A stretch of 64,000 bases of DNA from Thermaurantiacus tibetensis (GTDB lineage: Bacteria > Pseudomonadota > Alphaproteobacteria > Sphingomonadales > Sphingomonadaceae), in contig NZ_JACHTM010000002.1 of assembly GCF_015354055.1 (NCBI RefSeq), positions 124,001 to 188,000 of the forward strand, written 5' to 3'. Positions within the stretch are counted from its first letter, which is position 1; each line of letters starts with the position of its first letter. The position numbers and the translations under genes are program-made. Below, piece by piece: positions 1 to 64,000 of this stretch. The notes beneath the pieces are model-generated. The model saw only the letters and a program-made list of their open reading frames with translations. It ran no database searches and was not told the DNA's origin.

Positions 1-27
1 CATTTCGCTGGCGCCCGCTACCCGGAC

Positions 28-47
28 CTGTCGGAAGATTTTACAGT
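28..47 (+). promoter_or_regulatory. candidate enhancer (UAS) for the sigma-54 promoter
   Basis: A 20-bp element beginning CTGTC, with GA at positions 7-8 and TTTTAC at positions 12-17, matches the element at 41933-41952 (minus strand) at 14 of 20 positions without gaps. It begins 72 bp upstream of the -24 GG of the promoter at 98-114. This copy also has dyad character (CTGT, 11 nt, ACAG), as expected for the Fis-type helix-turn-helix of a sigma-54 activator. That it binds an enhancer-binding protein such as PrsR is inference from position and repetition. Confidence 0.45.
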
Positions 48-97
48 TGCCGCAGCCGCGTTCGGCACAGCGCGTTGACCTGAAACTGTTTTCGGTT

Positions 98-114
98 TTG
101 GCATGGTTCTTGCA
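98..114 (+). promoter_or_regulatory. sigma-54 (-24/-12) promoter
   Basis: The sequence TTGGCATG, four bases, then TTGCA matches the RpoN consensus YTGGCACG-N4-TTGCW with one mismatch (C to T). The invariant GG (100-101) and GC (112-113) have the required spacing. Transcription should start near 125 and run rightwards into the small ORF at 147-329. Such promoters need an ATP-driven activator, consistent with the upstream element at 28-47. Confidence 0.8.
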
Positions 115-146
115 TATAAACCGCGCTAGGGGGAACAGCGACAGGC

Positions 147-329
147 GTGGACACCAGCATGCGCGAGACCAGAGGCCCGAGCGGACGCACCGCGCTCCTC
201 GTCTGGCTGGTCGGCCTCGCGCTCGGCGTGGCCGCCGGAGTGGGCACCGCCAAGCTCCTGCTCCCTGCCCGCGACGGCGGCGTGCTGCCCGAGGGCCAGT
301 CGATCAGGGACAGGCTCTTCGGCGACTAG
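147..329 (+). CDS. small single-pass membrane protein, uncharacterised
   Basis: The predicted product has 60 residues from GTG 147, or 56 from ATG 159. A polar, Arg-rich N-terminus is followed by one hydrophobic helix of about 22 residues rich in Leu, Val, Ala and Gly (residues ~16-38), then a short charged tail ending in LFGD. There is no signal-peptidase site, lipobox or PEP-CTERM motif. I do not recognise a family. Evidence that it is real: it is the only gene positioned behind the sigma-54 promoter at 98-114, with a leader of 22-34 nt, and its TAG stop interlocks with the stop of the opposing decarboxylase gene. The ribosome-binding site is weak for either start. The shared motif with the PEP-CTERM gene suggests a role in the exosortase system. 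Confidence 0.55.
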   Translation: MDTSMRETRGPSGRTALLVWLVGLALGVAAGVGTAKLLLPARDGGVLPEGQSIRDRLFGD

Positions 330-1564
330 CCGCCGTCGACGAGCCGCTCCCGGGCGGGCGGGTGGCCGAGGAAGGCCTCCGGGCTCGCCGTCCGCCCATA
401 GGCGCCGGCCATGAAGACCGCGATGAGGTCGCCCACCTCGGTCGCTGACAGCTCGACCTTCTCGGCCAACCGGTCGAGCGGCGTGCACAGGCAGCCGACG
501 ACGGTCGCGACTTCCGGCGCACCGCCGGCACGCGAGGCGTTCGCGATCGGGTAGTTGCGCCGCACGCCTGCGCCGAGGTTGCCAGTGGCGGCCAGCTGGT
601 GGTGCATGCCGCCGTCGGTCACGAGGAAGAGGGTGCCTGCAGACATCTTCCGGTCGACGACTCGGGCGAGATAGACTCCGGCTTCGGCCACGAGATAGCG
701 GCCGAGTTCGATTGCAAAGACGGTCTCGGCAAGTGCAGGTGGCGTACGGGCGAGGGTGCGGCGCAGCGCGTCTCCGACGGCCGCCAGGTCGAGCGGCCGG
801 TCGGCAGGAAAGTAAGGCACGCCAAAGCCGCCGCCGAGGTTCAGGAACCGCACCCGCCCCGCCACGTGCGGCGCCAAGGCGGCGGCGAGGGCAACTGTCG
901 CCGCCTGGGCTTCGGCGATCGCCCGCGCATCGAGGTTCTGCGACCCTGCGAAGACGTGGAGGCCAAGGACGTCGAACGCAGGGTCAGCCATCGAGGCCAG
1001 CACGGCGGGCGCGTCGACTGCATCGACGCCGAAGGGGCGCGCGCCCCCGCCCATCCGCATGCCGCTGCCGCGCAGCTCGAACGGCGGGTTGACGCGAAGC
1101 AGCACCCGCGCCCGCCGCCCCAGCGACCTGGCAATCGCCAGCGCGCGGGCCGCCTCGCCGGCGGATTCGATCGAGAGCACGGCACCTGCCCGGATGGCAG
1201 CCTCGAGCTCACGGTCGCGCTTGCCGGGCCCGGCGAACCCCACCCGCTCGGCCGGCATGCCAGCGGCAAGGGCCGCGGCAAGCTCGCCCTCGGAGGCCAC
1301 GTCGAAGCCATCGACGAGGGGCGCGATCGCCCGCAGCAGCGCAGGCATGGGGTTGGCCTTGACGGCGTAGTGCAGGCGAACCCCGGCCGGCAGGGCCGCG
1401 CGCACGGCCGTGATCCGCTGGCGGACAAGTGCCATGTCGTAGAGGAAGAGCGGCGTGTCCCCGGCGTCTGTCACCCAGGCCTCGGCCGGCCGGCCGGCCA
1501 CGAGGAGCCGGCCTTCGGCGTCGCGCCCGAAGCCCGGCGGGATACGGGCGTCGAGACCGGTCAT
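326..1564 (-). CDS. pyridoxal-dependent decarboxylase, exosortase A system-associated
   Basis: A 412-residue fold-III PLP enzyme of the ornithine/diaminopimelate decarboxylase superfamily. The PLP-lysine motif HYAVKANP lies near residue 65, the glycine-rich phosphate-binding GGGFGVPY is mid-protein, and the second-subunit motif (VVGCLCTPLD, with the catalytic Cys) is near residue 345. The C-terminus (MAGAYGRTASPEAFLGHP) resembles the exosortase A-associated subfamily (TIGR03099-like) rather than lysine-biosynthetic LysA. The true substrate is unknown for this subfamily. The ATG overlaps the stop of the upstream acyl-CoA ligase (ATGA), the usual partner in exosortase A clusters. Its TAG stop shares CTAG with the opposing small gene. 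LysA is the alternative, but the ligase partnership argues against it. Confidence 0.8.
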   Translation of the reverse strand: MTGLDARIPPGFGRDAEGRLLVAGRPAEAWVTDAGDTPLFLYDMALVRQRITAVRAALPAGVRLHYAVKANPMPALLRAIAPLVDGFDVASEGELAAALAAGMPAERVGFAGPGKRDRELEAAIRAGAVLSIESAGEAARALAIARSLGRRARVLLRVNPPFELRGSGMRMGGGARPFGVDAVDAPAVLASMADPAFDVLGLHVFAGSQNLDARAIAEAQAATVALAAALAPHVAGRVRFLNLGGGFGVPYFPADRPLDLAAVGDALRRTLARTPPALAETVFAIELGRYLVAEAGVYLARVVDRKMSAGTLFLVTDGGMHHQLAATGNLGAGVRRNYPIANASRAGGAPEVATVVGCLCTPLDRLAEKVELSATEVGDLIAVFMAGAYGRTASPEAFLGHPPARERLVDGG

Positions 1565-3060
1565 GCCCCGTGGTCCGCGCGGAGCCGAACGCGGTCGATC
1601 TTGCCGTTGGGCGAGAGCGGGAAGGCCGGCAGCAGGCGGATGTCGGAAGGGGCGAGATGCGCTGGCGCCTCGCGGCGGAAATGCGCCGCAAGCCGGGCGC
1701 GGACGGCTTCGTCTGAGAGCCCTTCGGCGGGCACCGCCAGCAGGCGGATGCGCATGCCGGCCTCGGCATCGGGAATGCCAAGCGCCATCGCGGCGCTGAC
1801 CGCCCCGCTCGCCATCGCCAGCTCCTCCACTTCGGTCGGCGAGACGCGCATCCCCATCGTCTTGATCATCTCGTCTTGGCGGCCGACGAAGCGCAGGAGC
1901 CCGCCCGCCTCGCGGACGACGGTGTCGCCCGACCACACCGCCATGCCGCCGTAGCGGGAGGCCGCAGGCGCGGGGCGGAAGCGTTCGGCCGTCCGCTCCG
2001 GGTCGCCCCAGTAGCCGCGGGTGACGAGCGGCCCGCAGTGGACGAGCTCTCCCGGCTCGCCGTCTTCCGCGACGCTGCCATCGGGGCGCACGACGAGCAC
2101 CTCGGCATCGGGGATGGCGCGACCGATGCTCCAGGGGTGGCTGTCCACCAGCTCGGGCGGCAGCGTCGTCGAGCGGAAGGCTTCGGTGAGCCCGTACATG
2201 AGGTGGAGCCGCGCGGCAGGGAAGCGCCGGCGTAGCGCGCGCACCGTCGGCTCGGGCATCCGCCCGCCGCTCGCCGAGAGGGTGGCAAGGCGGGTCTCCG
2301 GCCAGTCGAGCGCGGCAAGCTGCACCCAGAGCGGCGGCACGGCAGCCAGCTGGGTGGCACCATGGCGGACGGCAGCGGCCACCACGTCGCGCGGGGCGAG
2401 ATAGTCGAGGAGGATGACCGAGGCGCCGGCGAGGAAGGCGGTGCTCAGCTGGGAGAAGCCGAAGTCGAAGGAGAGGGGGAGCACGGCGAGCACGCGGTCC
2501 TCAGGCGAGGTCCCGAGGTAGGAGGCGACGCTCCGTGCGCCCACGAGGAGGTTGGCGTGGGTCACCATCACGCCCTTGGGCCGGCCGGTCGAGCCGGAGG
2601 TGTAGAAGAGGAGCGCAAGCGCGTCGCCGCCGGGTGCCTGCGGAGCCGGCGGCGTACCGGGCGCGGGCTCCGGCCAGCCCGCCTCGAGGGTCAGCACCGG
2701 GCACGGCGGCTCCCCGCCGAGGAGCGCAGCCCGCGGCGCGTGGGTGAGGAGGAGGCGCGCGCCCGAGTCGGCGAGGATGTGGGCAAGCTGCGGGCCCTTC
2801 AGAAGCGGGTTCACCGGCACGCCGATGCCGCCGGCCCGCGAGATGGCAAACAGGGCCACGACCGCCTCGGGGAGCTTGGGCAGGAACAGGGCAACCCGGT
2901 CTCCCGGGGCGATGCGCGCGGCGAGCGCCGCGGCCAGCGCCTCCACCTTCTGCCGGAGCTCAGCATAGGTCATGCCGCCGCCGCGCCAGTGGAGGGCGGT
3001 CGCCTCCGCCGGCGGGCGGTCGAGCAGCTGGTCGAAACGCTCTGGCAGAGGCCCAGTCAC
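1561..3060 (-). CDS. acyl-CoA ligase (AMP-forming), exosortase A system-associated
   Basis: A 499-residue member of the ANL adenylate-forming superfamily. The P-loop signature FYTSGSTGRPKG lies near residue 155, the adenylate-binding YGLTEAFRST near residue 295, and the C-terminal catalytic lysine in PNGKIDR near residue 485. The enzyme activates a carboxylic acid as acyl-AMP and transfers it to CoA or a carrier protein; the substrate cannot be read from the sequence. Its pairing with the PLP decarboxylase immediately downstream is the known arrangement in exosortase A/PEP-CTERM loci (TIGR03098/TIGR03099-like). It starts at a GTG overlapping the stop of der (GTGA) and ends in an ATGA overlap with the decarboxylase, so it depends on translation of the housekeeping der operon. 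Confidence 0.8.
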   Translation of the reverse strand: MTGPLPERFDQLLDRPPAEATALHWRGGGMTYAELRQKVEALAAALAARIAPGDRVALFLPKLPEAVVALFAISRAGGIGVPVNPLLKGPQLAHILADSGARLLLTHAPRAALLGGEPPCPVLTLEAGWPEPAPGTPPAPQAPGGDALALLFYTSGSTGRPKGVMVTHANLLVGARSVASYLGTSPEDRVLAVLPLSFDFGFSQLSTAFLAGASVILLDYLAPRDVVAAAVRHGATQLAAVPPLWVQLAALDWPETRLATLSASGGRMPEPTVRALRRRFPAARLHLMYGLTEAFRSTTLPPELVDSHPWSIGRAIPDAEVLVVRPDGSVAEDGEPGELVHCGPLVTRGYWGDPERTAERFRPAPAASRYGGMAVWSGDTVVREAGGLLRFVGRQDEMIKTMGMRVSPTEVEELAMASGAVSAAMALGIPDAEAGMRIRLLAVPAEGLSDEAVRARLAAHFRREAPAHLAPSDIRLLPAFPLSPNGKIDRVRLRADHGA

Positions 3061-4436
3061 GGGTCGTAGGGGTTGCGGCTGCTGCGGAACGTCATGCGGA
3101 TGGGCACGCCGGCGAGGTCGAAGTCGGCCCGCAGCGCATTCTCAAGATGGCGCCGGTAGCTGCCCGGGAGCAGGTCGAGCCGGTTCCCGAAGAGGACGAA
3201 TCCCGGCGGCCGGGTGCGGGCCTGCGTGATGTAGCGCAGGCGGATGCGTCGGCCGCCCGGTGCGGGCGGCGGCGTGCGGGCGATGGTCGCCTCGAACCAG
3301 CGGTTGAGCCGCGAGGTGGGGATTCTCTGGCTCCAGCGGGTGCGGGCGGCGAAGGCCGCCCGGACGAGCGCGTCGAGCCCCTTGCCGGTCAGCCCCGAGA
3401 CGGCGAGGAGCGGCACGTCCTTCACCTGCGACAGGCCCTCGGCAAGCGCCGCGCGCACCCCGTTGAAGAGCCGGCTCTGGTCCTCGGCAATGTCCCACTT
3501 GTTGAGCGCGACGAGAAGCGCCCGCCCCTCCTCAACGACGCGGGCGGCGATGCGGAGGTCCTGGGCCTCGAGCCCGCGGGTGGAGTCGAGCAGGAGCACG
3601 ACGACCTCGGCAAAGTCGACGGCGCGGTCCGCATCCTCAAGGGCAAGCCGCTCCAGCCGGTCGTCCACCTTGGCACGGCGGCGCTGGCCGGCGGTGTCGA
3701 TGAGGTGGACGGGCCGGCCCTCGAAGCTCCAGGGGATGCGGATGCTGTCGCGGGTGATCCCGGCCTCCGGGCCGGTCAGCAGCCGCTCCTCGCCGAGCAG
3801 GCGATTGATGAGGGTGGACTTGCCCGCATTCGGCCGGCCGACGATGGCAAGCCGGAGCGGTGCCGCCTCGGGGTCGGCGGGCGCATCCGGCCGCGGCGCC
3901 TCGGCTGGAGGCGGAAGGTAGGGGGCCACGGCCGCGAACAGGTCGGCAAGGCCCTCGCCGTGCTCGGCAGAGATGGCGACCGGCTCACCGAGGCCGAGCT
4001 CGAAAGCCTCGGCGAGTCCCGCCTCGGCCGCCCTCCCCTCGGCCTTGTTGGCGACGAGCACCACCGGCACGCGCGCCTCGGCCCGAAGCCAGCGCGCGAA
4101 GTGGCGATCCCCCTCCGTCAGGCCCGCGCGGGCGTCGACCACGAAGAGGGCGACGTCGGCATCTGCCAGCGCCGCGGCAGACTGCGCCCGCATCCGCCCC
4201 TCGAGGCTCTCGACCTCGGCTTCCTCGAGCCCGGCGGTATCGACCACGGTCACGACGAGGTCGAACAGCCGGCCTTCGGCCTCCCGACGGTCGCGGGTGA
4301 CCCCCGGGCGATCGTCGACCAGCGCCAGCCGGCGGCCGACGAGCCGGTTGAAAAGGGTGGACTTGCCCACGTTGGGCCGGCCGAGGATGACCAGCTTCGG
4401 CAGACGCCGCCCGGGTGCGGGAGCCGCGCCGGGCAT
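3057..4436 (-). CDS. der: ribosome biogenesis GTPase Der
   Basis: A 459-residue tandem GTPase for late 50S subunit assembly. The first G domain has GRPNVGKST and DTAG, with NKAEG in place of canonical NKxD, a common variant in G1 of Der. The second has GRPNAGKST, DTAGQRRR and NKWD. A KH-like C-terminal domain follows (near FVLFGNRLDLLPGSYRRHLEN). The start ATG lies 2 nt after the bamB stop. The frame is open further upstream, but that extension overlaps bamB and has no homology support. The order YfgM-like - bamB - der matches Escherichia coli; the ligase gene is coupled downstream. Confidence 0.96.
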   Translation of the reverse strand: MPGAAPAPGRRLPKLVILGRPNVGKSTLFNRLVGRRLALVDDRPGVTRDRREAEGRLFDLVVTVVDTAGLEEAEVESLEGRMRAQSAAALADADVALFVVDARAGLTEGDRHFARWLRAEARVPVVLVANKAEGRAAEAGLAEAFELGLGEPVAISAEHGEGLADLFAAVAPYLPPPAEAPRPDAPADPEAAPLRLAIVGRPNAGKSTLINRLLGEERLLTGPEAGITRDSIRIPWSFEGRPVHLIDTAGQRRRAKVDDRLERLALEDADRAVDFAEVVVLLLDSTRGLEAQDLRIAARVVEEGRALLVALNKWDIAEDQSRLFNGVRAALAEGLSQVKDVPLLAVSGLTGKGLDALVRAAFAARTRWSQRIPTSRLNRWFEATIARTPPPAPGGRRIRLRYITQARTRPPGFVLFGNRLDLLPGSYRRHLENALRADFDLAGVPIRMTFRSSRNPYDP

Positions 4437-4438
4437 GG

Positions 4439-5785
4439 CTAGCGGAAGGCCTGGACGCGGCCGTCGTCCGTCAGGACATAGAGGATCATGTTGGCGACGA
4501 CCGGCGGCAGATAGGCAGGCGCTCCCAGCCTGCGCTCGGCGACCTGGCGGCCATCGGCCGGGTCGAGTTCGACCATGCGGCCCTGCGAGGAGACGAGGAG
4601 GAGCCGGTCTCCGGCGAGGATCGGGCCGGCCCATTCGATGGCGCCGCTGCGCTTCTTCGGCTTCTCGAACCTGGCAAGCTGCGTCACCCAGCGGATCTTG
4701 CCGTCACCCCGGGTGAGCGCCACGACCTGCGCTTCGGTGGTGACGACGAACACGAACTCGCCGGCAACCGCCGGCGTGGAGACTCCGGCAAAGCTCCGTT
4801 CCCACACGCGCTGGCCGGTGGCGAGCTCGATCGCGACCATCCGCCCGCCGTGGCCGATGGCGAAGACGCGGCCACGGTCGATGACCGGCGAGGCGACGAT
4901 TGCCGAGAGCGCCCCGAGCGCGGTGGTGCGCCCGGTGCGGGCAAGCTGATCCTGCCACACGGTCCGGCCGTTCTCGACCCGGAGCGCAAACAGCTCGCCC
5001 GACGAGAAGCCGGCCACCACCGTGCCGAGATCGACAGCCGGCGCGCCGGGGCCGAGGATGGCAGCGGGCTCGAGCGTTGCCGTCACCTGCCAGAGCTGCT
5101 CGCCCGTGGTGGCAGAGAGCACGGTCAGGCGGTTGTCGTGGGTCATCACCAGCACCCGCCCCTCGGCGATCGTGGGTGCACCCCTGAGCGGCGTGCCGAT
5201 CGCGACACGCCACAGCTCGGCGCCCGTCGCCGCATCAAGTGCGACCGCCTCGCCGGTCCCGAGGGTCGCGAAGACGCGGTCGCCCTCGAGACTCACGCCC
5301 CCGCCGAAGGCAGGGCGGGCAGCCTGGCGGCGCGCGGAGACCAGCCGCCGTTCCCAGAGCAGGGCCCCGGTGTCGGCAACGAAGGCGCGGACGAGGCCTT
5401 CGGTGTCGATCGTCACCATCCGGTTGGCGAGGATGACGGGGGTGGCATTGAGGCGCCGCGTCGCATCCGAGCCGCGGCCGATCGAAACCCGGAACAGGGG
5501 CGTGGCGGCCGGACCCAGGGCGACACGGCCCATGGCCTTGGAGGCCGACCCGCCCGCCTGGCTCCAGGCCGGGTTGACCTGCGCCGGCGGCAGCACGACC
5601 TCGAGGTCGCGCAGCTCCGGCTCCGCCTCGACCGATCGCTCGAAGTCGAGCACGGAGATGCGCTCCCCGATGGTCTGGCTGGCCGGCGGGGCCTTGCGGA
5701 ACAGGCCGCGCCGCTCGCCGCGAGCGCAGCCCGCCAGCACGAGCGCCGCCATGACGAGGACAAGGAGAGGCCGCACGGCCATCAT
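4439..5785 (-). CDS. bamB: outer membrane assembly lipoprotein BamB (PQQ-like beta-propeller)
   Basis: A 448-residue predicted lipoprotein. The first 20 residues form a signal peptide ending in the lipobox LAGC. Repeated beta-propeller blades follow, with Trp-containing docking motifs (for example GALLWERRL, GAELWRVAIG, GEQLWQVTA, GRTVWQDQL). BamB is the accessory lipoprotein of the Bam complex that inserts beta-barrel proteins into the outer membrane. The ATG overlaps the stop of the TPR gene (ATGATGA), and der begins 2 nt after its stop. Confidence 0.9.
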   Translation of the reverse strand: MMAVRPLLVLVMAALVLAGCARGERRGLFRKAPPASQTIGERISVLDFERSVEAEPELRDLEVVLPPAQVNPAWSQAGGSASKAMGRVALGPAATPLFRVSIGRGSDATRRLNATPVILANRMVTIDTEGLVRAFVADTGALLWERRLVSARRQAARPAFGGGVSLEGDRVFATLGTGEAVALDAATGAELWRVAIGTPLRGAPTIAEGRVLVMTHDNRLTVLSATTGEQLWQVTATLEPAAILGPGAPAVDLGTVVAGFSSGELFALRVENGRTVWQDQLARTGRTTALGALSAIVASPVIDRGRVFAIGHGGRMVAIELATGQRVWERSFAGVSTPAVAGEFVFVVTTEAQVVALTRGDGKIRWVTQLARFEKPKKRSGAIEWAGPILAGDRLLLVSSQGRMVELDPADGRQVAERRLGAPAYLPPVVANMILYVLTDDGRVQAFR

Positions 5786-6555
5786 TCGCCGGCCTTCTCG
5801 GCGGAGGCCGGGCTCCCTTGTCGGGCATCGGCCCGCGCTGCCGGGGCGAGGTCGTCCGCCAGCGCACTCGTGTCCTCGCCCAGCATGGCGGCCATCTGCT
5901 CGGCCCGGGCGCGCTGGGTCTCGGGAGCTTCCGCCGTGCGGGCGAGCCGCAGGAAGAGTGCTGCCGCCTCGGCCTCGCGGCCGGCCCTGAGATGCGCGGC
6001 TGCCGCGATCTCGGCCACCGCCGGGAACCAGGGGCTGTCGCCCTCGAGCCACGGCCGCGCACGCGCGAGGATGTCCTCGGGCGGTAGCGAATCCGCCTGC
6101 AGCCGCAAGGCCTTCACCGTCGCGAGATCTCGCAGGGGCTGGGCGACCGACGCATCGGCCGCTACCGCCTGAAGGAGGCCGATGGCCTTCTCCGGTTCGC
6201 TGCGCAGGGCGGCAAGCCCGGCCTCGGCAACGGCGGCAAGCGCCCGCTGGCCCGGGCTTCCGGCCGCACGCACCTCGGCGAGCGGGGCATCGGCGGCCGC
6301 GCTGTTCCCCGCCTCGATGGCGCGAAAGGCCGAGACCAGCTTCTCGGTTACGGCCTCCCGGCTGCGCGCGGTTTGCTCGCGCCAGAAGAGGACGCCAGCA
6401 AGCGCCACCAGCCCCACCCCCACGGCAAGCAGGAGCCAGCGCCCCCAGTCGCGCAGGAACTTCTGGAAGACGTCGCGGCGATATTCCTCGTCGACCTCGC
6501 GCAGAAAGGGATCATCGTCGGCGCGGGCCGCAGGGGGCAGGGGCGTTTCGGCCAA
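5782..6555 (-). CDS. membrane-anchored TPR protein, YfgM-like
   Basis: 257 residues starting at TTG 6555, chosen because GGAAAGAG precedes it at suitable spacing and because the conserved pattern (DPFLREVDEEYRRD) begins soon after. The N-terminal ~40 residues are cytoplasmic. One transmembrane helix (WGRWLLLAVGVGLVALAGVLF) follows, then an Ala-rich helical periplasmic domain with tetratricopeptide-like repeats. In E. coli YfgM is an ancillary SecYEG/PpiD-associated factor for envelope proteins, and the synteny with bamB and der supports an equivalent role here. The product is 40-50 residues longer than YfgM. Confidence 0.8.
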   Translation of the reverse strand: MAETPLPPAARADDDPFLREVDEEYRRDVFQKFLRDWGRWLLLAVGVGLVALAGVLFWREQTARSREAVTEKLVSAFRAIEAGNSAAADAPLAEVRAAGSPGQRALAAVAEAGLAALRSEPEKAIGLLQAVAADASVAQPLRDLATVKALRLQADSLPPEDILARARPWLEGDSPWFPAVAEIAAAAHLRAGREAEAAALFLRLARTAEAPETQRARAEQMAAMLGEDTSALADDLAPAARADARQGSPASAEKAGE

Positions 6556-6643
6556 TGTCTCTTTCCTGTCGCGGTCCGACCGGCCTCCTAGACCGCACGG
6601 CGTGCGAAGCGCAATGTGCCTTGCCCGGACATGAACTGGCCGC

Positions 6644-7516
6644 TCAGGGCTTCGGCCGGTAGATTTCCGCCTCGGCGGGGAAGCTGCGCGACCGGACGGC
6701 AGCGGCATAGGCTGCCGCCGCGGCGTCGATGCGTTCGGCCAGACTGTCGAAGCGCCGCACGAAGCGCGGCACCCGCTCGAACATGCCGAGCATGTCGTCG
6801 ATGACCAGCACCTGCCCATCGCAGGCGGCAGACGCACCGATGCCGATGACGGGGCAGGCAACCGCTCCTTGGATCTCGCGCGCAAGCGGCTCCACCACCC
6901 CTTCCACCACCAGAGCGAAGGCGCCCGCCGCAGCAATGGCGCGGGCGTCCCCCAGGATCTTCGCGGCTTCCGCCTCGCTGCGCCCGCGCGCGCCATAGCC
7001 GCCGAGCGCGTTGACCGCCTGCGGGGTGAGCCCGACGTGGCCGACAACCGGGATGCCGCGTGCGACGAGAAAGCGGACGGTGGGGGCAAGCACCTCGCCC
7101 CCCTCGAGTTTCACGGCAGCCGCCCCCGTCTCGCGCAGCACGCGGGCGGCCGTCGCGAAGGCCTGCTCGGGCGAGGCCTCGTAGGTGCCGAAGGGCAGGT
7201 CGACCACGACGACGGCGCGGTAGCTTCCGCGCACCACTGCCGCGCCATGGGCGATCATCATCTCGAGCGTCACCCGGACCGTGGTGTCGAGCCCGTAGAT
7301 GACCTGCCCGAGGCTGTCGCCGACGAGGAGCATGTCGCAGTGCCGGTCGAGGAGCTGGGCCATGCGCGCGGTATAGGCCGTCAGCATCACGACGGGCTCG
7401 GCCGTCTGACCCGCCACCTTGCGCGCGGCGATCGCCGGTACGGTCAGGCGACGCACCGGCTCGGGCACCGGGTGGGCGCGCGAAGTTGCGGTATCGAGCG
7501 TGTAGGTGGTGGACAT
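6644..7516 (-). CDS. panB: 3-methyl-2-oxobutanoate hydroxymethyltransferase
   Basis: A 290-residue TIM-barrel enzyme of pantothenate/CoA synthesis that transfers a hydroxymethyl group from methylene-tetrahydrofolate to alpha-ketoisovalerate. Diagnostic stretches are [16 protein letters not shown], the metal-binding [25 protein letters not shown] and the GIGAS motif near residue 225. AGGAG precedes the ATG. It is separated from the TPR gene by 88 bp and may be first in the panB-TPR-bamB-der transcript. Confidence 0.96.
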
Positions 7517-7548
7517 GCGCGCTCCTTGCGGCCGCGCGGCCGAGAGCG

Positions 7549-7767
7549 TCAATCCGGCGACCGCTCCTGCCGCCGCCGTTCGCGCGCGGCGGCCTGCGCG
7601 CGGTCCTCCTCGGCCTCTTCGGCCGTGGTGGTCGCCGCGTCCCAGCCGGTCTCGACGACGGTGCCCACCGCCTTCCCCGTCGTCTTGACGACCCCGGTCG
7701 CAGCGCGGCCGACGAGGCACCCGGCGAGAAGCGGCGCAAGAAGCAGGAGGAAGAGCGCCGGCCTCAT
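7549..7767 (-). CDS. small lipoprotein
   Basis: 72 residues: a signal peptide with lipobox LLAGC, a short Gly/Val/Thr-rich segment ([19 protein letters not shown]), then a highly charged Glu/Arg/Ala-rich tail. It resembles the small NF038104-type lipoproteins of proteobacteria, whose function is unknown. The ATG overlaps the stop of the ArsC-like gene (ATGA), so the two are translationally coupled, and panB follows 32 bp later. Confidence 0.7.
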
Positions 7768-8150
7768 GCGGCGAGGGGGCTCCCGTCTTCCTTGCGGAAG
7801 TCGACCGGAGGCGGGCGGTCGAGCAGCGGCAGCACCGCTTCCGACGGCCGGCAGAGCCGCACCCCTTTCGGCGAACAGACGATGGGCCGGTTGACGAGCA
7901 CGGGGTGCGCCACCATGGCGGCGAGCAGCGTCTCGTCGTCGGCTTCGGCGAGGCCCTCGGCTTCGGGGACGTTGGCCCGGAGCGCTGCCCGCGGCGTGAG
8001 GCCGGCCGCGGCAAAGAGGCCGAGGAGCTGCGGCCGGGTCCAGCCCTCCTTCAGATACTCGATGACGACCGGCTCCACGCCGCTTGCGCGGATGATGGCG
8101 AGCACGTTGCGCGAGGTGCCGCACGCCGGGTTGTGGTGGATGACGATCAT
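7764..8150 (-). CDS. arsC: arsenate reductase (glutaredoxin type), ArsC family
   Basis: A 128-residue thioredoxin-fold protein. The catalytic Cys lies in [10 protein letters not shown] (residues ~6-15). Downstream Arg-containing segments [10 protein letters not shown] and RLCRPSE match plasmid-type ArsC, which reduces arsenate using glutathione/glutaredoxin. No arsR, arsB or acr3 is nearby, so it is not in an ars operon; related YffB/Spx-like proteins with other roles share the fold. The family is clear, the physiological substrate less so. Confidence 0.8.
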
Positions 8151-8182
8151 CGCCCGGCCCCTAGCGCGGGCCGCGCGCCGCG

Positions 8183-9547
8183 TCACGCCTCCGCGCCTCG
8201 CCCACCCCCTTCCGCGACCCCAGGCGCCTGGCCCTCGCCGGCCCGCACCTTCGACTCGTTGGCCGCTGCGCCGAAGATGCCCTTGGCCATGAGCGACGTC
8301 TCGGCATCGCGCCGGGCCTGGTAGACGGCCGCGCGGATGGCGTGGACATGGCCATCCTCCGGTGCGGCAGCGGCGGCAAAATCGACGAGGTGGCAGGCGA
8401 GGCGCAGGTCCGAGGACAGGAGGGCTGCGGCCCGCTCGGCCAGCCGCCGTGGGCCGCCGGCGAGCGCCGCCAGCTCGCCTGCCAGCGCGCGCACCGGCGC
8501 AGGCTTGAGATTCGCCGGCTCGCCATCCCACCAGCCGCCGTAGAGCCGCCAGATGTTGCGCACCACGAACTCGGGGTCGTCGTAGACGGGGGCGAGCCAC
8601 GGCTTCTCGAGGAGCGCGGGATCGACCTTCACGGCATGGAGAATGTCGTCGAGCCGCGCACCCGCGTTCATCATGTCGAGCGTCTGCCGGACGAGCGATT
8701 CGAGCGCGCCCGCCACCTCGAGGAGCACCCGGCGGATGCGCGCCGCACCCGCGATGGGAAGGCCATGGGCCGGCAGGAAGAGCTCGGCCCCCATGCCGGC
8801 CATCTCCCGGAGCGCCGCTGCCCATTCCCGCGGGTAGCGCTGCGCTTTCTGCGGGTTGCCGGCGTTGGGGAAGGCCCAGATGAAGAAGTCGCCGGCGCAG
8901 ATCGCCCGGTGGGCCGGGATCCACGCCCAGCTGTGGTCGTCGGTCTCGCCCTTCGCGTGGCGCAGCTCGACGGCAAGCCCGCCGACCTCGAGGGCAAGAC
9001 GGTCGCGGTAGAGCGTGTCGGGCTCGGGCGTGGTCTCCGGCAGGAATCGCGCCGCCCCGGCAAGGTCGTAGCCGCGCCTGCGGAACTGCCCGAACTGGCG
9101 CGCGTTGATGGCGTGGTTCCAGCCGTCGGTCAGCCGGTAGCGGGCGAAGCGCGCCGGCACATTCTCGTGTGCGACCACGCGCGGCCAGCGCGCCCCGCGC
9201 GCCTCGGCATCGGCAAGGAAGGCCCCGGCACCGCCCACGTGATCGATGTGGCCGTGGGTGAAGACGAGGGTCGCGAAGGGGTCCTCTCTCCAGCCGCGCA
9301 CGGCCTCCACCACGCGCGCCCCGCCCCATTCGTTCGAGGTGTCGAAGACGAGGAGCCCCTCGTCGGTTGCGAACAGGATCGCGTGGCTGAAGGCCTCGAC
9401 CATCGCGATGCCGTCGGCGAGCTCCGAAAGCTCGTGGGTGATCCGGTTGAGCGGCCCCGCCGCGCCGAGGGCCACCTCGCCGTCAATCACCCGGCGCGAG
9501 AGTTCCAGAAGATCCGCCACCGCGCCTCCCCGATCTGCCTTGCGCAT
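8183..9547 (-). CDS. metallo-beta-lactamase-fold hydrolase, alkylsulfatase-like
   Basis: About 454 residues. The N-terminal metallo-beta-lactamase domain carries the zinc motif THGHIDHVGG (HxHxDH), and further ligands are plausible at the HAKGETDDHSW and LPAHG segments. The second half contains YGGWWDGEPANLKPA, the signature of the alkylsulfatase dimerisation domain of SdsA-type enzymes, and a helical C-terminus. The SCP2-like C-terminal domain of full SdsA is short or missing. I infer a hydrolase acting on sulfate esters or related substrates, probably cytoplasmic as I see no signal peptide. The start (ATG 9547) is tentative; guaA ends 35 bp upstream. Confidence 0.72.
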   Translation of the reverse strand: MRKADRGGAVADLLELSRRVIDGEVALGAAGPLNRITHELSELADGIAMVEAFSHAILFATDEGLLVFDTSNEWGGARVVEAVRGWREDPFATLVFTHGHIDHVGGAGAFLADAEARGARWPRVVAHENVPARFARYRLTDGWNHAINARQFGQFRRRGYDLAGAARFLPETTPEPDTLYRDRLALEVGGLAVELRHAKGETDDHSWAWIPAHRAICAGDFFIWAFPNAGNPQKAQRYPREWAAALREMAGMGAELFLPAHGLPIAGAARIRRVLLEVAGALESLVRQTLDMMNAGARLDDILHAVKVDPALLEKPWLAPVYDDPEFVVRNIWRLYGGWWDGEPANLKPAPVRALAGELAALAGGPRRLAERAAALLSSDLRLACHLVDFAAAAAPEDGHVHAIRAAVYQARRDAETSLMAKGIFGAAANESKVRAGEGQAPGVAEGGGRGAEA

Positions 9548-9582
9548 GCGCCTTCTAGCGGGCCGGCGCAAGCTTGCCGCAC

Positions 9583-11127
9583 TTACTCCCACTCGATGGT
9601 GCCGGGCGGCTTCGATGTGATGTCGTAGACCACCCGGTTGATGCCCCTGACCTCGTTCACGATCCGCGTGGCGACCGCGGAGAGGAACTCGGGCGCGAAG
9701 GGGTAGACATCGGCCGTCATCCCGTCGACCGAGGTGACCGCCCTCAGCGCCAGCGCCCGGTCGTAGGTGCGGCCGTCGCCCATCACGCCGACCGAGCGCA
9801 CCGGAAGCAGCACGGCAAAGGCCTGCCAGATGGCGTCATAGAGGCCGGCATTCCGGATCTCCTCGATGAAGATGGAATCGGCCTCGCGCAGCAGGTCGCA
9901 GTCGGCGCGCGTGACCTCGCCCGGGATTCGTATCGCAAGGCCGGGGCCGGGGAAGGGGTGGCGGCCGACGAAGGCCTCCGGCAGCCCCAGCTCGCGGCCC
10001 AGCGCCCGCACCTCGTCCTTGAAGAGCTCGCGCAGCGGCTCGACGAGCTTCAGCTTCATCCGCTCGGGAAGGCCGCCCACATTGTGGTGGCTCTTGATGG
10101 TGACCGAAGGCCCGCCGTGGGCGGAGACGCTCTCGATGACATCCGGGTAGAGCGTGCCCTGGGCGAGGAACTCGGCCCCTCCGAGCTTTCCCGCCTCCTC
10201 CTCGAAGACGTCGATGAAGGTGGCGCCGATCGCCTTGCGCTTGTCCTCGGGGTCGGTCTTGCCGACAAGCGCGGCGAGGAAGCGGTCGGAGGCCTCCACC
10301 GCCACCAGCGGGATGTTGTAGTGGTTCCGGAACAGCTCGACGACTTCGGCCGCCTCCCCTTTCCGCATGAGCCCGTGGTCGACGAAGACGCAGGCGAGCT
10401 GGCTGCCGATGGCCTCGTGGATAAGGACGGCGGCTACCGCCGAGTCGACCCCGCCCGAAAGCCCGCAGATCACCCGCCCCTCCCCCACCTGGGCGCGGAT
10501 GGCCTCGACCTTGGCGGCGCGGAAACCCGCCATGGTCCAGTCGCCAGCCGCGCCGCAGATGGTGCGGACGAAGCGGGCGATCAGGCGCGCGCCGTCGGGC
10601 GTGTGCACCACCTCGGGGTGGAACTGCGTGCCGTAGTACCGGCGCTCCTCGTCGGCGACGAGCGCGAACGGCGCCCCTTCCGAGCGGGCCAGCACGCGGA
10701 ATCCCTCGGGCAGGGCGGTGACCCGGTCGCCGTGGCTCATCCACACCTGGTGGCGCGTGCCCGGTGCCCACAGGCCCTCGAGGAGGGCCGAGGTCTCGAC
10801 AACCTCGACATGGGCGCGGCCGAACTCGCGGGCGTGGCCCTGCTCCACCCGGCCGCCGAGGGCGGCGACAAGAGCCTGCTGGCCGTAGCAGATGCCGAGC
10901 ACGGGCAGGCCGGCGCGAAGAAGGGCAGGATCGAGCGCGGGCGCCTCGGCCTCGGTCACGCTGGCAGGTCCGCCGGAGAGGATGATGCCCCGGGGCGCAA
11001 GGCGCCGCAGCCCTTCCGCCGCCTTCGCGAACGGCACGATCTCGCAGTAGACCCGCGCCTCGCGTACACGGCGGGCGATGAGCTGGGTCAGCTGGCTGCC
11101 GAAGTCGACGATGAGGATGGAGTCCAT
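9583..11127 (-). CDS. guaA: GMP synthase (glutamine-hydrolysing)
   Basis: A 514-residue two-domain enzyme converting XMP to GMP. The N-terminal class-I glutamine amidotransferase has the nucleophile Cys in GICYGQQ (residues ~80) and a catalytic His-Glu in HPEVVHT. The ATP-pyrophosphatase domain follows with SGGVDS in its P-loop. The C-terminal dimerisation domain ends [11 protein letters not shown], typical of the family. Full length, ATG start. Confidence 0.97.
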
Positions 11128-11149
11128 CGCGCGGGCCTAGCGGGCCGGC

Positions 11150-11596
11150 TCAGCCGGCGGAAGGGGCCAGGCTCCCGAGGGCCGCGCGCCATGGTGCCGG
11201 AAGTGGCACAGGCCGCCGGGTCGCGCGGTCGACGTAGACATGGACGAAATGGCCCTCGGCCGCAGCGTCGGATGCGCCTTCGGCGAACAGCCCGACATGC
11301 CAGGTGACGGACGAGGTTCCGAGCCGCGCCACGGCGATGCCGGCCTCGACCATCTGCGGAAAGGCGAGGCTGGCCGCATAGCGGCAGCCGGTCTCGACGA
11401 CGAGCCCGATGATGGCACCGGCGTGGATGTCGAGGAGGCCGGCCTCGACGAGCCAGGCGTTCACCGCCGTGTCGAACCAGGCGTAGTGGACCACGTTGTT
11501 GACGTGGCCGTAGACGTCGTTGTCGGCCCAGCGGGTCGGGATTTGGCGCCAGGCCCGGTAGTGCGCCCGGGGCCGAAGCGGGGCACGGGCGCTCAC
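11150..11596 (-). CDS. acyl-CoA thioesterase, 4HBT/YbgC type
   Basis: A 148-residue hotdog-fold protein. The catalytic motif RWADNDVYGHVNN (Asp near residue 22, His-Val-Asn-Asn after it) is that of 4-hydroxybenzoyl-CoA thioesterases. It hydrolyses an acyl-CoA thioester, chain length unknown. The GTG start overlaps the TGA of the iron alcohol dehydrogenase (GTGA), so the two are coupled and may act on the same aldehyde/acyl pathway. The frame is open further upstream, but that extension lies inside the dehydrogenase gene. Confidence 0.82.
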   Translation of the reverse strand: MSARAPLRPRAHYRAWRQIPTRWADNDVYGHVNNVVHYAWFDTAVNAWLVEAGLLDIHAGAIIGLVVETGCRYAASLAFPQMVEAGIAVARLGTSSVTWHVGLFAEGASDAAAEGHFVHVYVDRATRRPVPLPAPWRAALGSLAPSAG

Positions 11597-12738
11597 AGCG
11601 CGGCTTCGTAGAGGCGCCGCGCGTCCGCCTCTTCGATCGGCACGGGGTTGTTGACGAGCAGCCGCTGCTGCTTCTGGCTCTCCGCCGCGAGCAGCGGAAG
11701 GTCGGCTGCCGTCACCCCTACGTCGCGCAGGCGAAGCGGAAGGCCGGTGGCGGCACACAGGTCGGCAAGCCGGTCGATGAAGGCCCGCGCCCGCTGCATC
11801 GCGCCGGCAGCGGGATGGCCGGGGGCGAGACAGTCGAGCAGCTCGGCATAGAGCGGGGCCGCGGCGACGAGATTGTGGCCGAGCACGGGCGCCAGCATGA
11901 GCGCGTTGGAATGGCCGTGGGGCACATGAAAATGCCCGCCGAGCGGGTAGGCAAGGGCGTGCACGCCGCCCACGGGCGCGTTCGCGAAGGCCACGCCAGC
12001 AAGGTGGCTGCCCAGCAGCATGGCCGCGCGGGCCTCGAGGTCGTCGGGCGCGTCGCAGGCACGCAGCAGGTTTGCGGCCAGCAGCCGCAGCGTCTCGCGC
12101 GCCAGCGCGTCGGAGAGCGGGTTCTTGAGCCGCGCGGACGTGAAGGCCTCGATCGCGTGGACCATGGCGTCGATGCCCGTGGCCGCTGTGACGTGCCGCG
12201 GCAGGCCGAGCGTCAGCGTGGCGTCGAGGAAGGCAGCGTCGGCGAGCAGATGGGGCGAGACCACTCCGCGCTTTTCCGTCTCCCCCACCGTGATGATCGC
12301 GATGCCGGTTGCCTCCGAGCCGGTGCCGGCGGTGGTTGGCACGAGGAGGAGCGGCAGCCGCGGGCCTTTCGCCTGGTCCACGCCCCAGGCGCCTTCGAGT
12401 GGCTCGCCCGAACCAAGGAGGAGCGCGGCGAGCTTGGCGACATCCATCGGGCTTCCGCCCCCGAAGCCGACCACCGAGACGACTCCGCCTGCCCGGCCCG
12501 CGGCAACGGCCGCGAGCACCGTTGCCTCCGGCGGGTCTGCCTCGACGTCAGCGAAGACGACGGGGTCATGGCCCGCCTTGCGCAGGCCTGCGAGGGCCGG
12601 GCGGGCAAGGCCGAGGCCGAGGAGCTGTCCATCCGTCACGAACAGGACCGGCCCGGGCGGAAGGTGCGCCGCGAGGCTCTCGGCCACGCCCGGCCCCGCC
12701 ACCACCTCGGGACCGTAGCGGAAGCGCAAGCCGCGCAT
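11593..12738 (-). CDS. iron-containing alcohol dehydrogenase
   Basis: A 381-residue group III dehydrogenase. The NAD-binding GGGSPMDVAK lies near residue 93, PTTAGTGSE near residue 133, and iron ligands in DAMVHAIEAF (near 195) and HGHSNALML (near 275). It oxidises an alcohol or reduces an aldehyde; the substrate is not deducible. AGGAG lies 6 nt before the ATG. It is followed by the coupled thioesterase and sits 82 bp after rplQ, but is not obviously part of the ribosomal operon. Confidence 0.85.
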   Translation of the reverse strand: MRGLRFRYGPEVVAGPGVAESLAAHLPPGPVLFVTDGQLLGLGLARPALAGLRKAGHDPVVFADVEADPPEATVLAAVAAGRAGGVVSVVGFGGGSPMDVAKLAALLLGSGEPLEGAWGVDQAKGPRLPLLLVPTTAGTGSEATGIAIITVGETEKRGVVSPHLLADAAFLDATLTLGLPRHVTAATGIDAMVHAIEAFTSARLKNPLSDALARETLRLLAANLLRACDAPDDLEARAAMLLGSHLAGVAFANAPVGGVHALAYPLGGHFHVPHGHSNALMLAPVLGHNLVAAAPLYAELLDCLAPGHPAAGAMQRARAFIDRLADLCAATGLPLRLRDVGVTAADLPLLAAESQKQQRLLVNNPVPIEEADARRLYEAAL

Positions 12739-12820
12739 GGGCTACTCCTGTGGCGCGCGCCCGCCCCAGGTCAAGCCATCGTTGCGCGGTCGCAGCCGAG
12801 GGCGCACCCGCCCCGGCGCC

Positions 12821-13234
12821 TCAGGCCGCCTCTTCCGCGGTCTCGCGGGGCCCCGAGTCCTGTCCGCGTGCAGCAGGGTCGCGGTCGACGAACTCGATCA
12901 CCGCCATCGGCGCCTGGTCGGAGGCGCGGAAGCCGGCCTTGAGCACCCGCGTATAGCCGCCCGGCCGGTCGGCGTAGCGGGGCGCAAGCACGTCGAACAG
13001 CTTGCGAAGCTGCACATCGTCGCCGAGCCGCGCGTGAGCGAGACGCCGGTTCGAGAGGCCCCCGCGCTTGGCGAGCGTCACCAGCTTCTCGGTGTAGGGC
13101 CGAAGCTCCTTCGCCTTGGCGAGCGTCGTCACGATCTGCTCGTGCTTGATGAGCGCGGCCGCCATGTTGCGCAGCATGGCGGTGCGGTGGGCGGTGGTGC
13201 GCCCGAGCTTCCGGTGGGCGAGGCGATGACGCAT
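12821..13234 (-). CDS. rplQ: 50S ribosomal protein L17
   Basis: 137 residues. The N-terminus [17 protein letters not shown] is the L17 signature. The C-terminal ~20 residues are Arg/Ala/Glu-rich beyond the core fold. It is the last gene of the alpha operon, 99 bp after rpoA, a spacer with GC-rich pairing potential but no U-run. Confidence 0.97.
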
Positions 13235-13333
13235 CTCTTCTCTCCGTTCGTCGCGGAGGCCGCGCCCAGGGGCGGGTACCTCCGGCCACGCCCCGCTTGC
13301 CCCCGGAGCGCACTGGGGTTGGCCTCGGCGGCC

Positions 13334-14383
13334 CTAGAACTCCTGCTCGAGCTTCTTCGCCAGTTCCTCGATGTTCTCCGGCGGCCAGCCCGGGATTTCC
13401 ATGCCGAGCCGAAGGCCCATGGACTGGAGCACTTCCTTGATCTCGTTCAAGGACTTGCGGCCGAAGTTGGGGGTGCGCAGCATCTCCGGCTCGGTTTTCT
13501 GGACGAGGTCGCCGATGTAGATGATGTTGTCGTTCTTGAGGCAGTTGGCCGAGCGCACCGAAAGCTCGAGCTCGTCCACCTTCTTGAGGAGATTGCGGTT
13601 CAGGAGGATGCTCGTGGGCTCCTCTGCCGGCACGCCGGGCGCCACGGGAACCGGCGCCGTCCTGACCGCCGGCTCCTCGAAGTTCACGAAGAGCTGGAGC
13701 TGGTCCTGAAGGATTCGCGCCGCGTAGCCGACCGCGTCATCCGGGGTTACCGACCCGTCGGTCTCCACCGTCAGCGTCAGCTTGTCGTAGTCGAGCTCCT
13801 GGCCGACCCGGGTGTTCTCCACCTTGTAGGCCACCTGCCGGACCGGCGAGAAGATCGCGTCAACCGGAATGAGGCCGATGGGCGCGTCCGCCGGGCGGTT
13901 GGCGGCCGCCGGCACATAGCCCTTCCCCGTCTGGACCGTGAGCTCCATGTTGAAGGTCGCGCCCTCGTCGAGCGTGCAGATGACGAGATCGGGGTTGGCG
14001 ATCTCGATGTCGCCCGAGGTCGCGATCTGCCCCGCGGTGACGGGGCCCGGGCCGGTCGCCGCGAGCGACAGGCGCTTGGGCTGGTCACCCTGCATCTTGA
14101 CGACGATCTGCTTCACGTTGAGGACGATGTCGGTCACGTCCTCGCGCACGCCGGGAAGCGAGGAGAATTCGTGCAGCGCACCGTCGATGCGGATTGCCGT
14201 GACCGCCGCGCCCTGGAGGCTCGAGAGCAGCACCCGCCGGAGCGCATTGCCCAGCGTGAGCCCGAAGCCGCGCTCGAGCGGCTCGGCCACGAAGGCCTTG
14301 CGATTGGGGGAGCCGACCTGACGCACGTCGAGGCCAAGCGGCTTCTTGAGTTCCTGCCAGTTCTTCGCGAAAGCTGCCACCAC
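13334..14383 (-). CDS. rpoA: DNA-directed RNA polymerase alpha subunit
   Basis: About 349 residues. The N-terminal assembly domain includes [18 protein letters not shown] linker with alternating Pro and Ala/Val (near [14 protein letters not shown]) leads to the C-terminal domain that contacts promoter UP elements and activators ([27 protein letters not shown]). The start is taken as one of two tandem GTG codons (14383 or 14380), just before KNWQELKKP, where alphaproteobacterial RpoA begins. The frame stays open upstream but that part is low-complexity and covers a tandem repeat. Confidence 0.95.
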
Positions 14384-14407
14384 GCCCGTCTCGCCTTTCC
14401 TGCTTCT

Positions 14408-14450
14408 CCGTCCTGCTGCCTGCCCCGTCCTGCTGCCTGCGCCGTCCTGC
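14408..14450. repeat. 17-bp tandem repeat, about 2.5 copies
   Basis: The unit CCGTCCTGCTGCCTGC occurs exactly at 14408-14423 and again at 14425-14440, with a partial third copy (first nine bases) from 14442. It fills the 147-bp spacer between rpsK and rpoA, which otherwise shows no promoter or terminator that I can recognise. It may be slippage-generated filler. Confidence 0.8.
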
Positions 14451-14530
14451 CGCGCCGACGTGCGCACGCTCTGGCGGGGCCGATCGCCTTGCCATCCGCG
14501 CCAGCCGGGCCCCGGCCGGCCGGGCGGCGG

Positions 14531-14920
14531 TCAGACCCGCCGCCGCTTGGGCGGCCGGACGCCGTTGTGGGGGATGGCGGTCACGTCGCGGATCGACGTG
14601 ATCTGAAAACCCACGGCCTGCAGCGCGCGCAGCGCCGACTCCCGGCCCGAGCCCGGCCCCTTCACCTCCACTTCAAGGGTGCGCACGCCATGCTCGGCTG
14701 CCTTCTTCCCCGCATCCTCGGCCGCCACCTGGGCGGCATAGGGGGTGGACTTGCGGCTGCCCTTGAACCCCATGGTCCCGGCCGACGACCAGGCGATGGT
14801 GTTGCCCTGCGCGTCGGTGATGGTGATCATGGTGTTGTTGAAGCTGGCGTTGACGTGCGCCACGCCAGAGGTGATGTTCTTGCGCTCGCGGCGCTTCAGG
14901 CGCTGGGGTTCGCGTGCCAT
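14531..14920 (-). CDS. rpsK: 30S ribosomal protein S11
   Basis: 129 residues; contains [19 protein letters not shown] and the basic C-terminus [10 protein letters not shown] typical of S11. The ATG at 14920 shares one base with the rpsM stop (TGATG). An in-frame GTG directly upstream is less likely to be used. The product sits on the 30S platform near the mRNA exit. Confidence 0.97.
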
Positions 14921-15288
14921 CACTTCTTCTTCCCGGCGATCGGCTTGGCCTTGCCCTTGCGGGTGCGCGCGTTGGTGTGGGTGCGCTGGCCGCGCACCGG
15001 AAGCCCCTTGCGATGCCGAAGGCCCCGGTAGCTGGCGAGATCCATGAGCCGCTTGATGTTCATGGCCACCTCGCGGCGGAGGTCACCCTCCACGAGATAG
15101 TCGCGGTCGATCGTTTCGCGGATGGCCAGCACCTCGGCGTCGGTCAGATCCTGGACCCGCCGCTCGGGAGGAATGTCGAGCTTGGCGGTGATCTCCTTCG
15201 CCTTGGTGCGGCCGATCCCGTGAATGTAGGTGAGCGCGATCTCCACGCGCTTGTTGGTGGGGATGTTGACCCCGGCGATCCGTGCCAC
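14920..15288 (-). CDS. rpsM: 30S ribosomal protein S13
   Basis: 122 residues from GTG 15288, chosen because CAGGAG precedes it and because S13 begins [15 protein letters not shown]; the in-frame ATG at 15306 would add six non-homologous residues. The C-terminus is Lys/Arg-rich ([17 protein letters not shown]). It is the first gene of the alpha operon, about 130 nt downstream of the predicted transcription start. Confidence 0.97.
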
Positions 15289-15423
15289 AGACTGCTCCTG
15301 CTCCACGAGGGCCCTGGGCGAGGCACCTCATCTCACTGCGTCGCCCGACTCCCGGGCCGGACGCGCCGCGCAGCGGAACGAATCCGCGAGGGGCGCCGAC
15401 AGGAGCGGGAATCAGGACGCGTG

Positions 15424-15452
15424 CGCCTAGGAAGCCCACGCCTCCCTGTCAA
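15424..15452 (-). promoter_or_regulatory. housekeeping promoter of the alpha operon
   Basis: A perfect -35 TTGACA (15447-15452) is followed after exactly 17 bp by TAGGCG (15424-15429), a GC-rich -10 as seen at alphaproteobacterial stable-RNA and ribosomal promoters. It lies between adk and rpsM and points at rpsM. Predicted start is near 15417, giving a leader of about 130 nt. A short T-run and a weak hairpin just after adk could be a weak terminator of the spc transcript. Confidence 0.7.
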
Positions 15453-15488
15453 GCCGGAAAAACCCAGGCCGTCGCGCTGACCGGTTCG

Positions 15489-16181
15489 TCAGGCCGGAAG
15501 CAGGGCGGCAATCTCCCGCTCCACCTCCTCGATCGGCGCCATGCCGTCAACCCGCGCCACGAGCCCGCGCGCCTCGTAGACGGGAAGGATGGGCGCGGTC
15601 TTGGCGCGATACTCGGCCATCCGCGTCCGGACCGTCTCCTCGGTGTCGTCGGGGCGGCGACGGAATTCGGTGCTGCCGCACACGTCGCACACGCCCTCCA
15701 CACGCGGCCGCTTGTTGCGGTCATGGTAGCCCGCGCCGCAGCGGGCGCAGGAGAAGCGGCCGGTGATCCGGTCGACGAGCGCGTCCTCGTCGACCGCGAG
15801 CTCGATCACGCGGTCGAGGTGGCGGCCGTGGGCGGTGAGCAGCGCATCAAGGCTCTCGGCCTGGGCCAGGGTGCGCGGGTAGCCGTCGAAGATGATGCCG
15901 GTTGCGCACGGCGTCTTCGCAAGCGCCTCGTCGATGAGGCCGGAGACGATCGAGTCGGGCACGAGCTCGCCCCGCTCCATGATGGCGCGCGCCTCGCACC
16001 CGACCGGCGTTCCGGCCTTGACAGCCGCGCGCAGCATGTCGCCGGTCGAGAGCTGCACCATGCCGCGCGTCTCGATGAGCCGCTGCGCCTGGGTGCCCTT
16101 GCCTGCGCCGGGAGGGCCGAGGAGGATGATGACGGGACCGGCGGATGCGCGATCGCAGGACGGTGTCGCGGCACCCGTCAC
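15489..16181 (-). CDS. adk: adenylate kinase
   Basis: About 230 residues. Walker A GPPGAGKGTQAQR, AMP-binding GYPRTLAQAE, and a LID domain with zinc-type cysteines (CARCGAGYH and CDVCGSTE). It converts ATP + AMP to 2 ADP. The usual start just before the IILLGPPGAG strand is missing: the codons there are GTC and ATC. The only available start is GTG 16181, which overlaps the secY stop (GTGA) and adds a 16-residue polar N-terminal extension. The catalytic core is complete. Confidence 0.92.
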   Translation of the reverse strand: MTGAATPSCDRASAGPVIILLGPPGAGKGTQAQRLIETRGMVQLSTGDMLRAAVKAGTPVGCEARAIMERGELVPDSIVSGLIDEALAKTPCATGIIFDGYPRTLAQAESLDALLTAHGRHLDRVIELAVDEDALVDRITGRFSCARCGAGYHDRNKRPRVEGVCDVCGSTEFRRRPDDTEETVRTRMAEYRAKTAPILPVYEARGLVARVDGMAPIEEVEREIAALLPA

Positions 16182-17536
16182 CGGCCGCGTCCCCGGAGCT
16201 TCGCCTTGCGGATGAGCCCCTCGTACTGGTGGGCAAGAAGATGCCCCTGGATCTGGGCGACCGTGTCCATGGTGACGTTGACGACGATGAGAAGCGAGGT
16301 GCCGCCGAAGTAGAAGGGGATCGCGAGCTGGGAGATGAGCAACTCGGGAAGAAGGCAGATGAAGGTGAGGTAGATGGCGCCCACCGCCGTGATGCGCGTA
16401 AGCACATAGTCGAGATATTCTGCCGTCTTCTGCCCCGGGCGAATGCCGGGGATGAAGCCGCCATATTTCTTCAGATTGTCGGCCGTCTCCTCGGGGTTGA
16501 AGACAACGGCAGTGTAGAAGAAGGCAAAGAAGATGATGCCCGCCGCATAGAGCGCCATGTAGAGCGGCGCGCCGTGCTGGAGGGCGGTTGTGACGGTGAG
16601 GAGGATGTCGCCGCCGGCGCCCGTCGCGCCCTCGCCGGCGAACTGCGCCACCGTGAGCGGCATGAGCAGCAGCGAGGAGGCGAAGATCGGCGGGATAACG
16701 CCCGGCGTGTTGAGCTTCAGCGGCAGGTGGGACTTGTCCCCCTGGAACATCCGGTTGCCCACCTGGCGCTTCGGATACTGGATGAGAATCCGGCGCTGGG
16801 CGCGCTCGACGAAGCAGATGAAGGCGATGACGGCGAGCGCACCGACGATGACGAGGAGCAGGAAGCCCACCGAGATGGCCCCGGTGCGCGCCTGCTCGAA
16901 CAGGCCGCCGAGCGCCACGGGAAGCTGGGCGACGATCCCCGCCATGATGATGAGCGAGATGCCGTTGCCGATGCCGCGGCTGGTGATCTGCTCGCCGAGC
17001 CACATGAGGAAGAGCGTGCCGCCAAGCAGCGAGATGATCGTCGAGATGCGGAAGAACCAGCCCGGATCGATGACCGCGGAAACGCCGGAGGAAGCGCCCC
17101 AGCCCTCGAGGCCGACGGCGATGCCGTAGCCCTGGAAGATGGTGAGGATGACGGTGCCGAAGCGGGTGTACTGGTTGAGCTTCTTGCGGCCGGCCTCGCC
17201 TTCCTTCTTGAGCGCCTTCCACGGCTCGTGAATCGAGCTCATCAGCTGCACCACGATGGACGCGGTGATGTAGGGCATGATGCCGAGCGCAATGATCGAC
17301 ATGCGCTCGAGCGCGCCGCCGGAGAACATGTTGAAGAAGTCGAGCACGCCGCCGGCGGTGCGGTTGAACAGCTGGTCGAGCGCGACCGGGTCGATCCCCG
17401 GCAGCGGCACGAAGGAGCAGAGCCGGAAGACCACGAGCGCACCGAGCGTGAACCAGATGCGCTTCTTGAGATCCGTCGCCTTCGAGAAGTTGGCGAAGCT
17501 CAGATTCTGGGCGAGCGTGTCGGCAGCCGTTGCCAT
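16178..17536 (-). CDS. secY: protein translocase subunit SecY
   Basis: A 452-residue polytopic membrane protein with ten predicted helices; recognisable segments are FVPLPGIDP (first helix/plug region), PYITASIVVQLM and IRPGQKTAEYLDYVLTR. It forms the SecYEG pore used by the Sec substrates of this window (BamB, the PEP-CTERM protein, the S9 peptidase). It sits in the spc operon between rplO and adk and overlaps adk by 4 nt. Confidence 0.97.
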   Translation of the reverse strand: MATAADTLAQNLSFANFSKATDLKKRIWFTLGALVVFRLCSFVPLPGIDPVALDQLFNRTAGGVLDFFNMFSGGALERMSIIALGIMPYITASIVVQLMSSIHEPWKALKKEGEAGRKKLNQYTRFGTVILTIFQGYGIAVGLEGWGASSGVSAVIDPGWFFRISTIISLLGGTLFLMWLGEQITSRGIGNGISLIIMAGIVAQLPVALGGLFEQARTGAISVGFLLLVIVGALAVIAFICFVERAQRRILIQYPKRQVGNRMFQGDKSHLPLKLNTPGVIPPIFASSLLLMPLTVAQFAGEGATGAGGDILLTVTTALQHGAPLYMALYAAGIIFFAFFYTAVVFNPEETADNLKKYGGFIPGIRPGQKTAEYLDYVLTRITAVGAIYLTFICLLPELLISQLAIPFYFGGTSLLIVVNVTMDTVAQIQGHLLAHQYEGLIRKAKLRGRGR

Positions 17537-17617
17537 TCCCTAGGTCCTTGCCGTGCGCCGCGCGTCCCGGCCCCGGATTGCCAGCGATGTAGGCACCGGG
17601 CGCCCCCCTGAAAAGCC

Positions 17618-18097
17618 TCAGCCCTCGGCGCTGTCGCGGGCGCGCGTCTCGGTCACCGTGCCGCCCGCCTTCTCGACTGCCGCCCTGGCCGCGGCGCTGG
17701 CGCCGGCAACCGTCAGGTCGAGCCGCGCCCGGAGCTCGCCGCGCGCCAGCAGACGCACGCCGTCGCGCACGTGGGTCACGATGCCCGCAGCCTTGAGCAC
17801 CTCGGCATCGACCGTCTGGCCCTCGGCGAGCCGGCCGGCATCAACCGCCGCCTGCAGCGTGCCGAGGTTGACGATGGCGTAGGAGGGGCGGTTCGGCGCG
17901 TTGAAGCCGCGCTTGGGCAGCCGCATGTGGAGCGGCATCTGCCCGCCCTCGAAGCCCTTGATGGCCACGCCCGAGCGGCTCTTCTGGCCCTTCTGGCCGC
18001 GCCCGGCGGTCTTGCCGAGCCCCGAGCCGATCCCGCGGCCGACGCGCGTGCGACGCTTCCGGGCGCCCGGATTGTCGCGCAGTTCGTTGAGCTTCAT
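17618..18097 (-). CDS. rplO: 50S ribosomal protein L15
   Basis: 159 residues. The N-terminus [20 protein letters not shown] and the glycine-rich [15 protein letters not shown] are diagnostic. Slightly longer than the E. coli protein. 81 bp separate it from secY; the other spacers in this stretch are short. Confidence 0.97.
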
Positions 18098-18125
18098 CGC
18101 CTGTCCTTCCTCGTGGCCGCGCGCC

Positions 18126-18314
18126 TCAGCCCTCGACCGGCTCGACGCGCACCATGTGCTTCACCTTCGCGATCATCCCGCGCACTTCCGGCGTGTCGGG
18201 CAGTTCGCGCGTCCGGTGCATCTTGTTGAGGCCGAGCCCGATGAGCGTCGCCCGCTGGTCCTTGGTGCGGCGGATGGGGGAGCCCACCTGCGTCACCTTG
18301 AGCTTCTGTGCCAT
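18126..18314 (-). CDS. rpmD: 50S ribosomal protein L30
   Basis: 62 residues beginning [16 protein letters not shown] with the [14 protein letters not shown] signature. ATG start 11 bp after the rpsE stop. Short bacterial form. Confidence 0.97.
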
Positions 18315-18325
18315 CGCGTGTCTCC

Positions 18326-19018
18326 TCAGGCCACCTGCGCGCCCGCCTCGGCCTCGGCCTCCTTGGGCGCGATGTCGCCGCGGCGGGCGAGGAGCTCGGC
18401 CACCTTCTTGCCGCGCCGCTGGGCGACCGACTTGGGGCTCGCCTGTTCGGTGAGCGCCGCGAAGGTCGCCCGCACCATATTGTAGGGGTTGTTGGTGCCG
18501 ACCGACTTCGCGACGACGTCGGCCACCCCGAGCGATTCGAAGACGGCCCGCATCGGCCCGCCGGCGATGATCCCGGTCCCCTGCGTCGCCGAGCGGACAT
18601 AGACCTTGCCGGCGCCGAAGTGGCCGAAGCCGTCGTGGTGAAGCGTGCGGCCCTCGCGCAGGGGGATGCGCACCATCCCCTTCTTGGCGGCCGCCGTTGC
18701 CTTGGAGATGGCCTCCGGCACCTCGCGCGCCTTGCCGTGGCCGAAGCCCACCCGGCCCTTGCCGTCGCCCACCACCACCAGCGCCGCAAAGCCGAAGCGC
18801 TTGCCGCCCTTCACGGTCTTCGAGACACGGTTGATGTGGACCAGCTTCTCGATGAGCTCCTGGCCGTCGTCGGCAAGCGCGGGCTCTCGGCCCCGGCGCC
18901 GGTCGCCGCGGTCGCCCCGCTCGCCGCCCCGGCCGCCACGGCCGCGGCCGCGCCGCTCGCCCCGGTCGGGCGCGACCTCGCCCGCCTCGGCGCCTTCGGG
19001 AAGGATGTCGTCTGCCAT
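18326..19018 (-). CDS. rpsE: 30S ribosomal protein S5 with RGG-rich N-terminus
   Basis: 230 residues. The first ~60 are a low-complexity Arg/Gly/Asp extension ([21 protein letters not shown]) before the conserved S5 core ([40 protein letters not shown]). RGG-like N-termini occur in other alphaproteobacterial S5 proteins, but this one is strongly repetitive. S5 acts in translational fidelity and mRNA entry; the tail could contact RNA. Confidence 0.96.
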
Positions 19019-19020
19019 CG

Positions 19021-19374
19021 TCAGAACTCCAGTCCGCCCTCGCGGGCGGCTTCGGCCAGGGCCTTGACCCGGCCATGGAACAGGAACCCGCCGCGGTCGA
19101 ACACGACCGCGGTCACACCGGCCGCCTTCGCCCGCTCGGCGAGCGTGCGGCCGACCGCCGCCGCCGCCGCCACCGTCGCGCCGCTCCCCTCGAAGCCCTT
19201 CTCGAGGCTCGAGGCCGCTGCGACCGTATGGCCCCGGCTGTCATCGATCACCTGCGCATAGATGTGCCGGCCCGAGCGATGGACCGAGAGCCGCGGCCGG
19301 CCGCCGGACTTGGCACGCAGCGCCGTCCGCACCCGCCGCCGGCGCCGCTCGAAGAGGGAGAGGTGCTGGCCCAT
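19021..19374 (-). CDS. rplR: 50S ribosomal protein L18
   Basis: 117 residues; 5S rRNA-binding protein with a basic N-terminus ([21 protein letters not shown]) and the core [13 protein letters not shown]. The ATG shares one base with the rplF stop, so the two are coupled. Confidence 0.97.
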
Positions 19375-19907
19375 TACTTCTTCTTCCCTTCCTTCCGGAA
19401 GATGAACTCGCCCCGATACTTGATGCCCTTGCCCTTGTAGGGCTCGGGCTTGCGCCAGCGGCGGATCTCGGCCGCGACCTGGCCGACCTTCTGCCGGTCC
19501 GCGCCCGAGATCTCGATCGTCGTCTGGTCGGGCGTCCGGGCCGTCACCCCCTCGGGCAGCGCATACTCGACGTCGTGGCTGTAGCCGAGCTGCAGCTTCA
19601 GCGTCGAGCCCTGCGCGGAGGCGCGATAGCCCACGCCCGAGATCTCGAGCACCTTGGTGAAGCCCTGGGAGACGCCCGTCACCAGGTTCGAGACGAGGGT
19701 CCGCTGCATGCCCCAGAAGGCGCGCGCGCGCTTGCCGTCGTTGGCGGGCGTCACGCGGATCTCATTGCCCTCCACCTCGTAGCGGATCTCGTCGGCAAGC
19801 CGCATGGCGAGCTCGCCCTTCGGGCCCTTCGCGCGGAGCTCGCCGCCATCGATGGCGACCGTGACACCCGCGGGAATGGGAACCGGCTTCTTTCCGATGC
19901 GCGACAT
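19374..19907 (-). CDS. rplF: 50S ribosomal protein L6
   Basis: 177 residues beginning [15 protein letters not shown], with the duplicated L6 fold and C-terminal [16 protein letters not shown], which binds 23S rRNA near the GTPase centre. The ATG follows the rpsH stop with 2 nt between. Confidence 0.97.
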
Positions 19908-19909
19908 GG

Positions 19910-20308
19910 TCAGAACACCTGGCAGAGAACTTCGCCGCCGACCTTCTCGACCCGCGCTTCCGCGTCGGAGAGAACGCCCTTGGGCGTGGAGACGATGGTG
20001 ATCCCGAGGCCGTTCTTCACCCGGGGCAGGTCCTTCACGCCCGAGTAGACGCGCCGGCCCGGCTTCGAGACCCGCTTCAGCTCGCGGATGGCGGGCTGGC
20101 CCTCGAAATACTTGAGCTCGATTCGCACCGTCGGCGGGCTGCCGGGCCGCTCCTCGCGCGTCCAGCCGCGGATGTAGCCCTCGCGCTGGAGCACCTCGAG
20201 CACGCTGATGCGCAGCCGCGACGCCGGCGAGACCACGCTGTCCTTGCGCGCCGCCTGGCCGTTGCGAATGCGGGTGAGCATGTCGCCCAGGGGGTCGGTC
20301 ATGTTCAT
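19910..20308 (-). CDS. rpsH: 30S ribosomal protein S8
   Basis: 132 residues beginning [18 protein letters not shown] and ending in the S8 signature [19 protein letters not shown]. Binds 16S rRNA helix 21. In E. coli S8 is the spc-operon repressor; I found no clear S8-target mimic here. Confidence 0.97.
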
Positions 20309-20320
20309 GGAAGCCCGTCC

Positions 20321-20626
20321 TTACCAGCTTGCCTTGGTGACGCCGGGGATAAGCCCCTTGTTGGCCAGCTCCCTGAGCTGCACCCGGCACAGCCTGAACT
20401 TGCGATAGTAGGCGCGGGGCCGCCCCGTGAGCTCGCAGCGGTTCCTGACACGGGTCGGGTTCGCATTGCGCGGAAGCTCGGCGAGCTTCAGCCGCGCCAG
20501 CAGCCGCTCCTCCTCGGGCCGGCTCTCGTCATCGGCCACCGCCTTCAGCCGCGCGAACTTGGCGGCATAGCGCTTGACCAGCATCTTGCGCCGCTCGTTC
20601 TTGTTGATGGAACTCAGCTTCGCCAT
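20321..20626 (-). CDS. rpsN: 30S ribosomal protein S14 (long form)
   Basis: 101 residues: the long zinc-independent type, with [16 protein letters not shown] near the C-terminus and no CxxC pairs. The N-terminus ([20 protein letters not shown]) is typical for alphaproteobacteria. Confidence 0.97.
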
Positions 20627-20638
20627 CGTCCGCTCTCC

Positions 20639-21220
20639 TCAGGCCGCCTCGCGCGCCGGCGTTTCGCCGATGAAGGGCATGCCGAACGCGGCAAGGAGCG
20701 CGCGCGCCTCGGCATCGGTCCGGGCCGTCGTCGTGAAGATGATGTCCATACCCCGGATCCGGTCAATCTTGTCGTAGGAAATCTCCGGGAACACCAGCTG
20801 CTCCTTGAGCCCCATGGCGTAGTTGCCGCGGCCGTCGAAGCTCTTCGGGTTCACGCCCCGGAAGTCCTTCACCCGCGGCAGCGCGATCGTGATCAGCCGG
20901 TCAAGGAACTCGTACATGCGGTCGCGCCGCAGGGTCACCTTGCAGCCGATCGGCATGCCCTCGCGCAGCTTGAACGAGGCCACCGACTTCTTCGCACGCG
21001 TGATGACCGGCTTCTGGCCGGCGATCGCCATCATCTCGGCGGCCGCCACCTCCACCTTCTTGCGGTCCTGCGTGGCCTCGCCCACCCCCATGTTGAGGGT
21101 GATCTTCTCCAGCCGCGGCACCGCCAGGCGGTTCTTGTAGCCGAACTGCGCGATGAGCGCAGGGACCACCCGCTCCTCGTAGAGCCGCTGCATCCGCGGC
21201 TTCATCCGTTCCTCAGCCAT
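20639..21220 (-). CDS. rplE: 50S ribosomal protein L5
   Basis: 193 residues; [14 protein letters not shown] and the C-terminal [20 protein letters not shown] are L5 signatures. It binds 5S rRNA. The start overlaps the end of rplX by 8 nt. A C-terminal extension of about ten residues (ETPAREAA) goes beyond the usual length. Confidence 0.97.
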
Positions 21221-21530
21221 CGATCACCTCGCCCGAGCCCTTGAGGACCCTGACCTTCCTGCCATCGCGCACGGCAAAGCCGACCCGCGCGGGCTTCCCC
21301 GTCTTGGGGTCTTTGAGCGCCACGTTCGACACGTGGATGGGCGCCTCGAAGCGCTTCAGGCCCCCTTGCGGATCGGCCTGGGTCGGCCGCTGGTGGCGCG
21401 TCACCATGTTGACGCCCGAGACCACCACCCGCCCCTCCTTCGGGAGCGCGCGGATGACCTCGCCTTCCCGGCCCTTGTCGCGGCCGGCAATCACGATCAC
21501 GCGGTCGCCCTTCCTGATCTTCGCGGCCAT
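21213..21530 (-). CDS. rplX: 50S ribosomal protein L24
   Basis: 105 residues with an N-terminal KOW motif ([20 protein letters not shown]). The ATG shares one base with the rplN stop. L24 is an early 50S assembly initiator. Confidence 0.97.
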
Positions 21531-21898
21531 CAGAGCACCTCCGGCGCCAGGCTGATGATCTTCATGTGGCCCGAGGCCCGAAGCTCGCGCACGACGGGCC
21601 CGAAGATCCGGGTGCCGATCGGCTCCTGGTTCTTGTTGATGAGGACGGCTGCGTTCGAGTCGAAGCGGATGACCGAGCCGTCGGGCCGGCGGATGTCCTT
21701 CGCCGTGCGCACGACGACGGCGCGGTGCACGTCGCCCTTCTTCACCCGCCCCTTGGGCTGCGCCTCCTTGACCGAGACGACGATCACGTCGCCCACGCCG
21801 GCCGTGCGGCGCTTGGACCCGCCCAGCACCTTGATGCACATCACCTGCTTCGCGCCCGAGTTGTCGGCAACATCGAGCCTGGTCTGCATCTGGATCAT
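21530..21898 (-). CDS. rplN: 50S ribosomal protein L14
   Basis: 122 residues beginning [18 protein letters not shown], the highly conserved L14 N-terminus; IRRPDGS and [10 protein letters not shown] in the core. ATG start directly after the rpsQ stop. Confidence 0.98.
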
Positions 21899-21899
21899 G

Positions 21900-22181
21900 T
21901 CAGGCCACTCCTTCCGCAGGTGCGTCCGCCGCTTCGACGGCGCGCGCCCCCACCTTGCCGATCACGCGCCACGTCTTCAGCTTGGAGATGGGCGCGCACT
22001 CCTCGATCCGCACCACGTCGCCCACCCGGTAGGCATTCGCCTCGTCGTGGGCGTGATACTTCTTCGAGCGGCGGATGATCTTCCCGTAGACGGGGTGAGG
22101 CACCCGCCGCTCGACGAGCACCACGACCGTGCGGTCGGGCTTGTCCGAGACCACGGTTCCCTGAAGGACACGCTTGGGCAT
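21900..22181 (-). CDS. rpsQ: 30S ribosomal protein S17
   Basis: 93 residues: [21 protein letters not shown] core and the [10 protein letters not shown] segment. An Ala-rich tail of about 15 residues extends past the E. coli length. The start overlaps the rpmC stop by one base. Confidence 0.97.
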
Positions 22182-22402
22182 CAGCTGGCTCCCTGGCCGG
22201 CGTGCCGCGCAGCAGCGCGGGCGCGGGCCGACTGTTCGGTCTTGATGCGGGCGATGGTGCGGCGCACGTCCCTCACCCGCGACGGCTTCTCGAGCTGCTG
22301 GGTTGCCGCCTGGAAGCGGAGGTTCAGCTGCTCGCGCTTGAGCTCGGCAAGCCGGCGCTCGAGGTCGGCATCCGACAGGCTCTTCACATCCTCGCGTGCC
22401 AT
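22181..22402 (-). CDS. rpmC: 50S ribosomal protein L29
   Basis: 73 residues: two-helix protein with [28 protein letters not shown]-type signature near the polypeptide exit tunnel. ATG 2 nt after the rplP stop; the stop overlaps the rpsQ start. Confidence 0.96.
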
Positions 22403-22404
22403 CC

Positions 22405-22830
22405 TCAGCCCTCCCTCGCCTCGCCGAGCCGGACGACCATCTTGGTCTTGATCGGCAGCTTCGCCGACGCCCGCTCGAAGGCACCGGCGGCCACCTCCTG
22501 GCTCACGCCGTCGAGCTCGAACATGATCCGCCCCGGCTTTACCCGGCAGACCCAGTATTCGGGCGAGCCCTTGCCCGAGCCCATCCGCACTTCGGCCGGC
22601 TTCGACGAGACCGGGATATCGGGGAAGATGCGGATCCACAGCCGCCCCTGCCGCTTGATGTGGCGGGTGATGGCGCGGCGCGCGCTCTCGATCTGGCGGG
22701 CGGTGATCCGCTCGGGCTCGAGCGCCTTCAGGCCGAAGGCGCCGAAGTTGAGCGTGGCACCGCCCTTGGCCTGGCCGTGGATCCGCCCCTTGTGGGCCTT
22801 CCGGAACTTCGTCCGCTTGGGTTGCAGCAT
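22405..22830 (-). CDS. rplP: 50S ribosomal protein L16
   Basis: 141 residues beginning [16 protein letters not shown], with [19 protein letters not shown]; contains the Arg-rich face near the A-site tRNA. It is preceded by an unusually long spacer (57 nt) with strong hairpins. Confidence 0.98.
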
Positions 22831-22851
22831 CGTCTTTCGCCTTCAGTCGAG

Positions 22852-22888
22852 GGAGGGCCCTCCGATAAGGCGACGGGGAACCGTCGCC
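22852..22888 (-). other. intra-operon hairpins between rpsC and rplP
   Basis: Right at the rpsC stop the message can form a perfect 8-bp stem (GGCGACGG/CCGTCGCC, 22869-22888) closed by a UUCC tetraloop. It is followed by the 12-bp perfect palindrome GGAGGGCCCTCC (22852-22863). No U-run follows, so it does not look like a Rho-independent terminator. An RNA-processing or attenuation site is possible. Confidence 0.6.
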
Positions 22889-23583
22889 TACCGGGCCGGG
22901 CGCACTCCCGAAGTCTGGGATTCGAGCATCAGCCGGTCCTGGGCCATCGGGTCATGGCCGAGGATCTCGCCCTTGAAGATCCAGACCTTCACCCCGCAGA
23001 CGCCATACGCCGTGTGGGCCTGGGCTTCGGCATAGTCGACGTTGGCCCGAAGCGTGTGGAGCGGCACCCGGCCCTCGCGATACCATTCGGTCCGCGCGAT
23101 CTCGGCGCCCCCGAGCCGGCCCGAGCAGGTAATGCGGATGCCTTCCGCCCCCAGCCGCAGCGCCGACTGCACCGCCCGCTTCATCGCCCGCCGGAACGCG
23201 ACCCGGCGCTCCAGCTGGTCGGCCACCCCTTGCGCCACGAGCTTCGCGTCGATCTCGGGCTTGCGGATCTCGACGATGTTGAGCGTCACGTCGCTCTTCG
23301 TCATCGCGGAGAGCGCCTTCCGCAGCTTGTCGATGTCAGCGCCCTTCTTGCCGATGATGACGCCGGGGCGCGCCGCGTAGATGGACACGCGGCACAGCTT
23401 CGCCGGCCGCTCGATCACCACCCTCGAAATCGCCGCCTGCGGGTGCGTCTTCATGATGTAGTCGCGGATCTTGAGATCCTCGAGCAGCAGCCGGCCATAC
23501 TCCGGGCCGCTCGCGTACCAGCGGCTGTCCCAGGTGCGGTTGATCTGGAGGCGAAGGCCGATCGGCGAGGTCTTCTGTCCCAT
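22888..23583 (-). CDS. rpsC: 30S ribosomal protein S3
   Basis: 231 residues beginning [20 protein letters not shown], with the KH-domain [11 protein letters not shown] motif and the helicase-site segment [20 protein letters not shown]. Part of the mRNA entry tunnel. Confidence 0.98.
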
Positions 23584-23587
23584 GCCC

Positions 23588-23971
23588 TTACGCTCCCGCC
23601 TCGTCCATCTCGCGCACGACGATCCTGAGGCGCGAGAAGGGCTTCACGATCCGCGCCGAGCGACCGCGGGCGCGCGTTGCGAACCGCTTCATGGTGAGCG
23701 CCTTGCCCACGCTCGCCTCCTTCACGAACAGCCGATCGACGTCGAGGTTGTGGTTGTTCTCGGCGTTGGCGATCGCCGACTGCAGGCACTTCTTCACATC
23801 GACCGCCATGGCCTTCTTCGAGAAGGTCAGGATGTTCACCGCCTCCTCGGCCTTGCGGCCGCGGATGAGGCCGGCCACCAGGTTGAGCTTGTAGGGGCTG
23901 CCGCGCACGGCGGCCGCCACGGCAAGCGCTTCCTTCTCGTCCACCTTGCGGGGCTTCACGGGCTTCGCCAT
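23588..23971 (-). CDS. rplV: 50S ribosomal protein L22
   Basis: 127 residues; [14 protein letters not shown] and the extended loop region ending [20 protein letters not shown] that lines the exit tunnel, where macrolide-resistance mutations map in other species. An N-terminal extension of ~15 Lys-rich residues is present. Confidence 0.97.
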
Positions 23972-23974
23972 CGC

Positions 23975-24238
23975 CTACCTCTTCGCCTTCTTGTCGGCGG
24001 CATGGCCGTGGAAGGTTCGCGTGGGTGCGAACTCGCCGAGCTTCATGCCCACCATGTCCTCATTCACCGACACGGGGATGAACTTGCGGCCGTTGTACAC
24101 GTTGAACGTGTGGCCGACGAACTCGGGCACGATCGTCGAGCGCCGCGACCAGGTCTTGATCGGCCCGCGCGCGCCCGCGCGCACCTTCTTCAGGAGGTGC
24201 AGGTCGACGAACGGACCCTTCCAGACGGAACGTGCCAT
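23975..24238 (-). CDS. rpsS: 30S ribosomal protein S19
   Basis: 87 residues beginning [18 protein letters not shown], with the [15 protein letters not shown] signature; binds 16S rRNA in the head with S13. Spacing of 3 nt to both neighbours. Confidence 0.98.
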
Positions 24239-24241
24239 CCC

Positions 24242-25078
24242 CTACCTCTTCTTCTTCGCGTGGCGGCTGCGGATGATCATCTTGTCGGTCGCCTTGTTGT
24301 GGCGCGTGCGCGCGCCCTTTGTCGGCTTGCCCCAGGGCGTCACCGGGTGCCGGCCGCCCGAGGTGCGGCCCTCGCCGCCGCCGTGCGGGTGGTCCACCGG
24401 GTTCTTGGCAACGCCCCGCGTCAGCGGCCGCCGCCCCAGCCAGCGGGCGCGGCCGGCCTTGGCCAGGTTCTGGTTGGCGTTGTCGGGGTTGGAGACCGCC
24501 CCCACGCTCGCCATGCAGTCGGCCCGGACGTAGCGCTGCTCGCCCGAGTTGAGGCGGACAATGACCATCCCCCGGTCGCGGCCCACCACCTGGATGAAGG
24601 TGCCGGCTGCACGCGCAAGCTGCCCGCCCTTGCCCGGCTTCAGCTCGACATTGTGGACGATGGTGCCGACCGGCACCTGGCCGATCTCCATCGCGTTGCC
24701 CGGCTTCACGTCGCACTTCCGCGCTGCGACCACCGTGTCGCCCGGCGCAAGGCGCTGGGGTGCCAGGATGTAGGAGAGATCCCCGTTGCCGTAGCGGATG
24801 AGGGCGATGAAGGCCGAGCGGTTCGGGTCATACTCCAGCCGCTCGACGGTCGCCGGGTCGTCCCAGCGCCGGCGCTTGAAGTCGACCAGGCGATAGCGCT
24901 GCTTGTGACCGCCGCCGATGCCGCGCGAGGTGGCATGGCCCATGTTGTTGCGGCCGCCGGTCTTGGTCTTGCCCTCGGTCAGCGCCTTGACGGGCTTGCC
25001 CTTCCAGAGGCTGGAGCGATCGACGAGGACGAGGCCGCGGCGGGCGGGGCTCGTGGGGTTGAAGGTCTTGAGCGCCAT
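24242..25078 (-). CDS. rplB: 50S ribosomal protein L2
   Basis: 278 residues; [20 protein letters not shown] start and the [20 protein letters not shown] signature including the conserved His required near the peptidyl-transferase centre. Full length. Confidence 0.98.
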
Positions 25079-25082
25079 CGCC

Positions 25083-25397
25083 TCAGACTCCCGTGGTCAC
25101 GTCGATCGACTGGCCGGGCGCCAGCGTCACGAACGCCTTCTTGACGTCGGAGCGCACATAGGGGCGGCCGCGCCAGCGCCCGGCCTTGCCCTTGGCCACC
25201 AGCGTGTTGACCGCGGTGACCTTCACGCCAAAGAGCGCCTCGACGGCCGCGCGGATCTCAGGCTTCGTCGCGCCGCGCGCCACTTCGAACACCACCTGGT
25301 TGTGCTCGCCCACGCGCGTGGTCTTCTCGGTGATGAGCGGCCGCCGCACCACGTCATAGTGGCGGAGATCGACGGCCTGCGCCTTGTCCTTCGCCAT
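25083..25397 (-). CDS. rplW: 50S ribosomal protein L23
   Basis: 104 residues; [14 protein letters not shown] and [20 protein letters not shown] are diagnostic. L23 docks trigger factor and SRP at the tunnel exit. ATG chosen just downstream of the rplD stop (2 nt spacing). Confidence 0.97.
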
Positions 25398-25399
25398 GG

Positions 25400-26047
25400 T
25401 CAGGCCTCCTTCGCCGGCGCCGCCCCGCGGGCGAGCCGGGCCTCGAGCGCCGCCACCGCCGCACGGGTCAGCACGAGGTGGTCGTGGTTCAGGATGTCGT
25501 AGACGTTGGCGCCAACCGCCGGCAGCACGTCCACCTTGTGGAGGTTGCGGCTGGCCAGCGCGAAGTTCACGTCGACCGCCGAACCGTCGACGAACAGCCC
25601 GTTCGAGACCCCGAGCTTCGCGAGCCCCTCCTTCAGCACCTTCGTCTTCGCCGCCTCGAGCGCCAGGTTGTCGACGACGAGGAGCTTGCCCTCCTGCGCC
25701 TTGGCCGAGAGCGCGCACTTCAGGCCGAGCGCCCGGATCTTCTTGTTGAGCGACGGGTCGAAGTCGCGCCGGCGGGGGCCATGCGCCTTGCCGCCGCCGA
25801 TGAACTGCGGCGCGGCGCGGTTGCCGTGGCGGGCGCTGCCCGAACCCTTCTGGCGGCCGAACTTCTTGCCGGTGCGGTCCACGTCGCCCCGCTCGCGCGC
25901 GGCGCGCGCCGTCGCCCGGCGCTTCTCGAGCTGCCAGGTGACGACACGATGGAGGATGTCGGCGCGCGGCGCGATGGCGAACACCTCGTCCGCAAGCTCG
26001 ATGTCGCCAGCGCTCGACCCCGCGAGCGTCTTCACTTCGACCTTCAT
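25400..26047 (-). CDS. rplD: 50S ribosomal protein L4
   Basis: 215 residues with the central tunnel loop ([22 protein letters not shown] region) and the C-terminal [12 protein letters not shown]. The ATG overlaps the rplC stop (ATGA). In gammaproteobacteria L4 represses the S10 operon; no comparable leader structure is obvious here. Confidence 0.97.
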
Positions 26048-26790
26048 TGTTCCTCGCCTCCGGCCGGCGCCTGGCCGGCATCCCCGGCCGCCGCCACGGC
26101 CTCCGCAGGCGCTGCAGCCGCCTTGAGCCCCGCCGGGTAGGGCGCGCCCTCCGGCCGCGGCGCCTTCACCGCATCGCGCACGAGAAGCCAGCTGCCCTTG
26201 GCCCCCGGCACCGAGCCGCGCACGAAGAGAAGGTCGCGCTCGGGATCGGTCATGACGATCTCGAGGTTCTGCTGGGTGCGCCGGCGGTCGCCCATGTGGC
26301 CCGCCATCTTCTTGTTCTTGAACACCCGGCCCGGGTCCTGGCGGTTGCCGGTCGAGCCGTGCGAGCGGTGCGAGACCGAAACGCCGTGGGTCGCGCGGAG
26401 GCCGCCGAAGCCCCAGCGCTTCATGGCGCCGGCAAAGCCCTTGCCCTGCGTGGTGCCCGTCACGTCCACCATCTGCCCCGGCACGAAGTGGCTTGCCGAA
26501 AGCGTTGCCCCCACCGCGACGAGCGCGTCAGGCGCCACCCGAAACTCCGCGAGCTTCGCCTTGGGCGCCACCTCGGCTGCGCCGAAGTGCCCGCGCTCGG
26601 GCTTGGTGAGCGCCTTCGCCTTGCCCGCGCCCGCACCCACCTGGAGCGCGACATAGCCGTCGCGCTCGGGCGTGCGCTGCGCCACCACCTGGTTCTCCTC
26701 GAGCGCCAGCACCGTCACGGGGACATGGGCCCCGTCCTCGGTGAACAGGCGGGTCATGCCCACCTTCCTGGCGATCACGCCGGTCCGCAT
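26044..26790 (-). CDS. rplC: 50S ribosomal protein L3
   Basis: 248 residues; [20 protein letters not shown] start and the signature [20 protein letters not shown]. The last ~30 residues are an Ala/Gly/Glu-rich low-complexity extension beyond the E. coli length (209). Confidence 0.97.
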
Positions 26791-26856
26791 CGTCCGTCCT
26801 CTCGCACAGAGGCCCCGTCAAGGCGCCGTCTCCGGCTCCTCTCGGGGGCATGTTCC

Positions 26857-26884
26857 GCGGGGCTTCCCCCGCCCTGTCGCAGGG
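26857..26884 (-). other. paired hairpins between rpsJ and rplC
   Basis: The 97-nt rpsJ-rplC spacer holds two adjacent perfect stems: CCCTG/CAGGG with a 3-nt loop (26872-26884) and GCGGGG/CCCCGC with a 4-nt loop (26857-26872). Neither is followed by a U-run. They could stabilise or process the S10 transcript after its first gene. Confidence 0.5.
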
Positions 26885-26887
26885 GTC

Positions 26888-27202
26888 TCAGCCCTGCAGC
26901 TTGATCTCCACGTCCACGCCCGCCGCAAGGTCGAGCTTCATCAGCGCATCGACCGTCTGCGGCGTCGGCTTCACGATGTCCAGAAGCCGCTTGTAGGTCC
27001 TGACCTCGAACTGCTCCCGCGACTTCTTGTCGATGTGCGGGGACCGGTTCACGGTGAACCGCTCGATCCGGGTCGGGAGCGGAATCGGGCCCCGCACGTC
27101 GGCTCCGGTTCGCTTGGCCGTCTCGGCGATCTCGTTCGTCGCCGTGTCCAGCACCCGGTAGTCGAATGCCTTCAGCCTGATCCGGATGTTCTGCGTTTCC
27201 AT
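26888..27202 (-). CDS. rpsJ: 30S ribosomal protein S10 (NusE)
   Basis: 104 residues: the N-terminal [19 protein letters not shown] and [29 protein letters not shown] blocks are unmistakable. It also works in transcription antitermination as NusE. First gene of the S10 operon, ATG with AGGA upstream. Confidence 0.98.
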
Positions 27203-27229
27203 GGTCCTGCCCGATCCTCGCGCCCGCGT

Positions 27230-27258
27230 CGTATCCGCAGCCGTTCCGCCTGTGTCGA
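27230..27258 (-). promoter_or_regulatory. candidate promoter of the S10 operon
   Basis: TCGACA (27253-27258, 5/6 to TTGACA) and GATACG (27230-27235, 3/6 to TATAAT) are separated by 17 bp. They lie immediately downstream of the tuf terminator and end about 28 bp before the rpsJ ATG, predicting a leader of about 20 nt. The -10 is weak. Confidence 0.45.
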
Positions 27259-27270
27259 ACCCGTCTGGTC

Positions 27271-27314
27271 AAAAAGCGACCGGCCGGCCACCGAACGATT
27301 CGGCGGCCAGCCGG
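27271..27314 (-). terminator. Rho-independent terminator of tuf
   Basis: A 16-bp stem (27280-27295 with 27299-27314) containing two G-U wobbles, a 3-nt loop, then a run of five Ts on the minus strand (27271-27275). It starts 13 nt after the tuf stop. This is the clearest intrinsic terminator in the window and separates the str and S10 transcripts. Confidence 0.88.
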
Positions 27315-27327
27315 CCTCTTCTTCCTA

Positions 27328-28518
27328 CTACTTGACGATCTGCGAGACAACCCCGGCGCCGACGGTCCGGCCGCCCTCGCGGATGGCGAAGCGCAGGCCC
27401 TGGTCCATGGCGATGGGGGCGATGAGCTTCACGCCCAGCTGCACGTTCTCGCCCGGCATCACCATCTCGGTGCCCTCCGGCAGCTGGACAGTGCCGGTGA
27501 CGTCGGTCGTGCGGAAGTAGAACTGCGGCCGGTAGTTGGCGAAGAACGGCGTGTGCCGGCCGCCCTCGTCCTTGGAGAGGACGTAGACCTCGGCCTTGAA
27601 CTCGGTGTGCGGCGTGATCGAGCCGGGCTTGGCGAGCACCTGGCCGCGCTCCACTTCCTCGCGCTTGGTGCCGCGCAGCAGCGCGCCGATGTTGTCGCCG
27701 GCGCGGCCCTCGTCGAGGAGCTTGCGGAACATCTCGACGCCCGTCACCACCGTCTTGGCGGTGTCGCGGATGCCGACGATCTCCACTTCGTCGCCCACCT
27801 TGACGACGCCGGTCTCCACCCGGCCGGTCACGACCGTGCCGCGGCCCGAGATCGAGAACACGTCCTCGATCGGCATGAGGAACGGCTTGTCGAGCGGCCG
27901 CTCGGGCTGCGGGATATACTCGTCGACCGCGCGCATGAGCTCGAGGATCGCCTGCTTGCCGATCTCGGGCCGCTTGTCCTCGAGCGCCATCAGCGCCGAG
28001 CCCTTGATGATGGGGATGTCGTCGCCCGGAAACTCATACTTGGTGAGCAGCTCGCGCACCTCGAGCTCGACGAGCTCGAGGATCTCGGGGTCGTCCACCA
28101 TGTCGACCTTGTTCATGAAGACCACGAGCGCCGGCACGCCCACCTGGCGGGCAAGGAGGATGTGCTCGCGGGTCTGCGGCATCGGCCCGTCGGTCGCGGA
28201 GACCACGAGGATGGCGCCGTCCATCTGCGCCGCCCCGGTGATCATGTTCTTCACATAGTCCGCGTGGCCGGGGCAGTCGACGTGGGCGTAGTGGCGCTTC
28301 TCGGTTTCGTACTCGACGTGGGCGGTCGAGATGGTGATGCCGCGCTCGCGCTCCTCGGGCGCCTTGTCGATCTGGTCGTAGGCGGTGTAGGTCGCGCCGC
28401 CGGTCTCGGCCAGCACCTTGGTGATCGCCGCCGTCAGCGACGTCTTGCCATGGTCGACGTGACCGATGGTGCCGATGTTGCAGTGCGGCTTCGTCCGCTC
28501 GAACTTCGCCTTCGCCAT
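27328..28518 (-). CDS. tuf: elongation factor Tu
   Basis: 396 residues. GTPase motifs [17 protein letters not shown] and NKVDMVDD; the C-terminal beta-barrels include [14 protein letters not shown] and end [17 protein letters not shown]. Delivers aminoacyl-tRNA to the ribosome. Last gene of the str operon, closed by the terminator at 27271-27314. Only one copy lies in this window. Confidence 0.98.
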
Positions 28519-28569
28519 TGTCCTGTCCTCTTCACTCCACGCTTTGTCGACCCCGATTGCGAGACAAGG

Positions 28570-30642
<2,073 letters not shown>

Positions 30643-30678
30643 GGTCTAGACCTCCGGCAAGGCGTGGCGGGGCAGGGG

Positions 30679-31149
30679 TTACCAGCGGTAGTGCGAGAAG
30701 GCGCGGTTGGCCTCGGCCATCCGGTGCGTGTCCTCGCGCTTCTTGACGGCCGAGCCGCGGTTGTTCGAGGCCTCGATGAGCTCGGCCGAGAGCCGGGCCG
30801 ACATGGTCTTTTCCGAGCGGTTGCGCGCAGCCGCGATCAGCCAGCGGATGGCAAGCGCCTGGGCGCGCTCGGGGCGCACCTCGACCGGCACCTGGTAGGT
30901 CGCCCCGCCGACACGGCGGGAGCGGACCTCGACCATGGGCTTCACGTTGTCGAGCGCCTCGTGGAACACGTCGAGCGGCGCGCGCTTCAGGCGCGCCTCG
31001 ATCGTGTCGAGCGCGGAGTAGACGATCGACTCGGCGACCGACTTCTTCCCTTCCATCATGACCAGGTTCATGAACTTGGTCAGCACCTGGTCCCCGTAGC
31101 GGGGGTCGGGCAGGATCTCGCGCTTCTCGGGGCGACGACGACGGGACAT
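30679..31149 (-). CDS. rpsG: 30S ribosomal protein S7
   Basis: 156 residues beginning [40 protein letters not shown] core. Nucleates the 30S head and is the str-operon repressor in E. coli. Confidence 0.98.
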
Positions 31150-31163
31150 GGGCTCCTACCTTC

Positions 31164-31535
31164 TCACTTCGGCCGCTTGGCGCCGTACTTCGAGCGCGAC
31201 TGCCTGCGGTCCTTGACCCCTTGGGTGTCGAGCACGCCGCGGAGCACATGGTAGCGCACGCCCGGCAGGTCCTTCACCCGGCCGCCGCGAATCAGCACGA
31301 CCGAGTGCTCCTGCAGGTTGTGGCCCTCGCCCGGGATGTAGCCGATGACCTCGAAGCCGTTGGTGAGCCGGATCTTGGCCACCTTGCGGAGCGCCGAGTT
31401 CGGCTTCTTCGGCGTCGTCGTGTAGACGCGCGTGCACACCCCGCGCTTCTGCGGGCAGGCCTCCATCGCGGGCACCTTGTTGCGCGCCCGCTGGGGCTCG
31501 CGGCCCTTGCGAATCAGCTGGTTGATCGTCGGCAT
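31164..31535 (-). CDS. rpsL: 30S ribosomal protein S12
   Basis: 123 residues beginning [20 protein letters not shown]. The segment [13 protein letters not shown] keeps the lysine whose substitution gives streptomycin resistance, and the second hot spot ([10 protein letters not shown]) is also unchanged, so this S12 looks streptomycin-sensitive. First gene of the str operon. No clear -35/-10 was found in the 157-bp upstream region; a GC-rich hairpin (31571-31592, 7-bp stem) sits in the leader. Confidence 0.98.
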
Positions 31536-31638
31536 GCGCGTCCTTCGAACCTTCACCCAAAGCAAACGAGCCCTCCCCGTGCCGAGGGAGAGCCCTCCAC
31601 GTTGCCGTGGCCCGCTCAAGGGTTGGGAGAACCATGAC

Positions 31639-31675
31639 GGCGCGGCGCACCGCGCCACGACCTTCCGGACGGAAG
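31639..31675 (-). other. two hairpins after the GGDEF-EAL gene
   Basis: Just past the stop of the GGDEF-EAL gene the transcript can fold CTTCCG/CGGAAG (31662-31675) and then GGCGCGG/CCGCGCC with a 4-nt loop (31639-31656). There is no U-run. They may be a weak terminator insulating the str operon, or part of its leader. Confidence 0.35.
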
Positions 31676-31692
31676 CTGCGTTTAGGCCATGC

Positions 31693-33894
31693 CTACGACC
31701 AGCCCGTGAGCGAGCGCGGCCCATAGCGCCGCACCCCCGGCGCGTCAACTGCCGGCTCCCCGCCCTCGGCCTCCTGCCGGCCGAGGAGCTCGGCAATGGC
31801 CTCCGCGCTTCGCGCCGAATGGAACAGCCAGCCCTGCAGCGCGCAGCAGCCGACCCGCCGCGCCACCTGAAGATGGGCATCGGTCTCGATGCCCTCGGCC
31901 ACGACCTCGATGTCGAGCGCGGAGGCGATGCGGGCAGTCGCCTCGAGGATGGTGACGCTCTGCGGCCGCTGGACCGCCTCTTCGACGAGGCTGCGGTCGA
32001 TCTTGACCTTGTCGAAGGCGAACCGGCGCAGGAAGCCGATCGACGCATAGCCGGTGCCGAAGTCGTCGAGCGAGAGGCGGACGCCGAGCGCCCGGATGCG
32101 GTCGAGCATGGCCGCCGCGCGATCCGCGTCCTCGACGAGGCAGGTCTCCGTCAGCTCGAGTTCCAGCCGCGCGGCGGGAAAACCGGTCCGGGCGAGGATG
32201 GCCGCGATCTCCTCGGCAAGCTCGGGGTTGCGGAGCTGCGCCGCCGAGACGTTGACGGCGAGCCGCAGCGGCGCCCAGGGGAGCGCATCCCGGCAGGCGC
32301 GCTCGAGGACGAAGAGGCCGATCGCGTTGATGAGCCCCGTCTCCTCGGCCACGGGGATGAAGACGGCCGGGCTGACCCGGCCCAGGCTCGGGCTCGACCA
32401 GCGGAGCAATGCCTCGACCGCAACAATGCGGCGGCCGCTCGCGTCCATGAGCGGCTGGTAGACGAGCTCGAACCCGCCCGTCTTGAGCGCGTCCCGGAGC
32501 TCCTGCTCGATCCGGTGGGCATCGGCCTGCCGCTGGTCGTGGACGTCAGAATAGACGACCATCTGTCCCCGCCCCCCGCGCTTGGCCGCATACATGGCCA
32601 CATCCGCCCGGCGCAGGAGCTCGCTTGCGTCCGCCTCTCCAAGCGTGCCGTGCGCAAGACCAATGCTCGAGCCGATCGAGAGCGTGATCTCGCCGATCCG
32701 GAACGGCTCCTCGAGCACGGCGAGCAGGCGCCGGGCGATGTCCTGCCCGCGCGCAAGACTGTTGGGGCCCGAGACCACCACGGCGAACTCGTCCCCGCCG
32801 AGGCGTCCGACCTGGCCGTCGGCGCCGCAGATGGCGGTGAGCCGGCGGGCGAAGGCTAGAAGCAGGTGGTCCCCGGCCATATGCCCGTAATTGTCGTTGA
32901 CTGCCTTGAACCCGTCGAGGTCAAGCATCGCGACGGTCACGCTTCCGCCACCAAGCAGACCCCGCCCAAGCGCGTCGCGGATGGCGCGCCGGTTGGGCAG
33001 GCCGGAGAGCCCGTCGAGCAGCGCCTGGCGCGCAAGCTCCTCGGCCTGCCGCCAAGCCTTGCGCACGCCTGCCAGGCCCAGGAGGAGGAGAAGCGCGCCG
33101 ACCCCGGCCAGCCATGGCAGGAGTTCGGCGAGTGCCCGCTGGCCGACCGGCGTGCCCGTCCAGGTGAGCCAGGCCAGCGGCTCGCCATCGTCCCGCGGCA
33201 GCCGGAGGGCGTGAGCGCGGTCCGTGGGCGGGTCGAAGGCAAGCCGCAGGCCCTTGACCTGGAGAGTCCTTTCGAGCGACTCGAGTTCCTCGGCACCCAC
33301 CTCCTTGGCGAAGACGAGGATGTCGGGGCCTGCTGCGGGAACTGTCGCTGCAAGCTCCGCGGACTCGGGAAGCACCACGTCGCGGCCGACGAAGAAGAGC
33401 CGGTCCCCGGCGCGCAGCAGGCCGCTTGCGGCATGGGGCAGGTCCGGCAGGCGCGACCGCATGGCCAGCTGGTCGGCCGAGGGCCTTGCAATCCGCTCCG
33501 CCGGCAGGGGCGCACCGCCGGCGTAGCCGAGCCGCGGCGTGCCATCCGCCCGCAGCTGGAGCGCGACGTCATAGCCGCGGCCGTCCCGCGTCACGTAGGC
33601 AAAGCTTTCCTCGAAGAAGGGCGTGAGCGCCTGCGAAACGTAGCTCGCCCGCGCCATGTCGTTCCAGTAGGCGTTGTCGTGGACGAGCGCTTCCATCGCC
33701 TCGAGCTGGAGCTCAATGGCGGCGTGGAGCGCGCGGCGCGTCCGCTCGCTCTCGAGCCCATCCACCGTCAGCGTGTAGTCGCGGACAAGGCCGAAGGCCG
33801 CGCCAGCCACCAGCAGCACGAGGAGCAGGTTCGGCAGGACCACCCGCAACGCCTCGCGCCGGAACGAGGCGCCCTGCCCCAGGGATTCCGTCAT
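31693..33894 (-). CDS. membrane GGDEF-EAL cyclic-di-GMP protein
   Basis: 733 residues. A transmembrane helix (~17-37) and a periplasmic sensor region (~38-255, resembling CHASE4: [14 protein letters not shown]) come first, then a second helix (~262-280). The GGDEF domain has intact RLGGDEF. The EAL domain has EALLRW, NVSA, ELTE, DDFGTGY, KID and AEGIET, all retained. Both diguanylate cyclase and phosphodiesterase activities are therefore possible. The usual RxxD inhibitory site before GGDEF reads CGAD with one extra residue, so product inhibition may be lost. It could control biofilm or exopolysaccharide output. It lies directly upstream of rpsL on the same strand. Confidence 0.9.
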
Positions 33895-33990
33895 GCCCGG
33901 AAGTTACGGCACGACCATTGGCCGTTTTCAGCGTGGAAAGGCGCTCTGGAGCGGGCGTTCCAGCGTGAACGCGCGGAAGGGCTGTGACGG

Positions 33991-35253
33991 TCAGCGGCGG
34001 TCGGCCACCATCGTCCCGCCCTTGATGACGACGGCAACCCGCTCGAGCTCGGTCACGTCGGCGAGCGGATCGCCGGCCACCGCCACCATGTCGGCGAAGC
34101 GGCCCGGCGCGATCTGCCCAAGGTCGCCCGTCTTCTCGAGCGCTTCGGCGGCGTTGACGGTTGCCGCGCGGATCGCTTCCAAGGGCGTCATCCCGTAGCG
34201 CACCATGACCGCGAACTGGCGCGGCGCCTGGTCGTGGGGCATGACGCCGGCATCCGAGCCGAACACCATGCGCACGCCCGCGCGATGGGCCTTGCGGAAA
34301 TTCTCGCGCTGGGCGTCCGCCACCTCGCGGTCCTTCCGGAGATTGTCCTCGAGCACGCCGTATTTCCGGCCCTCGGCCTGGGTGAATTCGGTGTTGTAGA
34401 TGTCCATCGAGAGGAAGGTGCCGCGTTCCTTCGCAAGCCGGATGCCCTCGTCGTCGATGAGGCTCGCGTGCTCGATCGTGGTGATCCCGGCGCGGATCGC
34501 CGCCTTGATGCCCGCAGTGCCGTGGGCGTGGGCGGCGGTCGTCAGGCCCCACATGCGCGCTTCCTCGACGATGGCGCGAAGCTCCTCCTCGCGCTGCTGC
34601 TGCTGGCCCACCTCGGTGTTGCGGCTGAAGACGCCACCGGTCGCGCAGGTCTTGATGACCTCGGCACCGAACTTGCGCGCCTCGCGCACCCTGGCGCGCA
34701 GCGCCTCGGGCCCGTCGGCGATGCCGGCGGCCTTCTGCGCAAGGCTCGGGGGCAGCCAGTTGTTGTCGCAGTGGCCGCCCGTTGCGCCGAGCGCATGCGT
34801 TGCCGGGACGATGCGGGGGCCCGGGATGCGCCCGTCGTCGATCGCCTGCTTCAGCGCCACGTCGTCGTAGCGGCCCGAGCCGACGTTGCGGACGGTCGTG
34901 AAGCCGACCTTGAGCATTGCCTCGGCATTGGCCGCGCCGACGAGGGTCCAGTAGCCGTCGGTCTTGAGGAACCGGTCGACGCGGCCGATCCGCGGATCGC
35001 TCGTCAGATGGGTGTGCATGTCGATGAGGCCGGGCAGCAGCGTCAGGCCGGGAAGGTCGATCCGCTTCGCATCGGCCGGGGCCCTGCTGCCGTCGGTCGA
35101 GACGATCCGCCCGTCGGTGACGACAATGACCGGGTTCGGGACCATCCGCCCGGAGACGACGTCGACCATGCGTGCCGCCGTGATGACCACCGTCTCGGCG
35201 GCTGCGGGCGCGGCGAGCATGACCGCCGCGAGGGCGACGAGGGCGCGGGTCAC
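33991..35253 (-). CDS. exported amidohydrolase, imidazolonepropionase/prolidase-like
   Basis: 420 residues from a GTG that overlaps the stop of the upstream enoyl-CoA hydratase gene (GTGA). The first ~20 residues form a signal peptide ending AAPAAAE. Metal-site motifs: MHTHL, the lysine in EVIKTCATGG (likely carbamylated), HAHG, HASL and GSDAG, in the order typical of the amidohydrolase superfamily. Related periplasmic proteins cleave Xaa-Pro dipeptides or similar amides; the substrate here is unknown. Confidence 0.85.
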   Translation of the reverse strand: MTRALVALAAVMLAAPAAAETVVITAARMVDVVSGRMVPNPVIVVTDGRIVSTDGSRAPADAKRIDLPGLTLLPGLIDMHTHLTSDPRIGRVDRFLKTDGYWTLVGAANAEAMLKVGFTTVRNVGSGRYDDVALKQAIDDGRIPGPRIVPATHALGATGGHCDNNWLPPSLAQKAAGIADGPEALRARVREARKFGAEVIKTCATGGVFSRNTEVGQQQQREEELRAIVEEARMWGLTTAAHAHGTAGIKAAIRAGITTIEHASLIDDEGIRLAKERGTFLSMDIYNTEFTQAEGRKYGVLEDNLRKDREVADAQRENFRKAHRAGVRMVFGSDAGVMPHDQAPRQFAVMVRYGMTPLEAIRAATVNAAEALEKTGDLGQIAPGRFADMVAVAGDPLADVTELERVAVVIKGGTMVADRR

Positions 35254-36029
35254 CCCTGTGCCCTTCCGCGCGCCATCACCGCCGCGCGGCGCTGCTCCAC
35301 CTCCTCCGGGCTGACGGCGCGGTTGGCGACCCGCGCGCGCCCGGTCTCGAGCGCCAGCGCCTCCCCGAACGGCAGGGCGAAGCCGTCGTCGATGAGGGCC
35401 TTGTAGGCCGAAAGGAAATGCGGATCGATCGAGGCCATGTCGGCGGCAAGCCGGCGCGCAGCCGGCAGCAGCTCGCCAGCAGGCAGCACCCGGTTGACGA
35501 GGCCCCAGCGCTCGGCGGTGGCGGCGTCGAGGAAGTTGCCGGTGAACGACAGCTCCTTTGCCCGCGAGATGCCGATCAAGCGCGAGAGCTTCTGCGAAAG
35601 CCCCCAGCCCGGCATGATGCCGACGCGCGCGTGGGTGTCGGCGAAGCGGGCATTCTCGGAAGCCAGGAGCACGTCGCAGGCGAGCGCCAGCTCGAAGCCG
35701 CCGGTGATGGCAACCCCGTTGATCGCGCCGATGACCGGCTTCCGGCACTGCTCGACTGCACGGCAGGGGTTGGCATCGGCGGTGGTGCCGGTCGCGTCGT
35801 CCATGGCGGCCGGGTCGGCCCCCAGTTCCTTGAGATCGAGCCCGGCCGAGAAGGCCCTGGTGCCAGCACCCGTCAGCACCACGGCGCGCACGTCGGCGCG
35901 CGCGTCCATCTCGCCCATCACTCGCGCGAGCTCCGCCCGGAGCGCGCGCGAGAGCGCGTTCATCGCCTCCGGCCGGTTGAGCGTGACGACCGCCACGCCA
36001 TCCGCGACCTCGACCTCGACCAGCGCCAT
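35250..36029 (-). CDS. enoyl-CoA hydratase/isomerase family protein
   Basis: A 259-residue crotonase-fold protein: oxyanion-hole segments AFSAGLDLKE and GAINGVAITGGFELALACD. The first catalytic Glu (in GFELAL) is present. At the position of the second (PE in rat crotonase) the sequence reads THARVGIMPGWG, with His instead. A simple hydratase reaction is therefore doubtful; isomerase or another crotonase activity is possible. Coupled to the amidohydrolase downstream by a GTGA overlap. Confidence 0.85.
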   Translation of the reverse strand: MALVEVEVADGVAVVTLNRPEAMNALSRALRAELARVMGEMDARADVRAVVLTGAGTRAFSAGLDLKELGADPAAMDDATGTTADANPCRAVEQCRKPVIGAINGVAITGGFELALACDVLLASENARFADTHARVGIMPGWGLSQKLSRLIGISRAKELSFTGNFLDAATAERWGLVNRVLPAGELLPAARRLAADMASIDPHFLSAYKALIDDGFALPFGEALALETGRARVANRAVSPEEVEQRRAAVMARGRAQG

Positions 36030-36058
36030 GCCGTTCCTCCCCGCCCTGTCTGCCCGTC

Positions 36059-37318
36059 CTAGAGCGGCCGGGCAAGCGCCGCCAGCCCTGCGGAGCCGCC
36101 GATCGCGACGGCCGTGACGACGAGCGGCACCGCGGCCGGCCAGCCGCGCCGCACGCCGCCGATGGCCAGCACGATGCCGGTCTTCCAGAGCGTGTTGGCA
36201 ATGGCCGCGAAGGCCAGCAGCAGGCCGCCCGTCCGCGGGGCCACGGCATCGGCCGGAAGCTGCGAGAGGACAAGGATGGCGGCATCCACGTCGGCGAGCC
36301 CGGTCACGGCGAGTACCGCGCCGATGCCGAGCCCGCCCACCTGCCTGAGCAGCCAGCGCGAGAGGAGGACGAGCCCGGCGACGAGCGCGGCCAGCCCGAA
36401 GGCCGGCGCGAAGTCGAGCGGGTTGCCCAGCCGGACCGGCCCGGCGGTGCCCGTGCCACCGGCACTGCGGACGAGCCGCAGGGCGAGCAGCACCTGGACG
36501 GCAAGCGCAGGCAGGAGGACGAGGGCCAGCGATGGCAGGGCCCCAAGGGCAAGAAGGCCGGTGAGCACCAGCATCCGCGCGAGCATCACGGCCGAGGCAA
36601 GCGAGATGCCCGCAGCAAGAGCGGCCGAAGGCGCCTCCGGTTCGCGCAGCCTTCGGGCATAGGCCGCGGTCACCGCTCCGGAGGAGACGAGTGCGCCCAC
36701 CGCGGCGGTGACGAGAAGCCCCTTCCCCGGCCCGAGCCGCCGGGTGAGCGCGTAGCCGACGAACGAGAGGCCGAGTACGAACACCACCACCAGCCAGAGC
36801 TGGCGCGGGTTCCACGCCTCCAGCGGCCCCATCGACCGGTCCGGCATGAGGGGCAGGATGACGAGCGCGACGATGGCGAAGCGGGCCACCGCCTCCATCT
36901 CGGCGCCGCTGATGCCGCGCAGCAGCTCATGGAGCCGCCCGCGCGAGGCGAGGATGAGGGTCATGACCGCCGCGACCGCCAGCGCCTCCACGCCCCGCCC
37001 CGAGGCGGCGAGCCAGCCGAGCCCGAGCGTGATGAGCCCGGCAAGCGCGCCAGTGGCCGACCGGCCGTGCGGCTCGGCACTTGCGCGGACATAGCCGGCC
37101 ACCACGAGCGTCACGCCGCCCGCCACCAGGATCACGGCAAGCGGCTGCGGCAGGAGCGCGGCAAGCCCGCCGGCCAGCCCGAGCAGCCCGAAGGTACGGA
37201 AGCCGGCGACGCGCGTGCCGGCCTCGGCCGCGCGCGCCTGCCAGCCGCGCTCGAGCCCGACGAGAAGGCCGACGGCAAGCGCCAGCGCAAGGGGCGCGAG
37301 ATCGGGGAGACGCTCCAC
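36059..37318 (-). CDS. MgtC/SapB-DUF4010 membrane protein
   Basis: 419 residues, GTG start, with about 11-12 hydrophobic segments. The N-terminal MgtC-like motif is GLLVGLERGW followed by GFRTFGLLGLAGG; the C-terminal half matches DUF4010 in pattern (GLADVDAAILVLSQL). The function is not established; MgtC-like proteins are linked to Mg2+ and acid stress. It lies 29 bp upstream of the enoyl-CoA hydratase gene. Confidence 0.8.
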   Translation of the reverse strand: MERLPDLAPLALALAVGLLVGLERGWQARAAEAGTRVAGFRTFGLLGLAGGLAALLPQPLAVILVAGGVTLVVAGYVRASAEPHGRSATGALAGLITLGLGWLAASGRGVEALAVAAVMTLILASRGRLHELLRGISGAEMEAVARFAIVALVILPLMPDRSMGPLEAWNPRQLWLVVVFVLGLSFVGYALTRRLGPGKGLLVTAAVGALVSSGAVTAAYARRLREPEAPSAALAAGISLASAVMLARMLVLTGLLALGALPSLALVLLPALAVQVLLALRLVRSAGGTGTAGPVRLGNPLDFAPAFGLAALVAGLVLLSRWLLRQVGGLGIGAVLAVTGLADVDAAILVLSQLPADAVAPRTGGLLLAFAAIANTLWKTGIVLAIGGVRRGWPAAVPLVVTAVAIGGSAGLAALARPL

Positions 37319-37380
37319 GCCGGACCCCTAGCAGAAGGTGAAGATCTGATGACAGCCGCGTGCGCAGCGCCCGCCGGCCA

Positions 37381-38211
37381 TCACGCGGGGTAGTGGGGCT
37401 CGGGCCGCTCGAGAAGACCCTCCCAGTGGACGAGGCTGGGACTGGGCGGGAGAGGCACGGGGCGGCCGGCACGGAAGGCCCATTCGCCGCGGTCGCAGTC
37501 CGCGGCGCGGACATAGCCGTTGATGAGAAGGCGGCGGGCGTGGCCGCTCCGGTTCGCGCCCGAGGCGTGGACGGTAAACGGCGACCAGAGCGCGAGATCG
37601 CCGGGCGCAAGGTGGAGCGGAACCTGCGCGGCCGGGTCGAGCCCTGCGGCGACAAGTTCGGAATCGTCGAGGGCGCGGCCGAGCACCGGGCCGGCCTGCG
37701 CCATGCCGAGCTCGCCGAGCAGGTGCGAGCGCGGGATCACGCGCAGGCAGCCGCTCGCCTCGTCGTGCGGGTCGATGGCAAGCCCGGTCTGGACATAGCT
37801 CGTCGCCAGGTTCCGGAAGGCCTCGCGCGGCCGGCGCGAGCGGCTGTCCTGGTGCCAGGCGAAGTCGGCGCCGGCTCCTTTCGGCTTCCAGTGGATCTGG
37901 TGGATGATCTGCTTGAGGTCAGGCCCGAGCAGGGGCGCAAGGAGGTCCGCATAGCGCGGGTGGGTGCGGAAGGCTTCGAGGCCCGGGTGGTGCCACACGG
38001 GCCACTGCGCCATGCGCAGCGCCGGCGGCGGACCCGGGCGAGTGTCATAGTAAAGGTTGCCGTGGCGGAACGGGCGGCCGTGGGCGAGCGCCTCGGCCTC
38101 GACGGCCTCTGCCAGCGCGGCAAGCGCGGCGACGGCCTCCCCGTCGAGGAAGCCGCGCACCACGGCATAGCCCTCGGCGCAATAGCGCGCGGCGACGGCC
38201 TCCGGGTCCAT
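37381..38211 (-). CDS. phytanoyl-CoA dioxygenase (PhyH) family protein
   Basis: A 276-residue Fe(II)/2-oxoglutarate-dependent oxygenase: HxD motif in WHQDS (near residue 118), distal His in FTVHASGAN (near 217) and an Arg for 2-oxoglutarate (RRLLINGY) follow in the proper order. It hydroxylates an unknown small molecule or acyl-CoA. Spacers of 62 and 66 bp to its neighbours leave room for promoters, but none is clear. Confidence 0.83.
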   Translation of the reverse strand: MDPEAVAARYCAEGYAVVRGFLDGEAVAALAALAEAVEAEALAHGRPFRHGNLYYDTRPGPPPALRMAQWPVWHHPGLEAFRTHPRYADLLAPLLGPDLKQIIHQIHWKPKGAGADFAWHQDSRSRRPREAFRNLATSYVQTGLAIDPHDEASGCLRVIPRSHLLGELGMAQAGPVLGRALDDSELVAAGLDPAAQVPLHLAPGDLALWSPFTVHASGANRSGHARRLLINGYVRAADCDRGEWAFRAGRPVPLPPSPSLVHWEGLLERPEPHYPA

Positions 38212-38277
38212 GGCCCGGTTCCTAGCCGGCCGACGTTGCAGGCGAAAGGCAGTCCCTGGAGCCCCCGGAGCGCGCCT

Positions 38278-41061
<2,784 letters not shown>

Positions 41062-41108
41062 CAGGAGCCTTCATCGCCACGCGGCGCACGCGCGCCCGCA
41101 TGCTCCGC

Positions 41109-41137
41109 GAGATAGGCCCGGGGAGGCCAGGGGTCAA
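41109..41137 (-). promoter_or_regulatory. housekeeping promoter of secA
   Basis: TTGACC (41132-41137) and TATCTC (41109-41114) with exactly 17 bp between. Predicted start near 41102, about 41 nt before the secA ATG. Confidence 0.7.
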
Positions 41138-41167
41138 CGCGGGGAACGGGCCTTCACCATGCTGCCG

Positions 41168-41183
41168 GGCGGGACTGCCCGCC
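41168..41183 (-). terminator. possible weak terminator after the PEP-CTERM gene
   Basis: A 6-bp perfect GC stem (GGCGGG/CCCGCC) with a 4-nt loop begins about 23 nt after the stop codon at 41207. No U-run follows, so readthrough into secA is plausible. Confidence 0.35.
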
Positions 41184-41206
41184 AGGAGCCGCGCCGGAAC
41201 TTCCTG

Positions 41207-41803
41207 TCAGGCGAGGGCAGTCTGCCGCCGACGCGCCGCGACGCCCACGAGGCCGAAGCCGGCGATCATCAGCGCCCAGGTGCCGGGCTCGGGGATGCGC
41301 CCGACCACGCCCGCGAACCGGACGTCGCCCGACGACGTGAAGGTGAGAAGGCCACCGGAGGTCGGCACATCGACGAACTGGTGCAGCGCGAAGACGCCGG
41401 ACCCGGTCACCGGGCCGAAGCTGGCCGAGAGGTCGACCGGCGCGCCAAGGTAGAAATCGAAGAGGTCGAGCCCGCTGTTGAGGAATGCCGACCGCGAGAA
41501 GAAGACCGCCAGATTGGTGTAGTTGAGCCCGAGACGGGTCGCCTCCACGATGACGAGGCCGGACGCGGAGGGGATGTCGACCACCGCCGAGACGAGGGGA
41601 TCAAGGACGTCGGCATTCGGATCCGGATAGAAGTCGGCCAGGTTCCCGGTCAGCGTGATGGTGAACGCACCCTGCCAGTCCGATGCGTTGAGCTGGCCCG
41701 TCCCCGACCCCGTGATGGTGTAGACGGCAGTCGTCGCCATGACGGGAGCTGCCGCAAGAAGGGTGCCGACCACCGCCACACCCGCCAGGATCCGCATGGC
41801 CAT
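41207..41803 (-). CDS. PEPxxWA-CTERM sorting domain protein
   Basis: 198 residues. An N-terminal Sec signal peptide (cleavage near residue 23, APVMA/T) is followed by a Ser/Thr/Gly/Asp-rich, probably beta-structured, secreted domain with no Cys. The C-terminal tripartite signal is PEPGTW at ~171, a hydrophobic helix (ALMIAGFGLVGVAA), then RRR. Exosortases cleave such tails to release or anchor the protein at the envelope, usually where exopolysaccharide is made. An ideal AAGGAG precedes the ATG, and a consensus sigma-54 promoter lies 31 nt before it. The exosortase itself is not in this window. Confidence 0.88.
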   Translation of the reverse strand: MAMRILAGVAVVGTLLAAAPVMATTAVYTITGSGTGQLNASDWQGAFTITLTGNLADFYPDPNADVLDPLVSAVVDIPSASGLVIVEATRLGLNYTNLAVFFSRSAFLNSGLDLFDFYLGAPVDLSASFGPVTGSGVFALHQFVDVPTSGGLLTFTSSGDVRFAGVVGRIPEPGTWALMIAGFGLVGVAARRRQTALA

Positions 41804-41844
41804 TGTGCTCTCCTTTCCCTGCCGAACTTTCCCCGTCCTCGTTA

Positions 41845-41861
41845 AGCAAGACTCGTGCCAA
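41845..41861 (-). promoter_or_regulatory. sigma-54 (-24/-12) promoter of the PEP-CTERM gene
   Basis: TTGGCACG, four bases, TTGCT: a full match to the RpoN consensus on the minus strand, with GG at 41858-41859 and GC at 41846-41847. Predicted start near 41834, leader about 31 nt, followed by an ideal Shine-Dalgarno. Confidence 0.9.
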
Positions 41862-41932
41862 TCGCCCCGTAGAGCGGGAGGGATTGGTTTTCAGAGCGTT
41901 AGCGCGAAGCGACTCCCGCCAGCAGGCTTGCG

Positions 41933-41952
41933 AGCGTAAAAAAATCTGACAG
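41933..41952 (-). promoter_or_regulatory. candidate enhancer (UAS) shared with the left-edge promoter
   Basis: On the minus strand this begins CTGTCAGA, continues with seven Ts and ends ACGCT. It is 14/20 identical to the element at 28-47 and begins 93 bp upstream of the -24 GG. A second CTGTC lies 15 bp further upstream (41963-41967). The spacing differs from the left copy by 21 bp, so both lie on the same helical face. Activator binding is inferred. Confidence 0.5.
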
Positions 41953-42022
41953 TGGCGGCCGAGACAGCCCTGCGCACCCCGAGCGGTTCCGCTGCGCCCC
42001 AGGCTGCGCTACGGCGCGCGCC

Positions 42023-43246
42023 ATGCCCGTCTCGCCGCTTGCCCGCCCCTTCCCGGAGCTCCCCGACATTCCCGGCGCCCGGATCGCCACGGCCCGCGCC
42101 GGCTACAAGGCGTGGGCGCGGGACGACCTTCTCCTCATCGCCTTCGACCCCGGCACGACGGTCGCCGGTGTCACCACCCGCTCGCAATGCCCCTCCCCGG
42201 AAGTCGAGACCTGCCGCCGCCACCTGCCCTTCGGCGCAGCGCGTGCGCTCGTCGTGAATGCCGGCAACAGCAATGCCTTCACCGGTGCCGCGGGCCGCGC
42301 GGCGAGCGCCGCGCAGGTCACGGAAGTGGCGCGCCTCCTGTGCTGCTGGCCGCGCGAGGTGTTCCCGGCCTCGACCGGGGTCATCGGCGTGCCGCTCCCG
42401 GCGGAGCGCGCCATCGCCGGCGTGCGCGCGGCCCATCAGCGCCTGGGCTCGGGGGACTGGCTCTCGGCGACACGCGCCATCGGCACCACCGACACCTTCG
42501 AGAAGGCCGCGTGCCGCGAGGCGCTCCTCGGCGGCACCCGGGTCACGCTCGTCGGCATCGTCAAGGGCTCGGGCATGATCGCCCCCGACATGGCGACCAT
42601 GCTCGCTTTCGTGGTGACGAATGCCTGCGTCGCGCCCGCCTTCCTCCAGGAAGCGCTCGCGGGGGCCAATGCCGCAAGCTTCGCCTGCATCACCGTCGAC
42701 GGCGACACCTCGACCTCCGACACCTGCCTCGCCTTCGCGACCGGGCGCGCCGGAAACGTGCCGCTCACCGGCTGGGACAGCCCCGGGGCGGACGCCTTCG
42801 CCGTGGCCCTTGCCGATCTCTGCCGCGAGCTCGCGCTTCTCGTGGTGCGCGACGGCGAGGGGGCGAGGAAGCTCATCGAGGTGCGCGTCACCGGCGCCGT
42901 CTCGGACGCAAGCGCGCGGCGGGTGGCGCTCAGCATCGCCAACTCGCCGCTGGTCAAGACCGCGATCGCCGGCGGCGATGCCAACTGGGGCCGGGTGGTG
43001 ATGGCGGTAGGCAAGGCAGGCGAGCCGGCCGAGCGGGACCGGCTTGCCATCCGCTTCGGCGGCGTGCTGGTGGCCGCCGATGGCGCCGTGGTGCCCGGCT
43101 ACGACGAGGCGCCGGTTGCCGCCCATCTCGCCGGCGAAGAAGTGGAGGTGGAGGTTGACCTTGGCCTCGGCGACGGGCGCGCCACCGTCTTCACCTGCGA
43201 CCTGACGGACGGCTACATCCGCATCAACGCCGATTACCGGAGCTGA
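42023..43246 (+). CDS. argJ: bifunctional ornithine acetyltransferase/N-acetylglutamate synthase
   Basis: 407 residues of the ArgJ family (arginine biosynthesis; acetyl transfer from N-acetylornithine to glutamate). The autoproteolysis/catalytic threonine lies in KGSGMIAPDMATMLAF (near residue 190); the substrate-binding NAGNSNAFTG is near residue 75. C-terminus DGYIRINADYRS is typical. No strong Shine-Dalgarno precedes the ATG. Divergent from the PEP-CTERM gene with a 219-bp intergenic region. Confidence 0.95.
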   Translation: MPVSPLARPFPELPDIPGARIATARAGYKAWARDDLLLIAFDPGTTVAGVTTRSQCPSPEVETCRRHLPFGAARALVVNAGNSNAFTGAAGRAASAAQVTEVARLLCCWPREVFPASTGVIGVPLPAERAIAGVRAAHQRLGSGDWLSATRAIGTTDTFEKAACREALLGGTRVTLVGIVKGSGMIAPDMATMLAFVVTNACVAPAFLQEALAGANAASFACITVDGDTSTSDTCLAFATGRAGNVPLTGWDSPGADAFAVALADLCRELALLVVRDGEGARKLIEVRVTGAVSDASARRVALSIANSPLVKTAIAGGDANWGRVVMAVGKAGEPAERDRLAIRFGGVLVAADGAVVPGYDEAPVAAHLAGEEVEVEVDLGLGDGRATVFTCDLTDGYIRINADYRS

Positions 43247-43263
43247 GCCGAGGAGGCCGACCC

Positions 43264-44142
43264 GTGCGCCCCATCCTTCACCACTACGCGGCCTCGCCAT
43301 GGGCGGAGCTGGTGCGCCTCGCGCTTGGCCTCAAGGGCATCGCCTGGGGGTCGGTCGAGGTGCCCGCCATCTGCCCGAAGCCCGAGCAGGAGGCGCTGAC
43401 CGGAGGCTATGTGCGCACCCCCGTCATGCAGATCGGCGCCGACGTCTTCTGCGACACGCTTGCCATCCTCGACGCGCTGGAGGCCCGCTGGCCCGAGCCC
43501 ACGCTTTACCCGGAGCCGCTCGGACGCGGCCATCGGGCGCTTGCCATCGAAGCGGGCGGCGCCACCTTCCTCGCCGCCGTCGGCGTGGCGCTCGGGCCGA
43601 TGGCCGAGGCCGCCCCGACTCCCGAGACCGCGGCCTTCTGGGCCGACCGCGAGCGCCGCTTCGGCCTCAAGCCCGAGGCCTTCCGGGCGATGCTGCCGGC
43701 CCTGCGCGAGGCCTTTGCCACCCATCTCGAGCGGCTCGAAGGCATGCTTGCCGACGGGCGGCCGTATCTGGGAGGCGATGCGCCGGGCCACGGCGACCTC
43801 GCGCACGCGATGCTGCTGTGGTTCGCTGCGCGCGGCGCGCCGGTCGAGACGGTTTCGGAGCCGCTCGCGCCCTGGGCGGCGCGGGTGCTGGCGCTGGGCC
43901 ACGGCGCACCGCAGCCGATGTCGGGCGCCGAGGCGCTGGCCGAAGCCCGGGCGTGCGCCCCTTCCGTCTTGGGCGACGGCCCGCGCGTGCGGGTGTCGCA
44001 GGCAGGCTCGGCCGACCCGCCGGTCGAAGGCCGGCTCGTCCACGAGGATGCAGACGGGTTCACGCTCCTGCGCGAGGGGGACGAGGTCGGCCTTGTCGCC
44101 GTCCACTTCCCCCGCGAAGGGCAGATCCTCGCGCGCGTCTAG
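43264..44142 (+). CDS. glutathione S-transferase-like protein with extra C-terminal domain
   Basis: 292 residues. The N-terminal thioredoxin-like GST domain ([39 protein letters not shown]) is followed by an all-helical GST C domain up to about residue 200. The remaining ~90 residues hold a small beta-rich segment ([28 protein letters not shown]) not found in ordinary GSTs. GTG start behind GAGGAGG, 17 bp after argJ. Its TAG stop shares CTAG with the opposing trxA. Substrate unknown. Confidence 0.8.
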
Positions 44143-44459
44143 AGCGCGGCTTCCACCCAGCGCTTCAGCGCCGACTTGGGCTCGGCGCCGAGCTTCGTCG
44201 CCACCACTTCGCCGCCCTTGAAGATCATCATGGTCGGGATCGAGCGGATCCCGAACTTGAGCGCCGTCTCCGGCTCTTCGTCGATGTTGACCTTGGCGAC
44301 CGTCAGCCGGTCGCCGAGCTCGTCGGCAATCTCCTCGAGCGCGGGCGCGATCATGCGGCAGGGCCCGCACCATTCCGCCCAGAAGTCGACCAGGACGGGC
44401 TTCTCGGACTTGAGGACGTCGGTTGCAAACGAAGCGTCGGTGACGGTGAGCGTGGCCAT
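44139..44459 (-). CDS. trxA: thioredoxin
   Basis: 106 residues with the active site WCGPC ([11 protein letters not shown], near residue 30) and cis-Pro in [10 protein letters not shown]. General disulfide reductase of the cytoplasm. GGAGAG precedes the ATG. It is the last gene after tsaE-amgK-murU-addB-addA, a common alphaproteobacterial order. Confidence 0.96.
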
Positions 44460-44506
44460 GCAGTCTCTCTCCTTCGAGGCCCGATATGGCCGGCGGGCCG
44501 CGCGGT

Positions 44507-47500
44507 TCAAGCCTCGCCCTCCCGCTCGCCTGGAGGCCAGTGGGCGGCGAGCAGCTCGGGCGGAAGCCAGTGGATCCTCGGCCCCGCGGTGTAGAGAAGC
44601 GCCGCCTCGATCCGGCGGCCGGGGAAGGCGGCGGCGAGGACCGCCCGATAGGCCGCCATCTGCCGCAGGTGCGAAGGGTGCGCCTCCTCGGCGCGAGCTG
44701 GCACGGCAAGCCCCGTCTTGAAGTCCACGACGAGCACCCGCTCGGGGGTGACGAGGAGCCGATCCACCGTGCCGGAGACCGTGAGGCCGTCGACATGGCC
44801 CGCGATCGGCGCCTCGGCGAGGCTGTCGGGACCGAACAGCGGCGCGAACACGGGGTCGTTGAGCACCGCAAGCGCCTCGGCGACGAGCGGCGCCGGCTGC
44901 TCTTCGCCCATGGCCTCGAGCAGGCGCAGCGCGAAGGCTTCGCGCGCGGGCGGCGGCACGCCGGGAAGCCGCTCGAAGAGGGCGTGAAGGCGGACGCCGC
45001 GTGCCGCGGCCGCGCGCTGGGCGTCGGAGGGCGGCGGCTGTGGCGCGGAGTCGGGTGCGGGATGCGAGGGCGTGAAGGGGCGCGGCGGCGACGGCTCGGG
45101 GAGCGGGTCGGTCCGCGTCCAGGCGGGGACGGGCGCGGGCGGAGGTGCCGGGGAGCAGGCCGCGCCGGCTGACGGCCACTGCCCCTGCTCGAGACGCAGG
45201 TGGCGGCCGAGGTCGGAGGACCCGCTCCACGCCGCGCCTTGTCCCTCCATCGCCCGGCGGATCCGGTCGTGCCAGCTGTCGAAGGCCTCGGGCTCCGTCT
45301 CGCGCTTCGCGGCTTCCTTCCGGGAAATCTGGCCGGCCACCAGCAGGACCTGCTCGGCCCGGGTCAGCGCCACGTAGAGCAGGCGGTTGCGCTCGGCGCG
45401 CTCGGCCGCCTGCTCGGCCTCGACGAACGGCGCGAGCGCTGAGGGCAGCCGGTCGGCCCTGCCGAAGACGAGGGGAAGCTCCGCCCGGCCGGCGGCGTCA
45501 CGCCAGGTGAAGGCGTCGATGCGCGGCCTCCCCTCGGCCAGCGCATCGGCCAGCACGACGATGGGCGCCTCGAGGCCCTTGGCTCCATGCACCGTCATCA
45601 GCCGGACGAGGCCGGGGCTCGAATCGGGGTCGCGCTTCAGCGGCTCGTCGCTTGCCGCGAGGTGGGCGAGAAAGCCCTGGAGCGTGGGCGGGCGGTCGGC
45701 CTCGAAGGCGAGCGCCTCCGCGAGCAGCGCGTCGATCCCGTCGTCGGCTTCCGGCCCCAGCCGCGCGCGGAGCGCCGCGCGCCCGCCTTCGGCGAGCACC
45801 GCCTCGAGGAAGGCATGCGGGCCGGCGAAGTCGGCACGCGCAAGCGCGTCGCGGAGCCGCCGCTGCGCGGCCGCGTGGGCCGGGTCGGCGGAGGCAGCGA
45901 AGGCCTGCCACAGCGTCTGGCCGGGCTGGCGGAGGCGGCGCAGCGTCTCGTGGTCGAGCCCGCCGAGCGGCGAGGTCAGCACCTCGGCAAGCGCCAGATC
46001 GTCGGCTGGCTGGAGGACGAAGCGGACGAGCGAGAGGAGATCGCGCACGGCAAGCGGCTCGGCCAGCCGGGCACGGTCCACGCCTGCAACCGGAAGGCCC
46101 TCGGCATGGAGCGCCCGGACCAGCATGCCCATGAGGTCGCCGCGCTTGCGCAAAAGGATCAGCACGTCGCCGGGCCCGGCGGGGCGGGCCGTCCCGTCGC
46201 GGCCGGTGAGCGTCAGCCGATGCGGGCTGTCCGCACGGACCATGGCGGCAACGGCTGCCGCGACCTTCGCGGCGAAGTCCGGGTCGGCCGGCTCCTCGCC
46301 CTCCTCCCCGCCGTTCGCGCCGCTTTCCGCTGCCGCCACATGCGGCGGGAAGAGCAGCACCCGGCCGGGCAGGTCGGCGCGCGCTGCCTCGTGGTGCGGC
46401 AGCGGCGCCCCCTCGGGCAGGCCGAGCGCGCGCGGGCCGAGACTGCTGAGCACCCGGTCGACGAGCGCAAGGAGAAGCGGGGCCGAGCGGAAGTTGCGCA
46501 CCAGCGGCACGTCGCGCGTGGGGCGGCCGGCTTCAGCCGTCTTCTTGCTCCAGCGCGCGCGCACCTCGAGGAAGACCTCCGGGTCCGTGCCCTGGAAGCG
46601 GAAGATCGCCTGCTTGAAGTCGCCGACGACGAAGCGGGTGCGGACCGTCTCGCCGTGCTGGCCTTCGCCGGCGTCGAACTCGCTCGAGAGCCCCTCGACG
46701 AGGTGCCACTGGTCGGCGTTGGTGTCCTGCGCCTCGTCGACGAGGACGTGGAGGATGCGCCGGTCAAGCCGCTCGGCGATCGCGTTCGCCATGCCCTGGG
46801 CGTGGACGAGATCGGCGGCGAGCGCCACCATGTCGTCGAAGTCGATCGCCGCCTCGGCGCGCTTCAGGGCGGCGTAACGGGCCGAGACCGCCATGCCGAG
46901 CCGGAGCCACGCGCCGGCGTGAGCGACGAAGGCGCGGGCGCGGAGCAGATCGATCAGCCGCTCGGTGGCTTCCAGCAGCCGCAGGACCGGCTCAGCAAGT
47001 GCCGGCACCTTCTCGATCTCCCGATCGAGCTTGCGCGGCTCGCCGGCCTTGGTGCGGACGCAGGCAAACAGCTCCTCGATGGCCTCCACCCGGCCAGCGG
47101 CGTCCCGCGCGAGCCAGGCGCGCGCCCGCGCGGCCTCGGCGCGCTTGGCATCCGTATTCAGCGCCTCCATCGCCAGAGCGAAGGCCTCGGCCGCCCCATC
47201 GTCGAAGGCGGGCGGCACGACGGCGTTCTCGAGGATCTCCTGCCACGAAGGCTCCGGGGGCACCCCGACGAGCCCGCGCAGGAAAGCCTCGGCGCCGCCG
47301 GCCTTCTCGACCTCGGCATAGCCCCGCGCGGCCCGCACCAGGTCGCCGAGCTTCTCCTCGATGGCGCTCTCGCCCGCCTCGACTGCGAGCCGCTCAAGAT
47401 CGGGCCGAAGCGCGGAGTCCGCCATGGCGTCGGTGAGCGCGCGCCGCCTGAGCGCCGCCGCGCGCCGCTCGTCGAGCGGATCGGCGCGCGGCGGAAGCCC

Positions 47501-47917
47501 GGCCTCCACCGGAAAAGCGGCGAGAAGCGACTGGGCAAGCCCGTGGATGGTGCGGATCTCGAGGCCCTGCGGCGCATCGAGCACGCGGAGCAGCAGACCG
47601 CGCGCCCGCGCCCGAAGCGCGGCGGAAGGCGTCTCGCCGAGCTGCGCGAGCGCCGCGTCGAGCGTGGCATCGTCATGCCGCGCCCAGGCAGCGAGCGCGT
47701 CGAACACGCGCGCCTGCATCTCGGCAGCAGCCGTGCGGGTGAAGGTGATGGCGAGAAGCGACTGCGGTGGCGCGCCGGCGAGCAGCAGGCGGAGGATGCG
47801 GTCGGTGAGCGCCCGGGTCTTGCCCGTGCCCGCCGAGGCGTTGACCCAGACGTGGGCCTTGGGGTCGGAGGCGAGATGGTGGCGCGCGTTCGCCGGGTCG
47901 AGCCGCGTCACAGCCAT
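44507..47917 (-). CDS. addA: double-strand break repair helicase-nuclease AddA
   Basis: 1136 residues. UvrD-like SF1A helicase motifs: Walker [13 protein letters not shown], motif [14 protein letters not shown], motif [14 protein letters not shown] and [12 protein letters not shown]-terminal PD-(D/E)xK nuclease has [20 protein letters not shown]. With AddB it resects double-strand breaks for RecA, the RecBCD counterpart. Its ATG lies within the end of addB (10-nt overlap). A Pro-rich, low-complexity linker ([18 protein letters not shown]) precedes the nuclease domain. Confidence 0.95.
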
Positions 47918-50724
47918 TCCTCGACCCGGGCAAGCTGGTCGTAGGTGCGGTACTGCTCGGCAAAGACCGGCACGAGCTTGGGCACGAAGGCCTCGTCGCC
48001 AAGGAGAAAGCGGGCGAAGAGCTGGCGGAGGTCCTGCGCGAAGGTGGCGCGCTCGATGGTCCACTTGGTCCCGACCACCGTCCCTTCCTCCTGGCCGCCG
48101 GAAAGCTTCCAGTATTCGAGGAGTCCGACCTCGCCATGGATCTCCCTGCTTCCGCCGGCTTCGACGAGCAGCCGCAGCAGCGGCAGCTGGCGGGCCATGC
48201 GGTCCTCGAAGGCCTTCCGGGTCGGCGGCTTGCCCGTCTTGTAGTCCACGATCCGCAGGCGGCCGTCGCCGTGGATGTCGATGCGGTCGGCCTTGCCCTC
48301 GATCCGGATCCCGCCCCAGTCGGCGGCGAGCTTCACTTCCGCCTCGAACCGCTGCCAGCCGGCTTCCCGCTCGGCTGCCAGCCGTGCGCGGACCCACGCC
48401 ACCATCCGCCGGACCCGAGGGCCCCAGAGTGCCAGGAGCGCCGGGTCCCCGCCGAGCGTCGCGAGTTCCTCGGCAACGAGGGCGTCCGGGTCGGCCGGCG
48501 CCTCCCTTACCAGCCGCTCGAGGATACGGTGGACCACGGTGCCCTTCACCGCCGCATCGGCCTCCTGCTCCAGCGGCTTCAGCTCCTCGAGGCCCAGCAT
48601 CCGCCGGGCGTAGAAAGCGAAGGGGTCGGCGGCCAGCATGTCGGCCTCGGTCACGCGCAGCAGGCGCGGGCGCTCGGCCGCCGGCGGTGCGGGGCATGGC
48701 CGGGGCAGCCGGATGGTGCGGCCCACGCCATCGAGCGCGAGCGCCGCCTCGAGCTCGAAATCCCGGGGCAGCGGGCCGAAGGCCGCCTCGAGCCGCAGCA
48801 GGAACCGCGACCTGACCGTGGGGCCAGCGGCATCGCGGCGGGCGCGGGTGAGGAGCAGCGCCGGCGCCGCAACCGCCGAGAGGAGATCATGGGCCTCGAG
48901 GCCGACCCGGGCCTCGGGCGCAGCAAGCCCGAGACGGCGGCGGACCGCGGGCGGCAGCCACGGGTCCGGCTGAGGGAGCGCGGGCCAGCTTCCCTCGTTG
49001 AGGTCGCCGAGGATGAGGAGGTCGGCATGGGCGAGCCGGGCCTCGAGCGGCCCCAGGATGGCGAGGCGCGGGTGCTGGCGCCAGGGCGGCCTGACGGCCA
49101 CGTCGTCGAGGAGCGCGCGGACCAGCGCCGGCGCTTCCTCCGGCCCGACCTCGAGGGCTGCAGCGTCCGGGCTCTCGGCAACCGCGGCCACCAGCTCGCC
49201 GAGCGCCCGGCCATCGGGCCCGGACCAGAGGCGGTCCCCGGCAAGGGCCGCAGCCACGTCGGCCAGCACCCGAACGAGCTCGGCAAGCGAAGGCTTGCCC
49301 GCTTCGAACAGCGCCTCGAGCGGAGCGAGGCGCGGCGCGGCCTGCCCGGCCCAGAAGTCGCGCGCGGCGCTCCCGCGCCCCCCGGCAAGGCGGGCGGCGA
49401 TGCCGGCAAGGCCGGGCGCGGGCGCCGGCCCCCGCAGCGCGAGGTCGAGCGCCCGCGCGCCCGCCAGCCACGCCGCGCGCGCCTCGGGGCTCGTGGCGCC
49501 AGCAAGCGGGTGCTTGAGCGCGGCGAGCAGCGGCACGGGCCGGAAGCGCTCGGCCGAAGCGTCGAGGAGGGCAAGCAGGAAGGCCCCCGGCGGCCGGAGC
49601 GCCAGCGGCTCGCCGGCGCTGTCGTCAATGGCAAGGCCCCAGCGCCGGAGCGCGGCCGCCACCCGGCGGGCAAGCGCGCGCGAGCGGGTGACGAGCGCAG
49701 CCGTCTGCCCCTGCGTCTCGAGCGCGCGGCGCAGGGCAAGGGCGATGGCGAGCGCCTCCTCCTCGGGCCCGCGCGCCTCGAGAAGCGCGAGCCCCGGCGG
49801 CGGGTCACCCCGCGCCGCGGGCAGAGCGCCCGAGGCGGGCCGGAAGGCGGCAAGCAGGGCGCGCGCGCGGTCGCCTGCCTCCGGCCCCAGCCACGCGGCC
49901 TCCGCCGGCTGCACGCCCATCGCATCGAGGAGGGCGTAGAGCCCATGGAGCGGGTGGGTGGGCGCCGCGCCGATCGCCGCCCAGTCCTCGGGGGAGACAT
50001 GAGGGTCGAGGCCCGGCAGGATGACCTCGCCCTCCGGCAGCCGGGCAATCGCGCGGAGAAGGCGGGCGACGGCGGGCGGCGCTGCGGCGAAGCCTGCCGC
50101 CACCACCGGGCCGGGCGGCGCGCGCGTCCACCTCTCGGCAAGACCGGCCAGCAGCGTCTCCCGCCGGGCGACGGGGTCGAGAAGCCCCCGGTCTTCGAGC
50201 GCGCCCGGCCAGTGGTGGACGATCGCCTCGAGCACGACAAGGCGGCGGGCGCGATGCGCGGCAAGGCCCTCGGCCTCGAGTTCCGCGAGCTGCTGCGCGG
50301 TGACGCCGTGGGCGGCGAGCAGGTCGAGCACGCGGGCAAGATCGCGGGCCAGCCGGTCGGCAGCGGGTGCGCTTCCGGCCTCTCCTGCGAGGTGCTGTGC
50401 AAGCGCGAGGCGCCGCGCCAGCGGCGAAACGGCAGGGCGCAGCGGCTCGGCGCCTTCCTCGAGCAGGCGGTCGAGCGTCTCCCCCGCGTCGATCTCGCCG
50501 ATCGCGGCAATCCGCGGCAGGAGGAGCGCCCGGCCGCCCGTCGCGGCGAGGAAGGCTTCGACCAGCCCGCGCCGGGCCCGCGCCGAGGGCAGGAGGATGC
50601 GGAGGCGGGCGAGGCCGAGCCCGGTGCCGTGCGTGTCGAGACAGTGGCGTGCGAGCGCAGGCAGGAACGGCGTGCCGAAGGCGACGGTGCGGATGCGCGG
50701 GCCGGCGCCGGCGGGCGCTGGCAG
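47908..50724 (-). CDS. addB: double-strand break repair protein AddB
   Basis: About 938 residues. The N-terminal segment RIRTVAFGTPFLPALARHC and LLPSARARRGLVEAF align with alphaproteobacterial AddB. The C-terminal nuclease has GKADRIDIHGDGRLRIVDYKTGK (PD-(D/E)xK). No ATG, GTG or TTG occurs between the murU stop and the conserved start. The choices are CTG 50724, which is preceded by GAGGAGAG, or GTG 50817 inside murU, which would add 31 non-homologous residues. I chose the CTG, tentatively. It lies 7 bp after the murU stop. Confidence 0.9.
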   Translation of the reverse strand: MPAPAGAGPRIRTVAFGTPFLPALARHCLDTHGTGLGLARLRILLPSARARRGLVEAFLAATGGRALLLPRIAAIGEIDAGETLDRLLEEGAEPLRPAVSPLARRLALAQHLAGEAGSAPAADRLARDLARVLDLLAAHGVTAQQLAELEAEGLAAHRARRLVVLEAIVHHWPGALEDRGLLDPVARRETLLAGLAERWTRAPPGPVVAAGFAAAPPAVARLLRAIARLPEGEVILPGLDPHVSPEDWAAIGAAPTHPLHGLYALLDAMGVQPAEAAWLGPEAGDRARALLAAFRPASGALPAARGDPPPGLALLEARGPEEEALAIALALRRALETQGQTAALVTRSRALARRVAAALRRWGLAIDDSAGEPLALRPPGAFLLALLDASAERFRPVPLLAALKHPLAGATSPEARAAWLAGARALDLALRGPAPAPGLAGIAARLAGGRGSAARDFWAGQAAPRLAPLEALFEAGKPSLAELVRVLADVAAALAGDRLWSGPDGRALGELVAAVAESPDAAALEVGPEEAPALVRALLDDVAVRPPWRQHPRLAILGPLEARLAHADLLILGDLNEGSWPALPQPDPWLPPAVRRRLGLAAPEARVGLEAHDLLSAVAAPALLLTRARRDAAGPTVRSRFLLRLEAAFGPLPRDFELEAALALDGVGRTIRLPRPCPAPPAAERPRLLRVTEADMLAADPFAFYARRMLGLEELKPLEQEADAAVKGTVVHRILERLVREAPADPDALVAEELATLGGDPALLALWGPRVRRMVAWVRARLAAEREAGWQRFEAEVKLAADWGGIRIEGKADRIDIHGDGRLRIVDYKTGKPPTRKAFEDRMARQLPLLRLLVEAGGSREIHGEVGLLEYWKLSGGQEEGTVVGTKWTIERATFAQDLRQLFARFLLGDEAFVPKLVPVFAEQYRTYDQLARVEEWL

Positions 50725-50731
50725 GCTCTCC

Positions 50732-51439
50732 TCAGAGCCGGGCAAGAAGCGCCTCGGCCTCGGGAACGGCCGCTGCCGTGCCCACGTCGAACCACAGGCC
50801 CTGATGCACCACGCCACAGAGCCGGCCTTCTGCGGCCGCGCGGTCCCAGAGGAGGTTCATCGAGAAGGGGCGGAGCGTCTCGCCGGCGAACAGCCGGTGG
50901 GACAGCATCTGCAGCCCGGTGAAGACGAAGGGGGCCACCCGGCCCGGCCGCCGTCGCGAGAGGCGGCCGCGCGGGTCCATGTGGAAGTCGCCCGTTCCGC
51001 GGTGGCAGTAGGCGCGCGCCAGCGGGACCATGAGGAGGAGCGCGTCCATCTCGGCCGGGTCCCAGCGCTCGGCAAGCAGCTTCACGGCCGGTACCGGGCC
51101 ATCCACCCAGATGTTGTCGGCGTTCATGGCGAGGAACGGGTCGGGCAGCTGCGGCAGCGCCTTCAGGATGCCTCCGCCGGTCTCAAGCAGCTGGGCGCGC
51201 TCGTCGGAAACCGTGATGGCAAGCCCGGTGTCGCGGGCGGCAAGGTGCGCCTCCACCCGGTCGGCCATGTAGTGGACGTTGACGACCGCGCGGCGCACCC
51301 CGCCGGCGCGGAGCGTGGCGAGCGCGCGGTCGAGAAGCGTGCGGCCCGCCACATCGACGAGAGGCTTCGGCCGCGTGGCCGTCAGAGGCCGCATCCGCCG
51401 GCCGAGTCCGGCGGCAAGCACCATGGCCCCCTCCGGCAC
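50732..51439 (-). CDS. murU: N-acetylmuramate alpha-1-phosphate uridylyltransferase (MurU-like)
   Basis: About 235 residues from GTG 51439; ATG 51424, behind GGAGGGG, and GTG 51478 are alternatives. Nucleotidyltransferase signature LAAGLGRRMRPLT and RPKPLVDVAG, with a metal-binding segment AMNADNIWVD. Beside amgK it fits the cell-wall recycling bypass that makes UDP-MurNAc from MurNAc-1-phosphate without MurA, a route linked to fosfomycin tolerance in other Gram-negatives. A sugar-nucleotide transferase of other specificity is the alternative. Confidence 0.82.
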   Translation of the reverse strand: MPEGAMVLAAGLGRRMRPLTATRPKPLVDVAGRTLLDRALATLRAGGVRRAVVNVHYMADRVEAHLAARDTGLAITVSDERAQLLETGGGILKALPQLPDPFLAMNADNIWVDGPVPAVKLLAERWDPAEMDALLLMVPLARAYCHRGTGDFHMDPRGRLSRRRPGRVAPFVFTGLQMLSHRLFAGETLRPFSMNLLWDRAAAEGRLCGVVHQGLWFDVGTAAAVPEAEALLARL

Positions 51440-51482
51440 GCGCGCGCCTGCCTCGGGCGCTGGCGCTGGAGCGCGCACGCGG

Positions 51483-52472
51483 CTAGCCACGGCACCAGTC
51501 CGCGCGCAGGTGCCGCGGCACGTGCGCGTCGAACCAGGCGCGCACCGGTGCGAGAGCCGGGTGGGCGAGGTTGCGCTCGACGAGCCGCCACACGCGGGGG
51601 AGCATCTCGACATAGCCGCAGCGGCCGTCGCGGTCGCGCAGGCGCACGAAGATGCCGAGGATCTTCACGTTCCGCTGGGCGCCCAGCACCTCGTAGGCGC
51701 GGCGGAAGCCAGCCGGGTCGGCGATGCCGCCGCGCACGACGAACCGCTCCACCATGGCCGCCTCGAGCCGCGGGGACACGTCGCGCCGGGCATCCTGCAG
51801 GAGCGAGACGAGATCATAGGCCCGGTGGCCGGCCAGCGCGTCCTGGAAGTCGAGGAGGCCGAGGCCGGCGATCCCCTCGGCATCGTCGAGCAGCATCAGG
51901 TTGTCGGCGTGGTAGTCGCGCAGCACGAGCACCGGGGCCTGCGCGGTCTCGGCGAGGACATCGCCCCAGACCGCGTCCCAGGCGGCGACGTAGGTCTCGA
52001 GGTCGGCCGTGACGCCGGCCGCCCGCAGATACCATTCGGGGAAGAGCAGCACCTCGCGCAGCAGCTCGGCGCGGTCGTAGGGCCGAAGCTCGGCCGGCGG
52101 CGGCACCCGGTGGAGCGCGACGAGAACGTCGACGGCGCGCGCATAGACTGCCTCCTCGCGGTCGGGCTCGCGGGCGAGCACCGGCCCCATGCGCCGGTCG
52201 CCGAAGTCCTCGAGAAGGAGGAGGCCGCGGCCGAGATCCGCCGCCATGGGCCTCGGCGCGCGGAAGCCGTTGGCGAGCAGCCACTCGGCAACGAAGAGGA
52301 AGGGCCGGCTGTCCTCGAGGTCGGGCGGTGCGTCCATGAGGACGGCGGTGCGGCCCCGGTCGGTCACGCGGAAGTAGCGGCGGAAGGAGGCGTCGCCGGC
52401 AAGCGGCACGACCTTCGCACCCGCCCAGCCATGCCGTTCGAGGAAGGCAGGAGCGGCAGACGGCGGGTTCAT
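51483..52472 (-). CDS. amgK: N-acetylmuramate/N-acetylglucosamine anomeric kinase (AmgK-like)
   Basis: 329 residues with an aminoglycoside phosphotransferase/choline kinase fold. Catalytic loop LRDYHADNLMLL (D and N) and metal Asp in LLDFQDAL; N-terminal GDASFRRYFRV. The fold alone would suggest antibiotic phosphorylation, but the neighbours murU and tsaE identify the peptidoglycan-recycling kinase. It ends 44-59 bp before murU, depending on the start used. Confidence 0.85.
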   Translation of the reverse strand: MNPPSAAPAFLERHGWAGAKVVPLAGDASFRRYFRVTDRGRTAVLMDAPPDLEDSRPFLFVAEWLLANGFRAPRPMAADLGRGLLLLEDFGDRRMGPVLAREPDREEAVYARAVDVLVALHRVPPPAELRPYDRAELLREVLLFPEWYLRAAGVTADLETYVAAWDAVWGDVLAETAQAPVLVLRDYHADNLMLLDDAEGIAGLGLLDFQDALAGHRAYDLVSLLQDARRDVSPRLEAAMVERFVVRGGIADPAGFRRAYEVLGAQRNVKILGIFVRLRDRDGRCGYVEMLPRVWRLVERNLAHPALAPVRAWFDAHVPRHLRADWCRG

Positions 52473-52497
52473 GCAGTCCTCATGGCGCCGCGCCTCG

Positions 52498-52938
52498 TCA
52501 GCGAGGCAGCGGCCAGCGCCCGTTCCATGCCGGACCGGCGGTCCAAGTCAAGCGGCGGAGCGGGCCGCCGGCGCCATCGAGGTGGAGGCGGAGCGCGTCC
52601 GGGAACCGGCCGGGAGCCAAGCGCTCGGGCCACTCGAGGAGGAGCAAGCCCTCCTCGAGCGCCTCGTCCAGCCCGAGGTCGTCGAGCGGTGCGCCGGCCT
52701 CGAGCCGGTAGAGGTCGGCATGGACGACGGGAAGCCGGAGCGGCGGCGCGGGATAGGGCTCGACGAGGGTGAAGGTGGGGCTTGGCACCTCGCCCGCGTG
52801 GCCAAGTGCTGCGAGGATGGCGCGGGCGAGGGTCGTCTTGCCCGCCCCGAGGTCGCCGGCCAGCAGCACGACGTCTCCGGCCTCGAGCACGGCGGCAAGC
52901 CGGGCCCCGAGTGCGCGGAGCCCGGCCTCGTCGAGCAC
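52498..52938 (-). CDS. tsaE: tRNA t6A biosynthesis ATPase TsaE
   Basis: 146 residues. Walker A GDLGAGKTTLARAIL, PSPTFTLVEPY and LLLEWPERL are family hallmarks. It works with TsaB/TsaD in threonylcarbamoyladenosine formation on ANN-decoding tRNAs. I chose GTG 52938: AGGAAG lies 5-6 nt before it and is made partly from the TGA stop of ahcY. The in-frame ATG at 52983 would overlap the ahcY coding end by 35 nt and add a Ser/Thr-rich, non-conserved stretch. Confidence 0.9.
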   Translation of the reverse strand: MLDEAGLRALGARLAAVLEAGDVVLLAGDLGAGKTTLARAILAALGHAGEVPSPTFTLVEPYPAPPLRLPVVHADLYRLEAGAPLDDLGLDEALEEGLLLLEWPERLAPGRFPDALRLHLDGAGGPLRRLTWTAGPAWNGRWPLPR

Positions 52939-52948
52939 GAGGGCTTCC

Positions 52949-54358
52949 TCAGTAGCGGTAGTGCTCGGGCTTGAAGGGGCCATGCTCGGGCACGCCGATG
53001 TAGGCCGCCTGCTTCGGCGTGAGCTTGGTCAGCTTCACGCCGAGCTTCTCGAGGTGAAGGGCCGCCACCTTCTCGTCGAGATGCTTGGGGAGCACGTAGA
53101 CCCGGTTCTCGTAGGCCGCGCCGTTGGTCCAGAGCTCGATCTGGGCGAGGACCTGGTTGGTGAAGGAGGCCGACATGACGAAGCTCGGGTGGCCGGTCGC
53201 GCAGCCGAGATTCACGAGCCGGCCCTTGGCCAGGATGATCAGCCGCTTGCCGTCGGGGAACACCACCTCGTCCACCTGCGGCTTCACTTCCTCCCAGCGG
53301 TAGTTGGCAAGCGCGCTGATCTGGATCTCGCTGTCGAAGTGGCCGATGTTGCAGACGATGGCGCGGTCCTTCATCGCCCGCATGTGGTCGAGCGTGATCA
53401 CGTCGACATTGCCGGTCGCCGTCACGAAGATGTCGCCGCGCGGCGCCGCCTCCTCCATGGTGACGACCTCATAGCCCTCCATCGCCGCCTGGAGCGCGCA
53501 GATGGGGTCGATCTCGGTCACCAGCACCCGGGCGCCGCCGTTGCGCAGGGACGCGGCCGAGCCCTTGCCGACATCGCCGAAGCCGGCCACCACCGCCACC
53601 TTGCCGGCGAGCATCACGTCGGTCGCGCGGCGGATGCCATCGACCAGGCTCTCCTTGCAGCCGTAGAGATTGTCGAACTTCGACTTGGTGACCGAGTCGT
53701 TCACGTTGATGGCCGGGAACGGCAGGTGGCCCTTGCCGGCGATCTCGTAGAGCCGGTGGACGCCGGTGGTCGTCTCCTCCGACACGCCCCGAATGGCTTC
53801 CTTGGTCTTCAGGAAGAAGCCGGGCGAGGCGGCGGCACGGGCGCGGATCTGGGCGAAGAAGGCCTCTTCCTCCTCGTTCCCGGGCTCGGGCAGCGGCTCG
53901 CCGGCCTCGAAGCGGGCGCCCTTCAGGATGTACATGGTGGCGTCCCCGCCATCGTCGAGGATCATGTTGGCAGTCGTCCCGGGCCACTGGAAGATGGCAT
54001 CGACGAAGCGCCAGTATTCCTCCAGCGTCTCCCCCTTGTGGGCGAAGACCGGGATGCCCCGGGCCGCGATCGCGGCGGCCGCCTGGTCCTGGGTGGAGAA
54101 GATGTTGCAGCTGGCCCAGCGCACCTCGGCGCCCAGGTGCACCAGCGTCTCGATGAGGACGGCCGTCTGGATCGTCATGTGCAGGCAGCCGGCGATGCGC
54201 GCACCCTTCAGGGGCTGCTTCGCGCCATATTCGGCCCGCAGCGCCATCAGGCCCGGCATCTCGGTCTCGGCGATCGCGATTTCCTTCCGGCCCCAGTCGG
54301 CAAGGCCGAGATCGGCGACGGCAAAGTCGGTGAAGGCGGGCTTGGCTTGGGTGGCCAC
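52949..54358 (-). CDS. ahcY: adenosylhomocysteinase
   Basis: 469 residues, the long proteobacterial form. NAD-binding [14 protein letters not shown], substrate motifs [13 protein letters not shown] and [10 protein letters not shown], and C-terminal Lys-Tyr region FKPEHYRY. It hydrolyses S-adenosylhomocysteine to adenosine and homocysteine, recycling the methyl cycle. GTG start behind GAGGAGAG. No SAH riboswitch core is evident in the 150-bp upstream region. Confidence 0.97.
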
Positions 54359-54454
54359 GTCGGTCTCTCCTCGGGCTCGGGTACGAAGCCCCTAGCGCTC
54401 CCGCGCAGGACTTGCAACTTTCTTTAAATGAGGTTCCCGTCGGTTCACCTGACG

Positions 54455-54470
54455 CGCAAGCCCGCTTGCG
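54455..54470. promoter_or_regulatory. 16-bp inverted repeat between ahcY and a methyltransferase gene
   Basis: CGCAAGC-CC-GCTTGCG, perfect 7-bp arms, sits centrally in the 150-bp divergent region. It could be an operator read by a dimeric regulator acting on either gene, or a small hairpin. An AT-rich patch (54418-54430) adjoining it may hold the ahcY -10. Confidence 0.5.
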
Positions 54471-54508
54471 TTGCGGCGTCACCCGCCTAGGTTGGGGATG
54501 GAGGTCGC

Positions 54509-55693
54509 ATGTCCCGTTTCGTCACGCCCGCCCTCGCCCTCTCCCCCACGCCCGACGAACAGGCCGCCCAGGCCTTCGTTTCGAGTCTCAGGAACCATGT
54601 GCTGAACCCGCTCGCCGCGGCGATGAAGGCGCGGTTCGAGGCCGAGATCGCGCCCTCCCTGCCCGAGGGCGCCACCGGCCGAGACGTGCATGCGGCCATG
54701 CGCGGCGACCGGCTGTTCCGTTTCTATTCGGCAGCGCGGGTCAAGGCGCAGGACATGGTGTGGGCGAGCGTGCGCCCCATCATCGACCGCGAACGGAGAT
54801 CTCTTGCCGACCGCTTCCGGGCCCTTGCCGCCGACCGGACGACGGCCGGCACGCTCACCCTCGATCCCGGGCTCCCCATTCCGAAGAATGTGGCAGCGCT
54901 CGATGTCCACCGGATGCCCGGCAACTACCATCTCGATGCCGGCGCCGACGATCTTGCCGCCGGCGCGCTCTACGAGAACGGGCTTGCGGTCTTCTCCTTC
55001 GGGCTCATGGGCGAGACGCTCGACGACATCGGCCAGTCGATCGCGCTCTGGCTCCGCCACCGGCTGCCGGACTTCGCGCCGGATGCGGTGCTCGATCTCG
55101 GCTGCTCGGTCGGCCACCAGACGCTGCCGTGGAAGCGCGCCTACCCGGACGCGCGCGTGACCGGCATCGACGTCGCGCCGGCCTGCCTGCGCTACGCCCA
55201 TGCCCGGGCGCAGGCGATGGGGGTCGAGGCGCACTTCGTCCAGGCGGATGCGACGCGGGCTCCGTTCCCGGACGCGAGCTTCGACCTCGTGTTTTCCTCG
55301 ATGTTCCTGCACGAGCTGCCGAAAGCCGATATTCGCGCGGTCTTCCGCGAGGCGCACCGGCTGCTCCGGCCCGGGGGGCTCATGCTCCACTACGAGCTGC
55401 CGCCCAACGCCAAGCTCTCTCCCTACGACGGCTTCTATCTCGACTGGGACAGCGACTACAACAGCGAGCCCTACTACCGGGGCTACCGCGACCTGGTGCC
55501 GGCCGACGAGGTCGCCCGGGCCGGATTCCACGGCTTCTTCGAGGCCAGCGTGCCCTCGCTCGGCTGGTATGGGGCGGATGCCATCGTCGCGGCTGCGGAT
55601 GCCGACCGTGCCGAGGCGTCCGACCGGCTGGGGCGGCTCGGCGACGGCGTCACCTGGTATTGCTACGGCGGCTTCCGGGGGCCGGCCGCGTGA
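54509..55693 (+). CDS. SAM-dependent methyltransferase, class I
   Basis: 394 residues. An N-terminal helical domain of ~190 residues without recognised motifs is followed by a Rossmann methyltransferase domain: motif I VLDLGCSVGHQT (near 195), acidic GIDVAP, DATRAPFPDASFDLV (motifs II-III) and SSMFLHELP. The C-terminal ~90 residues contain Tyr-rich substrate-side segments. GGAGGT precedes the ATG closely. Substrate unknown. It faces ahcY, whose product would dispose of its SAH. Confidence 0.82.
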   Translation: MSRFVTPALALSPTPDEQAAQAFVSSLRNHVLNPLAAAMKARFEAEIAPSLPEGATGRDVHAAMRGDRLFRFYSAARVKAQDMVWASVRPIIDRERRSLADRFRALAADRTTAGTLTLDPGLPIPKNVAALDVHRMPGNYHLDAGADDLAAGALYENGLAVFSFGLMGETLDDIGQSIALWLRHRLPDFAPDAVLDLGCSVGHQTLPWKRAYPDARVTGIDVAPACLRYAHARAQAMGVEAHFVQADATRAPFPDASFDLVFSSMFLHELPKADIRAVFREAHRLLRPGGLMLHYELPPNAKLSPYDGFYLDWDSDYNSEPYYRGYRDLVPADEVARAGFHGFFEASVPSLGWYGADAIVAAADADRAEASDRLGRLGDGVTWYCYGGFRGPAA

Positions 55694-55977
55694 GCGACTT
55701 CCCGCCGCTTCCCCAAGAGGCGCGGGGCAAGCGCCCGGTCTTCTTCGACGACCCGGCCATCGACACGCTCCTTGGCATGCTGCTTGAGCTCGCCCAGGCG
55801 CACTGGGTCGCGCGCGAGCGGCTGGCCCGGCTCGAGCACTGGGCCGCGCACGCGGTGACATCGGCCACCGTGCCGTTCGACGATTGCTATGCGCTACCGG
55901 CGGAGGCGGCAGCCCGGCTCGCTGCCGAACGCGACTCCTTCGTCGCCCGGCTCTTCGCCCCCGTCACGAAAGGCTGA
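55690..55977 (+). CDS. small hypothetical protein coupled to the methyltransferase
   Basis: 95 residues. The GTG start overlaps the TGA of the methyltransferase gene (GTGA). A proline-rich N-terminus and KRPVFFDDPAIDTLLGMLLELAQAHWV lead to a predicted amphipathic helix/coiled coil (ARERLARLEHWAAH) and a C-terminal helix. No family is assigned. I infer a partner subunit of the methyltransferase from coupling alone. Confidence 0.7.
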   Translation: MSDFPPLPQEARGKRPVFFDDPAIDTLLGMLLELAQAHWVARERLARLEHWAAHAVTSATVPFDDCYALPAEAAARLAAERDSFVARLFAPVTKG

Positions 55978-56011
55978 AGCGCCGCTCCCGAATCGTGCTC
56001 CTGTCGTCTAT

Positions 56012-56051
56012 GCTGCGGCGCACGCGCCCGGATCGGCTGCGGCGCACGCGC
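56012..56051. repeat. 16-bp direct repeat with 24-bp period
   Basis: GCTGCGGCGCACGCGC occurs at 56012-56027 and 56036-56051, just upstream of the mscS ATG. It may be a duplicated binding site or chance in GC-rich DNA. Confidence 0.6.
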
Positions 56052-56065
56052 AGGGGGGGCAGCCC

Positions 56066-56911
56066 ATGGAACCGGACATCCGCACGATCGAGCGCGAAGT
56101 CACGAGCTTTTCCGACCGCTATCTTCCGGTCGCGGTCGACTTCGGCCTCAAGGTGCTGGGCGCGCTTGCCCTCTACATGGTGGGCCGCTGGCTCATCGGG
56201 ATCGGCGTGCGCGCACTCGAGCGGGTGCTGACCGCGCGCAACTTCGACGCGACGCTCCAGCGCTACATCGCCAACATCCTCAATGTCACGCTCAACATCG
56301 TCCTCGTCGTCGCCATCCTCGGCTATTTCGGGATCGAGACGACGAGCTTCGCGGCACTGCTGGCGGGCGTCGGGCTTGCCATCGGCGCGGCCTGGTCGGG
56401 GCTTCTCGGCAATTTCGCGGCCGGCGCCTTCCTCATCATCTTCCGCCCCTACAAGGTGGGCGACTATGTGGTTGCCGGCGATGTCGAGGGGACGGTGACC
56501 GAGATCGGCCTGTTCAACACCGTCATCACCACGCCCGACAATGTCCAAGCGATCGTCGGCAACGGCAAGGTCTCGGGCGAGGTCATCCGCAACTTCTCCG
56601 CCCATGCCCACCGCCGCGTCGACCGCACGATGCAGCTGGCCCATGGCGTGGATCCGCTTGGCGTTATCGCGGCGCTGCGGCCGCGGCTCGCCGCCATCCC
56701 CAACGTGCTCACCGAGCCCGCGCCTACCATCGAGATCCTCGACTTCAACGAGCTGGGGACCGTGCTTGCCGTCAGGCCCCACTGCCACACCGACCATTAC
56801 TGGCAGGTCTGGTTCGACACCAACCGCGCGATCGTCGAGACGGCGGGCGCGCTCGGGCTGCCGCCGCCGTTCAATGTCGAGCGCGAGGAGACCTTCCCGC
56901 GCGCCGCCTGA
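56066..56911 (+). CDS. mscS: small-conductance mechanosensitive channel MscS
   Basis: 281 residues. Three hydrophobic helices; TM3 is the Gly/Ala-patterned pore helix (AALLAGVGLAIGAAWSGLLG), followed by NFAAGAFLIIFRPYKVGDYV and the beta-domain motif VGNGKV. It vents solutes on hypo-osmotic shock through the inner membrane. ATG behind a G-rich stretch (GGGGGGGC). It ends 7 bp from the opposing peptidase gene, the only convergent pair here without a shared stop. Confidence 0.93.
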   Translation: MEPDIRTIEREVTSFSDRYLPVAVDFGLKVLGALALYMVGRWLIGIGVRALERVLTARNFDATLQRYIANILNVTLNIVLVVAILGYFGIETTSFAALLAGVGLAIGAAWSGLLGNFAAGAFLIIFRPYKVGDYVVAGDVEGTVTEIGLFNTVITTPDNVQAIVGNGKVSGEVIRNFSAHAHRRVDRTMQLAHGVDPLGVIAALRPRLAAIPNVLTEPAPTIEILDFNELGTVLAVRPHCHTDHYWQVWFDTNRAIVETAGALGLPPPFNVEREETFPRAA

Positions 56912-56918
56912 GGGGTGC

Positions 56919-58853
<1,935 letters not shown>

Positions 58854-58893
58854 GGTCTCTCCCTCGCGGTGATGCGCGGCTTGGGCTAGCAGC

Positions 58894-60681
58894 GTGGCCG
58901 TGGCTGCTCCACCCGAATTTCCCCGGGAGCCCTTCGCCCTGTTTCCACGTGGCGGCAGGCAGGGCCTGCTGTTCGCCGGCCCCGTCGAGATCGTCGAGGC
59001 CCGCACAGTCGCGGAGGTGGGCCCGGCGCTGGCCCGCGCCCGGGCACTGGCGCGGCGAGGGCTCCACCTGGCCGGCGGCCTTGCCTATGAGGCCGCTGCT
59101 GCCTTCGAGCCGCGCGCGGCCCTTGCGCTCGCCCGGCACATCGCCGCGCTGGACCAGCCGCTGCTGTGGTTCGGTGCGTTCGCCGCCCCGCGCATGGTCG
59201 CGCTCGCTGCGCTGCCCGGATGGGAGCGACCGGCCGACTGGGGCCCGCCGGTGGCGGCCATCGGCGCGGACGACCACGGGGCCGCTGTCGACCGACTCCA
59301 GGCCCTGATCGCCGCCGGCGACATCTACCAGGCCAATCTCACCTTCCAGGCGGAGCTTCCGGTCTCGGGCCACCCGGTGGCGCTGTTCGCCCGCGCGCTT
59401 GCCCGGGCACCTGCCCCCCATGCCGCCCTCGTCTTCACGGGCCGCCACTGGTGGCTCTCGCTTTCGCCCGAGCGCTTCTTCGCGCTTGCCGATGGCGTGC
59501 TGCGCGCCGCGCCGATGAAGGGCACCGCCGTTCGCCCGCCGCTGCCCGAAGCGGACCAGGCCGCGGCCGAAGCCCTCGCCGCCGATCCGAAGAACCGCGC
59601 CGAGAACCTGATGATCACCGATCTCATCCGGAATGACTGCGCGCGGGTTGCCGTGCCCGGAACGGTCCGGGTGCCCGCCCCCTTCCGGATCGAGAGCCTC
59701 GCTTACGTCCATCAGATGGTCTCGCACGTCGAGGCCGGGCTTGCGCCCGGGCGGGATGCGTTCGACTGCCTCGAAGCGCTCTTTCCCTGCGGGTCGATCA
59801 CCGGTGCGCCCAAGCTGCGCGCCATCGAGGTGCTGGCCGGGATCGAAGCGCGACCGCGAGGCATCTATTGCGGCGCCATCGGCACCATTGGCCCCGGTGC
59901 GGTCAACGCCGACTTTGCCGTTGCCATCCGCACGCTCGTGCTGGCGGCCGACCGCCCGGGGGTGGCGAGGCTCGGCCTCGGCTCCGGCATCGTCGCCGAC
60001 AGCCGGGCCGAGGACGAATGGCGCGAGTGCCTGGCCAAGGCGCGGGTTCTCGAGCGGCGCACGCCGCTCACCCTCATCGAGACGATGCGCCGCGAGGCCG
60101 ACGGCCGGGTGCCACTTCTTGCGCGTCATCTCGCGCGGATGGCGGCCTCGGCCGCGCGGTTTGGGCTTCCGTTCGACCGGGACGCGGCCGCGCGGCTGCT
60201 CGCGCGTGTCCCGCCCCGGGGAGGCCCCGAGCGGCTGCGGCTCCTCCTCGGCGAGGACGGGCCGATGGCGCTCGCTGCCGGCCCGGCCCCGCCTCCGCCG
60301 CCGCAACCGGCCCCGGTGACACTCGTGCCGCTTCCGGTGCAGCCCGAGGACTGGCGGCTGTTCCACAAGAGCTCCGACCGCGCCTTCTACGACGCGGCGC
60401 GCCGGGCGGCGGGGAGCTTCGAGGTGATCTTCCTCCGCCCCGACGGGCTTGCAACCGAAGGCAGCTTCACCAGCCTCTTCGTCGAAGACGGCGGCCGCCT
60501 GCTGACGCCGCCGCTCGGCCGCGGTCTGCTGCCCGGCGTGCTGCGCGCCGAGCTCCTGGCCACCGGCCGGGCGGTGGAAGCCGACCTTCCCGCAGACGCG
60601 GTGCGCAAGGCCGGGCGCGCGGGGCGCCTCTTCCTCGGCAATGCGCTGCGCGGCCTGTTCCCCGCCGTGGTGGCCAGCTGA
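58894..60681 (+). CDS. pabB: fused aminodeoxychorismate synthase component I and lyase
   Basis: 595 residues. Residues ~1-395 are PabB: GDIYQANLTF, APMKGTAVR (the lysine that distinguishes PabB from TrpE), ENLMITDLIRND and GSITGAPKLRAIEV. Residues ~400-595 are a class-IV PLP fold like PabC: LIETMRR, HKSSDRAFYD (probable PLP lysine), LATEGSFTSLF, TPPLGRGLLPGVLR and FLGNALRGLFP. The fusion turns chorismate plus ammonia into p-aminobenzoate for folate. PabA is not in the window. GTG start with a poor ribosome-binding site; a later start is possible. Confidence 0.92.
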   Translation: MAVAAPPEFPREPFALFPRGGRQGLLFAGPVEIVEARTVAEVGPALARARALARRGLHLAGGLAYEAAAAFEPRAALALARHIAALDQPLLWFGAFAAPRMVALAALPGWERPADWGPPVAAIGADDHGAAVDRLQALIAAGDIYQANLTFQAELPVSGHPVALFARALARAPAPHAALVFTGRHWWLSLSPERFFALADGVLRAAPMKGTAVRPPLPEADQAAAEALAADPKNRAENLMITDLIRNDCARVAVPGTVRVPAPFRIESLAYVHQMVSHVEAGLAPGRDAFDCLEALFPCGSITGAPKLRAIEVLAGIEARPRGIYCGAIGTIGPGAVNADFAVAIRTLVLAADRPGVARLGLGSGIVADSRAEDEWRECLAKARVLERRTPLTLIETMRREADGRVPLLARHLARMAASAARFGLPFDRDAAARLLARVPPRGGPERLRLLLGEDGPMALAAGPAPPPPPQPAPVTLVPLPVQPEDWRLFHKSSDRAFYDAARRAAGSFEVIFLRPDGLATEGSFTSLFVEDGGRLLTPPLGRGLLPGVLRAELLATGRAVEADLPADAVRKAGRAGRLFLGNALRGLFPAVVAS

Positions 60682-60712
60682 CATCTTGCCCCGGTGCTGC
60701 CGTTCCTCCTAA

Positions 60713-61948
<1,236 letters not shown>

Positions 61949-62013
61949 AGCGGCCTTCCAGGCAGCAAGCAGCGGGCTTGCCCGCGGCCCGGCGACGCCC
62001 CACAGCGCACGCC

Positions 62014-62496
62014 ATGCCATCTGCCCGCTGTCTCCTCGTTCCGGTGCTCGGCCTCCTTGCCGCCTCCGCCGCGCCTGCCCAGCCGCACCGCGCCCGCTGG
62101 ACGGTCGAGCCCGACGCCTCGCCGCCAGTGCTGCAGTTCGGCCCGCCGGACGGAGGGCGAGGGACGCTCCGCTTCAGCTGCACGGCCGACGGAACGCGCC
62201 TGTCCATCACCGTGCGCGGCGCCCCGCGCGGGCCTGCCGCCGGGGCGGCGAGCTTCCCGACCCGGCTCACCCTGTTCCTCGGCGGAGCGGAGTGGAGCCT
62301 CTCGGCCGAGGGCACGCGCCTTCCCGACAGGACGAGCCGGGTGGAGGCGCCCGTTCCCGACATGGCCGAGCTCTTCCCGGCAATGTCGCGGCAGGGCCGG
62401 CTGGTTGCAGTCACCTTCGCCGGCCGGACGATGGCCCCCGCGCCCGACCCCGATCTCGTCGCCCGCTTCCGTGCTGCCTGCGCGGCCGGTCGCTAG
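62014..62496 (+). CDS. small exported protein, uncharacterised
   Basis: 160 residues. A signal peptide of ~21 residues (LLVPVLGLLAASAAPAQ) is followed by a mostly beta-patterned domain (TLRFSCTADGTRLSITVRG, TRLTLFLGGAEWSLSAEG) with two Cys, one near 61 and one near the C-terminus, which could pair. Not recognised. Its TAG stop shares CTAG with the opposing hydrolase gene. Confidence 0.68.
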   Translation: MPSARCLLVPVLGLLAASAAPAQPHRARWTVEPDASPPVLQFGPPDGGRGTLRFSCTADGTRLSITVRGAPRGPAAGAASFPTRLTLFLGGAEWSLSAEGTRLPDRTSRVEAPVPDMAELFPAMSRQGRLVAVTFAGRTMAPAPDPDLVARFRAACAAGR

Positions 62497-63452
62497 AGGC
62501 TGGCGAAAAAGCGCTCGAGGGCGGCATTGACTGCCTCGGGCGCCTCCTGCTGCACCCAGTGGCCGACGCCCGGAATGAGCGTGGTCCCGCGATAGTCGGT
62601 GCAGAAGGCGCCCGGGTCGGCGTAGAGGTCCATGCCTGGCACGAAGTGGCGCACCACGTCCGCCTCGCCGGCGATGAAGCAGGCGGGTTGCGCGAGCGGG
62701 CGGCCCTTGACCGGCTCGCGCTCGGCAAAGTCGAGGTCCTGCGCCCGGTAGCGGTTGATGGGGCCGCGCCAGCCGCCCCTGCGGAAGGCCTCCACGAAGA
62801 CCGCCATGTCGGCCTCGGGCATCCAGTCGGGCAGCCGCTCGGGCGCGGCAAGCCCGTCGAGCAGGCCGGCCGACGGCGGCTTGTTCATGAGAAAGGCAAG
62901 GTCGGTGCCGGCCGCGGAGAGGCCGAAGTAGATCTTGTGGAGCGCAAGGCGGTCGGCCGCGAGTTCGGCTTCGGCGCGCCCCTCCTCCTGGAAGTAGAGC
63001 TGGTAGAAGAAGCGGTCCTTGTAGATCTGCCGCGCCATGTCGAGGAACGAGACGTCGCCCATCGGCACGTAGGGGACGGAGAGGCCGGCCACCGCCGCCA
63101 CCTTCTCCGCGTGGCGCAGGGCGGTCGCGTAGACGATGGGCGCGCCCCAGTCGTGGCCGACGAGCACCGCGCGGCCGCCGAGCGCGTCGATGACGGCGGC
63201 GATGTCCCCGGCGATGACGGACAGCCGGTAGTCTGCCACCGCCTCCGGCTTGTCGCTTTCGCCATAGCCGCGCACGTCGAGCGCAGCGATGCGGCGGCCG
63301 GCGCGGGCGAAGTGGGCGAGCTGGTGACGCCAGCTGTGCGCAAGCTCCGGCCAGCCGTGGACGCAGAGGATGGGAAGCGAGCCTGCATCCCTCGGGCCGT
63401 CAGCCACCACGTGGAGCGACACCTCGCCGTTCTGCACTCGGAAGCGTTCCAT
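62493..63452 (-). CDS. alpha/beta hydrolase, epoxide hydrolase-like
   Basis: 319 residues. Oxyanion-hole motif HGWPE, nucleophile Asp in GHDWGAPIVY (near residue 103) rather than Ser, a cap domain with Tyr residues (IYKDRFFYQLYFQ), and the catalytic His in GVGHWVQQE. This pattern is that of soluble epoxide hydrolases; haloalkane dehalogenases share the Asp nucleophile but not the HGxP-Tyr arrangement. Cytoplasmic, no signal peptide. Confidence 0.87.
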   Translation of the reverse strand: MERFRVQNGEVSLHVVADGPRDAGSLPILCVHGWPELAHSWRHQLAHFARAGRRIAALDVRGYGESDKPEAVADYRLSVIAGDIAAVIDALGGRAVLVGHDWGAPIVYATALRHAEKVAAVAGLSVPYVPMGDVSFLDMARQIYKDRFFYQLYFQEEGRAEAELAADRLALHKIYFGLSAAGTDLAFLMNKPPSAGLLDGLAAPERLPDWMPEADMAVFVEAFRRGGWRGPINRYRAQDLDFAEREPVKGRPLAQPACFIAGEADVVRHFVPGMDLYADPGAFCTDYRGTTLIPGVGHWVQQEAPEAVNAALERFFASL

Positions 63453-63554
63453 GGCCCCTCTCCCTCGTCCCGCGGCAACCGGCCGCGCCCCGCGCCATGC
63501 GCGGCCTTGCGTCGGGAGTCACCCCCGTTTGCGGCCGCGCGTATAGGAGAGGCC

Positions 63555-64000
63555 ATGCACGTCCGTCGAACCCCGTCCTGGGCTCTCCCCGAGCGCGAGG
63601 TGACCCCCGAGGCGCTTTACCTGAACCGCCGCGCCGTTCTGGCCGCCATGGCCGCCGTCGGCGCATCCCCTGCTGCCGCCTCGACCGACCCCGAGAAGCT
63701 GGCGCGGATCGCCACGAGGCGCACGCATGACGCCGGTGAGCCGCCCACCCCGCTTGCCGATGTCGCCGGCTACAACAACTTCTACGAGTTCGGCCTCGAC
63801 AAGGGGGACCCGGCGCGCAACGCCGGCACGCTCCGCCCCAGCCCCTGGACGGTCAGGGTCGGCGGGCTGGTGAAGAGTCCGCTCACGCTCGATGTCGACC
63901 GCTACATCGCCCGGGCGCCCTGGGAGGAGCGCATCTACCGCTTCCGCTGCGTCGAGGGCTGGTCGATGGTGATCCCCTGGGTGGGCGTGCCGTTCGCGAG
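63555..64000 (+). CDS. msrP: protein-methionine-sulfoxide reductase catalytic subunit MsrP (partial)
   Basis: The first 148 residues of a molybdopterin enzyme, cut by the window end. A Tat signal with twin Arg (LNRRAVLAAMAAVGA), NNFYEFG, and RFRCVEGWSMVIPW containing the molybdenum-ligand Cys near residue 136. With the haem membrane subunit MsrQ (expected beyond the edge) it repairs oxidised methionine in periplasmic proteins. AGGAGAGG precedes the ATG. Confidence 0.93.
   Translation, partial: MHVRRTPSWALPEREVTPEALYLNRRAVLAAMAAVGASPAAASTDPEKLARIATRRTHDAGEPPTPLADVAGYNNFYEFGLDKGDPARNAGTLRPSPWTVRVGGLVKSPLTLDVDRYIARAPWEERIYRFRCVEGWSMVIPWVGVPFA

Follow-up and report, generated by a model that had tools for sequence, protein, structure and literature searches.

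Upstream of PEP-CTERM genes, Haft et al. (2006; PMC1569441) described motif 1, which is 17 nt long with TTTACA at its end, and downstream of it motif 2, a sigma-54 motif. The account of the motifs in that paper gives a spacer with a mean of 62.8 nt and an SD of 10.6, without mention of helical periodicity; its text also predicts PrsR as the protein that binds motif 1 and reports that PrsR, PrsK, and the TPR protein PrsT share a common phylogenetic profile. Later work in Desulfovibrio and Zoogloea supports this prediction. By DAP-chip, the PrsR-type regulator DVUA0057 of Desulfovibrio bound predicted PEP-CTERM targets (Rajeev 2011). In Zoogloea resiniphila, prsK and prsR mutants are described as losing their flocs, a requirement that extra PepA bypasses (PMC9012009), and pepA of Aquincola tertiaricarbonis is RpoN-dependent (PMC9850573). 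For another sigma-54 activator, NtrC at Klebsiella nifLA, dependence on the face of the helix has been reported (Minchin et al. 1989, as cited in PMC7408454).

The host genome considered here resembles the system of Haft et al. in its motif ending in TTTACA paired with a sigma-54 motif, in its PEP-CTERM targets, and in its tandem PrsR/PrsK genes, but it has XrtV instead of the classic XrtA/EpsH, one of its boxes overlaps coding DNA, and a small membrane protein appears among its predicted targets. It shares with Zoogloea and Aquincola a PEP-CTERM gene under sigma-54 together with PrsK/PrsR, although those organisms are beta-proteobacteria with an experimental floc formation phenotype, whereas the Sphingomonadaceae host is known here from sequence alone. 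NtrC at nifLA likewise activates with sigma-54 in a manner sensitive to helical phase, a dependence established there by experiment at one promoter and approached here through the natural spacing of 75 sites. The regulon is therefore not new: because its motifs and the prediction of PrsR as their binder were already published, and are backed by the later Desulfovibrio and Zoogloea work, what is described below rediscovers a known regulon, in a lineage new to it. Its novel aspects are a rule of helical phase, the association with XrtV, and the small membrane proteins.

Two Boxed Sigma-54 Promoters in the Window

The window, that is, the whole stretch of 64,000 nucleotides analyzed, corresponds to C11:124001-188000 of a host genome of 2.75 Mb in 18 contigs and contains two pairs of box and promoter. 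The first, on the plus strand, consists of a box at 28-47 (CTGTCGGAAGATTTTACAGT) and a promoter at 98-114 (TTGGCATGGTTCTTGCA); the second, on the minus strand, has its box at 41952-41933 (CTGTCAGATTTTTTTACGCT) and its promoter at 41861-41845 (TTGGCACGAGTCTTGCT). Within these elements, the predicted PrsR boxes are the imperfect dyad CTGTCGGAAGATTTTACAG at 28-46 (+) and CTGTCAGATTTTTTTACGC at 41934-41952 (-). The corresponding -24/-12 promoters read TGGCATG-GTTC-TTGCA (99-114, +), 62 bp from the box centre and with a gap of 53 from the 17-mer, and TGGCACG-AGTC-TTGCT (41845-41860, -), 83 bp from the box centre. All of the sequences and coordinates that a sequence-only reading had assigned to these four elements proved correct, as did its count of 14 identical positions in 20 between the two upstream elements and its distances of 72 and 93 bp, measured from the start of the element to the -24 GG. 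A scan of the whole window returned no further strong match beyond the two promoters it had counted. Its assignment of the second promoter to a PEP-CTERM gene also holds, as the 198-aa PEPxxWA-CTERM surface protein encoded at 41207-41803 (-) scores 48.1 bits with NF035944 (cut-off 35) and matches PF07589. A phage origin for the middle of the window was considered and dismissed: of ten proteins there, eight matched no PHROG and two are elongation factors.

The pattern originally proposed for the element, CTGTCNGA-N3-TTTTAC, occurs three times in the genome, where 0.006 matches would be expected (2.75 Mb, 71% GC), and all three matches are followed by a sigma-54 promoter that reads toward a PEP-CTERM gene or the small ORF. 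In its general form, the box is an imperfect inverted repeat, CTGTMRRA-N3-TTYKACAG, so that several sites match on both strands. The 17-nt boxes of the window, TGTCGGAAGATTTTACA and TGTCAGATTTTTTTACG, agree with the ending described for motif 1 by Haft et al., TTTACA or nearly so.

A Discrete Predicted Regulon of Boxed Promoters in the Host Genome

The strict promoter pattern TGGCAYG-N4-TTGCW is found 20 times in the host genome, against 0.7 expected and a single match of the reversed-pattern control. A box lies 51-84 bp upstream of 13 of these promoters, with centre-to-promoter distances of 51, 62 (five sites), 71 (four sites), 74, 83, and 84; expressed as gaps, these are 42-75 nt and fall inside the range of 32-92 nt given by Haft et al. 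for motif 2. Directly 3' of 12 of the 13 boxed promoters is a PEPxxWA-CTERM gene, compared with none of the seven box-less ones (Fisher p=1e-4), the concentration of element matches at PEP-CTERM genes that the sequence-only reading had named as its support. The thirteenth boxed promoter is that at 28-114 of the window, which lies before the gene of a 56-aa membrane protein with one helix, the sole non-PEP-CTERM member in the host genome. Among the genes downstream of the seven box-less sites are glnB-glnA and a neighbor of pspF. Because the palindromic box pattern was tuned on these host sites, the independent test is provided by the counts in relatives given below.

The genome holds 49 PEPxxWA-CTERM matches. 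The pair of box and promoter precedes 12 of them and was found before none of the other 37, relaxed thresholds included, so that the regulon is a discrete subset; a role for PrsR as general PEP-CTERM regulator of the host was rejected on the same count. One of the 49 matches, at C10:115443-115514, has an in-frame TAA in its PEPxxWA-CTERM signal and is likely a decayed gene, adjoining an intact PEP-CTERM gene.

The regulators anticipated for such a system are encoded by adjacent genes, with PrsR (receiver, sigma-54 AAA+, and Fis HTH domains) scoring 668 bits with TIGR02915 (cut-off 502.6) and PrsK scoring 526 bits with TIGR02916 (cut-off 300), and RpoN, likewise above its curated cut-off, is also encoded. 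With these three proteins and an exosortase present in a genome where the box marks PEP-CTERM promoters, the element most likely serves as the PrsR box. This supports the original proposal that the element is the binding site of PrsR, and we consider it highly probable that the 13 sites form a predicted regulon under PrsK/PrsR and sigma-54.

PrsK/PrsR in an XrtV Setting

The exosortase A setting envisaged from the window was not borne out. The only exosortase found in the host genome, at C12:120346-121071 (positions 11346-12071 of locus L053), scores 355 bits with the XrtV model (cut-off 313) and 147 with that of XrtA (cut-off 208). The same locus encodes an EpsI of type V (264 bits, cut-off 228), chain-length and export proteins, and a priming glycosyltransferase of an EPS cluster. 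The XrtV, the type V EpsI, and the 49 PEPxxWA-CTERM matches together place the host in the XrtV system and not in the XrtA system. Two of the boxed PEP-CTERM genes lie inside this locus, and since XrtV is the only exosortase, PrsK/PrsR would work with the XrtV system in this host. Genes of the "exosortase A-associated" TIGR03098 and TIGR03099 types are present alongside PrsK/PrsR despite the lack of XrtA in the host genome.

Small Membrane Proteins as Predicted Targets

The first boxed promoter of the window lies behind the 3' end of truA (tRNA pseudouridine synthase A; 1-78, +), which ends in PDLSEDFTVAAAAFGTAR and was recognized from its C-terminal sequence and its position after fmt. It reads into the 56-aa single-helix membrane protein at 159-329 (+), which has an alternative GTG start at 147 and matched no Pfam or NCBIfam family. 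Two enzyme genes follow on the opposite strand, a pyridoxal-dependent decarboxylase (TIGR03099; 326-1936, -; 533 bits, cut-off 478) and an acyl-CoA ligase of TIGR03098 type (1561-3060, -; 575.8 bits, just under the cut-off of 592). The adjacency of the promoter to two exosortase A-associated enzyme genes, as first noted, is thus real, but the suggested link to them as targets is not, because both are convergent with the promoter. Use of these genes as evidence for an exosortase A system was also rejected, as they are convergent, the genome has no XrtA, and the TIGR03099 label alone does not indicate an exosortase system, since homologues 53-60% identical occur in Streptomyces and other actinobacteria (58-59% at loci such as L145, L147, and L150).

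A strict-consensus scan of 80 decarboxylase loci gave no credible pair of box and promoter because the consensus was too strict; tblastn with the small ORF and reading of the flanks then revealed a conserved promoter. The truA end, the small ORF, and a box and -24/-12 promoter to match are all retained in seven relatives (Sandaracinobacteroides, Sandarakinorhabdus, Sandaracinobacter, and uncultured Sphingomonadales/Sphingomonadaceae), with a gap of 51-52 bp by the strict pattern in six of the seven and a weaker box in Sandaracinobacter (CCGTCGGAATAATTTACAT). Homologues of the 56-aa protein are counted in these seven relatives and in 2-3 family genomes, and the protein is found in only 4 of the 40 family genomes, one of them weakly.

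The same kind of promoter is found before a second family. In at least nine genomes, and in many Sphingomonadaceae (loci L194-L198, L207, L226, and L237), a box and sigma-54 promoter at a gap of 43-44 precede a membrane protein of 73-88 aa (RLFVIKTRFEAYLIIYALALGATERG...), for which no Pfam or NCBIfam family was matched. Because the predicted PrsR box precedes two such families, control by PrsR seems to extend beyond PEP-CTERM substrates to small membrane proteins.

The arrangement at 28-114 may also be read in another way, with the site controlling the convergent decarboxylase by antisense transcription or collision and the small ORF being incidental. The two stop codons share the tetranucleotide CTAG (326-329), which offers no space for a terminator, and a terminator scan between them was indeed empty; moreover, the two genes lie tail-to-tail in most relatives. 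An incidental ORF is hard to reconcile, however, with purifying selection on the 56-aa protein (pN/pS 0.12-0.40) and with 14 positions invariant among eight sequences across genera, and in other genomes boxed sigma-54 promoters stand before the other small membrane protein. Control by antisense transcription or collision is accordingly improbable, and control of the small ORF itself by PrsR is preferred.

Box and PrsR across the Family

In 40 family genomes, TGTM-N9-KACA followed by TGGCAY-N5-TTGC at any gap of 36-66 gave 61 pairs of box and promoter, and the reversed-pattern control none. A T occupies the unconstrained position 13 of the box in 94% of 66 sites. Pairs occur in 19 of 30 PrsR-positive genomes versus 2 of 10 PrsR-negative ones (Fisher p=0.028), a co-occurrence that is significant but modest because the strict pattern misses sites and because one genome, G017, retains them although its PrsR match is not a strong one. 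The strict site is absent from 11 of the 30 PrsR-positive genomes, probably owing to the narrow pattern. G017 has three sites of box and sigma-54 promoter, of which the two inspected precede PEP-CTERM genes, and no PrsR match at E<=1e-130 (loci L211 and L221); it may use another or a diverged activator.

G017 could be taken to suggest that a different sigma-54 activator, not PrsR, binds the element in the host as well, where at least six other activator-like proteins are encoded. Three of the seven box-less promoters adjoin genes for other activators (a PspF-like one at C10:811361, and C11:598685 and C12:360102) and yet have no box, and box and PrsR co-occur across the family. Together with the binding reported for the Desulfovibrio regulator, these observations make another activator quite improbable and leave PrsR as the favored candidate. 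Finally, it is exceedingly unlikely that the element at 28-47 is a by-product of truA coding sequence, with only that at 41933 functional: although it overlaps LSEDFT, the closing codons of truA (translation continued from upstream contig sequence), in relatives a TGTCGG-N5-TTTACA-type element spans or follows the truA stop at 51-53 bp from the promoter, and because its reading contexts differ, coding content is not the reason for its preservation.

Helical Phasing of Box and Promoter

The difference between the 72- and 93-bp distances of the window had been remarked upon as two helical turns, and the remark holds generally. All of the 61 gaps are of 41-44, 51-54, or 61-65 bp, and extension to gaps of 67-97 adds 14 pairs, 12 at 72-76 and two at 85-86, so that all 75 gaps fall in five narrow bands about 10.5 bp apart (40 family genomes; reversed-pattern control 0). 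The best period over the 75 gaps is 10.5 bp, and no uniform simulation comes close. Some of these promoters are orthologous; the phase also holds with one site per genome (n=21) and when genomes are taken singly (host, 13 sites; its congener, 13; a third genome, G005, 11). As the gap range was not used in choosing sites, phasing was not built into the selection. In a phylum sample, three genomes of other families (G058, G141, and G165) have gaps of 51, 52, 54, and 62, in phase and mostly before PEP-CTERM-like genes, whereas sparse chance matches without PEP-CTERM genes include out-of-phase gaps of 40, 46, and 50. We found no report of helical phasing for PrsR in the literature.

We infer a mechanism in which the membrane kinase PrsK would activate the NtrC-family response regulator PrsR, which would bind the dyad and, through a short DNA loop spanning 50-85 bp, reach the sigma-54 RNA polymerase at the downstream -24/-12 promoter, where its AAA+ ATPase would remodel the closed complex. 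A single box and a short loop would confine the box to one face of the helix with respect to the promoter, which would explain why gaps occur only near 43, 53, 63, 74, and 85 bp. In the host, the predicted regulon would then comprise 12 PEPxxWA-CTERM proteins, handled by XrtV, and one small bitopic membrane protein. There is perhaps an even chance that PrsR promoters follow a strict helical-phase rule across Sphingomonadaceae and, judging by a few sites, beyond, and that PrsR also governs two dedicated families of small membrane proteins (the truA-linked 56-aa family and the RLFVIKTRFEA family) that are previously undescribed components of the exosortase/PEP-CTERM surface system.

Implications

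For an alphaproteobacterium with XrtV as its only exosortase, these results provide a complete and testable list of predicted PrsK/PrsR targets. The helical-phase rule would make PrsR promoters predictable from sequence, and the two uncharacterized small membrane proteins can now be named as candidate parts of the surface-protein system.
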